A stretch of 64,000 nt of DNA from Acinetobacter sp. SFB (GTDB lineage Bacteria > Pseudomonadota > Gammaproteobacteria > Pseudomonadales > Moraxellaceae): the NCBI RefSeq assembly GCF_001647545.1, contig NZ_LSZH01000017.1:1-64000 (forward strand), written 5' to 3'. Position 1 is the first letter of the stretch; each line of letters opens with the position of its first letter. The notes beneath the pieces are model-generated. The model worked only from the letters and a program-made list of their open reading frames with translations. It was not told the DNA's origin and searched no databases. Below are positions 1-64,000 of this stretch, piece by piece. The position numbers and the translations under genes were made by a program.

Positions 1-53
1 TGCGCTGATGGTAGTGTGGGGTTACCCATGTGAGAGTAAGTCATCGCCAGCTC
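1..53 (+). rRNA. 5S ribosomal RNA, 3' end (partial)
   Basis: The window opens inside the 3' third of a 5S rRNA gene. The segment GATGGTAGTGTGGGG, then CATGTGAGAGTA and TCATCGCCAG, is the conserved 3' half of gammaproteobacterial 5S rRNA, and a strong terminator follows at once. An rRNA operon therefore ends here. The copy looks slightly divergent in the loop after GTGGGG, so it may not be identical to other copies in the genome. The 5' part lies outside the window. Confidence 0.9.
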
Positions 54-63
54 ATTATTCCTG

Positions 64-97
64 AAACCCCCTCAAGAAATTGAGGGGGTTTTTTTAG
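64..97 (+). terminator. rRNA operon terminator
   Basis: AACCCCCTCA, a six-base loop and TGAGGGGGTT form a GC-rich stem followed by seven T residues. This is a rho-independent terminator about 10 bp after the 5S rRNA. Confidence 0.9.
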
Positions 98-455
98 GTC
101 GTAAGTTTTATATGCTAAAAACATCCCTGCAGAGAGAGCCTTTGGTAGAGATTTAGCTTTTGATATTAAAATGAATGGCTAGAAAGTGATTTGGGAGAGT
201 TATATCTCATCAATAACTCTTAATTCGTTATTAAAAAGTTAAGTTATTAAGTTAAATTTGATGTTCACTATAACCTTGCTCAAAATAATACTTTAAATAA
301 TGATACGAAACAATTTTATAAGTTGGATAATGAGAAATTATCTTTATTAACTGAAAATAGCCACTAAAACTCTAGAAGCATATTCCCATTTTTTTGCATT
401 ACCACCACTCTCCTAGATAACTTTCATCTATTCTTTTTACAGGGGAGAGCACATT
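98..455. other. AT-rich stretch without a recognisable gene
   Basis: Between the rRNA terminator and the IS3-type fragment there is no reading frame of useful length and no tRNA-like sequence. The run from about 370 to 455, just before the fragment, may be the leader of the same insertion element, but no clear terminal repeat could be identified. Confidence 0.5.
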
Positions 456-533
456 ATGAGTACACAACGATATACCCCAGAATGTAATGATGAAGCTGTT
501 AAATTGATTACTGAGTGGAAATTCTCTTTTTAT
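456..533 (+). pseudogene. IS3-family transposase OrfA, N-terminal remnant
   Basis: An ATG preceded by GGGGAGAG opens a 25-codon frame that starts MSTQRYTPE and continues with EAVKLITE. This is the typical N-terminus of IS3-family OrfA (helix-turn-helix) proteins. Homology ends after about 20 codons and the frame closes at TAG. The rest of OrfA and all of OrfB are missing, so this is a dead fragment. It lies 11 bp before the left end of the IS5-type element, whose insertion or a later deletion probably removed the remainder. Confidence 0.6.
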
Positions 534-544
534 TAGTTTTGGTA

Positions 545-1481
545 GACTTTGTTGCACAAAGATTTAAAAACTAGCTTTCTCCTAAGCTACTCAAATTTCA
601 GTGACAACTTGGGTATGCGGTCGGCCTAATGCCGTAAATCTATTGAGTACTGCTATACGAGCACGAATCTTATTGACTTGGCTGTCGAAGTTTCTAGCAC
701 TGAGTTTATCGCCTAATAATTTGATGCAATGCATTTTGGTTTCTACCAAGCTGCGACGGTGATACCCAGACCATTTTTTCCAAATCTTCCTTGCTAGACA
801 TTTGACTGTTTTCAGTAATTCGTTTCTTTCTAAAGATCTCAGCTTTTTATCTTTCCAAGGCGTGGCATTCTTTCTAGAGGGAATCACTGCATGTGCTTGT
901 CGATCTGAAATAACTTGTCTGCAATATTTCTTATCATAAGCCCCATCTGTCAAGACAGAATCAATCCGCTCATCAGGAGGGATTTGATCCAGTAAATCTC
1001 CAAGCACTTGCGAGTCAGTGACATTGTTCATCGTGAGCTGATGCACGTATTTGCAAGGTTTTAGTATCTGTACCGATATGCAGTTTAAGCCATTGTCGAC
1101 GGTATTCAGGCTGATGTTTCTTACATTTCCATTCACCCTCACCTAAAAACTTTAAGCCATTTGAGTCTACGATGAGCAGTGTACTTCGCAAGGAAGACCC
1201 TTACTACTTTTCTGATAGCTAATCGCAATATCAATATGCTTTTGTCTGCTGCAAAGGGGGAGTACGAATATCACTGATATTCGGAGCTGTCCAGTTCAAA
1301 CCAGATCGTTTAAGGAGACTTTGAACAAAGCCAGTAACTATCCGTAAAGAAAGTCGAAATAGAGTAAAACTCGGTTATAAAAGGACCAATTGGTTGTACG
1401 CTAGATTTTAGGTGCAGGTTTCATCATTCCGAAATTATATTGCTGAATAAGCATCTAATGGTAGGTTTGTGCAACAAAGCC
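545..1481 (-). mobile_element. Degenerate IS5-family insertion sequence
   Basis: The ends carry matching inverted repeats. The left end is GACTTTGTTGCACAAA (545-560). The right end is TTTGTGCAACAAAGCC (1466-1481), whose complement is GGCTTTGTTGCACAAA. Only one base differs, so both ends survive in an element of about 937 bp. A convincing target-site duplication is not visible. The transposase inside, on the minus strand, is broken, so the copy can move only if a related element supplies transposase. Sequence on the two sides does not rejoin into one gene, which suggests further rearrangement. Confidence 0.85.
591..1425 (-). pseudogene. IS5-family transposase, frameshifted and internally deleted
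   Basis: Read on the minus strand, an N-terminal piece (MMKPAPKI, then TTNWSFYNR) is followed after an apparent internal deletion by LFRLSLRIVTGFVQSLLK and SGLNWTAPN. The first catalytic segment, LLIVDSNGLKFLGEGEWK, lies near 1130-1185 in another frame. Near position 1040 the frame shifts again into the C-terminal part (591-1142) with TDGAYDKKYCRQVI and SLVETKMHCIKLLGDKL. Parts of a DDE catalytic domain are recognisable, but at least two frame changes, in-frame stops and a deletion make it non-functional. Programmed frameshifting is unlikely, because no slippery run sits at the break near 1040. Confidence 0.85.
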
Positions 1482-1743
1482 TTACGGATGGAATAATGTG
1501 ATTTATTGAGCGTTTTAAATTTTAAAATAAAACAGACTTATCCTTCGGTTGGAAGGTATGCATCTTCTAAAAATATTATTGATGATTATTTATAGATCCA
1601 ATAAAAAACATATCCTAATTTTAGAATGACTCATTTCTTTATACTGGAAAAAATGTATTTTTTTTAATAATTTTGTGCTATAAAAATATAAAGCGGCATA
1701 GAAATTGCTTACAATAAATATTCAGAAAAAGAGTAGGGGTATT

Positions 1744-3198
1744 ATGAAGTTATCGGTTGGATTAAGAGTTGCGAACTCCTTGTCGTTGACACCGCAGTTG
1801 CAGCAGGCCATTCGTTTGCTTCAATTATCCAGTTTAGAACTTGAGCAGGAAATTCAAATTCAACTCGATAGTAATCCTCTATTAGAACAAATAGAAGAAC
1901 AGTCAAATATTGAAAGTCTCTCTTCTTTAGAAGAGCAAGAACATGATCATAAAGATTTAACTACTGAATTAAATGCCAATACTCTCCCTAATGACTTGCC
2001 TGTCGATACCGATTGGGATGATGTTTATACCCATCAACCAACCAGTGTGGGTTCTCCTGAATATGAAGAGCGGGAAGATAATCGTCAAGGTCATTTAGGT
2101 TTAAAAGAGCATATGCTTCAGCAGATTAATTTATTGCATTTTTCACAGGTCGATCAACTGATTGCACATTGTATTGTTGATTCTTTAGATGAAAAAGGTT
2201 TTTTGGATGCCGAAATAACCGAAATAACCGCATCGGTTCAGCATTTACTAGAATCTATGGATTACGATGATGAAGTTGAAGATGATGAAGTAGTTGCGGT
2301 TTTAAAACATATTCAGCATCTTGATCCTCCTGGTGTGGGGTCGCGTAATTTGGCTGAATGTTTATTGGTACAATTAGAAAGTTTACCTGTGCAAACAGCC
2401 TATCGTCGTGAAGCAATAACCTTATTGAATCATTATGAGTTATTGATTTCCAATGAATTGCCGAAACTGGTTAAACAAACAGGTTTAAATCCAGAGCAAC
2501 TGAAATGTGCGGTTGATCTGTTAAAAACCTTAAAAGCCTACCCGGGTATGGAGTTTGAGGAAAAAGATTCGGACTATCAAATTCCCGATGTAGTGGTGAT
2601 GAGAAAAAGTGACCATTGGCAGGTGCAGTTAAATCCCGATATCATGCCGAAATTACGCGTTAATTCATTTTATGCCAATATGATTAAACGTGCCGATCAG
2701 AGCAGTGATAATCAATATTTGCGTAACCAAATGCTAGAGGCTAAAAACTTTATTAAAAGTGTAGATGAACGGCATAAGACTTTATTAAAAGTTGCCACTT
2801 GTATTGTTGAACATCAAAAAATGTTTTTAGAAATTGGTGCGGAAGGTATGAGACCTTTGGTGCTGCGTGATATTGCTGAAGAAGTCGAGTTACATGAGTC
2901 TACAGTGTCGCGCGTAACCACCAATAAATTTATGCTGACACCCCGAGGTCTATTTGAGTTGAAATATTTTTTTTCAAGTCATGTAGCAACAACTTCAGGG
3001 GGTGAAGCATCTTCTATTGCGATTCGTGCCAAAATTAAAAAGTTGGTTGCTGAAGAAAATCCGCGCAAACCCTTATCAGACAATATTATTGCGAATTTAT
3101 TGAAAGAAGCCGGGATTGATGTCGCGCGTCGGACGGTGGCTAAATATCGGGAGTCGTTACATATTCCATCATCTTCGGAACGAAAAGTCTTGATCTAA
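1744..3198 (+). CDS. rpoN: RNA polymerase sigma-54 factor RpoN
   Basis: Sigma-54 directs core RNA polymerase to -24/-12 promoters that need AAA+ activators. The 484-residue product has the glutamine/leucine-rich region I (LTPQLQQAIRLLQLSS, about residues 14-29) that contacts activators, an acidic region II, a core-binding middle, and the C-terminal RpoN box ARRTVAKYR at about 461-469, which reads the -24 element. The ATG at 1744 was chosen because AGTAGGGGT lies just upstream and the protein then begins MKLSVGLRV; an in-frame ATG at 1705 would add 13 residues without a good ribosome-binding site. hpf follows, as in many proteobacteria, but lptB, the usual upstream neighbour, is absent. Confidence 0.97.
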   Translation: MKLSVGLRVANSLSLTPQLQQAIRLLQLSSLELEQEIQIQLDSNPLLEQIEEQSNIESLSSLEEQEHDHKDLTTELNANTLPNDLPVDTDWDDVYTHQPTSVGSPEYEEREDNRQGHLGLKEHMLQQINLLHFSQVDQLIAHCIVDSLDEKGFLDAEITEITASVQHLLESMDYDDEVEDDEVVAVLKHIQHLDPPGVGSRNLAECLLVQLESLPVQTAYRREAITLLNHYELLISNELPKLVKQTGLNPEQLKCAVDLLKTLKAYPGMEFEEKDSDYQIPDVVVMRKSDHWQVQLNPDIMPKLRVNSFYANMIKRADQSSDNQYLRNQMLEAKNFIKSVDERHKTLLKVATCIVEHQKMFLEIGAEGMRPLVLRDIAEEVELHESTVSRVTTNKFMLTPRGLFELKYFFSSHVATTSGGEASSIAIRAKIKKLVAEENPRKPLSDNIIANLLKEAGIDVARRTVAKYRESLHIPSSSERKVLI

Positions 3199-3219
3199 AT
3201 TTTAAACTGTGGCTATTCT

Positions 3220-3256
3220 AGAGATTCATTATGACAACATAATGAATCTCTTTTTA
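3220..3256 (+). terminator. Terminator after rpoN
   Basis: A perfect 14-bp stem (AGAGATTCATTATG, loop ACAA, CATAATGAATCTCT) runs into a T tract. It separates rpoN from hpf, so hpf probably has its own promoter in the following 100 bp. Confidence 0.9.
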
Positions 3257-3371
3257 TTTAAGGAATAGTTGAATTGATTTAATGTTAAATGTGCAGGATT
3301 GTATTTTTTGCTGTCATTAGGTCGGCTTGACTATTCTTTTCTAATTCTAAAAGAAGGTGAGGGATAGAGCT

Positions 3372-3704
3372 ATGCAAATAACAATTCGTGGTCACCATTT
3401 AACCATTACCCCGGCAATTGAAGAAAATATTCGCCTTAGATTTACCCAGATGACAAAACATTTAGATCAAGTCAATAGTATGCAGGTCAAACTTTCAAAA
3501 GATCATCAAATAGATAAAATTTCTAAAAAAGGCAGTGATAATCATATTGCTGAAGCTATTATTCGTTTACCGGGAATAGAGATGTTTGCTCAAGCCAGTG
3601 CTGATGATATGTATACTTCGATTAAAAAACTAACAGAAAAGCTAAAAAGACAATTGCATAAACACCGAAAAATGCAGATAGACTATCAACCTGTGCTTGC
3701 ATAG
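3372..3704 (+). CDS. hpf: Ribosome hibernation-promoting factor, short form (HPF/YhbH)
   Basis: This 110-residue protein belongs to the HPF/RaiA family, which binds the decoding region of the 30S subunit and promotes inactive 70S or 100S ribosomes in stationary phase. It starts MQITIRGHHLTITPAIEE and shows the beta-alpha-beta-beta-beta-alpha pattern of the family. It has the short-form length, without the C-terminal dimerisation domain of long HPF. The ATG at 3372 is preceded by AAGGTGAGG; a GTG at 3357 would add five residues and sits inside that ribosome-binding site. Position next to rpoN is the usual one. Confidence 0.94.
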   Translation: MQITIRGHHLTITPAIEENIRLRFTQMTKHLDQVNSMQVKLSKDHQIDKISKKGSDNHIAEAIIRLPGIEMFAQASADDMYTSIKKLTEKLKRQLHKHRKMQIDYQPVLA

Positions 3705-3720
3705 GTTGATTTTTGAACGA

Positions 3721-3749
3721 AAAGAGGTTTATTAAAGACCTCTTTTTTA
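3721..3749 (+). terminator. Terminator after hpf
   Basis: AAAGAGGT and ACCTCTTT form a stem followed by a T run, about 17 bp after the hpf stop codon. Confidence 0.85.
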
Positions 3750-3843
3750 TATATATAAAATGTTATGCATTAATGATTTATTTTTCATATTTATAGTAAA
3801 ATGGCAGGTTTTTACACCGTTGGTCCTATAAGAGGTCTTTGTG

Positions 3844-4095
3844 ATGAATAGTGAACAGCTCACTGAAATTTTAAAAGCTGCTTTTCCAGAGGCTGAAGTT
3901 GCAGTTAGTGGGCAAGGCGGTAAGTTTGATCTTCGAATAGTCGATGAACAATTCGAAGGCAAGCGGCCAGTCGCACGTCAACAAACGGTTTATGCTCCGT
4001 TAAATTCATATATTGCCAGCGGTGAAGTACACGCGGTAACTATTCGTGCAATGACCAAAGAAGAATGGCGTAAAGCAAGCTTATTCGGAGCTTAG
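3844..4095 (+). CDS. ibaG: BolA-family protein IbaG
   Basis: The 83-residue product is a BolA/YrbA-type protein. Family members bind monothiol glutaredoxins through a [2Fe-2S] cluster and are tied to iron-sulphur handling and acid or envelope stress. The conserved end of the fold is visible (VYAPLNSYIASGEVHAVTIR, then MTKEEW), including the invariant histidine. The ATG at 3844 is preceded by AGAGG at 3831-3835; a GTG three bases earlier is also in frame but too close to that site. It ends 6 bp before murA, the same pairing as in many gammaproteobacteria, so the two are probably co-transcribed. Confidence 0.93.
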   Translation: MNSEQLTEILKAAFPEAEVAVSGQGGKFDLRIVDEQFEGKRPVARQQTVYAPLNSYIASGEVHAVTIRAMTKEEWRKASLFGA

Positions 4096-4101
4096 AACTA
4101 A

Positions 4102-6053
<1,952 letters not shown>

Positions 6054-6074
6054 GCATCTCTGTATGCAAATTTG

Positions 6075-6104
6075 AAAAACCGTCATTTTATGGCGGTTTT
6101 TTTA
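6075..6104 (+). terminator. Terminator after hisG
   Basis: AAAACCGTCA and TGGCGGTTTT (one G-T pair) form a hairpin followed by T residues. It should end the ibaG-murA-hisG transcript before hisD. Confidence 0.8.
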
Positions 6105-6260
6105 TGCTCGAGAAAAAACAGTAAACATTCAGTGTTTTCATCAATCTTAGCGAAAGTTAATTTCAATAAAACTAATACTGATACAGTATTATAGCTACCG
6201 ACAAAGCGCATGAAAACAGGTAAACTAAAACCTTCGAATTCAAACCTGATGGGTAAATTG

Positions 6261-7550
6261 ATGCGACGTTTATCGACCCAAGATCAAAGTTTTAAGCAAG
6301 TTTTTGCAGACTTGTTGGCTTTTGAGACTGTGAATGATCCTGAACTTTTAAAAACTGTAGACCAAATCATTGCTGATGTTCGTCAGCATGGTGATGCTCA
6401 TGTGCTTAAGCTCACACAACAGTTCGATCGACATCCAGCGCATCAGTTTTCTGAACTTGAACTTACCCAGGAACAACTCAAATCGGCTTTTGATGGTTTG
6501 GATAACGACGTTCGTGAAGCTTTAGAATTGGCTGCAAATCGGATTCGTGAATTCCACCAAGCACAAAAGCAAGAAGGTTGGACGTATGTAGATGCCTTGG
6601 GCAATACACTCGGTCAAAAAATCACACCGCTTGATCGCGTCGGGATTTATGTGCCGGGTGGCTTAGCCTCTTATCCCTCTTCAGTGCTGATGAATGCTGT
6701 ACCTGCCCATGTTGCGGGTGTCGCTGAAATTATCATGGTGGTTCCAGCTCCTAATGGCGAGTTGAATCCACTGGTATTGGCTGCAGCTTATTTGGCAGGT
6801 GTGACTCGGGTATTTACCATCGGTGGGGCACAAGCGGTAGCAGCTTTGGCATATGGTACAGAAACTGTTCCGGGCGTAGATAAAATTACCGGTCCAGGTA
6901 ACCGCTTTGTTGCAGCTGCCAAACGTGCTGTGTTTGGCCAAGTCGGTATCGACATGATTGCCGGACCTTCTGAGATTCTGGTTTATGCCGAAGGTGAAAA
7001 TAACGCGAAATGGTTGGCGATGGACCTCTTGTCTCAAGCTGAACATGATACCGTTGCTCAAGCACTATTCATTACACCCGATGAACAGCTTTTAAATGAT
7101 GTTGAGCAAGCCATTGAAGATCATCTGGCTGAATTGCCTAAAGCTGAAATTGCACGTACATCTATTGCCAATCGTGGGGCCTTGGTTTTGGTAAAAGATC
7201 GTGCCGAGGCGATTGATTTGATCAATCAAGTTGCGCCTGAACATTTAGAGCTTTGCCTGGATGAAGCACAGGAAATGGCGGAAGAAATTCGTCATGCTGG
7301 TGCAATTTTCATGGGGCGTTATACTCCTGAAGCCATTGGCGACTACTGTGCAGGACCAAATCATGTTTTGCCGACCTCGGGTACAGCACGTTTCTCATCA
7401 CCATTGGGTGTGTATGATTTCCAGAAGCGCTCAAGCTTGATCATGTGTTCGCAAGAAGGTGTGAAAACTTTAGCGAAAGCCGCGGATGTATTGGCGCAAC
7501 AAGAAAACTTGGATGCTCATGCAAGATCAGCAAGATATCGTTATCAATAA
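6261..7550 (+). CDS. hisD: Histidinol dehydrogenase HisD
   Basis: HisD oxidises L-histidinol to histidine in two NAD-dependent steps. Zinc and catalytic residues are in place: SQAEHD (Gln/His zinc ligands), VAPEHLEL (the Glu-His catalytic pair), the downstream [15 protein letters not shown] segment, and a C-terminal [10 protein letters not shown] histidine. The start at 6261 ([12 protein letters not shown]) gives 429 residues, the normal length. An in-frame ATG at 6210 adds 17 unconserved residues, and neither start has a strong ribosome-binding site. Upstream is the hisG terminator, downstream hisC after a 210-bp gap with hairpins. Confidence 0.95.
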
Positions 7551-7760
7551 TATAAAGTGAACAACTCTCCATTCAGTAATGAATGTTCCTCTCTGAATGA
7601 GCTTTAAGGATTGCTTTAAAGCAAAGTGCAAGAGAGGTGAGGAGAGGACAAAGAATTTAATATTCATTTCGGTTTGGGATTAAGTTTGAACTCTCCCAAA
7701 CCCTCTCCCAAGAGGAGAGGACTTACATCAAGTAAGTTGAGTGCATTAAAGAGATAAAAA
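7551..7760. repeat. hisD-hisC spacer with two adjacent hairpins, possible dispersed palindromic element
   Basis: The 210-bp gap contains two perfect stem-loops side by side: CCTCTCC-CAAGA-GGAGAGG (7702-7720) and ACTTAC-ATCAA-GTAAGT (7721-7737). Upstream are further CT/AG-rich segments (CCTCTCTG near 7590, GAGAGGTGAGGAGAGG near 7634) that can pair with them. No T tract follows, so these are not obvious terminators. The layout resembles a REP or MITE-like repeat inserted between co-directional his genes, but no second copy was found in this window. Confidence 0.45.
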
Positions 7761-8852
7761 ATGTCTACCATCACGCCACAACAAATGCGTTTTTGGAGTC
7801 CTGAAGTACGTAAATTAGAACCCTACGTACCCGGCGAACAACCAAAAATTCAAAATTTATTGAAATTAAATACCAACGAAAACCCGTATCCACCCTCTCC
7901 AAAAGTGGTCGATGCGGTGCAAGCGGTATTAGCCAATTCAGCCGATGTATTACGTCTGTATCCAGATCCAGATGCTTCTGCATTAAAGCAAGCCATAGCC
8001 GCTCAACAAAATGTTGATGCAAGCAATGTCTTTGTCGGAAATGGTTCAGATGAAGTGCTAGCACATATTTTTAAAGCATTTTTTGTGCAAGAGCAGCCAT
8101 TACTCTATCCTGATATTACTTACAGTTTCTATCCTGTTTATAGTCAATTTTTTGCAGTCAAGACCAAAGTTTTGCCACTCAATGATGACTTTGAAATTGT
8201 GGTAGATGATTATAAACAAGCGAATGGCGGCATCATTATCACCAACCCGAATGCGCCAACCAGTATTGCATTAGGATTATCTGCAATTGAAGAAGTGCTG
8301 CAATCAAATCCTGATTCAGTGGTGGTGATTGATGAAGCTTATGTTGATTTTGGTGCGGAATCTGCGGTCAGCTTAGTTGAAAAATACGAAAATTTAGTCG
8401 TGTGCCAAACTACCTCTAAATCACGTTCACTTGCTGGTTTGCGGGTTGGCTTTGCGATTGCTCAAGCACATCTTATTGCTGCACTCGAAGCGGTAAAAAA
8501 TAGCTTTAACTCCTATCCAATAGATCGTTTTGCGATTGTTGCTGCTGTGGCTTCATTTGAAGACCAAGCTTATTTTGAAGCACACTGCCAAAAAGTGATT
8601 AATAGCCGTGAAAAGCTGGTTACTGATTTAGAAGCGATTGGTTTTAAGATTTTACCTTCAAAAGCCAACTTTATTTTCGCATCACTACCCAGTAAAGATG
8701 CAGCTGAATTAGCAGCTGAATTACGTGAACGTGGCATTATTGTGCGTTATTTCAATAAACCACGTATCAATCAGTATCTACGTATTACCATTGGTACAGA
8801 TGAACAGAATCAACGTTTGGTTGATACTTTAAAAAATGACATCTTGGCTTAA
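7761..8852 (+). CDS. hisC: Histidinol-phosphate aminotransferase HisC
   Basis: HisC is a PLP-dependent class I/II aminotransferase that converts imidazole-acetol phosphate to histidinol phosphate with glutamate. The 363-residue protein has the N-terminal [12 protein letters not shown] substrate segment, GNGSDEVL for cofactor phosphate binding, NPNAPTS, the DEAYVDF aspartate-tyrosine pair, and the Schiff-base lysine at residue 220 in [16 protein letters not shown]. It lies 210 bp after hisD on the same strand, so it may share that transcript or have a promoter in the gap. Confidence 0.96.
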
Positions 8853-8873
8853 GTTCTTTTAAAAAAAGTTCAG

Positions 8874-10211
8874 TTAAGATTTTTGCTGCCATGTATTGAG
8901 CAAATCAAGCATGGCAGAAACCTTATCAAAACATTCCTGATATTCTGCATCACAATCTGAGGCAATGGTGATTCCACCACCTGCCCATAGAGATACGTCA
9001 TCTTGGTATTTTTGGATGGAACGAATCAAGATATTCCAACAACCTGTACCGTCAAAATTAAAATAGCCCATTGATCCGCAATAAGCCCCGCGTGGCGCAC
9101 CTTCAAGTTCATCAATAATTTGCATAGCACGAATTTTTGGCGCACCCGTAATCGAACCTCCGGGGAGTGCAGACATTAAGACATCAAAAGGATTGATATC
9201 CTGCTTTAAGGTTGCAGTGACTTCGCTCACCATGTGATGAACCTGATTAAAAGATTCAATATCAAAAAGTCGGGGTGTTTTCACCGACCCTCTTTCTGCA
9301 TAAACACTTAAATCATTGCGCAGTAAATCCACAATCATTACATTTTCAGCCTGATCTTTTTTAGAATGAATCAGGTTTTGTTTCGATTGTTCATCTTGTT
9401 TTGGGTCAGTATGGCGGGGCATTGTACCTTTGATTGGTCGAGTGAAAATTTTTCGATTGGCTTCAAAATTAATAAACAATTCAGGTGAACAGCTCAAGAG
9501 TTCAAAGTCATGAATCTTTAAATAACCTGAATAAGGGGCATCGGTGAGTTTCCAAAATTCTTCAGCCATCGCTAATAAAGATCCTTCAGCTTTTGCTGTA
9601 AATTCTTGAGTCAGATTAATTTGATAGCAATCACCGGCTTTAATATAGTCTTGAACTTTCTTAAAGGCAGTTCCATATTCATTTTTATTCCAGCGCGCGC
9701 GACAAGATTGAGTGAGTGAAAAAGATGGAGCTTTTTTCTGTTGTATTGCATCCTGAATAACTTGAAAAATACTTTCAGCCTCATCTTCATCACTAAAAAA
9801 AGTCCAACCCTGTGGGGTGAGCTTGAGATAATTGCGATAAATGCCCAAAAATAAAGCAGGTTGATTTTTTCGTTTAATCGAAACTTGTTGTTGTGCTGCA
9901 TGGTCATAACTGACAAAGCCAATTAATCCACCGTTAAAATCAGAATGATAGTTTTGAGAATTTTTTTTGAAAAAATGATTGAAATGAATAGATTGAGATT
10001 TTTTTTGATATTGATCTAGCGAAACTCGTGTGAAATTTTCAGTGACGTCACCTTGTTTAAGCAGATATTCAGATGCAAAAAAAGCGATCACAGGTTGATT
10101 TACATTTTTCAAGTAAACCAAATGAGTAAGGTGCGACAAAGCAGACAATATTTGAGCTGTGTTAAGCCATTGTTCAGTCAACAGTTTTTTAAAAATAATC
10201 GGATTATTCAT
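8874..10211 (-). CDS. pabB: Aminodeoxychorismate synthase component I PabB
   Basis: PabB converts chorismate and ammonia to 4-amino-4-deoxychorismate on the way to folate. It is a 445-residue anthranilate synthase component I-type enzyme. The chorismate-binding half shows PIKGTMPR, MIVDLLRNDLS, LPGGSITGAPKIRAM and the C-terminal AGGGITIASDCDAEYQE. The ITGAPK lysine and PIKGT signature fit PabB rather than TrpE. The amidotransferase partner PabA is not adjacent. The gene converges on hisC with a 21-bp gap and diverges from filA. Confidence 0.93.
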   Translation of the reverse strand: MNNPIIFKKLLTEQWLNTAQILSALSHLTHLVYLKNVNQPVIAFFASEYLLKQGDVTENFTRVSLDQYQKKSQSIHFNHFFKKNSQNYHSDFNGGLIGFVSYDHAAQQQVSIKRKNQPALFLGIYRNYLKLTPQGWTFFSDEDEAESIFQVIQDAIQQKKAPSFSLTQSCRARWNKNEYGTAFKKVQDYIKAGDCYQINLTQEFTAKAEGSLLAMAEEFWKLTDAPYSGYLKIHDFELLSCSPELFINFEANRKIFTRPIKGTMPRHTDPKQDEQSKQNLIHSKKDQAENVMIVDLLRNDLSVYAERGSVKTPRLFDIESFNQVHHMVSEVTATLKQDINPFDVLMSALPGGSITGAPKIRAMQIIDELEGAPRGAYCGSMGYFNFDGTGCWNILIRSIQKYQDDVSLWAGGGITIASDCDAEYQECFDKVSAMLDLLNTWQQKS

Positions 10212-10469
10212 ACGATGTTAAATTATAAAAGGCTATACATAGATAACGTATTCTATAACAATATTTATGCATAAAAACTGTAAATACCGTTTGTCGGTAA
10301 CATATGGATTACGACCAACAGCAGTTGAACAAAAAATGACACACATATAACTTTAGTAGGGCAAACAGGCTGCTCAAGGAAAGACTCCATTGTTGTCCAA
10401 AAACAAAAAACAACATGGAATATCGAGTGGTTTACAATCAAAAAAATAATACTCTTGGGAGAGTACGAA
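10212..10469. promoter_or_regulatory. pabB/filA divergent region with filA leader hairpin
   Basis: This 258-bp region must hold promoters for both divergent genes. A possible filA promoter is TTGAAC (10325-10330) with TATAAC (10346-10351), though the 15-bp spacing is short. The filA leader has an imperfect hairpin around 10386-10421 (TCCATTGTTGT against ACAACATGGA). A good ribosome-binding site, GGGAGAG, lies at 10457-10463. The hairpin could affect leader stability. Confidence 0.4.
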
Positions 10470-11444
10470 ATGAAAAAATTTACTAAACTTGCTTTAGTTT
10501 CTTCATTGGCAATTAGTGCAAATGCGATGGCAATGCAAGCAATGGATGATGCTTCATTGGGTGCTACAACTGGTCAAGATGGTATTAACATCGGGATTGG
10601 TATTTCTAAAATCGAAATCGAAAAATTATTCATTCACGATAATGACGGTTTAGCCGCTGGTTCTGCAGTCACTTATGTTCCGTTGAATGCTACCACTAGC
10701 CCTGTAACGGTAGGAGCACCAGTTTCAAAAGCTATCGTTGGTGGAACGGCTCAAGGTAACGCGGGTGCAATCGTTATAGATGGTCTTACGATTAAAGGTA
10801 ATTATAAGTCATTACTCAGCACTCAGAACTTGATGGATTTAAGGATTGACTCTTCTGGTAGTACAGATGGTGCTTACATAAATATTGCAGCTGCAGTTTC
10901 TGGTTTAGAAATTAATGTAGGTGCAATTGGTGTTGGTGCTTCTGGTATTGCAACTGATACTGGACGTCGTGGTGTTGTTGCCAACTCTGTAAAACAAATT
11001 TTAACGCCTTTTACAATTACTACAGGACAAATGGCAGCAAATATTCAGTTAGGCTCTACACCACAAGGCGCAATGATTAAATTGAATTCAACTATGCAAG
11101 GCGGTTTAACGATTTCTGACCTTGGTATTATAGATTCTGCGGGTGGTGGTCAAATTACTCTAGGTAAAATTTCTGTAAATGATGCTAATGCTGCGGATTT
11201 AACTATTGATGCAGATATAAGTGTAACTAATACCGGCTTAAAAATTACAAGTCGCGAAGCTGCTGCAGGTACTGATATCTATGTTCAAGGTATTAACTTA
11301 GGTGCTGCGCCTACTGCTGCTTTGGGTATTCGTGGTACAGCCCGTACAGGTTCTATTGGTGATATGGAAGTTCAAGGTCTAAAAACTTGGTCTGATGCTG
11401 GATATACGACTCGAGGATCAATTATTACAGTTTCTGGTCGTTAA
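10470..11444 (+). CDS. filA: Putative pilus system protein FilA
   Basis: FilA is the first gene of the Acinetobacter fil locus, whose products are annotated as a putative pilus system; direct functional evidence is limited. The 324-residue protein has a Sec signal peptide (MKKFTKLALVSSLAISANA, cleavage about residue 20) and then the segment MDDASLGATTGQDG. The rest is rich in Gly, Ala, Ile and Thr with alternating beta-strand patterns and no cysteine, as in surface or fibre proteins. The ATG at 10470 follows GGGAGAG by 7 bp. A strong terminator directly after the gene, before filB, suggests FilA is made in excess over the other Fil proteins. Confidence 0.85.
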   Translation: MKKFTKLALVSSLAISANAMAMQAMDDASLGATTGQDGINIGIGISKIEIEKLFIHDNDGLAAGSAVTYVPLNATTSPVTVGAPVSKAIVGGTAQGNAGAIVIDGLTIKGNYKSLLSTQNLMDLRIDSSGSTDGAYINIAAAVSGLEINVGAIGVGASGIATDTGRRGVVANSVKQILTPFTITTGQMAANIQLGSTPQGAMIKLNSTMQGGLTISDLGIIDSAGGGQITLGKISVNDANAADLTIDADISVTNTGLKITSREAAAGTDIYVQGINLGAAPTAALGIRGTARTGSIGDMEVQGLKTWSDAGYTTRGSIITVSGR

Positions 11445-11454
11445 TCTAAGCTTT

Positions 11455-11487
11455 GAAAAAGCGCGTGTTTACACGCGCTTTTTTTTA
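11455..11487 (+). terminator. Strong terminator between filA and filB
   Basis: AAAAAGCGCGTG, a short loop and CACGCGCTTTTTTTT form a GC-rich stem and T tract 10 bp after the filA stop. Most filA transcripts should end here, leaving filB-F to read-through or to a promoter in the 150-bp AT-rich stretch that follows. Confidence 0.92.
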
Positions 11488-11636
11488 CATAAATATTGTA
11501 AAATTTTGCAAAAAATAAAAAAAATACTGTTTTTTTTTCAAAAAAAAGGTATCTTGCTAAAACAGGGAAGTAGAGTTTCTACTCTAAAATAATGAAAAAT
11601 GGCACGTCATGCCGATAACTAGAAAAGTTAGATAAT

Positions 11637-12476
11637 ATGTTAGAGATCGCATTAGGCTCGGCATTGATGTACTACGCTGCCAAAGAAGCCTTTGATATTA
11701 AGAAAAAACCAGCGGAAGCTGTTTATTACACAGAAACTTTGGATTCGCGTAATGACTCTTTTACGCGTATGCACCAAGAGCCTGTCCTTATTAAACCCGC
11801 AATCATCGATCAATTTCGTGGCATTGTTCACCAAGCCTACGACTATAGTTGTGGTTCTGCGGCATTAACCACCTTACTCAATGGTTATGCAAATGTCGGG
11901 GTTAATTTAACTGAACAACAGGTTATGGAAGGTCTGATGAAGTTTGGTGAGACCGACAAAATTGTTGAGCGCCGTAGCTTTTCACTGCTGGACATGAAAC
12001 GTTTTGTAAGTGCAATTGGCTTTGAAAGCGGTGGTTATCGTGGGGAATTTAGTGATTTGGTCAAACAGGGTCAACCTGCCATTGTGCCCATTTCCTATGC
12101 CGGCTTTAAACATTTTGTGGTATTTAAAGCTTATAAAAATGGCCGTGTCTATGTGGCTGATCCGGCATTAGGAAATATTAGTTTCGATGAAGTACGCTTT
12201 AAAGAAATTTGGGAAAATAACACCTTATTCTTAATTAATGTTGCGCCAGAAAACCGCAAAAATTTACTTGCTTTACAAGATTCTGATATGCGTCACGTAG
12301 AAGATGCAACCGTGAATCGTTATGCCTTAGTAAATATGCAATATCCACAATTTTATATGGACAAAATTGCCGATAAAGCATCCACGATTCGACTTGATAA
12401 AAATATGAATGAAGAATCAGATTCTTATGGGGACTTAAACTATAATTTCTTGCGTCTTTATTATAAAAATAAATAG
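11637..12476 (+). CDS. filB: Putative pilus system C39-like cysteine peptidase FilB
   Basis: The 279-residue protein contains a stand-alone peptidase C39-like domain, about residues 55-205. The catalytic cysteine is in YDYSCGSAALTTLL, the histidine in GFKHFVVFKAY, and an aspartate follows in VYVADPALGNI, the C39 order Cys-His-Asp. There is no ABC-transporter or membrane domain, unlike bacteriocin exporters. A weakly hydrophobic N-terminus (MLEIALGSALMYYAA) may serve as signal or anchor. The first gene after the filA terminator, it is a candidate processing enzyme for a Fil substrate. The ribosome-binding site is weak. Confidence 0.82.
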   Translation: MLEIALGSALMYYAAKEAFDIKKKPAEAVYYTETLDSRNDSFTRMHQEPVLIKPAIIDQFRGIVHQAYDYSCGSAALTTLLNGYANVGVNLTEQQVMEGLMKFGETDKIVERRSFSLLDMKRFVSAIGFESGGYRGEFSDLVKQGQPAIVPISYAGFKHFVVFKAYKNGRVYVADPALGNISFDEVRFKEIWENNTLFLINVAPENRKNLLALQDSDMRHVEDATVNRYALVNMQYPQFYMDKIADKASTIRLDKNMNEESDSYGDLNYNFLRLYYKNK

Positions 12477-12526
12477 CGTTTAAGAAAGATTGAGCTTAAA
12501 AAAATAAAAAACTGGTGGGATGGAAT

Positions 12527-13759
12527 ATGAACAGTAAATGGATGAACAAAACCCTGTTGGCGATCAGTATTCAAATGGCAATAGGGGGGGTATATGCTGC
12601 TGAAGAGCCAGCACTGGGAGAATATGAAGTTGTAGATCAGCAAGAACAAGTTGAATCAACAACGGCACAGTCTGCAGATGCTAGTTCAATAGGAGGAACC
12701 AATGCTGCAGAAGAGCCTGGATTGGGCGAGTATGAGGCTGTAGATGAGCAGGAAACACAAGTTGGAGCCGGGGCACCGCCTGTAAATACGAAGTCTGTAA
12801 TCGAAACATCATCAGTGGATGAAAAATCGCAAGCATCTTCAGCCCTGCAACAGCAAGAAGGCGATGCCAGTAAAGAAACTAACTTACAAGAAGTATTTAC
12901 ATCCAACGAACGTCAGTATTCCTTAATTAAAAAAGGCGATATCTCATCTTATTATGATATTGACTATACCTATTATCGTGATACACAACTTGATCTGGAG
13001 ATGGCATCGGGTCAGCTGTACCAACTGCGTGTTCAAGAAAATGCCACACACTCCATTACCAATACTTTTACTGCACAGTACGGTATTTTAGATAATTTAA
13101 CCTTTACTGCTTCATTACCATTAGTAGCAAAAACAGATTTATTAAAAGATACCTCTACCGCAGGTTTAGGTGATATTTCTTTGGGTGCGCGTTGGGAACC
13201 ATTTCCGTTACAAACTGGTCGTTTACCGCTGATTCTATTCGGTAATTTATCGACTAAAAGTGGTGATAGCCCGTTCGAAGTGAACTCTGCGACCGACTTA
13301 CCCACAGGTAAAGGATATTATTCTGCCGGTGTCGGTGCAAGTACACGTAAATATATCGACCCAGTAGTATTGTTCGCTTCAGTCTCTGCAAATTATGGGT
13401 TTAAGGAAAGTGGACTAAACCAACGCCGTGGTAGTCGTGTCATTGATGAATTTGAACCGGGTATTAGTGGTGGTTTTGCCTTTGGTTTTGCATACTCATT
13501 TAACTATGACGTATCAATGACCATGTCGTATCAACAAAGCTTTAACACAGGTTCTGAATTCACCTACAGCAGCGGTGAATCCTATTCACCTGCGGATCAG
13601 ACCAGTTCAACTTTCGCGATTTCTCTTGGGGTGCGTATATCTCCGGAGACGATTGTGAACGGTACGGTAGGCTTTGGTTTGACGGAAGATGCGCCTGACG
13701 TTTCATTGGGTTTATCATTCCCACTTGATATTTTAGGCTTTGGTAAGAAAATTCGCTAA
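12527..13759 (+). CDS. filC: Putative pilus system outer-membrane protein FilC
   Basis: FilC has a signal peptide (LLAISIQMAIGGVYA) and a mature N-terminus bearing two copies of an acidic repeat, AAEEPALGEYEVVDQQ and AAEEPGLGEYEAVDEQ, about 35 residues apart. A Ser/Gln/Ala-rich linker follows, then about 270 residues of alternating amphipathic strands (GLGDISLGARWEPF, YYSAGVGASTRKY) ending VSLGLSFPLDILGFGKKIR, typical of a transporter-type outer-membrane beta-barrel. The ATG at 12527 follows GGTGGGA by 7 bp; a GTG at 12515 is in frame but lies inside that site. filD starts 12 bp downstream. The name follows locus order. Confidence 0.78.
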   Translation: MNSKWMNKTLLAISIQMAIGGVYAAEEPALGEYEVVDQQEQVESTTAQSADASSIGGTNAAEEPGLGEYEAVDEQETQVGAGAPPVNTKSVIETSSVDEKSQASSALQQQEGDASKETNLQEVFTSNERQYSLIKKGDISSYYDIDYTYYRDTQLDLEMASGQLYQLRVQENATHSITNTFTAQYGILDNLTFTASLPLVAKTDLLKDTSTAGLGDISLGARWEPFPLQTGRLPLILFGNLSTKSGDSPFEVNSATDLPTGKGYYSAGVGASTRKYIDPVVLFASVSANYGFKESGLNQRRGSRVIDEFEPGISGGFAFGFAYSFNYDVSMTMSYQQSFNTGSEFTYSSGESYSPADQTSSTFAISLGVRISPETIVNGTVGFGLTEDAPDVSLGLSFPLDILGFGKKIR

Positions 13760-13771
13760 GAGGGCGGTCGT

Positions 13772-15436
13772 ATGTATAAAATTCGACTCAGACCGCTCGT
13801 TAGCGCAATTGTCTTAACGGGCTGTTCAAGTGCTGCATTTGCACAGTTAGGTACCAACCTTTCTGTAGATTTAAGATCTTTGAGTATGGGGAATGCCGTC
13901 ACAGCAGATCCACCAGGGGTAAACGCGGTTCATTTTAATCCTGCAGGCTTAACCAAGATTGAAGGTCTGCAAACCGAACAACAAATTATTGTTGCTAACT
14001 TTGACATTCAACGGGAATTTAGCGTACCACCAGGCTATAACGTCTTTGGCTATTCGGACGATCCACTGGTCTGTAATGATGGACCAGAGGTGGCATCTGA
14101 TATTTGTACCGATTTTAAAGATAAAGTTCGTGGTGATGTGGAGTATCCAAGTCTTTATATTCCTATTTTGAAAAAGATGGTGGATTTAGGCGAAGGCATG
14201 CCATTGGTCGCGCCTACCATGGGGATTGCTTATAATCCGCCCGGTTCAAAAGCGACTTATGCGACGGCAGTTTATGCACCACTGGTTGCTGGTTTTGGGG
14301 CTGAAACTGGTAATGCTGGTAACTACATGGGACAGCAAGTTGCCTTAGAACGGATTACCTATTTATCTCCATCTGTGGGTTATCAAGTTAATGACCAGCT
14401 TTCAATTGGTGGTGGTATTGGTATGTCTTACCAAGCCATGGGCCTTAAAACCGATTTACGTTTCCCCAATGAATTGATTGGTATGTTGCGAATGATCGAT
14501 GAGGTCGTTTGTACGCCATTTAAAGGTAATTCAGATATTATTACCGATATTTTACTACTCGGGATGTGTAATGCCGAAGAAGGCATGAACCCATTCGGTA
14601 AATTCGGTCAGATGCAATTGGCAGTTGAGCAATCCTTAAGTCCAAGTTTTAACTTGGGGGTACTATGGGAGCCAACGGATGATTTTAGTTTTGGTATGGT
14701 CTATCAAAGTGCAGCAAAAATGCGCTTGAAAGGGAAATACCATATTGATAATGCCAGAGCCCCACAAGAATTAATTAAAGGTCTGATGTCATCGCCAACC
14801 GGACAAATTCTAGCTGCGATTTTAGGCTTCCCGAACTATATTCCATCTAGTGAATCCGGTTTAGTGTCCATGGACTTTGAGTATCCTGCGCACTTTCAAA
14901 CTGGTATTAAATACCAAGTTCTACCAGATTTACAGGTGAATTTCGATGTAGGCTGGACGGATTACAAGGCATGGGACAAATTTAAGTTTGAGTTTGACCG
15001 ACAAATTTCAGCTTTAAAAGTTGCAAAATTACTTTCTGCAAATGTCAGTGATAGCTCGTTAGCTTTACCGCTTGATTTTACCTCGCCGTGGAGCTTCGGT
15101 ATTGGTATGGAATATTCAGCAACCGACCGTTTAAAATTACGTGCGGGTTATGAGCCACGTTCAAGTGCCATTCCTGATGGGAAACGGAATACCATGATCC
15201 CAATCAACAATGCACAATTGTTTGGTATGGGCGTGGGCTATCGTTGGGATGCGGATACGGAATTAGATTTATCCATTGGTTTCTTACGCAGTAGAGATAA
15301 TATTCCAGCCAATACCAGTAGTCTAGCCAACCAAACAGGCGTAAATAACTTACTGCTAAACCCATACGCGGGCCTAAATGTGAAAACCAATACAAAAATA
15401 ACCATTCTAGGATTGAACTATAGAACACGTTGGTAA
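13772..15436 (+). CDS. filD: FadL/OmpP1-type outer-membrane protein FilD
   Basis: The 554-residue product belongs to the FadL/OmpP1/TodX family of outer-membrane channels for hydrophobic compounds. After a signal peptide ending SSAAFA, the mature N-terminus has the family hallmark: SLSMGNAVTADPPGVNAVHF followed at once by NPAGLTKIEG. The C-terminus ends in an aromatic-basic strand (LNYRTRW). It is about 100 residues longer than E. coli FadL, with Cys-containing inserts (residues about 100-120 and 245-275). A FadL-like barrel inside a putative pilus locus is unusual. Spacing of 12-13 bp on either side indicates one operon with filC and filE. Confidence 0.82.
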   Translation: MYKIRLRPLVSAIVLTGCSSAAFAQLGTNLSVDLRSLSMGNAVTADPPGVNAVHFNPAGLTKIEGLQTEQQIIVANFDIQREFSVPPGYNVFGYSDDPLVCNDGPEVASDICTDFKDKVRGDVEYPSLYIPILKKMVDLGEGMPLVAPTMGIAYNPPGSKATYATAVYAPLVAGFGAETGNAGNYMGQQVALERITYLSPSVGYQVNDQLSIGGGIGMSYQAMGLKTDLRFPNELIGMLRMIDEVVCTPFKGNSDIITDILLLGMCNAEEGMNPFGKFGQMQLAVEQSLSPSFNLGVLWEPTDDFSFGMVYQSAAKMRLKGKYHIDNARAPQELIKGLMSSPTGQILAAILGFPNYIPSSESGLVSMDFEYPAHFQTGIKYQVLPDLQVNFDVGWTDYKAWDKFKFEFDRQISALKVAKLLSANVSDSSLALPLDFTSPWSFGIGMEYSATDRLKLRAGYEPRSSAIPDGKRNTMIPINNAQLFGMGVGYRWDADTELDLSIGFLRSRDNIPANTSSLANQTGVNNLLLNPYAGLNVKTNTKITILGLNYRTRW

Positions 15437-15449
15437 ACAAAGGAAAAGA

Positions 15450-16685
15450 ATGAAAGGGAATTTAATGATGAAAACGATACTGACGCTAAGTTTAGCGCAA
15501 GTATCGTGGTCATATGCAGGCGAGTTTCATACTATTATTGGCCCTGACGGTCGTCCAATGATCATTCAACGGGAACCGCCAAAAGTAGCTGCGGAAAAAA
15601 TGAATCCAAAACCCGTTATTGTACAACCGCAGAGCCTACCTGTAGTGTCTGCTCATGAGCAAAAAACATCAACTGCAACAAGTTCTGTGCAGAGTCCTAT
15701 TGCTCAGATCACAGTTGCTCCACCTGAAAAATCAGTTAAAACGAGCAAAGTTGCATCGGGTGCTCAGACTGATCTTGGCACAGTGAAAACGATAGAAACA
15801 CAGACAAAAAATGCTGTGAAGCATAAAGTTGCAAAAAAAGTTCAGCTGCAATTAACACAAGTTTCTCCAGTTACCAGCCCACCTATTAATCCTGTAGAGC
15901 AACCTGTACTTCAGCAGCAGACTGCAGTTTCACAAAAGGTCTTACAAGTAAAACCGGTGATTATTCAGGAAAACACTGAAAATAATGCTTTTGTTAATAT
16001 TGATGGGCAACAATATGTCAAAAATGAATATTTAGAAGATAAAGAATTTAATTTAGAAGGCAAAAAGCGTTTTTATACTATGCCTGAAGGTGTTATTGAT
16101 CTCAAACATGGTGCAACGCGTCTGCAAACCGTTGAACGTGAAAAGGGTGTGGGTAAATCCACGCTGCAATCCTTGTTTAAACGTAATGTCATGCAAGATA
16201 ATGGCCCGATTACCTTGGCAAAGACGTATTACCGCGTTTCACAAGCAGAAGCGATTAATGGTTTGGGACAACAATGTTTTTCTGAAAAAAAACTGAAAAA
16301 AGTAAAAACCCTAGATTTAAATAAAGAGGTTAATCTCTGGCCACGTGCACCGCTGAATGATGCGTTCGATTTTGAAGTTGCGGCACTGAATACCTCTGTA
16401 CAGAATATTCAGCTTAACTCGTATGCTTCGCGGCAGAATAATCCCACTTTTTATTGGCCATTTGTGGTGTTTTTAGATGCAAAAGGTTGTATTTTAGAAG
16501 GCGCTGGTGGATATAAAAATCAAGAGGGAGCATCTACCCTTATTCAGCACGAAAAAATAGAAGGGGTACTGCATGTGCCTGCAAACAGCAAATATATATT
16601 GCTGACACCATTGTCTTCAGCCATTGATGTTGATAATCGTGCTTTAACCAATCACGGGCAAGTTAAACTCGTTGCAATCCGTTAG
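15450..16685 (+). CDS. filE: Putative pilus assembly protein FilE
   Basis: FilE has an N-terminal signal (LTLSLAQVSWSYAGE) and a conserved start of the mature chain, FHTIIGPDGRPMIIQREPPK. About 140 residues rich in Pro, Gln, Val and Lys follow, a likely extended periplasm-spanning linker. A C-terminal domain of about 220 residues begins near VNIDGQQYVKNEYLE. Its FYWPFVVFLDAKGCILEGAGG segment and beta-rich end suggest a folded periplasmic or surface domain. The ATG at 15450 follows AGGAAAAG; another at 15465 (MMKTIL) is possible. No function is established beyond membership of the fil locus. Confidence 0.75.
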   Translation: MKGNLMMKTILTLSLAQVSWSYAGEFHTIIGPDGRPMIIQREPPKVAAEKMNPKPVIVQPQSLPVVSAHEQKTSTATSSVQSPIAQITVAPPEKSVKTSKVASGAQTDLGTVKTIETQTKNAVKHKVAKKVQLQLTQVSPVTSPPINPVEQPVLQQQTAVSQKVLQVKPVIIQENTENNAFVNIDGQQYVKNEYLEDKEFNLEGKKRFYTMPEGVIDLKHGATRLQTVEREKGVGKSTLQSLFKRNVMQDNGPITLAKTYYRVSQAEAINGLGQQCFSEKKLKKVKTLDLNKEVNLWPRAPLNDAFDFEVAALNTSVQNIQLNSYASRQNNPTFYWPFVVFLDAKGCILEGAGGYKNQEGASTLIQHEKIEGVLHVPANSKYILLTPLSSAIDVDNRALTNHGQVKLVAIR

Positions 16686-16709
16686 GGATAGAAAAAAAAG
16701 AGAGTCAGG

Positions 16710-18728
16710 ATGAACATAAATAAATATAAATTACCTTTTGTAGCAACTGCATTGGTTATGATTTTAACAGGTTGTGGCGGTGAAAGTGCCAACGTGACCC
16801 CTGAAGTATATGACGAAAGTACTGCTAATGGAGCCTGTAAAGCAGGTAAAGCAGGTACAGCAGGCTGTATTGAATTTGCCTTCGATTATCCATTAAACGG
16901 TTTAAATTTCTCATGTAGTAGTGACACCAAGAACAGCTTTACCACATTGTTTGATCCAAATGGTGGTGTGGCAACGGGTGCATGTAAGAATACGGATGAT
17001 ATTACCTTCTTCTTACGTGGCGAAAAAGACAAGAAAATTGAATTAGGTACGATACCACTTCGTAATATTGCCATTGTCAGCGTAGCGCAATTACCACGTT
17101 TAACCCTATTGGATATTGCAGCAGGGATTCAAGGCAGAGCTGCACAAAGGTTATTAATTGATGATGCAACGGTAAAGGTAGCCATTCGTTTGGTGCGCCT
17201 GATTCAGGCAGCGGGCTTACAAAGTCAGCAAATCGTCAATGCGAGTGATATTCAACCGGTCAGTATCAGCGATGCGGACCGTAAAAAATTAGAGCAAATT
17301 ACCTCATTAATCACGACAGAACAATTTAAAGGTTTATCGGATAAAGATTTTGCTGATGCAGTTAAACCTTGGGTAGATATTTCTCAGGTCACAGATGAAG
17401 ATGCTTTTGCTGTGATTACTCAATTGATGCGCATCACGACTGCAGCCGTATATCAGCCTGAATTCTCACTATTTTCGAGTGCCGAAGTACTGGGTAGTAC
17501 CTTAAGTGGTTCAGAAGGTTTGGTGGGGTGTAACAAGCAAGAATGTAAGGCTGAAGATACGTCGGCAACCCATTTATTGGGACACTTTATTTTAATGACG
17601 GATCGACAAGGTAAAAGCTTTGGTAGCGGTTTACAATGGCGTGGTAAAGCCGGTAGCGGTTTAACGACTATTGGTGGTGTGAATGCCCAACTGATTCGTA
17701 CGGTGAAACCGGTACAAATGACTGCATCTGCACAAGATACCTGGATTCATCCAATTACGAAGGTGATTAATAATAATCCTGATTTAACCACGCAATCTGG
17801 TTTCCAATTCAATGTCGCGGATAGCAATTCACAGCCTTTGACCATAACGCAAGGTAAATTGTTTAATGACTATATGGTCGCAGGTAAAGAGCGTTTTTAT
17901 AAACTGCTGACGGGTAAAAAAGAAGTCAACGAAGAAGATAAGAAAAATTATGGCTTATGGCAACAAGAGGTCAATGGTGAAACCTTTAAAGGTACACTCG
18001 ATCTTTATAAAATTTATCCGATTACCTATTTAGACAGCAAAGTGTTTAAATCAGAAAATAATGTCAGAAATGGTGCATATATTTTTCCCTTGTATGCAGA
18101 TTTGGTGTTTAAATTTACTGATACCACGGTCAATACCGTCAAATTGGGTATTGTGATTGACCGTAATGGTGATATTCGAACCAATATGAAAGCCACGCCT
18201 GCTCCAGTCACGGATTCTTCTGGCACATTCACCGATATGTCGACCGGAACAGATGGTTGTAGTGGTACGGATGTACTAGCGAGTGACATGATTGACAGTA
18301 ACAATGTGCAGCAATATCGCATTGGAACTACGGGGCGTGCATTTACCAGCTCTGGTAGGGATGGCAATAAAATCTCGATTCGTATGATTCTGGCAGACAA
18401 AGTGTTCCAAAGTTTAGATGGTGCATTGATTGGTATGAACTCAAGTATTAAGACCTCGCCAAATTCCAGTGAATCTATTGTGATTGGCGGTGCATTACTG
18501 GACTTAAATCGTTTATTGGCCAGATCGGGTGGTAAGCCAGCTGTTGATGATGTACCTTTAAAAGACTCTGCTGATAATATAGTGAAGTGGGCGAACAGTT
18601 TTGCCAGCTTCCAAAGCACTTATAGCACGGTGGATCCCGCCGACCCAGATGCAAAACAATGGTCTAAATACAGCGGTGGTAGCATTCAATTCAATCTTGC
18701 GCCATGTTATGAAGTAAAAACCAAATAA
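16710..18728 (+). CDS. filF: Putative pilus system lipoprotein FilF
   Basis: FilF is a 672-residue lipoprotein: the signal MNINKYKLPFVATALVMILTGC ends in the lipobox LTGC, with no Asp at +2, so outer-membrane sorting is expected. A cysteine-containing N-terminal part (GACKAGKAGTAGC, then FSCSSDTK and GACKNTDD) precedes a long domain without recognisable enzymatic motifs. A. baumannii FilF has been described as an outer-membrane vaccine candidate. It ends the fil operon and is followed by a strong terminator. Its size and location fit an adhesin-like or assembly role, which is inference. Confidence 0.8.
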   Translation: MNINKYKLPFVATALVMILTGCGGESANVTPEVYDESTANGACKAGKAGTAGCIEFAFDYPLNGLNFSCSSDTKNSFTTLFDPNGGVATGACKNTDDITFFLRGEKDKKIELGTIPLRNIAIVSVAQLPRLTLLDIAAGIQGRAAQRLLIDDATVKVAIRLVRLIQAAGLQSQQIVNASDIQPVSISDADRKKLEQITSLITTEQFKGLSDKDFADAVKPWVDISQVTDEDAFAVITQLMRITTAAVYQPEFSLFSSAEVLGSTLSGSEGLVGCNKQECKAEDTSATHLLGHFILMTDRQGKSFGSGLQWRGKAGSGLTTIGGVNAQLIRTVKPVQMTASAQDTWIHPITKVINNNPDLTTQSGFQFNVADSNSQPLTITQGKLFNDYMVAGKERFYKLLTGKKEVNEEDKKNYGLWQQEVNGETFKGTLDLYKIYPITYLDSKVFKSENNVRNGAYIFPLYADLVFKFTDTTVNTVKLGIVIDRNGDIRTNMKATPAPVTDSSGTFTDMSTGTDGCSGTDVLASDMIDSNNVQQYRIGTTGRAFTSSGRDGNKISIRMILADKVFQSLDGALIGMNSSIKTSPNSSESIVIGGALLDLNRLLARSGGKPAVDDVPLKDSADNIVKWANSFASFQSTYSTVDPADPDAKQWSKYSGGSIQFNLAPCYEVKTK

Positions 18729-18734
18729 TCGCGA

Positions 18735-18766
18735 TAAAAAAGCCCATCGGATGATGGGCTTTTTTA
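18735..18766 (+). terminator. Terminator after filF
   Basis: AAAAAGCCCATC, loop GGAT, GATGGGCTTTTTT: a strong hairpin with T tract that closes the fil operon. Confidence 0.92.
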
Positions 18767-18791
18767 TGCTCTATATTTTTTATTCTATCGA

Positions 18792-19340
18792 TTAACCGGT
18801 ATGGTCAAGGCGTGAACCTAAAGTTTCTAAATGCATGTCAAATTGATTGGTTTTACGGTCTTCAAAATAGTGGCGTAAAGTTCGCTCTACGCTTGGGAAG
18901 GCCAGTTCCGACCAAGGAATTTCATCTTCGCTAAATAAGTGGCTTTCAATGGTTTCTTCACCTGAACCAAATTGACCATTGACTAAATTGGCTTTGAATA
19001 ACACATAAATTTGCCCAATTCGGGGAATATTGTACATACAGTAAAGTTGTTCAATATCAATTTCGGCTTCAGCCTCTTCACGGGTTTCACGTGCTGCCCC
19101 TTGCTCCATGGTCTCAAATAGTTCCATATAGCCAGCAGGAAGTGTCCATAACCCATAACGCGGTTCAATGGCACGGCGGCAAAGCAAAACTTTATTTTCC
19201 CAGAGAACCAGTGCCCCACAAATAACTTTAGGATTGATGTAATGAATATTGCCACAATCTGTACAAACACGACGTAATTGATGATCGCCGAGGGGGATTT
19301 TTTCCGTAGTTTTATGTCCACAAATTACACAGAAATTCAT
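18792..19340 (-). CDS. Nudix hydrolase with N-terminal zinc ribbon
   Basis: The 182-residue protein starts MNFCVICGHK and continues to VCTDCGNIHYINP, giving two Cys-X2-Cys pairs of a zinc ribbon. A Nudix domain follows with the box GYMELFETMEQGAARETREE (Gx5Ex7REUxEE), which binds the metal that hydrolyses a nucleoside-diphosphate-linked substrate. The layout resembles NADH pyrophosphatase-related Nudix proteins, but the substrate cannot be told. The ATG at 19340 was preferred because the conserved sequence begins there; an upstream in-frame ATG at 19400 would add 20 unlikely residues. It is divergent from the CoA-pyrophosphatase gene. Confidence 0.88.
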   Translation of the reverse strand: MNFCVICGHKTTEKIPLGDHQLRRVCTDCGNIHYINPKVICGALVLWENKVLLCRRAIEPRYGLWTLPAGYMELFETMEQGAARETREEAEAEIDIEQLYCMYNIPRIGQIYVLFKANLVNGQFGSGEETIESHLFSEDEIPWSELAFPSVERTLRHYFEDRKTNQFDMHLETLGSRLDHTG

Positions 19341-19466
19341 ATTCATCGTCAATGATAAAGGTGTGATCAGCATAACTGAAAAATTGAACTTTGGCATCAT
19401 TTCTATCTTTTAGAATAAAAATTCAGCTATGATGAAACCAAGAAGAAATGATGGGAGAGTAGAGGT

Positions 19467-20084
19467 ATGGATGACCATTCATTAATACAATCGTTACAGC
19501 AAAGATTGCGTTTTTCCACCAGGACAAAACCGGCACATGCTGCTGTATTAATTGCGATTACAGATGAATCGGATCCAAAAGTTCTGCTTACTCGACGCTC
19601 AATCTATTTATCGAATCATGCCGGAGAGGTTTCATTTCCAGGAGGGAAAAGAGACCCGCAAGACACCAGTAATATTGTGGTGGCATTACGTGAAGCTTAT
19701 GAAGAAACGGCATTAAACCCATTTGATGTGCAATTGATCGGTGATTTGCCGATGCAAAAAGCACGTAATGGCATGCTGGTCAAACCTGTGGTGGGGTTGA
19801 TTCCGCCTGAAGTCAATTTGATTGGTCAACCGAGTGAAATTGATCGTATTTTCTTTGTATCCCTGAGTAGTCTAATGAAGGCACCGCCCATTCCTTATGA
19901 AGTACGTTATGCGCATCAGTCTTTATATTTTCCCAGTCTACGGGTGGAAAATGAAATTGTTTGGGGCTTAACCGCACGGATGTTGATATCACTATTTCAA
20001 TATGGTTTAAATTATCAGAAAGAATGGCCATTTTTATTAAATTCTCCAGCTTTTCATAGCAATAAGATTAAACGCAACAGATAA
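19467..20084 (+). CDS. CoA pyrophosphatase-type Nudix hydrolase
   Basis: This 205-residue protein carries the motif upstream of the Nudix box that marks CoA diphosphatases (LLTRRSIYLSNHAGEVSFPG), followed by GGKRDPQDT and ALREAYEETAL. Characterised members (NudL/YeaB type) cleave CoA to 4'-phosphopantetheine and 3',5'-ADP. The first box glutamate is replaced by Asp in GGKRDPQD, which is normal for this subfamily. It is followed after 14 bp by the gamma-carbonic anhydrase homologue, so the two are likely one transcript. Confidence 0.88.
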   Translation: MDDHSLIQSLQQRLRFSTRTKPAHAAVLIAITDESDPKVLLTRRSIYLSNHAGEVSFPGGKRDPQDTSNIVVALREAYEETALNPFDVQLIGDLPMQKARNGMLVKPVVGLIPPEVNLIGQPSEIDRIFFVSLSSLMKAPPIPYEVRYAHQSLYFPSLRVENEIVWGLTARMLISLFQYGLNYQKEWPFLLNSPAFHSNKIKRNR

Positions 20085-20098
20085 GGGAATATCACAGC

Positions 20099-20629
20099 AT
20101 GATGTACAAATTTAATGGCTATGCACCTCAAGCAACACATCAGCCTTGGGATGGCTGGGTTGCAGACAATGCGACGGTGATTGGTCAAGTTGAAATTGGC
20201 AAGCAGGTCAGTGTCTGGTTTGGTGCAGTGATCCGTGGCGATAACAGCAAAATCAAGATTGGTGATTTTAGCAATGTTCAGGAAAATGCCGTGTTACATA
20301 CCGATGCGGGCATTGAGATGCATATTGGTAGCTATGTCACGATTGGGCATCAAGCGATGTTGCATGGCTGTACTGTGGGCGATAACACGTTAATTGGGAT
20401 TAATTCGGTCATTTTAAATCATGCCGTAATTGGTAAAAATTGCATCATCGGGGCAAATGCATTAATTCCTGAAGGCAAGGTCATCCCAGACAATTCTGTA
20501 GTGATGGGTTCGCCCGGGAAAATCGTCAAAACTTTAGATGCAACTGCTGAAGTTAAACTAAAAATGAGTGCCATGCATTACGCAGAACATTTTAAGAATT
20601 TTCAGAACTTAGAAACAGTTGAACTATAA
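20099..20629 (+). CDS. Gamma-carbonic anhydrase family protein (YrdA-like)
   Basis: The 176-residue protein consists of hexapeptide repeats forming a left-handed beta-helix (VIGQVEIGKQVSVWFGAVIR, IGINSVILNHAVIGKN). It keeps the three histidines that bind zinc in gamma-class anhydrases: VLHTDAG, TIGHQAMLHGC. GVNS/GINS and the C-terminal GSPGKIVK are typical of the YrdA/PaaY subgroup, some members of which show no or weak anhydrase activity, so the reaction is uncertain. The start ATG follows AAGGGA. Confidence 0.9.
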   Translation: MMYKFNGYAPQATHQPWDGWVADNATVIGQVEIGKQVSVWFGAVIRGDNSKIKIGDFSNVQENAVLHTDAGIEMHIGSYVTIGHQAMLHGCTVGDNTLIGINSVILNHAVIGKNCIIGANALIPEGKVIPDNSVVMGSPGKIVKTLDATAEVKLKMSAMHYAEHFKNFQNLETVEL

Positions 20630-20644
20630 TTTGATGACGTTATT

Positions 20645-20671
20645 TAGCCAAGCAAATGCTTGGCTTTTTTG
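20645..20671 (+). terminator. Terminator after the gamma-carbonic anhydrase gene
   Basis: GCCAAGC, loop AAAT, GCTTGGC and a run of six T residues. Confidence 0.88.
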
Positions 20672-20759
20672 TATTCCCCAGATGGAAAATCTCGCCTAGT
20701 GCGGATGAGTGGAGTATCATATGCCTCGTTTTTTACATTTAAATTAATTAAGGTCGTGC

Positions 20760-21425
20760 ATGAAATTGCTGGCGTTGGAAACTGCCAATGAGCAGTGTTC
20801 CGTCTCTATTGTAGATGAAACCCAAGAATTATTTTTCCAATTAGATGCGCGAGCAAAAGCACAAACGCAAACAATTCTCCCAATGATTGATCAGGCATTT
20901 ACCCAGCTTGGTCTATCTGCATCTGAATTAACTGCAATTGCATTTAGCCGGGGTCCCGGTTCGTTTAGCGGCGTGCGGATTAATGCAGCGGTCACTCAGG
21001 CATTGGCATGGGCAAATGATCTTCCAGTCGTTCCTGTTTCAACCTTGCAAGCCTTGGCACAGTCGGCATATCGCATTGCAGGTTTAACCGCCGTGACAGC
21101 GGTACTCGATGCACGGATGAAAGAAGTGTATATTGCGAGTTTTAAAGTTGATTCACAGGGCATTATGCAGGCTGTGGATGAAGAACAACTGTTAAATTAC
21201 GATGATGCCAGTCAAGCGGTTAAATTTGAACTGGTAGGCCCCGGTTCAGCTTTAATTAAGCCTGAACAAATACAATACAAAGACTTAAGTGCGACTGCGC
21301 AAGATATTGCTACCATTGCGCGCGCAGATGTCGAGCAAAAAAAATGGGTCAGTGCCGAGCTGGCATTACCTGTGTATTTACGTGATAACGCTTGGAAAAA
21401 AATTCCAGAACAAGGCAAAACATAA
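20760..21425 (+). CDS. tsaB: tRNA N6-threonylcarbamoyladenosine modification protein TsaB
   Basis: TsaB is the catalytically inactive partner of TsaD in the complex that makes t6A37 in ANN-decoding tRNAs. The 221-residue protein begins with the ASKHA-fold segment MKLLALETANEQCSVSI and has the conserved SRGPGSFSGVRI loop. Length is usual for the family. AAGG precedes the ATG by about 8 bp. The next gene, uppP, starts 12 bp downstream, so co-transcription is likely. tsaD and tsaE are not in the window, but a Sua5/YciO-family protein is encoded at 61849-62466. Confidence 0.95.
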   Translation: MKLLALETANEQCSVSIVDETQELFFQLDARAKAQTQTILPMIDQAFTQLGLSASELTAIAFSRGPGSFSGVRINAAVTQALAWANDLPVVPVSTLQALAQSAYRIAGLTAVTAVLDARMKEVYIASFKVDSQGIMQAVDEEQLLNYDDASQAVKFELVGPGSALIKPEQIQYKDLSATAQDIATIARADVEQKKWVSAELALPVYLRDNAWKKIPEQGKT

Positions 21426-21437
21426 TTAGGATTTTTT

Positions 21438-22262
21438 ATGGATCTTTTACTGCTGCTGAAAGCGGCAATTATGGGTATTGTAGAAGGTATTACCGAATTT
21501 CTACCTATTTCAAGTACCGGGCATTTAATTCTCGCTTCAGAGTTAATGAATTTCTGGACCAAAGAAAAAAGTGATGTGTTCGTGATTGCCATTCAAATGG
21601 GCGCGATTGCAGCAGTGATTTATGAATACTGGGCTCGTCTGTGGGGTGCGGCAACGGGTATGTTTACCGGCGAACCCAAAGGGCGCCATTTGGGATTTAG
21701 CCTGATCATGGCTTCTATTCCAATCGTATTGATTGGTCTGACTTTTGGACAGGCAGTCAAAGAATTATTATTTAATGATATTGCCGTTGCGATTGGCTTG
21801 ATCGTGGGTGGTTTCATTATTATCTGGATTGAAAAACATCCGCCAGTAGTCAATGCTGAAGAAGTCGAGAACATTAGCTATAAAGAAGCGATCTGGATTG
21901 GTTTAATCCAGGTGCTGTCTTTAATTCCTGGGACTTCACGTTCTGGTGCAACTATTATTGGTGCCATGTTCCTGGGCATATCGCGTAAAGCGGCCACTGA
22001 GTTTTCTTTCTTCTTGGGCATACCGGTAATTATTGGTGCAGGCCTGTTAGATCTGTATCAAAGCTACCATGTATTCGAAAACACCCAAGATTGGATAGTT
22101 CTTGCAACAGGAATTATAGTGTCATTTGTTTCGGCTTTGATTCTAATTCGTGTATTGGTGGCCTATGTCGCAAAACGTGATTTTATGGTTTTTGCCTGGT
22201 ATCGTATTGCCTCGGGGCTTTTAATCTTGCTCTTTGCATTTACAGGTTGGAAATTATGGTAA
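21438..22262 (+). CDS. uppP: Undecaprenyl-diphosphatase UppP (BacA)
   Basis: This integral membrane phosphatase recycles undecaprenyl pyrophosphate to the monophosphate carrier for peptidoglycan and other envelope polymers; overproduction gives bacitracin resistance in E. coli. The 274-residue protein has the two family signatures, [15 protein letters not shown] near the N-terminus and [15 protein letters not shown] in the middle, with about eight hydrophobic segments. Its last codons overlap the rsmJ start by seven bases (ATGGTAA), indicating translational coupling. Confidence 0.97.
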
Positions 22263-23074
22263 GCGAGATCCGCTTATTTGTAGAACCAGAATTTCAACAG
22301 AAAGCACAGCAGTATTCTGCTGTGCTTTCTTCTCGTGGGGTGATGGTAAATCTTGAAATTATTGAAAAGCTCAATACCCGATTTTTACGTTTTCATCCAG
22401 AGCTGGCTTTATGCGTAGATGAATCCGGTCTTTGGCTCTGTGCCAATGGCATGAAAATGCAACCGGACTGGAAAGCGGAGGTGCCACGTTTAAAAAGAGC
22501 ATCCTTGAAATCTGAAATGATTGCACGAGCGTGTAATCTGGGGGAAAAACCAAACTTGATCGATGCGACCGCGGGATTGGGGCATGACAGTTTGCTGATG
22601 GCACATTTAGGTGCTGATGTCACCTTGGTTGAGCGACATCCCATCTTATTTACCTTGCTTGAAGATACTAAAAGTCAGGCTGAACATGATCCTTTTTTAA
22701 GTTCAGTGGTTGCACGGATTGATCTGATTTTCTCTGATTCAGCCGATTACCTGATTCAGCAAGCTGAGCAGAGTAATATCGTAGATGTGGTTTATCTGGA
22801 TCCGATGTTTCCACAACGCGATCAAAACCAGCAAGCAATTAAAAAACAGGCTCAAGTCAAAAAACAGATGCAATTACTGCATATGTTGTTACCTGAAGAT
22901 GGTGAAATGGATTTGGGTGATAATTTATTGATTTTGGCACAAAAAATAGCAAAACGAGTGATAGTAAAGCGGCCTCGTTTAGCGGTATATTTGGCGAGTC
23001 AAGAACCCAATCATCAGTGGCAAGGCGATGCGTGTCGTTTTGATGCCTACTTTCAGCAGCATCTTGTAAAGTAG
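22256..23074 (+). CDS. rsmJ: 16S rRNA (guanine-1516-N2)-methyltransferase RsmJ
   Basis: RsmJ methylates G1516 of 16S rRNA using SAM. The 272-residue protein has the family features [11 protein letters not shown], the SAM-binding motif [28 protein letters not shown], and the catalytic DPMFPQR (variant of DPPY), followed by [13 protein letters not shown]. The ATG at 22256 overlaps the uppP stop; a TTG at 22247 is in frame but less likely. Next comes an unrelated membrane peptidase gene after about 120 bp. Confidence 0.93.
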
Positions 23075-23197
23075 TTTGGTAATTGCTTCAATATTGAACA
23101 TTAATTTGTTATATAGTGCCAAAGCAGCATTGATAAAACTTCCATCAAGCATAAACTTACATTGTGAATCAGCGAGCTACAGCTAACCCTAAATCCT

Positions 23198-24610
23198 ATG
23201 ATCGACTTCAAACCCTCCATCAATTTTTGGCATGATTTTAAAAGCAACCAAACTGCAGGGATGTGGCTCTTTTTGGGATCACGTCGGTCTTTACAAATTG
23301 TTCGCCCCTCAATTTTACAGCTGATTTTTTGGGGGATTTTAGGCGGCAGTGCCAACAGTTTATTTAGTTGGTTAAGTTCAGGGGAAGTGGGGGACTTTAA
23401 CCCTCAAGGCCTGATCAGTTATGCTTTATGGCCTTTTATTGCACTGATTGTCGGCATTTTCCTTTCGCAACGTATTAATAATCTGCGTTTGATGCTGGTG
23501 CCTGCCTTATTGTGGCTGGTACTGGATACCCATATCGCCTTATTGCAAAGTCTGATTCAGTATCTAGGTTATATCGACGTATTGCCTTACATCTTTTATG
23601 ATTATCTACCGATGATTTTCATGGTGCTGTTTGTCTGGCAAAGTCTGGCTGTGGTCTGGGTTTTTTCACGTGAATTAAAGTGGCCGTGGTGGGAGCGGGG
23701 ATTGATTGTCGCGGCAACGCTGTTTACCCTCGTAGTCTGGCAAATGTCGGTCAAAGGCCAACCGATCTGGAAAGTGGAAGAAAGTCCGCCAACGTTTGCC
23801 GAAGATGCCTTTTACGCACAAAGTCGAGTGTTGAGTAAATCTCTTGAAGCCGTTCAGTATGGTGAATTTGCCCAATCGCATTGGTACTTTTTAGGCGTAG
23901 CAGGCGCAGGCTATCAAGACGTTTTTAAATCGGAAGTCGAGCGAATTAAAGAACAGTTTGATACCCGCTTTGGAACTTTTGGTCGCTCACTCATATTAGT
24001 CAATAATCCTGCAACACGCACTAAAACGCCAATTGCTTCACGTACCAGTATGGAAATGGCTTTACGCCGTATTGGACAGCAAATGAATCGTGAAAGTGAT
24101 GTATTATTTTTATATATGACATCGCATGGCTTGCCAAATCAGTTTGAAATGGAAAATGCACCCATAGATTTAAACGACGTCGATCCAAAATGGCTAAAAG
24201 ATACATTGGATAAATCGGGAATTCGTTGGCGCGTGATTGTCATTTCTGCATGTTATTCAGGCAGTTTTGTTCCTGCCTTGCAAGATGACAATACCTTAAT
24301 CATTACCGCTTCTGCTGCCGATCGCGCATCCTTTGGCTGTTCGAACGAAGCTGATTATACTTATTTTGGACGGGCTTTCTTTGATCAGTCTATGCGTGAG
24401 CAGACTTCAATCAGTGCCGCATTTGAACAAAGCAAAGAGACTGTGGCGCAATGGGAAAAGGCGCAAGGTTTTGAACCCTCTGAACCGCAATGGTCGATTG
24501 GAAAAAATATGGAATTTATGTTGCCGCAATTGGAGCAGCGCTTATTTCCGGCTAAAATTCAAATAGATATGAAAAAAGAAACACCACAATTAAGTGTTCA
24601 AACCCAATAA
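23198..24610 (+). CDS. Membrane-anchored C13 (legumain-like) family peptidase
   Basis: The 470-residue protein has four to five hydrophobic segments in residues 35-185 and a C-terminal caspase/legumain-fold domain (about 215-450). The catalytic dyad is visible: His310 in LYMTSHG and Cys352 in VVIVISACYSGSF (read as RVIVISACYSGSF). The flanking DVLFLYMTSHG and NTLIITASAADRASFGCSNE segments are characteristic of bacterial C13 peptidases. Its topology places the domain either in the periplasm or the cytosol; this cannot be told. fghA begins 11 bp downstream, an arrangement without obvious functional logic. The substrate is unknown. Confidence 0.85.
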   Translation: MIDFKPSINFWHDFKSNQTAGMWLFLGSRRSLQIVRPSILQLIFWGILGGSANSLFSWLSSGEVGDFNPQGLISYALWPFIALIVGIFLSQRINNLRLMLVPALLWLVLDTHIALLQSLIQYLGYIDVLPYIFYDYLPMIFMVLFVWQSLAVVWVFSRELKWPWWERGLIVAATLFTLVVWQMSVKGQPIWKVEESPPTFAEDAFYAQSRVLSKSLEAVQYGEFAQSHWYFLGVAGAGYQDVFKSEVERIKEQFDTRFGTFGRSLILVNNPATRTKTPIASRTSMEMALRRIGQQMNRESDVLFLYMTSHGLPNQFEMENAPIDLNDVDPKWLKDTLDKSGIRWRVIVISACYSGSFVPALQDDNTLIITASAADRASFGCSNEADYTYFGRAFFDQSMREQTSISAAFEQSKETVAQWEKAQGFEPSEPQWSIGKNMEFMLPQLEQRLFPAKIQIDMKKETPQLSVQTQ

Positions 24611-24621
24611 GGAAAATAGAC

Positions 24622-25458
24622 ATGGAGTTAATCCAACATAACCGATGCTTTGATGGTGAACAGCGCTTTTATGCTTTTAATTCCAAGCGGCTAAAGGGCG
24701 AAGCTAAGTTTGGTATTTTCTTGCCACCTCAAGCTTTAAGGGGACAGCCCTGTCCAGCACTTTTTTATTTAGCCGGTCTGACCTGTACTGAGGAAACCTT
24801 TAGTATTAAAGCCCATGCGCAACGCTTGGCAACTCAACTGGGCTTGATCCTGATTAGTCCAGATACTTCACCAAGAGGGGAGCCGGTTGCACAAGGCGAT
24901 TCTTGGGATATCGGTCAAGGGGCAGGATTTTATATCAATGCAACCCAAGCGCCGTGGGCTGAACATTATCAAATGGACAGCTTTATTGCGGATGAGCTGT
25001 ATGATTTAATCACTGAAAATTTCCCCATCCAAGCTGATTCGATCGGTATTTTCGGCCATTCCATGGGCGGACATGGGGCATTAACTCTGGCATTTAAATA
25101 TCCAGAAAAATTTAAGTCAGTTTCTGCTTTGGCGCCGATTTGTGCACCAAGCCAATGCCCGTGGGGTGAAAAGGCCTTTTCGAATTATTTGGGTGAAGAT
25201 CGGAATGAATGGTTAAAGCATGATGCCACTGCCTTGATTCAAGAAAAAGGTGCGCTATTCAAAGAGATTCTGATTGATCAAGGTTTAAAGGATCAATTTT
25301 ACACGCAATTGAATCCGGCATTATTTAAACAGGCTTGTGCGGAAGTGGGACAGTCACTGACTTTGCGTGAACACGCAGGCTATGATCATGGTTATTATTT
25401 TATTCAAAGTTTTATTGATGACCATTTACAATTTCATGCTGTGCAACTTGAAGCATAA
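24622..25458 (+). CDS. fghA: S-formylglutathione hydrolase FghA
   Basis: FghA hydrolyses S-formylglutathione to formate and glutathione in formaldehyde detoxification. The 278-residue esterase D-type alpha/beta hydrolase carries the nucleophile Ser147 in IFGHSMGGHGALTLA, the conserved N-terminal LAGLTCTEETF, and DHGYYFIQSFIDDH with the catalytic histidine at the C-terminal end. The start follows AAGGAAAA. The partner gene for glutathione-dependent formaldehyde dehydrogenase is not adjacent. Confidence 0.95.
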   Translation: MELIQHNRCFDGEQRFYAFNSKRLKGEAKFGIFLPPQALRGQPCPALFYLAGLTCTEETFSIKAHAQRLATQLGLILISPDTSPRGEPVAQGDSWDIGQGAGFYINATQAPWAEHYQMDSFIADELYDLITENFPIQADSIGIFGHSMGGHGALTLAFKYPEKFKSVSALAPICAPSQCPWGEKAFSNYLGEDRNEWLKHDATALIQEKGALFKEILIDQGLKDQFYTQLNPALFKQACAEVGQSLTLREHAGYDHGYYFIQSFIDDHLQFHAVQLEA

Positions 25459-25467
25459 TATTTAATT

Positions 25468-25500
25468 CAAAAAAGGGAGAATCTGATTCTCCCTTTTTTT
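25468..25500. terminator. Bidirectional terminator between fghA and the DUF2218 gene
   Basis: AAAAAAGGGAGAATC and GATTCTCCCTTTTTTT form a near-perfect palindrome with A and T tracts on either side. It serves both convergent genes and overlaps the stop codon of the minus-strand gene. Confidence 0.9.
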
Positions 25501-25774
25501 ATTGATGCTGCCATGTTGCGGTAAATTCTTGTTGAGCCATACGGCTTAAATGATCAAGCACCACTTTTTCCAGTCTGCTTAAGTCTTCTAAGGGGCTGTC
25601 AATGGATACTAATAACTGTTCCGGTTGTGGCATCAGCTTTACGGTCGCATCCGGCATAAAAATACTAAAATCGCCGTCAGTTTCAGCTACTTCAAATTTA
25701 TGTTTCCAGTGATTGAGTAAGCGCTTGGCGATACGGCTAGCTTCTGGAGTCGCGATGTGAGTATTGCTTTTCAT
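25499..25774 (-). CDS. DUF2218 domain-containing protein
   Basis: A 91-residue protein of the DUF2218 family, often seen near iron or siderophore genes in other bacteria; no biochemical role is established. Conserved traits are ARIAKRL-like SRIAKRLLNHWKHKF, an acidic-hydrophobic core, and the C-terminal LEKVVLDHLSRMAQQEF. The second ATG (25774) is preferred because AAGGTAA lies about 8 bp before it; the ATG at 25780 is too close to that site. Confidence 0.85.
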   Translation of the reverse strand: MKSNTHIATPEASRIAKRLLNHWKHKFEVAETDGDFSIFMPDATVKLMPQPEQLLVSIDSPLEDLSRLEKVVLDHLSRMAQQEFTATWQHQ

Positions 25775-25963
25775 TCTCATTTACCTTGTGTTGTGCGATT
25801 AACATAACAAATTTTAAAAATAGCTAAAGTTAAATAATGCAACGCAATGTCGCAGTTTTGGAATGCTGAATAAATAGTATCGAAGCTGGATTGGATTACA
25901 GCAGCTAGGTTCAATTTGTTATAATGGGAAAAATCAATTCAAATCCATAGCCAGGTTCTCCCC

Positions 25964-26650
25964 ATGTCCAAGCCATATTTAATTGCACCATCAATTTTAT
26001 CTGCTGACTTTGCCCGCTTAGGCGAGGAAGTCGAAAATGTACTCGCTGCTGGTGCAGATGTCGTACATTTTGACGTGATGGATAACCATTATGTGCCTAA
26101 CCTGACTTTTGGTGCAGGCGTATGTAAGGCATTAAAAAAATATGGAATTCAGGCACCAATTGACGTGCATTTGATGGTTTCGCCTGTCGATCGTATGATT
26201 GATGATTTTCTGGAAGCCGGTGCAGACATTATTACGTTTCACCCGGAAGCAACCGATCATATTGACCGCTCATTACAGTTGATTAAAGCCGGTGGTGCGA
26301 AAGCCGGTTTGGTCTTTAATCCGGCAACACCTTTGCATTATCTGGACTATGTTTTGGATAAAGTCGATCAAGTGCTATTGATGAGTGTCAACCCGGGTTT
26401 TGGCGGGCAAAAATTTATTCCAATGACTTTAGATAAACTTCGTCAAGCGCGAAAAATCATTGATGCTTCAGGCCGTGACATCCGTTTAGAAGTAGATGGC
26501 GGTGTAACTCCTGCCAATATTCGTGAAATTGCAGAGGCCGGTGCAGATATGTTTGTTGCCGGTTCAGCCATTTTCGGAAAACCGGATTATCAAGCTGTGA
26601 TTAATGAAATGCGGGCAGAACTTGCAAAAGTAGGCGCTGTAAATATCTAA
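25964..26650 (+). CDS. rpe: Ribulose-phosphate 3-epimerase Rpe
   Basis: Rpe interconverts ribulose 5-phosphate and xylulose 5-phosphate in the pentose phosphate pathway. The 228-residue TIM barrel has the expected metal and catalytic residues: [45 protein letters not shown] and [11 protein letters not shown]. Length is standard. It stands alone, followed by a 390-bp non-coding region with a 12-bp repeat array. Confidence 0.97.
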
Positions 26651-26676
26651 TAATCTCTAATTAATTGAAGCTAAGT

Positions 26677-26736
26677 TGTGGATAACTTTATGGATAACCA
26701 TATGGATATCTGTGTAGATAACTGTATGGATAACTT
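26677..26736 (+). repeat. Five 12-bp tandem units resembling DnaA boxes
   Basis: Starting at 26677 five 12-mers follow each other exactly: TGTGGATAACTT, TATGGATAACCA, TATGGATATCTG, TGTAGATAACTG, TATGGATAACTT. The first nine bases of unit 1 are the perfect complement of the DnaA box TTATCCACA. Units 2, 4 and 5 differ from it by one base and unit 3 by two. All have the same orientation. A further perfect match to TTATNCACA (TGTGTATAA on the plus strand) lies at 26956-26964. The array could bind DnaA or be a simple repeat; see findings. Confidence 0.75.
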
Positions 26737-26792
26737 GATTAGTTTATAAACGATTATAGAACAATAGTTTAATAATTAGACATTAAATGTAT

Positions 26793-26821
26793 GAAAAGGA
26801 CTCAATTGAGTCCTTTTTTAA
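26793..26821 (+). terminator. Terminator downstream of rpe and the repeat array
   Basis: AAAAGGACTC and GAGTCCTTTTTTA pair around AATT. It lies 140 bp after the rpe stop, so the repeat array would be part of the rpe transcript. Confidence 0.85.
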
Positions 26822-27043
26822 TGGGTTAAGCTATTCAAAAATATGGTTGTTTATTAATCCATGCTTATAAATAAGCCTGTTTAAAAAATAACTTTATTGT
26901 TTTAATACACACAAAAATAGTGAACTATGAATTGTTGAGTATAAATTTAAAAAATTGTGTATAACTTGGATCTTGGTTATGCTGTTTGATCTCAATCAAA
27001 GTAAAATAATTTATATATTCTAGACTGGTGAAAGGATAATTCT

Positions 27044-27499
27044 TTGCTGACTTCATTACGCAAACAGGCTTGGTTTGTGCTGCTGATGGCTTTTGCCATC
27101 GGGTGGAGTAGTGTTGCCTTTGCATCCGCCAAATCCATGCATCAGCAAATGATGAGTGAATTGACGCTTCAGCATAAACATAGCATGCCCATGACGACAA
27201 TGTCGGGTTGCCATGATTCAGTCAGTACTCAAGCACACACGTCGCAGCATTCTGCGGAACATGTAATAGCACCATCTGAGCAAGATTGTCACCAGACCAT
27301 GATGGATCAGCAACAGCATTTCAGTTGTAATGACTGTGTGCAGTTACACTGTCAAAGTTTGATCCTCTGGCTGGATTCAGACATTGCAGAAATACTCAGT
27401 TTTGATCATATTCAACAACATCCACAGCGCAATTTTAATTATTCAGCCCAGCATTTAATGGGTTTTGGACAACAAATTTTACGTCCTCCCAAAGCTTAA
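27044..27499 (+). CDS. Small exported His/Met/Cys-rich protein of the copper operon
   Basis: The 151-residue product has a signal peptide (VLLMAFAIGWSSVAFASA) and a mature chain rich in potential copper ligands: HKHSMPMTTMSGCHDS, EQDCHQTMM, and FSCNDCVQLHC. It starts at a TTG preceded by AAAGGA with 7 bp spacing; no ATG fits. It lies 46 bp before copA on the same strand, so it probably belongs to the copper-resistance operon, binding Cu in the periplasm or acting like CopL-type proteins. The family could not be named with certainty. Confidence 0.7.
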   Translation: MLTSLRKQAWFVLLMAFAIGWSSVAFASAKSMHQQMMSELTLQHKHSMPMTTMSGCHDSVSTQAHTSQHSAEHVIAPSEQDCHQTMMDQQQHFSCNDCVQLHCQSLILWLDSDIAEILSFDHIQQHPQRNFNYSAQHLMGFGQQILRPPKA

Positions 27500-27545
27500 T
27501 CTTGATTTAAAAAACATTTTTTATTTTTAAATTACAGGTTAAGTC

Positions 27546-29384
27546 ATGTCTATTCAATTAAATCAAAGCCTCTTGATTGGGGTATGTCTGCTTTCATCAT
27601 CGTGGGCGTTTGCTGCGGTGAAAGAATATCATTTGAACATTAATGAGCAGCTGGTCAATGTGACCGGAAAGCCTTTAAAACGCATTACCGTGAATGGTCA
27701 GTTTCCGGCACCGCTTTTGGAATTTGAAGAAGGCGATGATGCCGTTATTCATGTGCATAACCAACTAAAAAATAAAGATTCTTCTATTCACTGGCATGGT
27801 TTATTGCTGCCTGGCCTAATGGATGGTGTGCCGGGTTTTAACCAGTTCAAAGGGATTAAACCGCAAAGTGATTTTGTTTACCGTTTCAAGGTGCGACAAA
27901 ACGGGACCTATTGGTATCACGCACATTCCAAAGGTCAGGAACAGGATGGGCTGTATGGTGCTTTGGTGATTTATCCGAAAGATAGAAAGCCAGTCGCAGC
28001 GCATGAAAAAACAGATCGTGATTATGTGGTAATGCTGTCGGATTTTCATCCCTCCAGCAGTGACCAGATCATTAAAAATCTGAAAAAGTCAGCAGAGTAC
28101 TATCAAAATCGGCGTGAAACTTTGTCGGATGTCTCGAAGCAAATCAAACGTGAAGGTTTAAAAAACACATGGCAGGATCGTGGCATGTGGAATCAAATGC
28201 GCATGCTGAAAACCGACTTGTCCGATGTCACCGGTTATACCTTTTTGATCAATGGAAAAACGCCTGAGCAAAACTGGACGGGCGCGTTTAAGCCAAATGA
28301 AAAAGTCCGCTTACGCTTTATTAATGCGTCCGCCATGTCTTTTTATGATGTCAGTATTCCGAACCTAAAAATGACTGTAGTGAGTGCTGATGGGCAGCCT
28401 GTTAAACCTGTGCCGGTCGATGAGTTTCGTATAGGTACTGCAGAAACCTATGATGTGATTGTTGAACCGAAAGCCGATTATTACCAAATTGAAGCCGAAT
28501 CGATTGATCGCAGCGGTTTTGCGATTGGCACATTGCGTAATGAAAACTCACCACTGAAGCATGCGATTCACATACCTAAGCCGCGTCCACGCGCATTGTT
28601 AACTATGGAAGATATGGGGCATGGTTCTTTATCAACTGATCATGCAAATATGGATCATTCGTCAATGAAACATGATATGGCGGGAATGGATCATTCGACA
28701 CTCGCTCATACTCAAATGAATCATGCTGTCATGCAGGATCATTTGCAACAAGCCACTCAGCCATTCGCACAATCTGAGTCTGAGAAACAGCCTGAACAAA
28801 GCGATGCGTTACATAGCACAGAAAAAACCTCTTCAGATGACAAGGCTCAGTGGGTTTATGGCTGGGCTAATGCGTCAACGCCTACAGGTCATAAAGCACT
28901 GCAATATAGCGACTTGAAATCTTTAACGCCGCAAAAAGATAACCGCCCTGCAGAGCGTGAACTGGAAGTGCGTTTAGGCGGTACGATGGAGCGTTATATC
29001 TGGACCATCAATGGTAAGAAATTTACCGAAGTTGAACCGTTACAAGTAAAGTTTGGTGAGCGCATTCGCTTGAAATTTATCAATGACAGCATGATGGCGC
29101 ATCCGATGCATCTGCATGGCATGTTTATGCAGCTTGAAAATGGTCAAAGTAGTCAGGATATGCCCAATAAACATACCTTGATTGTGCCACCGGGTAAAAC
29201 CGTGACTGCATTATTGACTGCTGATGAGCTGGGTGAGTGGGCCATTCATTGCCATCTGCTGTATCACATGTCAGCCGGTATGATGAGCAAATTGATAGTA
29301 GCGAATGTTGATGTAAATCATCCATCCAACACGCCAGCTAAACCAAATTCAGCTCAGCAAGGAGACTCACATGCGCATCATTAA
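27546..29384 (+). CDS. copA: Copper-resistance multicopper oxidase CopA
   Basis: CopA-type periplasmic multicopper oxidases oxidise Cu(I) and confer copper tolerance. The 612-residue protein has a signal peptide ending SWAFAAV, the type 2/3 copper histidines HWHGLLLPG and YWYHAHSKGQ in the first cupredoxin domain, and HPMHLHGMF plus WAIHCHLLYHMSAGMM at the C-terminus. A Met/His-rich insert (residues about 355-400: MDHSSMKHDMAGMDHS) is the usual Cu-binding loop. Export would be expected through Tat in many relatives, but no twin-arginine motif is visible here. The stop overlaps copB by 14 bp. Confidence 0.94.
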   Translation: MSIQLNQSLLIGVCLLSSSWAFAAVKEYHLNINEQLVNVTGKPLKRITVNGQFPAPLLEFEEGDDAVIHVHNQLKNKDSSIHWHGLLLPGLMDGVPGFNQFKGIKPQSDFVYRFKVRQNGTYWYHAHSKGQEQDGLYGALVIYPKDRKPVAAHEKTDRDYVVMLSDFHPSSSDQIIKNLKKSAEYYQNRRETLSDVSKQIKREGLKNTWQDRGMWNQMRMLKTDLSDVTGYTFLINGKTPEQNWTGAFKPNEKVRLRFINASAMSFYDVSIPNLKMTVVSADGQPVKPVPVDEFRIGTAETYDVIVEPKADYYQIEAESIDRSGFAIGTLRNENSPLKHAIHIPKPRPRALLTMEDMGHGSLSTDHANMDHSSMKHDMAGMDHSTLAHTQMNHAVMQDHLQQATQPFAQSESEKQPEQSDALHSTEKTSSDDKAQWVYGWANASTPTGHKALQYSDLKSLTPQKDNRPAERELEVRLGGTMERYIWTINGKKFTEVEPLQVKFGERIRLKFINDSMMAHPMHLHGMFMQLENGQSSQDMPNKHTLIVPPGKTVTALLTADELGEWAIHCHLLYHMSAGMMSKLIVANVDVNHPSNTPAKPNSAQQGDSHAHH

Positions 29385-30282
29385 TTTATTTGCCATGCGT
29401 ACATTGAGTGCTTCATTCCTGTTGTTAAGTGGACAAAGTTTTGCGCAGGAACACTACCATTCTATGCCGATGCCGCAGACACAGAACCAACGGTCAGCTG
29501 ACATTCCTGAAGATCATTCACAGCATCATCAGATGGCCACTAGACCACAAGCCGTAGCTGAAGAAAAACCGCAAATCCTACAACCAGAGCAATCCAGTTC
29601 AGATGAGACTGACCATGCTGCACATATTAAAGAGCATGGTGGACAGGTTTATCAACAAAGCACGGTTGAAAGTAAATGGCTGCGCAATGATGATGGCGAA
29701 GGTGTTTTAAAGTCAAAATTTGAAACGCGAATTGGTACGGATGAAAATAAGGTTTTTATCAAAGTTCATGCCGATCAAGCGGAATCACAGCAAGCTGAAT
29801 ATGATGCCAAAGTGTTATATAGCCATATGGTGAGTGATTTTTGGGATGTACAAGCCGGTCTTCGCTATTTGAACAACCAGAATCGTGAAGTGGATTCGGA
29901 GCAAATAGGAGTCGTTTTAGGTATTCATGGCTTGGCACCGTATTTCTTTGAGACCGATGCCTATTTATTGATGGGTCAAGATCAGCAGATGTCATTTATG
30001 TTGGAAACTGAGCGTGATTTGCTATTGACCCAAAAACTGATTTTGAAACCTTATTTAGATGTGAGTATCGTATTGAGCGACGATTCAAACTATGCCAAAA
30101 AGTCGGGTTTGAGTACCGCGCAACTGGGTCTGGAAACCCGATATGAAATCAATAAAAAGGTCATGCCTTTTGTCGATGTTGCATATGGCTATAACAAGGG
30201 AGATGAAGAAACAGCTTGGCAGCAGTCTTCATCTTCTGAAAATGAATGGCTATATGGCGCAGGTATTCGTTTTAAATTTTAG
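29371..30282 (+). CDS. copB: Copper-resistance outer-membrane protein CopB
   Basis: CopB works with CopA in copper tolerance, binding copper at the outer membrane. The 303-residue protein has a signal ending QSFAQE, a Met/His-rich mature N-terminus (HYHSMPMPQ, DHSQHHQM), and about 200 residues of beta-barrel strands with the family traits RIGTDENKVFIKVHAD and VQAGLRYLN, ending GAGIRFKF with the terminal Phe of outer-membrane proteins. It overlaps the end of copA by 14 bp with AAGGAG before its ATG. No copper-responsive two-component regulator is adjacent. Confidence 0.93.
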   Translation: MRIINLFAMRTLSASFLLLSGQSFAQEHYHSMPMPQTQNQRSADIPEDHSQHHQMATRPQAVAEEKPQILQPEQSSSDETDHAAHIKEHGGQVYQQSTVESKWLRNDDGEGVLKSKFETRIGTDENKVFIKVHADQAESQQAEYDAKVLYSHMVSDFWDVQAGLRYLNNQNREVDSEQIGVVLGIHGLAPYFFETDAYLLMGQDQQMSFMLETERDLLLTQKLILKPYLDVSIVLSDDSNYAKKSGLSTAQLGLETRYEINKKVMPFVDVAYGYNKGDEETAWQQSSSSENEWLYGAGIRFKF

Positions 30283-30301
30283 ATGAGTAGTGTGATCAAA
30301 A

Positions 30302-30334
30302 GAATACGATTGGTGAGTACCAGTCGTATTTTTA
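30302..30334 (+). terminator. Terminator after copB
   Basis: AATACGATTGG, a short loop, CCAGTCGTATT and TTTT; one wobble pair in an 11-bp stem. Confidence 0.85.
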
Positions 30335-30420
30335 TTGAGCTACTTTTAGCGCGATAAATTGCTCGAAAAATGAAAAATCCGCACCTATTTAAAGCAATTA
30401 TTTATATAATTATCTTAAAT

Positions 30421-30496
30421 AAAAGGAGGAACGACCTCCCTTGGTGTAATCTCATTTATATCAATACCAAGACAATTCGTCAGGACGACCTGACTC
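30421..30496 (+). promoter_or_regulatory. Guanidine-II (mini-ykkC) riboswitch
   Basis: Two small hairpins with the diagnostic ACGA loop precede the SugE/Gdx gene. Hairpin 1 is GGAGG-AACGA-CCTCC (30425-30439). Hairpin 2 is GTCAGG-ACGA-CCTGAC (30479-30494). Paired stem-loops with ACGR loops define the guanidine-II class, which turns on guanidinium exporters, usually by freeing the ribosome-binding site. Hairpin 1 has one extra A before ACGA. The 39-bp linker and the 25-bp distance from hairpin 2 to the ATG fit such control. Confidence 0.88.
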
Positions 30497-30519
30497 TGAT
30501 CAAATGGAGCATAGTCGTC

Positions 30520-30837
30520 ATGGCTTGGGTTGTTTTAGTTTTAGCCGGTATTTTTGAAATTGTATGGGCGTATGCAATGAAACTTTCAGAAGGTTTCACG
30601 CGTCTTACGCCCAGTATTATTACCTTAGTATTTATGATTTTAAGTTTTGCTTTGTTGGCTTATGCCATGCGAACCTTGCCGCTCGGCACAGCTTATACCA
30701 TTTGGACAGGCATTGGCGCAGTCGGTTCATTCTTGGTCGGCATCTTTATTTTAGGTGAGCCCGCATCAGCAATGCGTATGCTGGCAGCGGTTCTGATTAT
30801 TTCTGGATTAGTATTGATGAAACTGTCATCATCATAA
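30520..30837 (+). CDS. gdx: SMR-family guanidinium exporter Gdx (SugE)
   Basis: A 105-residue, four-helix small multidrug resistance protein of the SugE/Gdx branch. It starts MAWVVLVLAGIFEIVWAYAM with the essential Glu13, and continues GFTRLTPSIITL and TLPLGTAYTIWTGIGAVGS, the Gdx signature. Characterised Gdx proteins exchange guanidinium for protons, and the upstream guanidine-II riboswitch supports that substrate. In-frame codons upstream to 30370 are the leader RNA, not protein; the correct ATG is 30520. Confidence 0.95.
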   Translation: MAWVVLVLAGIFEIVWAYAMKLSEGFTRLTPSIITLVFMILSFALLAYAMRTLPLGTAYTIWTGIGAVGSFLVGIFILGEPASAMRMLAAVLIISGLVLMKLSSS

Positions 30838-30872
30838 ACTCTGGATCATTTATTTCACTGCAGGAGAAGACG

Positions 30873-31355
30873 ATGAAACTGGCTTTTATAGAAATGGCTT
30901 CTCCTGTAGGTATCTTAAAATTAGTGGCCAATGAAAATGCCTTGGTCGCGGTACTGTGGGAAAATGAAAATCCTAAACGGGTCCGTTTAGCAGAATTAAT
31001 AGAACAAGTTGACCATCCTGTTTTGTTAGAAACCCAAAAGCAGTTAACTGAATATTTTGCGGGAAAACGGCAGCAATTTGATTTGCCTTTGGATTTTGCA
31101 GGAACCGAGTTTCAACAAAAGGTTTGGCAAGCCCTGCTGACTATTCCATTTGGAGAAACCCGTAGTTACCGTGATGTTGCCGAGCAAATTGGCAATGTTA
31201 AAGCAGTACGTGCAGTCGGAGCCGCCAATGGCAAAAATCCAATTTCCATTATTGCGCCGTGCCATCGTGTAGTAGGTGCAAATGGCAAACTGGTGGGTTT
31301 TGCCGGAGGCTTGGATAATAAAGAAATTCTATTAAAATTAGAGAAAATTGTTTAA
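30873..31355 (+). CDS. ogt: Methylated-DNA--protein-cysteine S-methyltransferase
   Basis: This suicide enzyme transfers the alkyl group from O6-alkylguanine to its own cysteine. The 160-residue protein has the active site Cys130 in ISIIAPCHRVVGANGKL, the helix-turn-helix FQQKVWQALLTIPFGETRSY and AVGAANGKNP. It lacks an Ada regulatory domain, so Ogt/AGT type. AGGAGA precedes the ATG. It lies 35 bp after gdx without a visible terminator, so it may be transcribed from the riboswitch-controlled promoter. Confidence 0.95.
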   Translation: MKLAFIEMASPVGILKLVANENALVAVLWENENPKRVRLAELIEQVDHPVLLETQKQLTEYFAGKRQQFDLPLDFAGTEFQQKVWQALLTIPFGETRSYRDVAEQIGNVKAVRAVGAANGKNPISIIAPCHRVVGANGKLVGFAGGLDNKEILLKLEKIV

Positions 31356-31390
31356 ATTATAAGATCTTATTAAGAATAAAGATTAATAAA

Positions 31391-32044
31391 ATGTTGAGTC
31401 AGATATTTGCACCACTATGGTCGAGCTTTTGGTGGATCATTCTTGCTTTTGTCGCTATAGGTGTCATCAAAGCCTTTAAGCCTTTTTTAAAAGGAAAATT
31501 TGGCGAATTTGCTGTAAGTATCCATGCAAAAAAGTCTTTAACTGCAGAATATATTCTGTTAAATAACTGTACTTTGCCGGATGAAAAAAATGGAACGACC
31601 CAAATTGATCATATTTTATTGAGTCCCTATGGCATTTTTATTATTGAAACGAAAAACTATAAAGGCTGGATTTTCGGCGGTGAACGCCAGAAAATGTGGA
31701 CGCAGAAAATATTTAAAAACAGCTATAAATTTCAAAATCCACTGCACCAAAATTATAAACACCAAAAAGTGTTAGAACAGGTATTGGCAGATATTATTGC
31801 GCCTGAATATTTGCATTCAATCGTTGTATTTATGCCGGATTGCGAATTTAAAACAGAGATGCCAAGCAATGTATTTCGTGGTTCAGCATGGGTGGAGTAT
31901 GTGAAAAACTTTAAAGAGGAAATTATTCCGCCAATGAAACTGAAACGGGTCCAATTACGGATCGAAAAAGAAATATTAGACAAGTCATGGAAAACCAATC
32001 GTATACATGTAGAAAATTTAAAGCAGCGTAAAGAAAGTAGCTAA
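31391..32044 (+). CDS. NERD domain-containing protein
   Basis: The 217-residue protein has a single N-terminal transmembrane helix (about residues 8-28) followed by a nuclease-related domain: GKFGEFAVS, TTQIDHILLSPYGIFIIETK, with the Asp and Glu-X-Lys of a restriction-endonuclease-like fold. PLHQNYKHQKVLEQVL matches the conserved Asn/Gln-rich end of NERD. Whether it cleaves nucleic acid is unknown for most members. It is 35 bp after ogt and ends at a bidirectional terminator. Confidence 0.88.
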   Translation: MLSQIFAPLWSSFWWIILAFVAIGVIKAFKPFLKGKFGEFAVSIHAKKSLTAEYILLNNCTLPDEKNGTTQIDHILLSPYGIFIIETKNYKGWIFGGERQKMWTQKIFKNSYKFQNPLHQNYKHQKVLEQVLADIIAPEYLHSIVVFMPDCEFKTEMPSNVFRGSAWVEYVKNFKEEIIPPMKLKRVQLRIEKEILDKSWKTNRIHVENLKQRKESS

Positions 32045-32046
32045 AT

Positions 32047-32079
32047 AAAAAAGCCTTTGAACATGTAAAGGCTTTTTTA
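32047..32079. terminator. Bidirectional terminator between the NERD gene and dusC
   Basis: AAAAAAGCCTTT, loop GAACATG, and AAAGGCTTTTTT; A and T tracts on both sides suit both convergent genes. Confidence 0.9.
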
Positions 32080-32081
32080 TT

Positions 32082-33017
32082 CTAACGCTTTGTTGTATTT
32101 AATTTTTCAATAATTTCATCCAATCGTTTTACACGTTTTACTTCATCCCACAACATTTTTGCTTCGGGATAATGTTTGGACATCATGCCAATCCATTGCT
32201 TATAGCGTCCCACCATGTTGATTTCTTTTTTATAGGGACCATTTAAGAAACGGATTTGTAGGGCCAATAGTTCATCCCAGCTAATCAAAGGCTCATCTGT
32301 GTTTTTACGAATACATTGCGTGATATCCGGTGTGGTTACCGCAGCCCGGCCTATCATCAAGTCTTCACAACCGGATTCTACACGACATTGTTTGGCATCT
32401 GCATTGGTCCAAATTTCACCATTGGCAATGACATTGATTTTCAATGCTTCACGAATCGGTTGCAGCTGATCCCAAAATGCTGGTGGGGTATAACCTTCAG
32501 CTTTAGTGCGGGCATGAACGGTGACCCATGCTGCACCGGCATCTTCAATCGCATGGGCATTTTCCAGGGTAAAGTTCCGGTCCATATAGCCTAGGCGCAT
32601 TTTGGCAGAGACAGGAATATGACTGGGTACAGCATCACGCACCGCTTTGACCAGCATGTGTACCACTTCAGGTTCATCCAGCAGAACTGAACCACCACGA
32701 TGACGGTTTACCGTTTTTGCAGGGCAGCCAAAATTCATATCAATGGCAGGGGCACCCAGTTCCACCGCACGAATGGCATTGGCGGCCAGCATTTCAGGAT
32801 TATTTCCTAAAAACTGTACATGAACCGGTGTTCCAGCGGCCGTTTTACCATCGTGCAGTAATTCAGGACAGTAATTGTGATAAACATGGTCGGGCAGCAC
32901 AGAGTCCGTCACACGAATGAACTCGGTTACACACCAGTCAAAGCTGCCGACATGCGTCAATACATCACGCATAATAGGATCGGTTAAGCCTTCCATGGGC
33001 GCAAGAACAAGTTTCAA
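32082..33017 (-). CDS. dusC: tRNA-dihydrouridine(16) synthase DusC
   Basis: DusC is an FMN-dependent TIM-barrel enzyme that reduces U16 of tRNA. The 311-residue product starts MKLVLAPMEGLTDPIMRDVL and has the catalytic cysteine in DMNFGCPAKTVNRHRGG. With the TTG at 33017 as start this is Cys98, the same number as in E. coli DusC, and AGGT lies about 9 bp upstream of that TTG. Another TTG at 33035 would add six residues and lacks a ribosome-binding site. VHARTKAEGY and IANGEIW are also standard. Confidence 0.93.
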   Translation of the reverse strand: MKLVLAPMEGLTDPIMRDVLTHVGSFDWCVTEFIRVTDSVLPDHVYHNYCPELLHDGKTAAGTPVHVQFLGNNPEMLAANAIRAVELGAPAIDMNFGCPAKTVNRHRGGSVLLDEPEVVHMLVKAVRDAVPSHIPVSAKMRLGYMDRNFTLENAHAIEDAGAAWVTVHARTKAEGYTPPAFWDQLQPIREALKINVIANGEIWTNADAKQCRVESGCEDLMIGRAAVTTPDITQCIRKNTDEPLISWDELLALQIRFLNGPYKKEINMVGRYKQWIGMMSKHYPEAKMLWDEVKRVKRLDEIIEKLNTTKR

Positions 33018-33493
33018 AGTGTCAGACCTGTACAAAGAAAAACAGGGTTATACGTTTTTTTAGAGGGGATGTCTAGCTTAGGGCCTAAATTACAACAATC
33101 CACACCGGTGATTTAAGTATGTATCATTAACATAATAGCTTTCGTGTTAAAGCTTAGGATTAATTAAAGATATAAATATCATAATGATATTATAAAATCT
33201 CATTGTTGGGTTACAGCAATCCCCTAAATAAATTTCCATAAATCATGGTTATATCATGAATTCGTTTTAACGGTTTTTTATGTGGCTTTTATCATTAAAG
33301 CATCATCAAATATAGTACCTACCTATTTACTCATTAACATCAATTTAACTATTCAGCAAATAATAATCCTGAATATTCGGCCAAAAGCATACAGTTTCTC
33401 TGGTGATTATTCTTTACTAAAAAACTAAAGCAAGTTTGAGATTTATAGGTGAAAGTAAGGGAGGGCTATTGCGATAAAAATAAGGAGAAAAAA
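33018..33493. other. AT-rich divergent intergenic region
   Basis: About 475 bp between dusC and the lipoprotein dehydrogenase gene. It must contain both promoters, but no hexamer pair stands out, and no reading frame, tRNA or strong hairpin was found. A good ribosome-binding site, AAGGAG, sits at 33482-33487. Confidence 0.5.
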
Positions 33494-34864
33494 ATGTCTG
33501 CTCGATTTTTACTGCCCCTTTTACTCCCCTTAGCGGGCTCTACCATTGTATTGGCATTAACAGGATGCGCGTCATCTTCTACGTCCCCGATTACAGACAG
33601 CTATGGTCCCAGACCCCATCTGCCTGAACCCAAATCAAGTTTGTTTCCTACGGTGAATATTGCCCCGGCCAAAGGTTGGCCTGCAGGTATGATGCCGACT
33701 CCTGCTGCGGGTTTAAAAGTACAGGCCTTTGCAAAAGAACTGCAGCATCCGCGCTGGCTGTATGTATTGCCTTATGGAGACGTGCTGGTGGCTGAAACTG
33801 ATGCACCAGCTAAGCCGGACGACAGCAAGGGCATTAAAGGTAAAATCATGAAACTAGTGATGAAGCGTGCAGGATCATCGCATCCGAGTGCCAACCGCAT
33901 TAGCTTGCTCCGTGATAGCGATGGTGATGGCATGGCTGATCAAAAAACCGTATTTCTACAAAATCTAAATTCTCCGTTTGGCATGGCACTGGTCGGCAAT
34001 ACACTGTACGTGGCCAACACGGATTCCCTTATGCGTTTTCCTTACCAAGCGGGTGCTACTCAAATTACAGCAAGCGGTACGAAAGTACTGGATTTGCCGG
34101 CTGGCCCCTTAAATCATCATTGGACCAAAAATGTGATTGCTAACCCTATGGGTAGCAAACTTTATATTACGGTGGGTTCAAACAGTAACGTGGCTGAAAA
34201 TGGCCTAGATAAAGAAGCCGGTCGCGCCCTGATTATGGAGTTTGATATTGCCAGTGGCAAAGCACGTCCATTTGCGACCGGGCTACGTAATCCCAATGGA
34301 ATGGATTGGCAACCTCAAAGTGGTGCGCTATGGACAGTGGTAAATGAGCGCGATGAAATTGGCAATGACTTGGTGCCCGACTACCTGACTTCAGTCAAAG
34401 CCGGTGCTTTTTACGGTTGGCCGTATAGTTATTATGGTCAACATGTGGATACACGGGTGAAACCCCAAGACCCTGACAGGGTAGCATGTGCAATTCCGCC
34501 AGATTATGCATTGGGCAACCATACCGCATCCTTAGGTTTAGTATTTTATAATGCTCAATTAATACCACAATATCGCGATGGTGCGCTGATTGGTCAGCAT
34601 GGCTCATGGAACCGTAAACCCCATAGTGGCTATAAAGTCATTTATGTACCGTTTAAAAATGGCCAGCCTTCTGGTCAGCCACAAGATATATTGACGGGCT
34701 TTTTAAGTGAGCAAGGCGATGCCTTGGGACGGCCGGTTGGAGTGGTAGTTGATCGTGCAGGGGCTATTTTGGTGGCTGATGATGTGGGTAATATGATTTG
34801 GCGTGTATCACCTGATGGCACAACAACCAATAAAGGAGTAAGTGATGTTTCTACTGGCCAATAG
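33494..34864 (+). CDS. PQQ-dependent sugar dehydrogenase-like lipoprotein (sorbosone dehydrogenase family)
   Basis: The 456-residue protein has a lipoprotein signal ending in LALTGC (Cys25), then a six-bladed beta-propeller of the soluble glucose/sorbosone dehydrogenase type: [81 protein letters not shown], and [20 protein letters not shown]. Such enzymes oxidise sugars using PQQ with electrons passed to the respiratory chain; the substrate here is unknown. The ATG at 33494 was chosen from AAGGAG six bases upstream; a GTG at 33449 adds a hydrophilic, unlikely N-terminus. Its last codons overlap a small frame at 34845. Confidence 0.87.
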
Positions 34865-34946
34865 TGAGCGAGTTCATAGCCTTATTGCACAAAAACTGCT
34901 AACAATCATTAACAAAGCAGTGAGTGACTCATTTTTTAAAAGCTAG
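34845..34946 (+). CDS. Small 33-codon frame overlapping the dehydrogenase end
   Basis: An ATG with an ideal ribosome-binding site (AAAGGAG, six bases upstream) starts inside the last codons of the lipoprotein dehydrogenase and runs for 33 codons: [19 protein letters not shown] and so on, ending DSFFKS. The overlap and strong site look like translational coupling to a second gene, but the frame stops early. It may be the stump of a longer partner lost by deletion, or a real small protein. No family is recognisable. Confidence 0.35.
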
Positions 34947-35101
34947 AGATTTGATACTAAAGAAATTTAGGCTCAAACCGTATCTTGCTAATTGGATTGG
35001 GTGAGAGCAGATTGAACAATGAGTAAACAAGATTTTCGACTCAGGCGTTCAATTCATATGTTAGCTGCTTAGCCAAGTCTTATTTAAATTTAAAATAGAG
35101 A
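34947..35101. other. Intergenic stretch, nothing recognised
   Basis: No gene or hairpin stands out between the small frame and the minus-strand small RNA candidate. Confidence 0.4.
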
Positions 35102-35132
35102 ATAAAAAACCCCGACATCCGTCGGGGTTTTT
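35102..35132 (-). terminator. Terminator of the candidate small RNA
   Basis: On the minus strand AAAAACCCCGAC, loop GGAT, GTCGGGGTTTTTT: a perfect 7-bp GC-rich core flanked by A and T tracts. The plus-strand orientation is also possible because A and T tracts lie on both sides. Confidence 0.85.
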
Positions 35133-35300
35133 CGTATTGGTGCGCTCGGTATAACTCCTGTCGTACCTTATAGTCCTTGTGCGTATCTATTATTATTCTT
35201 GTATGGAACTTCCTGTTCCTGATGAATCCATCATAGGAAATATCCGGGGAATCGCCTAGACGTAAAGGACTTGAATTGACGTAAGCAAATGCGTATAAGA
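35102..35300 (-). ncRNA. Candidate CsrA/RsmA-titrating small RNA
   Basis: Read on the minus strand, about 130 nt carry seven GGA motifs, several in loops: GATG-GATT-CATC (35221-35232), GGAAC-AGGAA-GTTCC (35205-35219), GGTA...ACAGGAG...TACC (35148-35167), unpaired CAAGGACT (near 35175), and even the terminator loop CCCCGAC-GGAT-GTCGGGG (35110-35127). A T tract ends the transcript. GGA in hairpin loops is the hallmark of CsrB/RsmZ-type RNAs that sequester CsrA. The 5' end is uncertain; no promoter was pinned down. The 79-codon open frame through this segment shows no protein family and is probably fortuitous. Confidence 0.45.
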
Positions 35301-35320
35301 TTGGCCGAAAACCACTCATT

Positions 35321-35679
35321 TTCCATAGAAATTGGGCATTCTTTCTGATTTGGATGGATTAATAACTTATTACAAAGTTTCATTCAGAATAAAGATCATC
35401 AGTTTATTGACAGTAAGATTAAATTTTTGAAGATAAAGAAGCCGACTTATTAACAAGCCAGTATTGTGCAAATGTTCCGAGTTTTAATTTATATTAAGTT
35501 AATGATATTGAATATTATTCTAGTTTAATGTGTATGGGATGAGTGCTTTAAACTTGGAATGCTCTTTAAAGTACGGATATGACAGCTAAAACCCTAAACC
35601 TAAAATCAATAGCTGAGATTTTGTAGAACATTAGTTTAAGTTCATTTAAAGCTCGTCTTAGATTTATACCTCACACTAA
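35321..35679. other. AT-rich intergenic stretch
   Basis: No coding frame, tRNA or clear repeat. The segment just right of 35300 is where the promoter of the minus-strand small RNA would be expected. Confidence 0.4.
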
Positions 35680-35704
35680 AATGCCAGTCGACCGGACTGG
35701 CATT
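35680..35704 (-). terminator. Terminator after the DUF2171 gene
   Basis: AATGCCAGTC and GACTGGCATT form a stem; on the minus strand it is followed by TTTTAG, consistent with ending the DUF2171 transcript. Confidence 0.7.
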
Positions 35705-35749
35705 GTTCAATTCAACAAATAAAGTTTATTCACTTAAAACACTAGCTTG

Positions 35750-35989
35750 CTATACGGTTTTCCATTCTTTTCTGGCATCTTCTGCACTTTTGTTCAAAAT
35801 CACATTTTCATCTTTAATTTCACTTACCCAACTGAGTGGAATAATATGATGTTCATTATTTTCATCATCACTTCTGGTCAACTTAATTGAGTCTTGACCT
35901 TCTAAATGATCTACTTTCCCTATTGTAGTACCACATGATGCAATTACTGAAGCATGTGCCTGGATGTCATTTGGATTGAAATTATTCAT
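35750..35989 (-). CDS. DUF2171 domain-containing protein
   Basis: The 79-residue protein matches the DUF2171/PRC-barrel-like pattern: ASVIASCGTTIGKVDHLEG, DSIKLTRSD, HHIIPLSWVSEI and a C-terminal SAEDARKEW. Family members are small, often stress-related, and of unknown function. The ATG is preceded by AGGTAAT on the minus strand. It stands alone in a gene-poor region. Confidence 0.85.
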   Translation of the reverse strand: MNNFNPNDIQAHASVIASCGTTIGKVDHLEGQDSIKLTRSDDENNEHHIIPLSWVSEIKDENVILNKSAEDARKEWKTV

Positions 35990-36379
35990 TATAATTACCT
36001 ATTTGTAGAAGTTGAGATGAACAGTCTACACAATAAAAAATAGGTATGTGTAAGGGTTATCAGGGTTTGAGTTTTTCTGAGTTAAGAATGTAAGTGTGAA
36101 AAAGAAATGAATATTTAATAAAAAATCAAAATTTACTTAGAGCTAAGGAACCTCAATCTGTTTGTGCGAAAGTATCCAGAGTTTAAGATAATTTACACAA
36201 ATTAAAACAGAACCTTTCCATGTTGGACTCTTATTATCTAATCATCATTGGCTTACATGCTGTTGAAAAGTCCAGCCTTTGCTGATTTGACTCTATTGAT
36301 TGATCCTTGCTTTAAGCCGGCTATTTAATCATTGTTGTTCATTTTATTAGAAAAAATCAAACAAAAGGAAATAAGGAGC
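35990..36379. other. Gene-poor intergenic stretch
   Basis: 390 bp without a supportable gene. The upstream edge must hold the DUF2171 promoter. A segment near 36160-36190 weakly resembles one near 35465-35490; the similarity is too low to call a repeat. Confidence 0.4.
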
Positions 36380-37186
36380 TTATTTCCCCAAAATCATTTC
36401 CAGTACAAATTTAGAACCAATAAAACCAATTGCCAGGAGCATAAAACCACTTAAGGTAAAGCGAATCGCTTTTTGGCCACGCCAGCCAAACTTGTAATGA
36501 CCAATCAGCAAAGATCCATAAACAAACCAGGAAATAATACTAAAGGCCGTTTTATGGGCTAAGTGTTGAGCAAAGAAATCTTCAATGGTGAAGAAACCAA
36601 AACCTAAAGCTAAGGTCAGCAAGATAAAACCAGTAATGATTAAATCAAACAACAAAGATTCCATGGCTTGGAATGAAGGCAGTAAATTGACCCAGATTCT
36701 TTTTTGCTTGTTTTTTAATTCACGATTTTGGAACCATAGAATTACCGCTTGTATGGTGGCCATCAGTAGAACCGCATAGGCCGATAAAGACAAAATAATA
36801 TGAATGTCCAAACCCAAGGAGTGCTGTTCAATCACCTGATTTTGTTTGCTTAAGGCAAAACCTAAAATCAAGCCGGTCGCAGCAACAGGAATGCCCAATA
36901 AATTGAGGGCCAAAATGGGGCGGTAAGTACTAAAGATTAAACTCAGCAATAACATCAGACCAGAGGTAAATGACAGCAACAGGAAGACATCATAATTTAC
37001 GCCTAGAGGGGTCAGCATATCGTTATACAGAACACCCGCGTGTAGCAGTAAACCTAAACCGAGTACGAGCCCTACAAACCAATGGTTCGGATCACGCTTT
37101 GACATTAAGTGAATAAACAAATACCAGAAAGATGTGGTATAAGCGATTAATGCTAAGATCGTGTAAACCAAGGGGAGACTGATCAT
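36380..37186 (-). CDS. Cytochrome c assembly (CcsA/YpjD-like) inner-membrane protein
   Basis: The 268-residue protein has about eight hydrophobic helices and the shape of the CcsA/YpjD/CcmC-like family: VYTILALIAYTTSFWYLFIHL at the start, SLGLDIHIILSLSAYAVLLMA with a histidine, and FFAQHLAHKTAFSIISWFVYG. In E. coli the relative YpjD lies next to ffh, the same pairing as here, on opposite strands. A role in haem handling is inferred from the family. AAGGGGAG precedes the ATG. Confidence 0.87.
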   Translation of the reverse strand: MISLPLVYTILALIAYTTSFWYLFIHLMSKRDPNHWFVGLVLGLGLLLHAGVLYNDMLTPLGVNYDVFLLLSFTSGLMLLLSLIFSTYRPILALNLLGIPVAATGLILGFALSKQNQVIEQHSLGLDIHIILSLSAYAVLLMATIQAVILWFQNRELKNKQKRIWVNLLPSFQAMESLLFDLIITGFILLTLALGFGFFTIEDFFAQHLAHKTAFSIISWFVYGSLLIGHYKFGWRGQKAIRFTLSGFMLLAIGFIGSKFVLEMILGK

Positions 37187-37324
37187 GTCAAACCTTTTTC
37201 AGGATGTTGAATATTCATTTATATAAATTCTACGTGAACTACAGTATCCTATAGCATCTTATGCATAAATTTTCTATTTTAAGAAAGATTTTTTTGCAAC
37301 TGGCAATTTTAAGCGGATTTTGCA

Positions 37325-38734
37325 ATGTTTGATACCTTAACAGAACGACTCACGCAGAGTTTAAGAAATGTTACTGGCTCAGGGCAGCTAACCGAAGACA
37401 ATATTAAAGATACGTTACGTGAAGTACGTATGGCACTTCTTGAAGCCGATGTTGCGTTACCTGTAACTCGTGAATTCATCGCGAAAGTTAAGGAAGAAGC
37501 ATTGGGTCAGGAAGTGATGACTCAGTTATCACCCGGCCAGGCATTCGTAAAAATCGTCCATGACGAACTGACAAAAATGATGGGCGAGGCCAATGAAAGC
37601 CTCGACCTGGCAGCAAAACCCCCTGTGGTGATTCTGCTTGCAGGTTTGCAAGGTGCGGGTAAAACCACAACTGCCGCAAAACTTGCCCGTTTCTTACAAG
37701 AACGCCAAAAGAAAAAAGTAGCCATGGTGTCTGCCGACGTTTACCGTCCAGCGGCAATCAAACAGCTACAAACCGTTGCAGGTGAAGTAGGCGCGATTTT
37801 TCTGGAATCGAGCGCTGATGAGAACCCGATTACCATTGCCAATCGAGCTATTGAGCAAGCCAAAATTCAGTTTGCTGATGTTCTGATTGTCGATACCGCA
37901 GGCCGTTTACATGTCGATGATGACATGATGGACGAAATTAAAGCGCTTCATGCAGCTATTAAACCCACCGAAACCTTGTTCGTCGTCGATGCTATGACCG
38001 GTCAGGATGCGGCAAATACTGCAAAAGCCTTTAACGATGCCTTGCCTTTAACCGGTGTGATCCTGACTAAAACTGATGGTGATGCACGCGGTGGTGCGGC
38101 ACTATCTGTGCGTGCCATTACCGGTAAGCCAATCAAATTTTTGGGTATGGGCGAAAAGCTTGATGCCTTAGAGCCATTCCATCCTGAGCGTGTGGCACAG
38201 CGTATTTTGGGGATGGGTGACGTACTTTCTTTGGTCGAAGAACTTGAACGTAAAGTCGACAAAGAAAAAGCCGAAAAAATGGCGAAAAAATTGCAAAAAG
38301 GCGGCAGCTTCAACTTTGAAGATATGCTGATGCAATTTGAACAAATGAACAACATGGGCGGCATGATGGGCTTCTTGGACAAGTTGCCTGGCATGAGCAA
38401 TTCAGGTATTCAAGATGCAATTGCACAAGCGAACCCTGAAAAGCAAGTGAAAAAAATGGAAGCGATTATCCAGTCGATGACCATTAAAGAGCGCCGTAAT
38501 CCAGACCTGATGAACCCGAGCCGTAAAAAACGTATCGCAGCAGGTTGTGGTATGGAAGTTGTTGAAGTCAATAAACTGATTAAACAACATGCGCAAATGG
38601 CGAAAATGATGAAGAAATTTGCCAATCCGTCGGGTATGGCAAAAATGATGAAATCACTTGGCGGTATGCAAAATAAATTCGGCGGCGGTGGCGGCGGTAT
38701 GGGACCATTGTTCGGTGGAAACGACAAGAAGTAG
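37325..38734 (+). CDS. ffh: Signal recognition particle protein Ffh
   Basis: Ffh binds 4.5S RNA and signal sequences of nascent membrane proteins and delivers them to FtsY. The 469-residue protein has the N domain, the GTPase G domain (GLQGAGKTT, DTAGRLHVDDDMM, TKTDGDARGGA), and the Met-rich M domain (about 330-440: MLMQFEQMNNMGGMMGF, MNPSRKKRIAAGCGM). It ends in a Gly-rich tail (GGGGGGMGPLFGG). Length is normal. A terminator follows. Confidence 0.98.
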   Translation: MFDTLTERLTQSLRNVTGSGQLTEDNIKDTLREVRMALLEADVALPVTREFIAKVKEEALGQEVMTQLSPGQAFVKIVHDELTKMMGEANESLDLAAKPPVVILLAGLQGAGKTTTAAKLARFLQERQKKKVAMVSADVYRPAAIKQLQTVAGEVGAIFLESSADENPITIANRAIEQAKIQFADVLIVDTAGRLHVDDDMMDEIKALHAAIKPTETLFVVDAMTGQDAANTAKAFNDALPLTGVILTKTDGDARGGAALSVRAITGKPIKFLGMGEKLDALEPFHPERVAQRILGMGDVLSLVEELERKVDKEKAEKMAKKLQKGGSFNFEDMLMQFEQMNNMGGMMGFLDKLPGMSNSGIQDAIAQANPEKQVKKMEAIIQSMTIKERRNPDLMNPSRKKRIAAGCGMEVVEVNKLIKQHAQMAKMMKKFANPSGMAKMMKSLGGMQNKFGGGGGGMGPLFGGNDKK

Positions 38735-38752
38735 GAATATACTTCTCATCGT

Positions 38753-38780
38753 AAAAAAGGCGCTCTACGCGCTTTTTTTA
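38753..38780 (+). terminator. Terminator after ffh
   Basis: AAAAAAGGCGC, loop TCTA, and GCGCTTTTTTT; one bulged G in the stem. Confidence 0.85.
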
Positions 38781-38927
38781 TAGCTGAAATTATGCAATAC
38801 AGAAAATGCACGATGCGAATAACTCTGCATATTTAATCCTAAAGGGAATAACAAAAAACGCTACTTAAACCATGGGTGTGAAGCTAAATTAACTAACTCA
38901 AAATATAAGAAGAAAAACATACTCTAA

Positions 38928-39412
38928 ATGCAATACAAAGTTTATCTGGTGCAGGGTGATCGCGCCTTAGCTAAGGCACCTAATTTTCGAATCTGGCAAC
39001 AAGCGCTACAGATCCAAAGACCTAAATGAGATCCAGAAAGTATTATTGTGGCACATAGTCTGGGGTCTGGCGCGCTTGCATTTTTTAACTCAGACACTCC
39101 GCCACACTCAAATTAAAGGGCTGATTTTGGTTGCCAGTTTTAAGGATAAATTAACTGTATTGCCCGAGCTGGAGAGTTTTATTCGGCAGGTAAAATTAGA
39201 CATAGCCATTTTACAAAAAATAGATTGCGACCCGATTTTTACTGTTTTCCTGACATGACCCTTATGTGTCTCTGCTTAAATCGGTCTTGCTCGGGCAATT
39301 TATGAATGTCCAAATGCAAGAGCTGAAGTATGCGCGGCATTTTATGCCAAGCGATGGTTTTGATGAATTTAAACAAGTTTGGGATGTCCTGAAAACTTTG
39401 CTAGATCCTTAA
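38928..39412 (+). pseudogene. RBBP9/YdeN-type alpha/beta hydrolase, decayed copy
   Basis: The segment begins MQYKVYLVQGD and continues, after frame breaks, with IIVAHSLGSGALAFF (nucleophile elbow), IKGLILVASFKDKLTVLPEL, and a C-terminal ARHFMPSDGFDEFKQVWDVL ending in TAA. These match the order and spacing of the intact gene at 39578-40165 ([35 protein letters not shown]). An early TGA after about 33 codons and at least two frame changes make it a pseudogene. It is probably an old tandem duplicate. Confidence 0.82.
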
Positions 39413-39577
39413 TGCACTTAAAATCCATTCGTATCTTTAAATAAGTGATGGAGTGAATTATGGGGAACAAGAGCTTCTCTAATTCGTATTTTTATAAAAA
39501 AGACCAACAATTGAATCACTCCATTCAGACTAAGCTGGTTGCACACGAAAACAGCTGAAGAAGAGGAAACAAGAATA

Positions 39578-40165
39578 ATGGCTCAAGTAAACGTGATACA
39601 TGGCTATACCGCCAGCCCCGAAGAAAACTGGTATCCCTGGATTCAGCAGACTGCAGATCAGCAGCATTGCAGTTTAAAAGTATTGCGTTTGGATCCTTCA
39701 CCGCGTCCGGAGCTATCAAGGTGGGAATCACAAATAAATGAGCAGATGGGAAGTCTGGATGAAAATAGTATTGTGATTGCACATAGTCTGGGAACTGTCG
39801 CGGCATTAGATCATTTGTCCAAAAATTTAACCCATCAGCGTATTAAACAGTTGGTTCTGGTTGCCGGTTTTAATGGTCGTTTGGGACGCTTAGCAGAAGT
39901 CTATCCTTTTATCGATGCAGCCCAGATTGATTTTGAATTACTGAAACGCCAGATTGAACAGCGTGTGGTGATTTATTCAGCAGGAGATGCCCATGTTCCG
40001 CCAAAATTTAGTATTGAGCAGGCCAAAAGTCTAGATGCAGAGCTGATTTCTGCCCAATGGCAGGGACACTTTATTGATTCTGAAGGTTGTACGGAACTGC
40101 CTGAAGTTTGGCAGGCCATACAACCTTATTTAATTCGACTAGATCAGGCTTCAGCCAAGGAATAA
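39578..40165 (+). CDS. RBBP9/YdeN family alpha/beta hydrolase
   Basis: The 195-residue protein is a small serine hydrolase of the RBBP9/YdeN family. It starts [20 protein letters not shown] and has the nucleophile serine in [13 protein letters not shown], an acidic residue in SAGDAHVPP and a histidine in [10 protein letters not shown], a complete triad. Substrates are unknown for bacterial members. The ATG at 39578 follows AGAGGA; codons upstream to 39539 are not conserved. The 3' end overlaps the convergent coaX by 22 bp. Confidence 0.88.
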
Positions 40166-40881
40166 ATATAATTCTGCAGGCCTTTGAGTAGCAGGTCTGT
40201 CTCAATTTGAGGCTGATATTGGGTAAGATATTGGGCAAATAATGGCGCATCACCGCCAGTCAGAATTAGTTGGCTGGGGTATTTATTCAATACCTTTTCA
40301 ATGGTACTTACCAAGCTTAATAAAATACCGTGATGCACAGCATCAATGGTATTGCGGCCAGGCGTAAGCTCATCGAAGGTGGCATCGGGAATTTTAATGC
40401 CCTTGGTATTTTGAATCAGAGAATCCCGCTGTAAATACAGGTTTGGCAGAATATACCCTCCCAAGTGTTGCATGCCATCAGTGAGATCAATGGTTAAGGC
40501 AGTTCCGCAACTCACCACACAGTAGTGTTGCTTTGGATCATGGACCACGGCCAGCATTTGTAACCAGCGGTCTACACCGAACTTGCTGGTATCTTCATAA
40601 GCACAGCGTAGACCTGCATATTCAGCCTGCACTTTGGCAAAGGTCACCGGTACAGCTAAAAATTTTAGAATTTTCTGGATACGTTCGTTATTCTTTTTGT
40701 CCTGAACTGAAGACACGCCAACCTGATGCAGATCTAGACTTTTGAAATGCTGGATTAAACCCAACAGCAATTCCGCAGGGGACTGCAAATGCAATTCTGC
40801 AGCCTGTTCAATAATCTGATGATTCTCCGTAATCCAATATTTTAGACGGGTATTGCCAATGTCTAGCCATAAATTCTTCAT
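40144..40881 (-). CDS. coaX: Type III pantothenate kinase CoaX
   Basis: CoaX phosphorylates pantothenate in the first step of CoA synthesis and is not inhibited by CoA. The 245-residue ASKHA-fold protein has the N-terminal phosphate motif [12 protein letters not shown], the [11 protein letters not shown] motif with catalytic Asp, [12 protein letters not shown], and GGYILPN. These three motifs separate it from types I and II. It lies 9 bp downstream of birA on the minus strand, the usual birA-coaX operon. Confidence 0.95.
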
Positions 40882-40890
40882 TGCATTTCT

Positions 40891-41649
40891 CTAAAGAGAG
40901 GTTTCTAAGCGACGTAAGCGCCCTTGATAAAATTGTTTTAAGCCTTCACGGGTTTTAATATTGACCGCGCCATCATCCTGAATGCCTAAGAAAATACCTG
41001 AACATAGCCCCGAATGATGCTCAAACTCAACCGCCTGGTTTTTAAAAGCAGCATAGTGATTAAAACGGGCAGCCAGGTTATAACAATGATGGTCAAACCA
41101 TTCACTGGCTTGCTGGATGGCCATATATAATTCTGCGATCAATTCAGTACGCTGAATTGCCATTAAGCCTAACTCGCGCAGTGAGGTGGCATGCTGGTCA
41201 ATCTGTTCTTTCGGCACAGGTTCAAGATTGATACCGACCCCCACAATCACCTGATGCGGGGAAAGCGGCTCAACCAGAATTCCGCCCCATTTGCCCTGTG
41301 TACTATAAAGATCATTTGGCCATTTCACTTGCAAATCCACATTTTTTAAACTCGGCATTTGCAGAATATTTAATGCAATTTCAAGGGCAAGCCGCCCATC
41401 AATGGCTGTTCGCGTATTTAGCAATGTGCTTAAATAGATGTTCCCTTCGGGTGAAACCCATGGTCGTTGACGTTGACCACGACCTTGAGTTTGTCTCGTA
41501 CTACAGACTAAAACGCTTTGAATGCCTTTGAGTGCAATTTCACGCACATCATCATTGGTTGAAGTCGTGACTGGTTTCAGTATTAAAACTTCAGGAAGCT
41601 GATGAGCTTCGCTGAGGATTTTTTGCAGTTGTCGAGTCTCTAAATCCAT
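40891..41649 (-). CDS. birA: Biotin--[acetyl-CoA-carboxylase] ligase BirA, monofunctional
   Basis: BirA attaches biotin to the carboxyl-carrier protein of acetyl-CoA carboxylase through biotinyl-AMP. The 252-residue protein has the adenylate-binding loop GRGQRQRPWVSPEGNIYLS and LQVKWPNDLY with the catalytic lysine, then a C-terminal SH3-like cap. There is no N-terminal winged-helix domain, so unlike E. coli BirA it cannot repress the biotin operon at 52.9-57.6 kb. Divergent from the TSUP transporter gene. Confidence 0.94.
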   Translation of the reverse strand: MDLETRQLQKILSEAHQLPEVLILKPVTTSTNDDVREIALKGIQSVLVCSTRQTQGRGQRQRPWVSPEGNIYLSTLLNTRTAIDGRLALEIALNILQMPSLKNVDLQVKWPNDLYSTQGKWGGILVEPLSPHQVIVGVGINLEPVPKEQIDQHATSLRELGLMAIQRTELIAELYMAIQQASEWFDHHCYNLAARFNHYAAFKNQAVEFEHHSGLCSGIFLGIQDDGAVNIKTREGLKQFYQGRLRRLETSL

Positions 41650-41679
41650 TTAAATTTAAGCAACAGTGGAATGTGAATA

Positions 41680-42489
41680 ATGGAGTTAATCATATATTTA
41701 TTGATTGGTGCAATGGCTGGTTTTGCCGCTGGACTGTTTGGTGTCGGTGGCGGCCTGATTATTGTGCCCATTTTATATATTGTGTTCACGCAGCTGCACT
41801 ATGATCCTTCAGTCATTATGCATTTGGCTGTCGGCACCTCATTGGCAACCATTATTGTGACCTCAATTAGCTCTGTCTCAGCACATCACAAACGTGGTGC
41901 GGTGATGTGGGATGTATTCCGCAATTTGGCACCGGGGTTGGCTTTGGGCTCATTTTTAGGTGCCGGGATTGCTGATTATATATCAGGTCAGGGCTTGCAA
42001 TTACTGATCGGATTCTTTGCAGTTTGGGTCGCCTATGGCATGTTTAACGGTTCAAGTAAACCCGTTGATCCTACGCATCATTTGCCTGCTAAAGCAATGC
42101 AGCTGCTGGCAGGTGGTGGTATCGGCATTGCATCGGCTATTTTCGGCATCGGTGGCGGCAGTTTGACGGTACCGTATTTGATTCGTCATGGTGTCGTCAT
42201 TCAAAAAGCGGTAGCAACTTCAGCAGCAGGGGGTTTGCCTATTGCAATTGCCGGAGCATTGGGTTTTATGTGGTTTGGCTCGAATACCTCGGTAGAAGTA
42301 CCGCATAGTATTGGTTTTGTGCATATTTATGCTTTCATTGGCATTAGTGTGATGAGCTTTATTACGGCAAAACTTGGAGCAAAAGTAGCGCATAAATTAT
42401 CACCGGCCATGCTGAAAAGATGCTTTGCTTGCCTGTTAAGTACGGTTGGTTTATATTTTATTTATCAAGGATTTTCGAGCTATTTTTAA
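41680..42489 (+). CDS. TSUP (TauE/SafE) family membrane transporter
   Basis: The 269-residue protein has eight or so hydrophobic segments and the duplicated TSUP motif: LIGAMAGFAAGLFGVGGGLI near the N-terminus and GGGIGIASAIFGIGGGSLTV in the second half. The family moves sulphite, sulphonates or other organic anions across the inner membrane; the substrate is not predictable here. It is divergent from birA with a 30-bp gap. Confidence 0.9.
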   Translation: MELIIYLLIGAMAGFAAGLFGVGGGLIIVPILYIVFTQLHYDPSVIMHLAVGTSLATIIVTSISSVSAHHKRGAVMWDVFRNLAPGLALGSFLGAGIADYISGQGLQLLIGFFAVWVAYGMFNGSSKPVDPTHHLPAKAMQLLAGGGIGIASAIFGIGGGSLTVPYLIRHGVVIQKAVATSAAGGLPIAIAGALGFMWFGSNTSVEVPHSIGFVHIYAFIGISVMSFITAKLGAKVAHKLSPAMLKRCFACLLSTVGLYFIYQGFSSYF

Positions 42490-42516
42490 TTTTAAATAAC
42501 AGATAAAAATAGAATG

Positions 42517-42554
42517 AAAAGGTGTGCTACAGTTTAATTGTTCACACCTTTTTT
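42517..42554 (+). terminator. Terminator after the TSUP transporter gene
   Basis: AAGGTGTG and CACACCTT pair around a 16-base loop, followed by a T run. Confidence 0.75.
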
Positions 42555-42690
42555 ATATTGGCTTTAAAGACTGAAAAATTGTCTGACAATGTCATTTTTT
42601 TTGCTGATAAAACAAAGTAAAAATAACAGGGTCAATCAAGACGTGTGAAAATTTTTCGATTGCATCTTATAAAAACAAGATAGGACGAGT

Positions 42691-43386
42691 ATGCAAGAAC
42701 AGGAAAAAGACAGTTTGTCCGAACAAATTGCAAAGCATATTAGTGAGCAAATTATTCGTGGCGAATTGGTTGAAGGTGAACGTATTCAAGAGTTGCGAAT
42801 CTCGGCTGAACTCGATGTCAGTCGTGGCTCCGTGCGTGAAGCATTGTTGCTGTTAGAACGCACCCAACTGATTGAAATTTATCCACGCCGTGGTGCAATT
42901 GTGTCAGAAATGTCTGCGCAACAAGTCCGTGCTTTATTTGACATGAGCGCTTTGCTATTGGGGCAAATTGTTCATCGTGTGGCGGAAACTTGGCGCACTC
43001 ATGAAGCCGAAAGAATTCAGGCATTATTGCAGCAATTGCATGAAGAGACACGTCAGGGACATACTGAAAAATTCTATGATTTAATCTTTCAGTGTATGGC
43101 TCGCCAGCACGAAATGGTGGCTAATCCTTATTTGATGAAGTTCTATCAAGAGCTGTTACCCTCAATGCGCCGCAGCTATTTTTTAACCTTAAATATCTCT
43201 CGGCGCGAGCTAGAGGAATCATTTGAACTGTTTAAGTTGGTGACTGATGCAGTTTTGATCCGAAAATCACAACAAGCTACTTTATTTATGGATGATTTTT
43301 GTCGACACTTGCGTAACCTTGTGTTGGAATCTCTAACACGGATGAAACAAATCGAACTTGCATGGGCAAGACGTTCACGACGTTGA
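42691..43386 (+). CDS. GntR-family transcriptional regulator (FadR/FCD type)
   Basis: The 231-residue protein has an N-terminal winged helix-turn-helix (ISEQIIRGELVEGERIQELR, ELDVSRGSVREALLLLERT) and an all-helical FCD-like effector domain. The ligand is unknown. It ends 10 bp before the smc start, so it probably shares a transcript with smc-zipA-ligA or lies just upstream of their promoter. In this lineage the regulator-smc arrangement is likely conserved, which is inference from spacing. Confidence 0.88.
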   Translation: MQEQEKDSLSEQIAKHISEQIIRGELVEGERIQELRISAELDVSRGSVREALLLLERTQLIEIYPRRGAIVSEMSAQQVRALFDMSALLLGQIVHRVAETWRTHEAERIQALLQQLHEETRQGHTEKFYDLIFQCMARQHEMVANPYLMKFYQELLPSMRRSYFLTLNISRRELEESFELFKLVTDAVLIRKSQQATLFMDDFCRHLRNLVLESLTRMKQIELAWARRSRR

Positions 43387-43396
43387 TCAGGACATT

Positions 43397-46300
43397 ATGC
43401 GTTTAAGCAGCTTAAAACTTTCCGGCTTTAAATCTTTTGCCGATAGTACGACTTTACATTTTAAGGCGAATCGTACCGCTGTAGTGGGGCCAAACGGTTG
43501 TGGTAAATCCAATGTGATTGATGCCATCCGTTGGGTGATGGGGGAATCCAGTGCACGCCAACTCCGTGGCGGCAGTATGCAAGATGTCATTTTTACCGGA
43601 ACTGCCAAACGTAAACCTGTGGGTGTGGCCAGTGTTGAACTGCGTTTTGATAATACCTATAGCAAGCTCGGCGGTGCATACAATGCCTATAATGAATTGG
43701 CTGTACGTCGTCAAGTCAACCGCGATGGCAAGTCTGAATATTTTTTAAATGGCACCAAGTGCCGTCGTCGTGATATCACCGATATTTTCTTAGGCACCGG
43801 GTTAGGTCCACGTTCATACGCCATTATTGAACAGGGTATGATTAACCGTCTGGTCGATGCCAAACCTGAAGAAATGCGGGTGTATATTGAAGAAGCTGCG
43901 GGTGTTTCGCGTTATCAGGCACGTCGCCGTGAAACCTTATTGCATCTCGATCACACCACACAAAATTTATCGCGTCTTGAAGATATTGCCGCTGAACTGA
44001 AGTCACAGCTGAAAACCCTGAAACGTCAGTCTGAAACTGCGCTGCAATATAAAGAACTTGAAACGCAGATTCGTAGCATTAAAGTTGAAGTGCTGTCTTT
44101 TCAATGCGAGCAAAGTAGCCGTTTGCAGCAAGAATATACCCTTCAGATGAATGAATTAGGTGAAACATTTAAATTGGTGCGTTCAGAACTGACCACTTTA
44201 GAACATGATTTAACGACGACCAGTGAACTGTTCCAACGCCTGATTCAGCAGTCCACCCCATTGCAAAATGAATGGCAACAGGCCGAGAAAAAACGCTCTG
44301 AATTGAAAATGAGCTTGGAACAAAAACAGTCTTTGTTGCAGCAAAATACTTCGACTTTAACTCAGCTTGAACAGCAAAAATTACAGACTAAAGAACGGCT
44401 ACAATTGATTGAAGTGCAAATTGAAACTTTGCAATCGCAATATCAACAACAGACTGAACAATTACAACAGCAGGAAAGTCAAAGCCAAAATCAAAGCCAA
44501 AGTTTTGCTGATTTAAAACTACAGCAGCAGCAAGTACAGCAACAGTTTGAAGTGGTCAAAGTACAGGTCGAAAAACAGCAACAGCAAAAAATGCAGATGC
44601 TGGCGCAAAGTGAGCAGTTGGCCAAAAATATTGCCCGGATCGAACAACAAAAACAAACCCTGCAACAGCAAACAGCACAAATTCAAAATCAGGGTCAGCA
44701 AGATGATATTGAGCAACTTGAAAGTGAAAAATTTCAGCTTGGCCAACAGGTAGAACAGTTAGAACACGCGATTCAAACTCAGAAACAAACATTCGAGTTA
44801 GCGCAGACCCAGTATGCGCAGCAGAAAAATGATGTTGCGACCATGAAGTCTGCGATTCAGATATTGCAATCAGAACAGAAAAATCTCAACCAGTTGCTGA
44901 TCAAGAATAGCCCGAAAGTTCAGCAGGATACTGTGCAATTGATGCAAGTATTAAAGCTTAAAGATCAGGCCAAGGCGCATACCCATTTAATTGAAAAGTT
45001 TTTGGCAAAATGGCTCTCTGCACACATCATTGATACCAAGGCCGGTTTTACTGAAAGCATTGCTCGTCAGCTTAAAAGCAATGCTTCGCAACATCAGATT
45101 CAATTGGCTGGGTTGACTTGCTTGGCTGACTGGATTGAGTCGCCGCAGCATTCTATCTGGCAGCAGGTTGCAGTTGCAGATAATCTTAACCAAGCTTTGT
45201 CTTTGCAATCGCACTTAGGCATCGGTCAGTCCATCTTAAGTTTGGATGGCTATCATGTGGCTGCGGATTGGGTGATTGGCCTGTTTTATGATGAAGCAAG
45301 CCAAGCCGGACAGGGTGCACTCAGCCATCGTATTCGTTTAGCTGAAATAGAAATGGCACTGGGACAGCAGTTAGCTCAGCTTGAAACTGCTGAACAGCAA
45401 TTGCCGGAAGTCATACAACAAATTCAAAGTCTGCAAAAAAATATGCAAGAGCAGCAAGACCAGTTAAAGCAGCAGCAAAAGACCTTGCAGCAGGTTGATG
45501 TCAACATTGCCAAAGTACAAAGTACGGCTCAGGCATTTTCAGTCCAAAAGCAGCAATTGCAAAATCAGTTACAACAACTGGATGAGCAGCTGGAAGAAGA
45601 TGCAATGCAAAAAGATGATCTGGAAATTGATTTACATGCGTTGAATTTGAAACTTGAGCAGGCTTTACCCAATTATAAAACTATGCAATTTCAAGTTGAG
45701 GAACTGACCGAGCAGCTGGAAAATACCCAACACATCTGGCAGCAAGCTCAACAAGAGCTGGAGCTGCTACGTCGTCAAACGACTCAAACTGGGCAACAAG
45801 CTGAATTACTGGAAAAAGATGCATCATTTTTAAAAGCACAATATCAGCAGATCATTGCGCAAATGGAACAGGCGAAAAAATTTGTCGATCCGGTACAGCT
45901 CGAACTGCCTGCATTAGAGTCGCAATTTAATCAACAAGCTCAAGTCACCGAGAAGTTGCAAAAGACCTGGAGTGAATGGCAGATCGAGCTGAATAATATT
46001 CAGCAAAAACAGCAAAGCCTGACTGAGCAGCGTCATCAGCATCAACAACAAGATGAAAAATTACGCGGTCAACTGGAAGAAAAACGTCTGGCTTGGCAAG
46101 TGGCCAAATCGGATTTTCAGCATTACTCAGAACAACTCAATGCGTTGAATAGTCAATTGATTAGCGGTTTAAATATCGACCTGATTTCACATCAACAACA
46201 ACTGGAAAAAGCTCAGCAGCGCTTTGAAAAATTGGGCGCGGTCAATTTGGCCGCTTCTGCAGAATACCAAGATGTATCCAAGCGCTATGAAGAACTGAGT

Positions 46301-46849
46301 CACCAGATTGAAGACCTAGAAAACACGGTGGATCAATTACAAGGGGCTATGAAAAGTATTGATCAGGAAACCCGCAAGCTGTTTATGAATACCTTCGATC
46401 AGGTCAATCTTGAGCTACAAAACTTGTTCCCGAAAGTATTTAATGGCGGAGAAGCCAGTTTAAGCCTTGAAGATGACTGGCAATCGGGTGTAAAACTAAT
46501 GGCTCGACCGCCAGGTAAGCGCAATAGCTCTTTAGCCTTATTGTCTGGTGGTGAAAAAGCATTAACAGCATTGGCATTGGTGTTTGCCATCTTCCGTTTA
46601 AATCCGGCACCATTTTGTGTTCTGGATGAGGTTGATGCCCCTTTGGATGATGCAAACGTGGGTCGGTTTTGTAATTTGGTAAAAGAACTTTCTGAACAGG
46701 TTCAATTCATTTACATTACCCATAATAAAGTTGCAATGACGATGGCAACCGATTTGTTAGGTGTTACCATGCCAGAACCCGGTACATCAAAATTAGTCAC
46801 TGTCGATTTGGAACAGGCAAAAGAATACGGTTTAGTCGCGGAGTCATAA
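43397..46849 (+). CDS. smc: Chromosome segregation ATPase SMC
   Basis: SMC forms the condensin that compacts and segregates chromosomes with ScpA and ScpB (encoded at 58856-60237). The 1150-residue protein has Walker A GPNGCGKSN at 31-39, two long Gln-rich coiled coils, a hinge domain near 500-640 (AGLTCLADWIESP, GYHVAADWVIGLFYD), and the C-terminal signature LALLSGGEKALTALAL with Walker B CVLDEVDAPLDDANV. The ATG at 43397 follows CAGGA; codons from 43358 overlap the GntR gene and are not conserved. Coiled-coil codons are unusually CAG/CAA rich. zipA follows at once. Confidence 0.97.
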   Translation: MRLSSLKLSGFKSFADSTTLHFKANRTAVVGPNGCGKSNVIDAIRWVMGESSARQLRGGSMQDVIFTGTAKRKPVGVASVELRFDNTYSKLGGAYNAYNELAVRRQVNRDGKSEYFLNGTKCRRRDITDIFLGTGLGPRSYAIIEQGMINRLVDAKPEEMRVYIEEAAGVSRYQARRRETLLHLDHTTQNLSRLEDIAAELKSQLKTLKRQSETALQYKELETQIRSIKVEVLSFQCEQSSRLQQEYTLQMNELGETFKLVRSELTTLEHDLTTTSELFQRLIQQSTPLQNEWQQAEKKRSELKMSLEQKQSLLQQNTSTLTQLEQQKLQTKERLQLIEVQIETLQSQYQQQTEQLQQQESQSQNQSQSFADLKLQQQQVQQQFEVVKVQVEKQQQQKMQMLAQSEQLAKNIARIEQQKQTLQQQTAQIQNQGQQDDIEQLESEKFQLGQQVEQLEHAIQTQKQTFELAQTQYAQQKNDVATMKSAIQILQSEQKNLNQLLIKNSPKVQQDTVQLMQVLKLKDQAKAHTHLIEKFLAKWLSAHIIDTKAGFTESIARQLKSNASQHQIQLAGLTCLADWIESPQHSIWQQVAVADNLNQALSLQSHLGIGQSILSLDGYHVAADWVIGLFYDEASQAGQGALSHRIRLAEIEMALGQQLAQLETAEQQLPEVIQQIQSLQKNMQEQQDQLKQQQKTLQQVDVNIAKVQSTAQAFSVQKQQLQNQLQQLDEQLEEDAMQKDDLEIDLHALNLKLEQALPNYKTMQFQVEELTEQLENTQHIWQQAQQELELLRRQTTQTGQQAELLEKDASFLKAQYQQIIAQMEQAKKFVDPVQLELPALESQFNQQAQVTEKLQKTWSEWQIELNNIQQKQQSLTEQRHQHQQQDEKLRGQLEEKRLAWQVAKSDFQHYSEQLNALNSQLISGLNIDLISHQQQLEKAQQRFEKLGAVNLAASAEYQDVSKRYEELSHQIEDLENTVDQLQGAMKSIDQETRKLFMNTFDQVNLELQNLFPKVFNGGEASLSLEDDWQSGVKLMARPPGKRNSSLALLSGGEKALTALALVFAIFRLNPAPFCVLDEVDAPLDDANVGRFCNLVKELSEQVQFIYITHNKVAMTMATDLLGVTMPEPGTSKLVTVDLEQAKEYGLVAES

Positions 46850-46850
46850 T

Positions 46851-47825
46851 ATGGAAATCACCACCGTCGTTGGTATTGTTATCGCCGTTATCATTATGTT
46901 ATTCGGTTTAAGAATACTGTTTAAAAAACCCGCTGATGCAGCACCGTCATTAGATTCAGAACTTCATGTCGATACAGATAGCCAGAAACCCGTGATTCCT
47001 CGCCATGTCCGTGATCAATTACAAAATGCCAATGAAGCCTCAAGTCTAGAGCGGGTTGAACCGACTTTGGCAGAACCGGCTGTTGAGTTTGCTCAATGTT
47101 CCCATAAAACAGAAGCACATCAGACCGAAAGAAAAACTGAGAAGGCTGAAGTTCAGACAGCAGTCGTTGCTGCGCCACAAACAACGGAGCAGGTCGAATT
47201 AACAGCAGATGAAGTAGCATTAGATCTTGCAGAAGACAAGACCAGTCAAGATGAAAAAACTGCAGCCAAAGATGCAACAGAACTCAGCCTGAACGGAACA
47301 ATTGAAAAAGCTGAAATTTCAGAGTTCGAAGATGAAAGCAGTATTCTGGATGAACATTTACATGAACAGCAACGTGTTGATGAAGAAAGTGCCTTATCTA
47401 CTGCAGTTGATTTTATTGCGTTAAATGTTTACCCGGAACGCCGCGTACTTTCAGGTGAAAAAACCTTAAAAGTATTGCTGAAGTATGGTTTGCGTTTTGG
47501 TGAAATGGCGTGTTTCCATCGCTACAGCCAAGATGACAGCAAATTACTGTTTTCCGTATTGCAAATTACCGATGAAGGCGCAGCGGGTTTTGATCTGGAA
47601 ACCTTATCCACTGAACAAGTCAAAGGTTTGGCATTCTTTCTGGCCTTGCCACATAGTGATGTGCAAAATGCCTTTGATACCATGGATAGTCTTTCACGCC
47701 TGATTGCGCGTGAAATTGATGGCACTGTCTATGATCAGAACAATCAGGAATTTACCCCGCAGTTACGTGAGCAGTGGCGCCATCAGGCAATTGACTATCG
47801 TTCAGGACATGCCGCAGAAGTTTAG
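46851..47825 (+). CDS. zipA: Cell division protein ZipA
   Basis: ZipA tethers FtsZ to the inner membrane at the division site. The 324-residue protein has an N-terminal membrane anchor (VVGIVIAVIIMLFGLRILF), a long acidic Glu/Ala/Thr-rich linker (about 30-185), and a C-terminal FtsZ-binding domain with FIALNVYPERRVLSGEKTL and the GLAFFLALPHSDVQNAFDTM segment. It begins one base after the smc stop codon and precedes ligA; smc-zipA-ligA is a conserved gammaproteobacterial order. Confidence 0.94.
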   Translation: MEITTVVGIVIAVIIMLFGLRILFKKPADAAPSLDSELHVDTDSQKPVIPRHVRDQLQNANEASSLERVEPTLAEPAVEFAQCSHKTEAHQTERKTEKAEVQTAVVAAPQTTEQVELTADEVALDLAEDKTSQDEKTAAKDATELSLNGTIEKAEISEFEDESSILDEHLHEQQRVDEESALSTAVDFIALNVYPERRVLSGEKTLKVLLKYGLRFGEMACFHRYSQDDSKLLFSVLQITDEGAAGFDLETLSTEQVKGLAFFLALPHSDVQNAFDTMDSLSRLIAREIDGTVYDQNNQEFTPQLREQWRHQAIDYRSGHAAEV

Positions 47826-47864
47826 TTTGAAACTAGACGACTCGATTTTTATAATGGCGAGTAG

Positions 47865-49949
<2,085 letters not shown>

Positions 49950-49958
49950 AGTTCAGCT

Positions 49959-49987
49959 AAAAAGCCACCGTGAAGGTGGCTTTTTTA
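49959..49987 (+). terminator. Terminator after ligA
   Basis: AAAAGCCACC, loop GTGA, and GGTGGCTTTTTT, 10 bp after the ligA stop. Confidence 0.9.
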
Positions 49988-50004
49988 TGGGTGATAATCA
50001 ATAT

Positions 50005-51069
50005 TTAAAGATATTTCTTTACTACACCATCATCGAGTAACTGCTGGAAATGTTCCACCAAACTGGTTTCAATGTTGCGGTATTGCATGCCAAGCGCTTG
50101 CTGACTTTTATGGGCATTAAAGTAGATCGGATAGCCCATATTGAGCTCAACAAAAGATTTGGAGAAACCAGCCAAAGGACCAAACAGTTTAAAAGCCGCT
50201 TTTGGAAGGTTATTTCGTGGGAATGGGAACTTGGGACCAAAGTTCTGACGTAGAATTTTTCCCATTTCCAGTAAGCTTAACGTGCCGCCACTAATAATAT
50301 AACGACCTTCAGCATCAGGATTAAATGCAGCTTGAACGTGTGCCTCTGCAACATCACGTACATCGACAATACCATTCCACATAGGTGGTACACCAAGTAA
50401 AGTCATGCCGTTGGCAAACTGCTGTAGAACTTCCACACTGCCTGATTGGGTAGTTGCTGTTAATGAGGGACCGAGAACCAGCGCCGGATTAATACAAACC
50501 AAGTTCCAACGCTGTTGTGCTTTTTGCATCTCCCATGCCTTACGTTCTGCCATGACTTTGGAGTAAGGATACGGTTGATGTGTTTCAGAACTGGTGGTAT
50601 TCCAATGCGACTCGTCAAACTCATTATTTGCGGTATGTTGAATATCAATGGCATCGCCATAAGTCGCGGCGATACTTGAGGTCACAACCACACGTTTCAC
50701 TGATTCGGTTTTATTAGCACTATTCAGCACATTTTCAGTGCCTAAAATAGCAGGTTCAATAATGTCTTTTAGCGCATCTTTATAGTTGTTCACCACAAAA
50801 GGCGATGCCATGTGTAACAAGATTTCACAGCCCTGCATGGCTTTATCAAATGAATCAGGTTCAAGCAAATTGGCTTTAAAAAGTTTAAGTGTGCCGGTGG
50901 TATCAGCGGCAATTTTCTCTAAATGAGCAAAGCTGGGTTTTTTATTCAGGTCACGGACAGTGGCATGTACGGTATGACCTTGTTCCAGTAATTTTTTAAT
51001 CACCCAACTGGCGATGTAACCTGTTGCACCGGTTACCAGAATGGGCGAGCTATATTGTGGAGTCGTCAT
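50005..51069 (-). CDS. NAD(P)-dependent epimerase/dehydratase family aldehyde reductase
   Basis: This 354-residue extended SDR protein resembles dihydroflavonol-4-reductase-type aldehyde reductases. It has the Rossmann motif VTGATGYIASWVIKKLLEQG, the NADP-selecting basic stretch ATVRDLNKK, the catalytic YPYSKVMAE (YxxxK), and an upstream serine in VVVTSSIAATYG. Substrate unknown; family members reduce aldehydes such as methylglyoxal. It stands alone, converging on ligA. Confidence 0.87.
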   Translation of the reverse strand: MTTPQYSSPILVTGATGYIASWVIKKLLEQGHTVHATVRDLNKKPSFAHLEKIAADTTGTLKLFKANLLEPDSFDKAMQGCEILLHMASPFVVNNYKDALKDIIEPAILGTENVLNSANKTESVKRVVVTSSIAATYGDAIDIQHTANNEFDESHWNTTSSETHQPYPYSKVMAERKAWEMQKAQQRWNLVCINPALVLGPSLTATTQSGSVEVLQQFANGMTLLGVPPMWNGIVDVRDVAEAHVQAAFNPDAEGRYIISGGTLSLLEMGKILRQNFGPKFPFPRNNLPKAAFKLFGPLAGFSKSFVELNMGYPIYFNAHKSQQALGMQYRNIETSLVEHFQQLLDDGVVKKYL

Positions 51070-51489
51070 AAATTAAACCATTGTTGTTTTTTAAATTTGT
51101 GTCTATCTTAGAGTGAAAACACAGCCTTGTCTTTGACTAATTGATGCATCTTTTAGCAAGGATGTAGCATAAAAATGCTCTATTTTTATTGGTAAATGCG
51201 CGGCATAGATTTAATCTTATTTAAAATAAAACGTATATGCTACTGAACGGCTACCGGTTAAGAGCCAGATTACGCAATTAATAGCATTTATCCGCGAATG
51301 AAGTAAGAAGCGTTTGTAATCGTTACAAATCTTAAAAATATACTTTTACTGTTTAAATAATCCTTGAAAAAATCAGCTCGATTCCGCAAAGGCTTATTTT
51401 ATATATGGAAAGTTCTGCTAAAGCTACTGTAAATGCGTATGTTTCTCATTTTAATTTTATAAAAATCATAAACTTACATATTTTTTGTT
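51070..51489. other. Intergenic region upstream of bfr
   Basis: AT-rich, with no supported gene. It must contain the promoter of the divergent reductase gene near its left edge. An in-frame extension of bfr upstream from 51546 to 51405 is coincidental and lacks a ribosome-binding site. Confidence 0.5.
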
Positions 51490-51518
51490 TTGCATCTCCA
51501 GGCGGTTTTGTCCATAAT
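51490..51518 (+). promoter_or_regulatory. Sigma-70-type promoter of bfr
   Basis: TTGCAT and CATAAT are separated by exactly 17 bp, close to the TTGACA/TATAAT consensus. The start codon lies 28 bp further. No clear Fur box was seen over it. Confidence 0.65.
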
Positions 51519-51545
51519 GAGGGAAAATGGTATGGAGTAATTGAA

Positions 51546-52010
51546 ATGCGTGGCAATCCAGAAGTCGTAGACTATCTAAATATGTTGATCGGTGGCGAAC
51601 TGGCTGCTCGTGATCAATATTTGATCCATTCTCGCATGTATGAAGATTGGGGTTTAACTAAAATTTTTGAACGTATCGATCACGAAATGCAAGAAGAAGC
51701 AGCACATGCCGATACGATTATTCGCCGTGTATTGTTCCTAGAAGGTACACCGAATATGAACCGTGATGACATCGAGACCGGTGAAGATGTTGTAACGTGT
51801 TTAAAAGCAGATTTAAAACTTGAATATCATGTCCGTGAAAAATTGGCACAAGGCGTGAAACTGTGTGAAGAAAAAGGCGATTACGTGACCCGTGATATGC
51901 TTCGTCAGCAAATGTCTGATACGGAAGAAGATCATACTTACTGGCTGGAAAAACAACTTCGTTTGATCGAGCTGATGGGTTTGCAAAACTATATTCAAGC
52001 GCAAATGTAA
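51546..52010 (+). CDS. bfr: Bacterioferritin, subunit lacking the haem-ligand Met52
   Basis: The 154-residue ferritin-fold protein starts [20 protein letters not shown] and ends [10 protein letters not shown], typical of bacterioferritin. Ferroxidase ligands are present: Glu18, Glu51, His54 (in EEAAHADTI), a Glu near 93, and the EEDH pair near 127-130. The residue matching Met52 of E. coli Bfr, the axial haem ligand, is Ala. Such subunits occur in hetero-oligomeric bacterioferritins with a second, haem-binding type. The ATG at 51546 follows GGAG by 8 bp. Confidence 0.93.
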
Positions 52011-52026
52011 GCTTAAATCGAAAAAT

Positions 52027-52056
52027 AAAAAGCCTGACCTGAGTCGGGCTTTTTTA
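52027..52056 (+). terminator. Terminator after bfr
   Basis: AAAAGCCTGAC, loop CTGA, GTCGGGCTTTTTT; one G-T pair. Confidence 0.9.
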
Positions 52057-52100
52057 TCGCTTCATTTTTATCATTTGAACCGAACCGTCCTGTATAACTT

Positions 52101-52148
52101 TTGAATATTTGAATATTTGAATATTTGAATATTTGAATATTTGAATAA
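52101..52148. repeat. Six tandem 8-bp repeats TTGAATAT
   Basis: Five perfect copies of TTGAATAT (52101-52140) and a sixth ending TTGAATAA (52141-52148). The array sits 9 bp beyond the stop codon of the peroxiredoxin gene and 45 bp after the bfr terminator. Such short arrays change copy number by strand slippage. Here no coding frame or promoter would be affected. Confidence 0.95.
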
Positions 52149-52156
52149 GCAAAGCT

Positions 52157-52738
52157 CTATTGAGAAAACTTTTGAATATCGGCCAACACCTGTGCGGCAT
52201 GCGATTGTGTATCTACGCTGTTGTAGTGATAAACAATGGTTCCTTTAGGATCAATCAAAAAGCTTTCTCGCTTGGCGATTTTAGTAATACCGAGGTTACG
52301 GACAATCCCAAGTTGATTCGCGAGTTGCTGATTACTATCTGCCAGAATGGGAAAAGGTAGCGCTAATTTTTCTGAAAATTTTTGATGAGACTTTACATCA
52401 TCCAAACTCACGCCCAAAACTACCGCATTACTTTTTAAAAACTGTGGATACAGTGCCTTGAATTGATTGGCTTCTTGCGTGCAACCTGGTGAATTATCTT
52501 TGGGATAAAAATATAAAACGATCCATTTGCCTTTATATTGGCTGAGTGAATGCCATTTGCTGTTTTGGTCCTGTAGTTTAAATGCAGGTGCAGATTTTCC
52601 GACCCATTGTTTTTGAGATGTTTCAGATTTTGAAAAAATGGGATTTTCAGCAGATGCGAGCTGAATAAAAGTTAAAGTTCCGCACATACAGAGCAAGGTG
52701 ATTTTGCATAGTTTAGAAGTGTTGATCATATTCTGCAT
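52157..52738 (-). CDS. Exported peroxiredoxin (AhpC/TSA, Bcp-like)
   Basis: The 193-residue protein has a signal peptide (LLCMCGTLTFIQLASA) and a thioredoxin-fold peroxiredoxin domain: GKSAPAFKLQDQNSKWHSLS, then VLYFYPKDNSPGCTQEANQF with the peroxidatic cysteine. The second cysteine of the Bcp CxxxxC pair is absent (Asn/Gln there), so it would act as a 1-Cys enzyme or use another resolving thiol. Substrate hydroperoxides and reductant are not predictable. ATGs at 52738 and 52729 are both possible. Confidence 0.88.
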   Translation of the reverse strand: MQNMINTSKLCKITLLCMCGTLTFIQLASAENPIFSKSETSQKQWVGKSAPAFKLQDQNSKWHSLSQYKGKWIVLYFYPKDNSPGCTQEANQFKALYPQFLKSNAVVLGVSLDDVKSHQKFSEKLALPFPILADSNQQLANQLGIVRNLGITKIAKRESFLIDPKGTIVYHYNSVDTQSHAAQVLADIQKFSQ

Positions 52739-52880
52739 ATTCTTTTTGTCGGGATCTTTCTAAATACTAACAAAATAAGCTTCATCAGACCTAGATCATT
52801 TTTGATGGATTTTGTGCAGTTTAAAAGTCATCAAATTTTATATACTGTCATCAGTCAGAACACGGATTTAAGGATTCACA

Positions 52881-53609
52881 TTGCTGCAACGTATTTTACT
52901 CATCACAGGCTGGGGCGGTGGCACCAAACTGCTTGATCCTTTGAAACAGCTATTACAAGGACAAGGTCATCAAGTTGAGTTGATTAATATCTTTAATGCC
53001 TTGGATGAGCAGATATTACAACAACAGGTTGAACTGGCTAAACAGTTTGATGTCATTGTGGGGTGGTCTTTAGGTGGGCAACTGGCCGCCTTGCTGGTAA
53101 ATCAGCTTGAACAACAATATGCTCAACGAAAAGTTCTGATCACCCTCGCTTCTAATCCTTGTTTTGTTGTCAATGATTCATGGCAAACTGCAATGGATCG
53201 ACTCACCTTTCAGCAGTTTAAACAGTCCTTTGAGCAGGATGCAATTGCGACATTAAAGAAATTTGGCTATATGGTCTGTCAGGGCATGAAAAGTACCAAG
53301 TCAGATTTCCTCCTATTGCAAAGTTTAATTCAGCCACAGCCAATTCAGCTATTAAAGCAAGGCTTAAATTTGCTGGAACAATTAAATGTTGCAGATATAT
53401 TAAAAAACTATCAGGGCAAGCAATATCATTTACTTGCACAGCAAGATGCCTTAGTTAGTTGCAAAGTTTTAGATAATCTTCGAAATTTCCATGCAAAATT
53501 TTTAGAGGTTGATCTGATCGCTGGTTTACATGGGTTCCCTATATTTAATTCCGAAGAAACAAATGACAAAATCTGCCAGTATTTAAAGAAAATAAAACAA
53601 ACATCTTGA
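52881..53609 (+). CDS. BioH-like pimeloyl-ACP methyl ester esterase
   Basis: The 242-residue alpha/beta hydrolase starts at TTG, preceded by AAGGA with 6 bp spacing. It has the nucleophile serine in VIVGWSLGGQLAALL, and LASNPCFVVNDSW matches the BioH ASSPCF region. An Asp (QQDALVS) and His (GLHGFPI) complete the triad. BioH removes the methyl ester from pimeloyl-ACP. Its place 87 bp upstream of bioA on the same strand supports that role, although the sequence is divergent from E. coli BioH and could be one of the non-homologous replacements' relatives. Confidence 0.78.
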   Translation: MLQRILLITGWGGGTKLLDPLKQLLQGQGHQVELINIFNALDEQILQQQVELAKQFDVIVGWSLGGQLAALLVNQLEQQYAQRKVLITLASNPCFVVNDSWQTAMDRLTFQQFKQSFEQDAIATLKKFGYMVCQGMKSTKSDFLLLQSLIQPQPIQLLKQGLNLLEQLNVADILKNYQGKQYHLLAQQDALVSCKVLDNLRNFHAKFLEVDLIAGLHGFPIFNSEETNDKICQYLKKIKQTS

Positions 53610-53695
53610 GAAATGGCTTATATCGCAATTCCTTTTTATTCGGTGGCAGTTTAAGATCTAAAAATTAGAATTTTTATGCATTGTTAGAGGTAAGG

Positions 53696-55021
53696 ATGAC
53701 CGAGTTAACTGATCTAGAGTTTGATCTTGAACATATCTGGCATCCTTATACCTCCATGACGCAACCATTGCCGACGTTTAAAGTGAAACAGGCTTATGGT
53801 GCCATTATTGAACTGGAAGATGGACGACAACTGATTGATGGAATGTCGTCTTGGTGGTGTGCCATTCATGGGTATAACCATCCTGAGCTGAATCAAGCGG
53901 TAACGGATCAACTGCAAAAGATGTCGCACATCATGTTTGGTGGCTTGACCCATGATCCCGCAATTGAACTCGGCAAACTCCTGTTAAAAATCACCCCGCC
54001 AAGTCTGGATAAAATTTTTTATGCCGATTCAGGATCGGTCGCTGTCGAAGTGGCACTGAAAATGGCTGTGCAGTATTGGTCTGCAAAAGATGGGTCATCA
54101 AAAAATGGCTCTGCGCAAGGTCAAACGCAAAAAACCAATTTCGTTACGCCACGTTCTGGCTATCATGGCGATACCTGGAATGCGATGTCGGTTTGTGATC
54201 CAGTGACAGGAATGCATCAAATTTTTGGTTCAAGTCTACCCAATCGCTTCTTTGTTCCTGCTCCACAAGTCGGTTTTTATGATCAATGGAATCAGGACGA
54301 TATTGCAGAACTGGAAAAAACTTTAGCTGAACATCATCAAACCATTGCTGCTTTAATTCTCGAACCTATAGTCCAGGGTGCAGGCGGGATGCGCTTTTAT
54401 CATCCTGAATATTTACGTCAGGCCAAATTGCTCTGTGAAAAATACCAAGTGTTATTAATTTTTGATGAAATTGCCACGGGTTTTGGGCGTACCGGCAAGT
54501 TGTTTGCTTGGGAACATGCACAAGTTGAACCAGATATTATGTGCATTGGCAAAGGTTTAACAGGCGGCTATATGACGCTCTCGGCGACCTTAACTACAAA
54601 GCATGTTGCGGAAACTATTAGCCAAAGTGAGGCAGGGGTTTTTATGCATGGTCCAACCTTTATGGCCAATCCACTGGCCTGCGCTGTTGCATTGAAAAGT
54701 ACACAAGTTTTATTGGCGCAGGATTGGCAAGCCAATATTCAACGAATCGAAAAACAGCTAGAACAGCATTTACAACCCTTGTCGCAACTTGATTATGTAC
54801 AGGATGTGCGGGTATTGGGGGCGATTGGCGTGGTTGAACTGAGCTTTAATGTCGATATGAAAACTCTGCAACAACAGTTTGTTAAGCGCGGCATCTGGAT
54901 ACGTCCATTTGGCAAACTGGTTTATGTAATGCCTCCGTATGTGATTAGTGAGCAACAACTCAATACTTTGCTGGAGCAATTGGTCGAGGTGGTTGAGCAG
55001 ATGCAAGAGGTTTCAGTATGA
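53696..55021 (+). CDS. bioA: Adenosylmethionine--8-amino-7-oxononanoate aminotransferase BioA
   Basis: BioA converts KAPA to DAPA using SAM as amino donor. The 441-residue class III PLP enzyme has [14 protein letters not shown] at the N-terminus, [33 protein letters not shown] with the PLP aspartate, and the Schiff-base lysine in [16 protein letters not shown]. The ATG at 53696 follows AGAGG; a TTG at 53681 is in frame but unlikely. It overlaps bioF by four bases (ATGA), so translation is coupled. Confidence 0.96.
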
Positions 55022-56175
55022 ATCTGCTAGATAACTATGCAGCAAAGCTGGATGAATTAAAGCAGCAGGGTAATCTGCGTCAGTTCAGATCTAATGTTCA
55101 GCAAGGTCGTTATATCGAAATTAACAGTCAGAAGATGCTCAACCTTTCATCCAATGATTATTTGGGTTTGGCCTCTGACTTGAGTTTACGTGAGCAGTTT
55201 TTTGATGAAACGCCAAATGAACTGCGAATCATGAGTTCATCATCCTCACGATTATTGACAGGAAACTTCCCTGAATATCAACAACTGGAAAATAGTTTAA
55301 GTCAGGCTTTTCATGGCCGTGCTGCACTGCTGTTTAACAGTGGTTATCACATGAATATCGGGATTTTACCGGCCTTAAGTGACAGTAAAACACTCATCTT
55401 GGCCGATAAACTGGTGCATGCCAGCATGATTGATGGCATCCGTTTATCTACGGCCAAATATGTGCGTTATCGTCATAATGACCTAAATCATTTAACCCAG
55501 CTTTTGCAAACTTACCATGCAGATGAAGCTTTTGACCGCATTATTGTGGTGACTGAATCCATATTTAGTATGGATGGCGATGAAACAGATTTGGCTGAAC
55601 TGGTGCGGATTAAAAAGCAATTTGCTAAAGTCATGCTTTATGTGGATGAAGCGCATGCCATTGGGGTACGAGGAGAGCAAGGCCTGGGGTGTGCTGAACA
55701 ATATGCTGTCATTGAGGATATTGATTTGCTGGTGGGCACCTTTGGCAAAGCGCTGGCATCGGTCGGAGGCTATCTGATTTGCCATCCGATCATTCGTGAA
55801 TATTTGATTAACTCAATGCGCCCGCTAATTTTCAGTACCGCACAGCCACCGATCTGTATGGCTTGGACTGATTTTATTTTGCAAAAAGTTTTAACTTTAA
55901 AAAATGAGCGCCAGCATTTAAAGAATATGAGTCAGTCCCTACAGCAAGCGGTTTTAAGTAAAGGTTTTGATTGTCCGTCAACCTCGCATATTGTGCCGGT
56001 CATTATCGGAGAATCACAAAAGACCGTAGATAAAGCAAGGCAGTTACAGCAGGCCGGTTTTTATATCATGCCGGTTCGACCACCGACTGTACCCAAGCAT
56101 AGTTCAAGATTACGTATTTCACTGACTACACAAGTGAGCCAGACTGATCTTGATCAGCTTGTGGCATTGTTGTGA
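55018..56175 (+). CDS. bioF: 8-amino-7-oxononanoate synthase BioF
   Basis: BioF condenses pimeloyl-ACP with alanine, releasing CO2. The 385-residue alpha-oxoamine synthase has [43 protein letters not shown], and the PLP-lysine segment [14 protein letters not shown]. Length and motifs are standard. The four-base overlap with bioA and 9-bp gap to bioC place it in one operon. Confidence 0.96.
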
Positions 56176-56184
56176 GTTTGCTGG

Positions 56185-56955
56185 GTGAATATTGATAAAT
56201 CACAGGTCGCGCAGCGCTTTGAAAAAGCAGCGCAAAGTTATGTTGAACATGCGGTGGTGCAAAAAAAGATTTGCCAGAATCTAATTGGGTTGATGCAAGA
56301 ACACTTATCCAAAAACAGGCTGGATCGTATTTTTGAAATTGGCTGTGGCTCAGGCAATTTAACTCATTTGCTGCTGCAGCATTTTGCAATCAAACAACTG
56401 TTTTTAAATGACCTGTATCCGCAAGTTCAACAGCATTTTCAAGTTAAAGAAAATTTGCAATGGCGGATTGGTGATATAGAACAACTTGATTTTCCCCCAG
56501 CACTTGATCTGATTGCATCCAGTTCAGCCTTGCAATGGATCTGTGATTTAGATGCAATATTTAAAAAATGTTCGGATGCATTAATGAATGATGGCTATTT
56601 TTGTTTTTCGACCTTTGGTCAGCAGAATTTAAAAGAAATTAAGGCATTGACGGGACAGGGCTTGAATTATCTAAGTATTGAATGTGTTCAGGAAAAGTTG
56701 ACGCAGCAGGATTTTGAGATTTTGCATCTTTCAGAAAATATTGAAACATTAACTTTTCACCATCCTAAAGAAGTACTGCAACATTTAAAAGCCACAGGCG
56801 TGACTGCAACAGCGTCGCAGCATCGCTGGAGCAAACAGTCGTTACAGCAGTTCTATCAAGATTATCTACAATTTTCAGAACTTGAGCAGAATGGTCAGCG
56901 CCATTATCAGCTGAGCTATCATCCTATTTATTGCATTGCACGGAGCAAGTCATGA
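56185..56955 (+). CDS. bioC: Malonyl-ACP O-methyltransferase BioC
   Basis: BioC methylates malonyl-ACP to start pimelate synthesis in the fatty-acid cycle. The 256-residue SAM methyltransferase starts at GTG (NIDKSQVAQRFEKAAQSYVE after the initiator), with the SAM motif RIFEIGCGSGNLTHLLL and LDLIASSSALQWICDL, typical of BioC. The ribosome-binding site before the GTG is weak, but the position just after bioF is consistent. Its last codon overlaps the bioD ATG (ATGA). Confidence 0.93.
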   Translation: MNIDKSQVAQRFEKAAQSYVEHAVVQKKICQNLIGLMQEHLSKNRLDRIFEIGCGSGNLTHLLLQHFAIKQLFLNDLYPQVQQHFQVKENLQWRIGDIEQLDFPPALDLIASSSALQWICDLDAIFKKCSDALMNDGYFCFSTFGQQNLKEIKALTGQGLNYLSIECVQEKLTQQDFEILHLSENIETLTFHHPKEVLQHLKATGVTATASQHRWSKQSLQQFYQDYLQFSELEQNGQRHYQLSYHPIYCIARSKS

Positions 56956-57593
56956 CAGCACCTGTTTATTTTATCAGTGGTATTGATACCGGTATTGGCA
57001 AGACTTATACCACGGGTTATCTGGCAAAGTTATGGAATGAGCAGGGCAAAAAAACCATTACTCAAAAGCTGATCCAAACCGGTAATACTGATATTTCTGA
57101 AGATATTGAACAGCACCGTAAAATGATGCAGATGGGCTGGTTTCCAGAAGATGAAAGTAAGCTGACCATGCCAGAAATATTTAGCTATCCTGCATCTCCG
57201 CATCTGGCGACCAAAATTGATGGTCGTGAAATTGATTTTCAGAAAATTGCAGATGCAACCAAGCAACTGGCTGAAAAGTACGATGTGGTTTTGCTCGAAG
57301 GTGCAGGTGGCTTGATGGTGCCTTTAACCACAGAAATGCTAACCATTGATTACTTGGCTGAAAAGAAATTCCCGGTGATTTTGGTCAGTTCAGGGCGTTT
57401 AGGCAGTATTAATCATACTTTGCTGAGTCTGGAGGCTTTAAAAAGTCGTGGTCTGGAACTGTATGCTTTGGCGTATAACCTGAATGATGAATCGCAAGAC
57501 CCGCTTATTTCTAAAGATACTTCTGAGTATTTACAAGCGTATTTGGCGAAACATTTTCCTCAAGCGCAGTGGATGGATATTCCGGTGCTTTAA
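56952..57593 (+). CDS. bioD: Dethiobiotin synthase BioD
   Basis: BioD closes the ureido ring of dethiobiotin using CO2 and ATP. The 213-residue protein starts MTAPVYFISGIDTGIGKTY, which carries the P-loop, and has LLEGAGGLMVPLT and ILVSSGRLGSINHTLLSLEA. The ATG at 56952 overlaps the bioC stop by four bases; codons from 56931 belong to bioC. Biotin synthase bioB is not in the operon and must lie elsewhere. Confidence 0.95.
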   Translation: MTAPVYFISGIDTGIGKTYTTGYLAKLWNEQGKKTITQKLIQTGNTDISEDIEQHRKMMQMGWFPEDESKLTMPEIFSYPASPHLATKIDGREIDFQKIADATKQLAEKYDVVLLEGAGGLMVPLTTEMLTIDYLAEKKFPVILVSSGRLGSINHTLLSLEALKSRGLELYALAYNLNDESQDPLISKDTSEYLQAYLAKHFPQAQWMDIPVL

Positions 57594-57617
57594 AAGGTTC
57601 ACTTTCTAAAAAGTGAT

Positions 57618-57650
57618 AAAAAAGCCACTCAAATGAGTGGCTTTCGTTTT
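57618..57650. terminator. Bidirectional terminator between bioD and rluB
   Basis: AAAGCCACTC, loop AAAT, GAGTGGCTTT. On the minus strand it is followed directly by TTTT, so it suits rluB best; it also lies just after bioD. Confidence 0.85.
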
Positions 57651-57665
57651 AAAAGCATTTAAGAA

Positions 57666-58814
57666 TTAAAATTTCTTAAAGCCTTTTTTTAAACCAAAGG
57701 GTGGTTTACGTTGTGCAAATTTATCTGTAGCACGGTTTTGGTTTTCAAAGGTATTGCCGTTACGCTCAGTAGGCGCACGGTTGCCACGATCATCGCCACG
57801 TGGTTCTGAAGAACGATCAGTACGAGTATTAAAGCGGTTATCAGTATTGCCTTCGGTACGAACAGGGCGATTATTGAAACGATTGTCGCTGCGGTTGTCA
57901 GTACGGCCATGTTCAGGACTTGCTTGACGCGGGTCACGACGTTGTTCCGGCTGAGCTTCGCCTTCGTTATCACGACGTTGCTGACGCAAATAACCACCAC
58001 GACGTGCAGCCATTGGTTTTTCTTGCATACGTTCGTTACGACGTTTTGCCATACCAAACAGGCCAGTACCCTGACGCGGTTTCAACTCAACAGATTTGGT
58101 CAAGTTGTCGATATCGCCTTTATCAAGCTCCATCCAACGACCGGTACGAAGTTCGCGCGGTAAAATTACCGTACCGTAACGGGTACGAAGCAAGCGGCTA
58201 ACTTTAAGACCTTGCGATTCGAAAATACGACGAACTTCGCGGTTACGACCTTCTTTTACCACTACTTGATACCAGCGGTTAATCCCTTCACCACCAATTT
58301 CAGAAAATGATTCAAATTTTGCCGGACCATCATCCAGAACAACGCCTTCAGTCATGTTCTTTTTGAGTTGTGGTGATACTTCACCCATGACACGTACTGC
58401 ATATTCACGTTCAATTTCATTTGAAGGATGCATGAGACGGTTGGCCAATTCACCATCATTCGTGAACAGTAAAAGACCGGTCGAGTTAATGTCTAGACGG
58501 CCCACCATCACCCAGCGATCACCTGGAATTGAAGGAAGCTGTTCGAATACGGTCGGACGTGATTCAGGGTCATTGCGTGAACAAATTTCACCTTCTGGTT
58601 TGTAATAAATCAGAACACGACGACGAATTTCGTCTTCAATCTGGAATTGGACTTTACGACCATCGATGCGAAGCTCATCACCTGGTTCAATGCGTTCACC
58701 CACTTGGGCAACACGTCCGTTGATACTTACACGACCAGCGGCAATGACTTCTTCCATATAACGGCGAGAACCCAAACCAACGCGTGCAAGCACCTTTTGT
58801 AATTTTTCACTCAT
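57666..58814 (-). CDS. rluB: 23S rRNA pseudouridine(2605) synthase RluB
   Basis: RluB makes pseudouridine 2605 in 23S rRNA. The 382-residue protein has an N-terminal S4 RNA-binding domain (LQKVLARVGLGSRRYMEEVI) and the catalytic GRLDINSTGLLLFTNDGELA with the nucleophile Asp, then NREVRRIFESQGL. About 140 C-terminal residues (from about 245) are low-complexity, rich in Arg, Asn, Gly and Asp (NRSDNRFNNRP, NTDNRFNTRTDRS), longer than the core family needs and probably a disordered RNA-binding tail. It follows scpA-scpB on the same strand. Confidence 0.95.
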   Translation of the reverse strand: MSEKLQKVLARVGLGSRRYMEEVIAAGRVSINGRVAQVGERIEPGDELRIDGRKVQFQIEDEIRRRVLIYYKPEGEICSRNDPESRPTVFEQLPSIPGDRWVMVGRLDINSTGLLLFTNDGELANRLMHPSNEIEREYAVRVMGEVSPQLKKNMTEGVVLDDGPAKFESFSEIGGEGINRWYQVVVKEGRNREVRRIFESQGLKVSRLLRTRYGTVILPRELRTGRWMELDKGDIDNLTKSVELKPRQGTGLFGMAKRRNERMQEKPMAARRGGYLRQQRRDNEGEAQPEQRRDPRQASPEHGRTDNRSDNRFNNRPVRTEGNTDNRFNTRTDRSSEPRGDDRGNRAPTERNGNTFENQNRATDKFAQRKPPFGLKKGFKKF

Positions 58815-58855
58815 GACAGCATAACCTTAGAAATTATCATCAACAGTTCACCTAT

Positions 58856-59446
58856 CTATGACTTCGGTGCGTGAGCATCGAGCGCCATAAAAGCTTCCTT
58901 GGCATCCTGCAGGGGAGGCAATTGACCTAAAGACGACAGGCCAAAAGCATTTAAAAATTGTGGCGTTGTAACTAACAACGCGGGTCTTCCAGGGAGTTCT
59001 CTGAATCCGGACTCTTTAATCCAGTTCCAGTCAAACAAAGATCTTAGTATTTGACTATTGTTTGAAACCCCACGAATTTGTTCAATATCTGCTCGGGTTA
59101 CTGGTTGATGGTAAGCAATCACAGCAACGGTTTCGAGCAGGGTTGGCGACAAGCGAGTTGGTCGCTCTGGCCAAACCTGAGTAATGATATTGCGATATTT
59201 AGCACGAACCTGAAAACGGAAACCTTGTGCGGTTTCCACCAGTTCGATCGATCTGCCATGTTGTAGCATAGCAAGCTGTTGCAAGAATTGACGCAATTCT
59301 TGCTTAGTATACTTGTTTTGGAACGCTTCTTTTAAGCGTGCAATTGAAACAGCAGCTTCACTGGCAAAAATAATGGCTTCCAGTTGCATCAAAACTTCAT
59401 GTTGGTTATCTGCAACAGACAAAGGTGTGACTTGATCATTCATCAT
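58856..59446 (-). CDS. scpB: Segregation and condensation protein ScpB
   Basis: ScpB is a winged-helix kleisin-interacting subunit of the SMC condensin. The 196-residue protein has LEAIIFASEAAVSIARLKEA and the signature TRLSPTLLETVAVIAYHQPV followed by TRADIEQIRGV. The ATG at 59446 was chosen because AAGGAG lies 7 bp upstream and it overlaps the scpA TGA by four bases; a GTG at 59452 is too close to that site. Confidence 0.94.
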   Translation of the reverse strand: MMNDQVTPLSVADNQHEVLMQLEAIIFASEAAVSIARLKEAFQNKYTKQELRQFLQQLAMLQHGRSIELVETAQGFRFQVRAKYRNIITQVWPERPTRLSPTLLETVAVIAYHQPVTRADIEQIRGVSNNSQILRSLFDWNWIKESGFRELPGRPALLVTTPQFLNAFGLSSLGQLPPLQDAKEAFMALDAHAPKS

Positions 59447-60237
59447 GCCCACACTCCTTGAATCGCAAGTGGCGCTTCAATACCTGTCGCAATAATATTT
59501 ACTTTTTGTTGGCGTGTGAGTTCTAAAATGGCCATAAAGGTGACCACCATACCCATCCGCCCTTGACTCGGTTTCAATAAGGCCTCGAAATGTAGGATTT
59601 CACCTGACTGTAAGCGGCTTTGAATAAAGGCAATGCGCTCTTCAAGTAATACCGGTTCTTGCTGAATCTGATGAATGATTGGTTCTGGGCGATTAAACAC
59701 GCAAAATAAAGCATCGCGTAACAGAGCAATATCATAGCCTTCGTTGTTTTGTGCAATCTGACCCAAACTGACATTGGTTGGAAATGTATCACGTTCTAGG
59801 ACTGGCATCTGACCCAAACGTTCAGCCGCTTGTTTCAGCCGTAAATAGGTTTCGAGACGGTCAATGAGTTGTTGTTTTGGATCTTTTTCAATTGCAATGG
59901 GTGAGTTTGTTTTTGGAAGCAAGAGCCGCGATTTAAGATCGGCCAATAAAGCTGCCATCACCATATAGTCTGCGGTAAGTTCAATATTGAGTGACTTCAT
60001 TGCATCCATATAGGATAAATACTGAGCTGCAATCGGGGCAATATCAAGTTGTAATAAATCAAAACCGCTTTTTTGAATCAGGTAAATCAGGAAGTCGAGT
60101 GGTCCTTCGAAATGCTCTAAAAGTATTTCGAATGCTGCAGGAGGAATGTATAAATCCTCTGGAATTGATTCTTGCCACTCATCCATGACGCGGATGGGTG
60201 AAGCTTGCTCCATAGGATTATGGATCGGTTGATTCAT
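59443..60237 (-). CDS. scpA: Segregation and condensation protein ScpA
   Basis: ScpA is the kleisin that bridges the SMC heads. The 264-residue protein has the N-terminal FEILLEHFEGPLDFLIYLIQ and DLLQLDIAPIAAQYLSYM motifs and ADYMVMAALLADLKSRLLLP, with a C-terminal winged helix (VVTFMAILELTRQQKVNIIA). An N-terminal extension of about 25 residues precedes the conserved part. scpA-scpB-rluB is a common order. With smc at 43 kb this gives a complete condensin set in one window. Confidence 0.95.
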   Translation of the reverse strand: MNQPIHNPMEQASPIRVMDEWQESIPEDLYIPPAAFEILLEHFEGPLDFLIYLIQKSGFDLLQLDIAPIAAQYLSYMDAMKSLNIELTADYMVMAALLADLKSRLLLPKTNSPIAIEKDPKQQLIDRLETYLRLKQAAERLGQMPVLERDTFPTNVSLGQIAQNNEGYDIALLRDALFCVFNRPEPIIHQIQQEPVLLEERIAFIQSRLQSGEILHFEALLKPSQGRMGMVVTFMAILELTRQQKVNIIATGIEAPLAIQGVWA

Positions 60238-60525
60238 TACAGTTATAGGCCACGCGAATTTTCAAAAGCATGCAGAGGGGCTTTTGTTTCGATCTCGCAT
60301 CGAAAGAAAAAGCACATAATTAATCTGGGTAGTCTAAAGGAAAACGGCTTTCAAATAAATTACAAAAGCTAACAAATGACAAAAAAACTTAAAAAAAATA
60401 GGGAATTTTTATTTAAGTGAAAGTTAGCTGAACAATGTCATTGTTAAATATCTATTTTCTACTGGCATAAAAGCAATTCTTTACGCAAAATAAAATAAAT
60501 TAAAATAAACACGGTTTGATTCTAA
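60238..60525. promoter_or_regulatory. Divergent scpA/GNAT promoter region with two hairpins
   Basis: Near scpA are two stem-loops: AAAAGC...GCTTTT (60264-60285) and the perfect TTTCGAT-CTCGC-ATCGAAA (60287-60305). They would lie in the scpA leader or promoter. The remaining part to 60525 is AT-rich; promoters for both genes are expected but not pinned down. Confidence 0.35.
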
Positions 60526-61245
60526 ATGAAACTTTATCAAAAAGTACAAGAAAACGAATATGGTCAAATGATTGGGATTCCGGTAGCCAATCCCTTGTCC
60601 ATTCATCTGGTAGCAGAAAATCTATGCGGTAAAAATGTCAAATTACATGATTTGTCTGCAACCCCCTTGAGTGAAGAGCATTTTAAGCAAATTTGGCAAT
60701 GTGTAAAAACCGAAGCGGATCGCAGTTGTTGGACTTATTTGCCTTATTCAGGTTTTGAGACGACAGATGAGTTGCGAATTGCTTTAGATAACTATTTTGA
60801 CTTTAAAGGAACAACGCATTATTTAATTGAAGTGAGCCATAGAATGGTGGGATGGGTAGGGCTAATTAATCAATGTCCTGCGGATCATGTCATAGAGATT
60901 GGTAATGTTTATTTTTCACATCAAATGAAGCAGTCTACCGCCTCTACAGAAGTCATCTATTTACTTTTAAAAACTTGTTTTGAGCAAGGCTTTCGACGTG
61001 TGGAGTGGAAATGTGATGATTTGAATCAACCTTCAAAACGTGCAGCTTTACGTTTTGGATTTCAGTATGAAGGAACCTTTCGTCAGCACCGTATAGCCAA
61101 AGGTCGAAATCGTAATACAGCATGGTTTTCAATTCTGGATGAAGAATGGCCTGAATTGGAAAAAGCATATCAGGCCTGGTTGAAAATGGATAATTTTGAT
61201 CAAAATGGGCAACAAAAGATGCGGTTGAGGGATTTAACAGCTTAA
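60526..61245 (+). CDS. GNAT family N-acetyltransferase
   Basis: The 239-residue protein resembles RimJ/RimL-type acetyltransferases. It has VKLHDLSATPLSEEHFKQIW, the beta-strand pair YLIEVSHRMVGWVGLI, the AcCoA-binding helix segment EVIYLLLKTCFEQGFRRVEWKC (Arg/Gly loop less typical), and the C-terminal NQPSKRAALRFGFQYEGTFR seen in this group. It may acetylate a protein N-terminus or a small molecule; the substrate is unknown. Alone on its transcript. Confidence 0.87.
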   Translation: MKLYQKVQENEYGQMIGIPVANPLSIHLVAENLCGKNVKLHDLSATPLSEEHFKQIWQCVKTEADRSCWTYLPYSGFETTDELRIALDNYFDFKGTTHYLIEVSHRMVGWVGLINQCPADHVIEIGNVYFSHQMKQSTASTEVIYLLLKTCFEQGFRRVEWKCDDLNQPSKRAALRFGFQYEGTFRQHRIAKGRNRNTAWFSILDEEWPELEKAYQAWLKMDNFDQNGQQKMRLRDLTA

Positions 61246-61349
61246 TGAGAAAAATAATTTAAAAAAATTCCGCTGAATATTTGAAAAAATTAATAAAAGT
61301 GATATTTTGCACAGTAATAATTTATTGATAAATATAAATAAAGGCGGGT

Positions 61350-61826
61350 ATGAATATTAAATTTGTGGTTATTGGATTGTTGATTATTGGAGGATTTATA
61401 TTCTTCAATGACAGACATTATAAAAATGAACTAGAAGATCAATTTAGACAAGCGGGGCAAAGCGCTAAAGTAGGAACTAGAGTCGAGGTTTCCTCTTTAA
61501 GTTCCTATAATGATCGGGCGGAATTATTAAAAAATGAATATCCGCATATGACAGTCAGTATAACTCTCGAGGATTTTGGTCAATCGGGAATTCCTGATAA
61601 AGTTAAAGATAAAATAAAACAAACTGTCCAAAAACTAGCCTGTGATAATCTTACTACAGGTACAAAAGATGATGCTGATTTGATTAAATCAAGATTAAAT
61701 GTGCTTGAAGAAGATGGAATTACATGGACATATATTGTCTATAATCATCAAGGAGAAAAATTTTATGAGCATACTCAAATGGTTAAAAATTGTTCTGAAT
61801 TTATGAAATTAAGAGAAATATATTAA
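61350..61826 (+). CDS. Hypothetical membrane-anchored protein
   Basis: The 158-residue protein has one N-terminal hydrophobic segment (FVVIGLLIIGGFIFF), so it is anchored with the rest outside, or exported. The body is mixed alpha/beta with a conserved-looking pair of cysteines (ACDNLTTG and KNCSEFMKL) that could form a disulphide. No family was recognised. The codon use is more AT-rich than in neighbouring genes, which might reflect recent acquisition. It converges on the Sua5/YciO gene. Confidence 0.65.
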   Translation: MNIKFVVIGLLIIGGFIFFNDRHYKNELEDQFRQAGQSAKVGTRVEVSSLSSYNDRAELLKNEYPHMTVSITLEDFGQSGIPDKVKDKIKQTVQKLACDNLTTGTKDDADLIKSRLNVLEEDGITWTYIVYNHQGEKFYEHTQMVKNCSEFMKLREIY

Positions 61827-61835
61827 AATTATAAT

Positions 61836-61868
61836 ATATAAGTGCTTTTTACTCAAAAGCACTTATAT
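61836..61868. terminator. Perfect 14-bp palindrome between convergent genes
   Basis: ATATAAGTGCTTTT, loop TACTC, AAAAGCACTTATAT. It overlaps the last codons of the Sua5/YciO gene. T tracts are weak on either side, so it may be a terminator or an mRNA-end stabiliser. Confidence 0.6.
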
Positions 61869-62466
61869 CACCAACCCCACGACGGATCACTTGCGGATGC
61901 TCACCGGATAAATCAACAATACTGGTGGTGTTTAAAATGCCTAGACCACCATCGACAAACACATCAATGCGTTTGCCCAGTTCCATTTCAATATCATACG
62001 GATCATCTAAAGGATCTATATGGTCGGGCAGAATCAGTGTGCTGGTTAAAAGCGGTTCACCCAATTCCTTGAGTAGCATCCGACAAATTGGATTACTGGG
62101 AATGCGAAGTCCAATGGTTTTCTTTTTAGGATGCATCAGTCGTTTAGGAACTTCACTGGTTGCAGGTAAGATAAAGGTGGTTACAGCAGGGGTATTATTT
62201 TTCAGCAACCGATACATGGCATTGTCCACCTTGGCATAGGTGGCAATATCGGATAAATCACAACACAGGATGGCATATTGATGCTTTGGCCCTAAGCCAC
62301 GAATTTGTGCAATACGCTCCATGGCATTTTTATTACCGATTTGACAGCCAATTGCATATGCGGCATCGGTCGGATAGACCACCACATCGCCAGCGCGAAT
62401 ACGTTCTACCGCCTGCGTGATTAAACGGGGTTGAGGATTATCAGGATGTACTCTTAAATGAAGCAT
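61849..62466 (-). CDS. Sua5/YciO/YrdC-family protein (L-threonylcarbamoyladenylate synthase type)
   Basis: The 205-residue protein has the YrdC-fold core: GDVVVYPTDAAYAIGCQIGN, ERIAQIRGLGPKHQYAILC, TTFILPATSEVPKRLMHPK, and KTIGLRIPSNPI. TsaC/Sua5 members make threonylcarbamoyl-AMP for t6A37. The KHQYAILCCDLSD and HPKKKTIGLRIP segments are closer to the YciO branch, whose activity is weaker or different, so the assignment to TsaC is not certain. GGGAGAG precedes the ATG. Confidence 0.88.
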   Translation of the reverse strand: MLHLRVHPDNPQPRLITQAVERIRAGDVVVYPTDAAYAIGCQIGNKNAMERIAQIRGLGPKHQYAILCCDLSDIATYAKVDNAMYRLLKNNTPAVTTFILPATSEVPKRLMHPKKKTIGLRIPSNPICRMLLKELGEPLLTSTLILPDHIDPLDDPYDIEMELGKRIDVFVDGGLGILNTTSIVDLSGEHPQVIRRGVGDISAFE

Positions 62467-62550
62467 ATTTATTCTCTCCCGATTTATTTTTAGACATTAT
62501 CTGTTGATATTACAAAGTCTTGCAATCAAGCTTTGATGCGTTTATGTAAT

Positions 62551-63213
62551 TTAGTCTAACATTTTTCGTTGAAACTCATCACTTTGTAATGTTTTGCCAC
62601 TTCGTGTACAGGCACAGATACACTGAATAAAGCGTGCAGCATCGCTGGGAAGTTTGGCTTTGCCATTAAAATATTGCTGAACTTGGGCATATACATTGTC
62701 TTTAAAAGTTGCACCATCACCACCATCACCGGTTAAATTATCTAAAGATACACGGAATTTTCGACCGAAAGCTTGAGAGAATAACCATTCAATGGCTTGC
62801 GGTTTAATTTCCACCTGTTCAAATAATGCCTGTTGATCAGAACTTCGGCCATCCGGAGCATACCAATAGCCCAAGTCCGCCACTAATCGTCTTTGGTCGC
62901 CCGCAATGCTCCAGTGGCTGATCTCGTGTAACGCACTATTAAAGAAACCATGTGCAAACTGAATGCGAGCAGGAATGTCTTTCGTCGCTGGAAAATATTC
63001 AGGTTCAAAATCACCACGAACAAGCGTCACATTTAGGTGGGAAAACCAGTGATTAAAGTGTAATATAAGCCAATCTACTTGTTGAACTTCTGTTTGCAAA
63101 TTAGCCCAAGGTGAAAGTTGCACATGGTCTAAATAAACCGCAGAATTTGAGGTTGAATGAGTGGTTAACCGTAATGAAGTGGTGACTTCAGGTTGCGGCT
63201 GCAACTGATGCAT
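62551..63213 (-). CDS. epmC: Elongation factor P hydroxylase EpmC
   Basis: EpmC hydroxylates the beta-lysyl-modified lysine of EF-P after EpmA and EpmB act. The 220-residue protein has the family segments EYFPATKD, IQFAHGFFNSALHEISHW with a metal-binding HExxH, GYWYAPDGRSSDQQALFE and KPQAIEWLFSQAFG. The ATG at 63213 was chosen over an in-frame TTG at 63252, which has no conserved sequence; neither has a strong ribosome-binding site. EpmA and EpmB are not in the window. Confidence 0.88.
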   Translation of the reverse strand: MHQLQPQPEVTTSLRLTTHSTSNSAVYLDHVQLSPWANLQTEVQQVDWLILHFNHWFSHLNVTLVRGDFEPEYFPATKDIPARIQFAHGFFNSALHEISHWSIAGDQRRLVADLGYWYAPDGRSSDQQALFEQVEIKPQAIEWLFSQAFGRKFRVSLDNLTGDGGDGATFKDNVYAQVQQYFNGKAKLPSDAARFIQCICACTRSGKTLQSDEFQRKMLD

Positions 63214-63310
63214 GACTTGTATTACCCAAATGATCTGTCTAAATAAGTACAAAATTGTATCTTAATCTTTGACAGAGTACCCATGAATTTGTAGAATTGC
63301 CGCCTTAATT

Positions 63311-63868
63311 ATGTCAGCAAATACCTTTCCGGCACAGATTGAGCCGTTTAAATGGGCTGAGCAAGGCTTTACATGGTCAGGTACCCTGCCATTGTCTCGC
63401 TTTGTTCGTATTTCCCGTGAAACCGTTGGATCAATTGATCATCAATTGATTAACATTGACTGTAAACTATCAATGGATGCGTATCATCGTATCGTATGGT
63501 TAGATGGACATGTTGAAACGAAAGTTCCAATGGAATGTCAGCGTTGTCTGCAGACCGTTGAAATTCCTCTCGTTTCAGACTTTCATTTAGCGCTTGTGGA
63601 TGATGAATCACTGATAGAGCGCTTGGATGAGGATGCTGATTTCATCGTCTTAGGTGAAGGTGAAGCAACGATAAAAGGTAGCATTGATGCGCCTGCGTCG
63701 GCTGATTTGCTCGCACTGATAGAAGATGAATTGTTATTGTTGATGCCTTTGTCTCCCAAGCATGATGTTTGTGTGCATAAGCATCAACCCGCCGATGAAG
63801 ACATTGCCGAAGAAAAACGGGATAATCCGTTTGGTGTTTTGGCAGGTTTGAAGGGCAAACTTAACTAA
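63311..63868 (+). CDS. yceD: YceD family protein (DUF177), 23S rRNA accumulation factor
   Basis: The 185-residue DUF177 protein is encoded just before rpmF, the usual place. It shows the conserved cysteine pair segment VPMECQRCLQTVEIP and the acidic C-terminal half with EDELLLLMPLSPKHD. YceD is required for normal 23S rRNA levels in E. coli and plants. The gap to rpmF is 77 bp, so co-transcription is probable; the fab genes that normally follow are outside the window. Confidence 0.92.
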   Translation: MSANTFPAQIEPFKWAEQGFTWSGTLPLSRFVRISRETVGSIDHQLINIDCKLSMDAYHRIVWLDGHVETKVPMECQRCLQTVEIPLVSDFHLALVDDESLIERLDEDADFIVLGEGEATIKGSIDAPASADLLALIEDELLLLMPLSPKHDVCVHKHQPADEDIAEEKRDNPFGVLAGLKGKLN

Positions 63869-63945
63869 TTTTTGTGTTATACTGTAAAGTATAAGACAAC
63901 TGAATTTGTTCTGATCCATTTTTTCGATCTTTGTAAGGAGCCATC

Positions 63946-64000
63946 ATGGCCGTTCAGCAAAACCGTAAAAGTCGCTCTCGCCGTGACATGCGCCGTTCAC
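63946..64000 (+). CDS. rpmF: 50S ribosomal protein L32, 5' part (truncated by window)
   Basis: ATG at 63946 with AAGGAG at 63935-63940 starts MAVQQNRKSRSRRDMRRSH, the standard N-terminus of L32. The remainder lies beyond the window. It follows yceD, as in most proteobacteria. Confidence 0.95.
   Translation, partial: MAVQQNRKSRSRRDMRRS

Follow-up and report, generated by a model that had tools for sequence, protein, structure and literature searches.

A candidate GacA-activated, CsrA-binding RNA family of Acinetobacter and its association with dif modules

What does a short, GGA-rich stretch between the dus and ccsA genes of Acinetobacter sp. SFB encode? The window studied here is a stretch of 64,000 nucleotides at the start of contig NZ_LSZH01000017.1. 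On its minus strand, the region from 35102 to 35300 contains seven GGA triplets, starting at 35245, 35229, 35219, 35213, 35176, 35158, and 35120. A preliminary description, which had counted the same seven, proposed an RNA that titrates CsrA and has the architecture of RsmX, RsmY, and RsmZ. Conserved hairpin loops, covariation, a GacA-type box, and an overlapping reading frame that is closed in most copies support that proposal, and the observation as a whole was partly confirmed. We consider it very probable, judging from these features, that the window RNA is a GacA-activated CsrA decoy of the RsmX/Y/Z kind, belonging to a multicopy mobile family. Its predicted parts and surroundings are as follows.

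35104 to 35224, minus strand: predicted CsrA-decoy sRNA of about 121 nt, its start placed from the -10 element to within a few nucleotides; the covariance model matches the same positions with 128.4 bits, this copy being one of the model's 32 rows
35280 to 35297, minus strand: GacA-type upstream activating box, TATACG-CATTTG-CTTACG, agreeing with TGTAAG-N6-CTTACA at 9 of 12 positions
35230 to 35235, minus strand: -10 element, TATGAT, with the box starting 62 nt upstream
35205 to 35219, minus strand: hairpin 1, GGAAC-AGGAA-GUUCC, with a GGA in its loop (in 83 of 84 copies)
35174 to 35178, minus strand: AAGGA site, in a linker here and in the loop of hairpin 2 in other copies (GGA in 82 of 84)
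35148 to 35167, minus strand: hairpin 3, GGUACGACAGGAGUUAUACC, with a loop GGA (80 of 84)
35104 to 35133, minus strand: rho-independent terminator, which is hairpin 4, with loop GGAU (GGA in 81 of 84)
35298 to 35530, minus strand: leader from the expected pdif position to the GacA box, partly alignable with modules of other genomes
35531 to 35552, no strand assigned: putative decayed XerC/D (pdif) site at the expected offset, with agreement at 9 of 16 positions; suggestive only, as chance could produce it
33036 to 36379, no strand assigned: chromosomal insertion between dus and ccsA, comprising the sRNA, a sorbosone-dehydrogenase-like gene, and a 79-aa gene
32082 to 33035: dus, named from its translation
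36380 to 37186: ccsA, named from its translation

In the window, 0.35% of 199-nt stretches hold at least seven GGA triplets, and 0.48% of 121-nt stretches hold at least five. As had been described, AGGAA forms the loop of a perfect 5-bp stem (GGAAC/GUUCC, 35219 to 35205), and GGAT lies in the loop of a 13-pair terminator hairpin whose T run ends the region. This terminator is one of two terminator-like sites in the 1001 bases scanned, where shuffled sequences would lead us to expect 0.4, and the minus strand of 35100 to 35260 folds better than its shuffles (z = -3.83). Two of the seven GGA triplets lie upstream of the inferred start at about 35224, so that the RNA would carry five rather than seven. 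The first of the five sits within stem 1, and three are in hairpin loops of the minimal RNA. The GGA at 35176 lies in a linker or pairs weakly, since hairpin 2 has two non-standard pairs among its three in this copy, as seen in the alignment, its columns, and the predicted fold. The expectation of at least four GGA triplets in loops therefore holds for the family consensus but not quite for the window copy, which has three. CsrA is said to prefer the form A-N-GGA, of which the window copy has two; 415 of 1000 shuffles equalled that number, so there is no enrichment, which counts against the decoy reading.

The hairpin loops are conserved. The counts given above for the four GGA sites (83, 82, 80, and 81) refer to 84 distinct full-length copies drawn from the top matches, the arrays, and eight plasmids, and in the family alignment the four sites are fixed and the linkers vary. 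Covariance modelling with 32 copies found changes on both sides at 12 of 26 pairs, against a mean of 5.1 for shuffles. In the same copies 96.9% of the cells of the 26-pair structure are paired, compared with 33.0 to 48.5% when the structure is slid along the alignment; the structure has an advantage here, as part of it came from this very alignment. Hairpin 2 was added by hand; it is the weakest of the hairpins, at 87%, and does not form in the window copy. In predicted folds containing 427 GGA triplets, GGA is more often unpaired than other triplets (0.72 versus 0.47).

The region had otherwise been called gene-free, and codon-level conservation of a 79-codon frame had been named as a sign of selection for a protein. 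We found no conserved gene there, and the frame is not generally kept. The idea that 35080 to 35319 is a small protein gene gains something from the frame being open in the window and in 23 of 193 copies over the whole span between box and terminator, including L002, L005, L006, L008, and L010 and several of the copies closest to that of the window, and from the 61 to 68% identity that tblastn gives for frame-keeping copies. In the other 170 of the 193 copies the frame is closed, many homologues have stops or frame changes, the linkers differ in length by non-multiples of three, and the terminator is located within the frame. We find a protein-coding function barely credible.

The preliminary description also suggested looking for a GacA-type site upstream, and one is present: 78 of the 84 copies agree with TGTAAG-N6-CTTACA at 10 or more of 12 positions. 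The agreement is complete in 5 copies, 9 of 12 in five others including that of the window, and 6 of 12 in one. Position 2 of the box is G in 82 of 84 copies; the window copy has a rare A. Of the 59 copies with a recognizable TATNAT (25 have none by that pattern), 55 have a distance of exactly 62 nt from the start of the box down to the -10 element. From the position of the -10 element, the Acinetobacter box would be centered near -65. The part of a published report that deals with the rsmY and rsmZ promoters gives the same consensus as the sequence bound by GacA there, at -75 and -196 (PMC4950607). A scan for the sigma-70 consensus found no promoter at the window copy, which thus has no good -35 element. 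The window copy may be a weakened member of the family, given its 9 of 12 box, its broken hairpin 2, and a terminator loop that is short by one base.

The host has the corresponding proteins. The window's genome contains one csrA, whose 85-aa product scores 91.8 bits against PF02599 and matches solved CsrA chains, and a single GacA/UvrY-like gene (268 bits, where the cut-off of the UvrY model is 280 and the next best gene scores 82). Both csrA and a gacA-like gene were found in all 19 genomes of the genus tested, including five that lack a match to the model described below. Those features of a Csr/Rsm decoy that can be tested on sequence were thus found, namely the GGA sites, the GacA box, an apparently non-coding transcript unit with a terminator, and a host with CsrA and GacA. 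For A. baumannii, the relevant passages report that CsrA is essential on rich medium (PMC12802169) and that GacSA is a global regulator (PMC5295007); the passages on CsrA and GacSA in these two papers name no RNA that links both in Acinetobacter. GacA is also described as directly binding other A. baumannii promoters, so it need not work solely through such RNAs, and in the same account GacS/A is required for efficient conjugation of pAB3 (PMC10746170). A paper on A. baylyi includes a CsrB-like RNA in the network that it infers and, in the section concerned, refers for it to a general prediction paper (PMC12442408). A. baylyi carries a copy of the present family (L148).

We infer transcription of the window copy, its activation by GacA, binding and titration of CsrA, and Xer-driven movement, in the following way. 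Phosphorylated GacA, bound to the 18-bp box some 65 nt ahead of the start, would activate a promoter that has a -10 element but no good -35 element. The RNA of about 120 nt would then display its four conserved GGA sites, most of them in hairpin loops and the last in the terminator loop. CsrA dimers binding these sites would be withdrawn from their mRNA targets, turning on functions that CsrA represses. XerC/D dif modules would spread copies between plasmids and chromosomes, so that plasmids could raise the dose of the decoy.

How widespread is the family? A DNA search found relatives in 55 of 96 genomes, usually with several per genome. The window's genus, represented by 60 genomes including the window's own, accounts for 54 of the 55, and one belongs elsewhere. 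Among the matches listed, 78 of 80 loci are named Acinetobacter; the other two come from a Moraxellaceae bin and from a bin named Kurthia, which is perhaps misbinned. The covariance model, built from 32 non-redundant copies, bore out conservation across the genus: at E <= 0.001, and with weak matches included, 144 of the 149 genomes of Acinetobacter have a match. These genomes have 1 to 15 matches each, and the window's genome has 11. In 119 genomes of the taxonomic family, 26 of which are listed as Acinetobacter, the model gave weak matches in 15 genomes of other genera, with a maximum of 37.9 bits versus 139.9 within Acinetobacter. In one genome two members lie about 135 nt apart on one strand (G257:C1:3091782-3092175).

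The family is not obligatory: the five of 149 Acinetobacter genomes without a model match have kept both csrA and a gacA-like gene. A linked loss of gacA or csrA in these five was sought and not found. Other GGA-rich stretches occur behind exact GacA boxes in G050 and G113, as well as in G168, which has one weak match. No convincing GGA-rich stretch was seen behind exact boxes in G026 and G184, and a search of G032 gave no exact box.

The search for exact boxes covered eight genomes, and further GGA-rich stretches lie behind some of them. One RNA-like locus behind an exact GacA-type box (G000:C11:428810 onward; L227:1501-1760) has 11 GGA triplets in 230 nt and is even richer in GGA than the window family. 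It has matches in 52 of the 60 genomes of the genus, usually at one place. There is one match in 45 genomes, some of these being short, and two in 7, of which six represent pieces of one place and one a 27-base piece. The presence of a second GGA-rich locus behind a GacA box indicates that the wiring recurs in the genus. This locus may encode the genus's core decoy RNA, and from its map distance to the array it could be ABUWs074 of A. baumannii AB5075. We also observed, in two genomes, two GacA-type boxes 424 to 439 bp apart (L221/L224 at G000:C11:325854 and 326278, and L220 in G168:C20). After one of the two boxes there are RNA-like stretches with a common AGTTTTGGGAGAGACT hairpin, and both loci give Rfam matches to the S15 leader just below threshold.

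Is the family mobile? BLAST returned 373 plasmid records, of which 354 are from Acinetobacter, some of the low-ranking ones being short matches. Spread to plasmids of Klebsiella, Raoultella, and Enterobacter (19 records) was considered and set aside: the three Klebsiella records examined match only about 50 bases at the terminator end and are for that reason not counted as family. Plasmid copies were sampled as one stretch from each of 16 records, 8 picked from the spread and best lists and 8 from the spread list, and scanned with a motif that we take to represent XerC/D (pdif-like) sites. Each of the 17 copies on the 16 stretches is preceded by such a site, always in one orientation, at a distance of 226 to 263 nt from the model start; the model start itself lies about 3 nt before the box. 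The RNA gene is thus, at the level of the family, dif-module cargo.

The same relationship is seen in a wider set. Among 192 distinct copies with enough flanking sequence (the last eight plasmids being left out), 49 have a site at -275 to -225, all in one orientation and none in the opposite one. In that interval the reversed motif and 50 shuffled motifs gave no matches, and random 50-nt stretches of the loci collected gave 26 in 4540. In a later set, 58 of 202 copies have the upstream site. For 8 of the 58, a second site in opposite orientation follows no more than 30 nt past the end of the RNA, closing modules of 488 to 509 bp; for another 24 it lies 60 to 1400 nt downstream, making 32 of 58 within 1.4 kb. 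For the remaining 26 the second site was not found or the edge of the locus was reached. For three of the eight closed modules the plasmid stretch is annotated, and the annotation shows no gene within them; the longest frames in the eight are 50 to 116 codons. Other modules combine the RNA with toxin-antitoxin or other genes. The site is 29 nt before the model start, instead of about 250, at five loci (L186, L187, L158, L161, and L182). A small plasmid that is typed as conjugative and carries blaOXA-72, pAbCTX9, has two divergent copies (L082:3944-4138 and 7315-7512).

The same RNA and box also occur in chromosomal arrays, with three copies in arrays such as those of A. nosocomialis (L093, L130), A. 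pittii (L156), and A. calcoaceticus (L088). Parsimony on a tree of 206 copies gave 31 changes of pdif association, at least 10 of them forced by well-supported branches, where shuffling gave a mean of 54.5. The tree is poorly resolved (82 of 203 inner branches are open) and therefore supports only that the association changed more than once.

Two other functions come to mind for an RNA carried in this way. It could be a passive part of the module that does not act on CsrA, its promoter and terminator forming a block to insulate cargo or to help Xer recombination. The near-fixed distance of the RNA from, and its single orientation to, the pdif-like site would fit this, as would the 8 of 58 modules that close within 30 nt of its end. 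However, the chromosomal arrays keep RNA and box with no XerC/D-like site at the usual place (one array copy, L065, has a site at -160), and the conserved loops and the covariation of the internal hairpins point to a function of the RNA itself. A purely passive role seems to us very unlikely.

The second is a base-pairing RNA, antisense or otherwise trans-acting, either C4-like or concerned with plasmid copy control or incompatibility, in which the GGA loops would be seeds. Plasmid copies are sometimes within 2 to 3 kb of repM, purine-rich loops are able to pair with pyrimidine-rich mRNA, and the passages on Group 1 of Weiss and coworkers describe a large, multicopy C4-like family in Acinetobacter whose target loop is the variable part (PMC5320573). 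Here the arrangement is the opposite, with fixed GGA sites and variable linkers. Neither the window nor the 18 other loci searched gave an Rfam C4 match, and identity with C4 was rejected. The copies adjoin many different genes, on plasmids and chromosomes, and a GacA box suits a decoy more than it suits copy control. We think base-pairing with a target unlikely to be the function, and return to the CsrA decoy.

How did the window copy come to lie between dus and ccsA? These genes adjoin in three of the genomes compared (G007, G008, and G010). In G011 they are separated by a pdif-sRNA-pdif module. Of the 38 genomes searched, G018 matches best (its ccsA is 94% identical); the equivalent chromosomal place there has a one-mismatch site, then an sRNA copy, and then the sorbosone-dehydrogenase-like gene that the window also has. 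In the further ccsA loci compared, dus was not within reach. The sRNA copy of G018 is only 76% identical to that of the window, so replacement or rapid change is possible. No XerC/D site with three or fewer mismatches was found in the neighborhood of the window copy. The 9 of 16 remnant at 35531 to 35552 can be aligned with a plasmid site and with those of G018 and G011, but chance matches as good or better occur elsewhere in the 600 nt upstream, the best being 12 of 16 at -204. We infer that the window copy is an old chromosomal dif module with decayed sites. In four genomes (L275:2441, L276:4426, L277:3227, and L278:875) a dif-like site lies about 155 to 185 bp from the ccsA 3' end, which suggests that this is a chromosomal entry point for dif modules.

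We lean slightly toward the view that plasmid dif modules of about 0.5 kb yield a GacA-triggered CsrA decoy, by which plasmids would plug into a host sensor and relieve CsrA repression. If so, that relief would touch host metabolism, stress tolerance, and perhaps plasmid transfer; an RNA that decoys a protein would travel as mobile cargo and let plasmids adjust a host regulator; and the large and variable number of decoy genes in the genus would be a footprint of plasmid traffic. The family would fill the missing RNA link between GacSA and CsrA in Acinetobacter, and it could assign a function to repeated transcripts that lack one. Among the top-ranked matches in the open-licence literature, no title or abstract opening describes such RNAs in Acinetobacter, and an earlier mention is possible. 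As far as these searches reach, the Acinetobacter family, its copy number, and its carriage by dif modules are new.

Among known systems, RsmX, RsmY, and RsmZ of Pseudomonas are the nearest, sharing the upstream box TGTAAG-N6-CTTACA, several GGA hairpins, and a terminator. RsmY is also alike in length (121 positions in its model, against about 120 nt here). In a 501-base search of the window, RsmY (RF00195) had the lowest E-value (2.6e-4) of 24 matches at E <= 10. Its score of 25.6 bits is below the gathering threshold of 57, as is the best score, 31.5 bits at L024, and 4 of 18 other loci have sub-threshold matches. By that threshold the Acinetobacter RNA is not a member of the Rfam RsmY family. 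No Rfam family passed its threshold in the window; the matches to MicC, rimP, BSnc120, and others fall mainly on the terminator and were set aside. The Pseudomonas RNAs differ in that the Acinetobacter family has 1 to 15 model matches per genome and is carried by plasmids beside pdif-like sites. CsrB and CsrC of the enterobacteria have the repeat motif CAGGA(U/A/C)G, which occurs at least twice in 77 of the 84 Acinetobacter copies. The Acinetobacter RNA is shorter than these, has four conserved sites, and has no Rfam sequence match to them.

A further comparison is with the repeated transcripts of A. baumannii AB5075. Taking its chromosome to be about 3.97 Mb long, we place ABUWs083 about 346 kb from ABUWs005 on the same strand. 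Members of our family in two single-contig or near-complete genomes (G250 and G246) are 101 to 105 kb and 347 to 350 kb apart on one strand. In the parts of the 2016 paper by Weiss that deal with repeated transcripts, there are six groups, of which Group 3 (ABUWs005, 061, 081, and 083) is 128 to 147 nt long, expressed, and without an assigned function, and ABUWs081 and 083 are 97.8 kb apart on the same strand (PMC5320573). Spacing and strand fit three of these four sRNAs as mapped there, ABUWs061 not being placed. The Group 3 transcripts may be this family, although the map position on which this is based is circumstantial. Those parts of the paper link Group 3 to neither CsrA, GacA, nor dif modules. 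The Group 1 C4 antisense RNAs of the same account are likewise multicopy Acinetobacter sRNAs and differ in that the present family matches no C4 model.

In pdif modules, opposite XerC/D sites bracket the cargo, and plasmid and chromosome have modules in common, as set out in the relevant passages of PMC12907356. The modules in the corresponding parts of that paper and of PMC6449649 and PMC13141974 are described by their protein genes, and we found no description of an RNA module in them. The eight closed modules reported here, unlike those, have room for little beyond the RNA and its leader. A known case of plasmid interference with the host Gac/Rsm layer is RsmQ, which the portion of the report concerned with it describes as a plasmid-encoded RNA-binding protein of the CsrA family (PMC9928087). 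In Acinetobacter it is instead a predicted decoy RNA that the plasmids carry.
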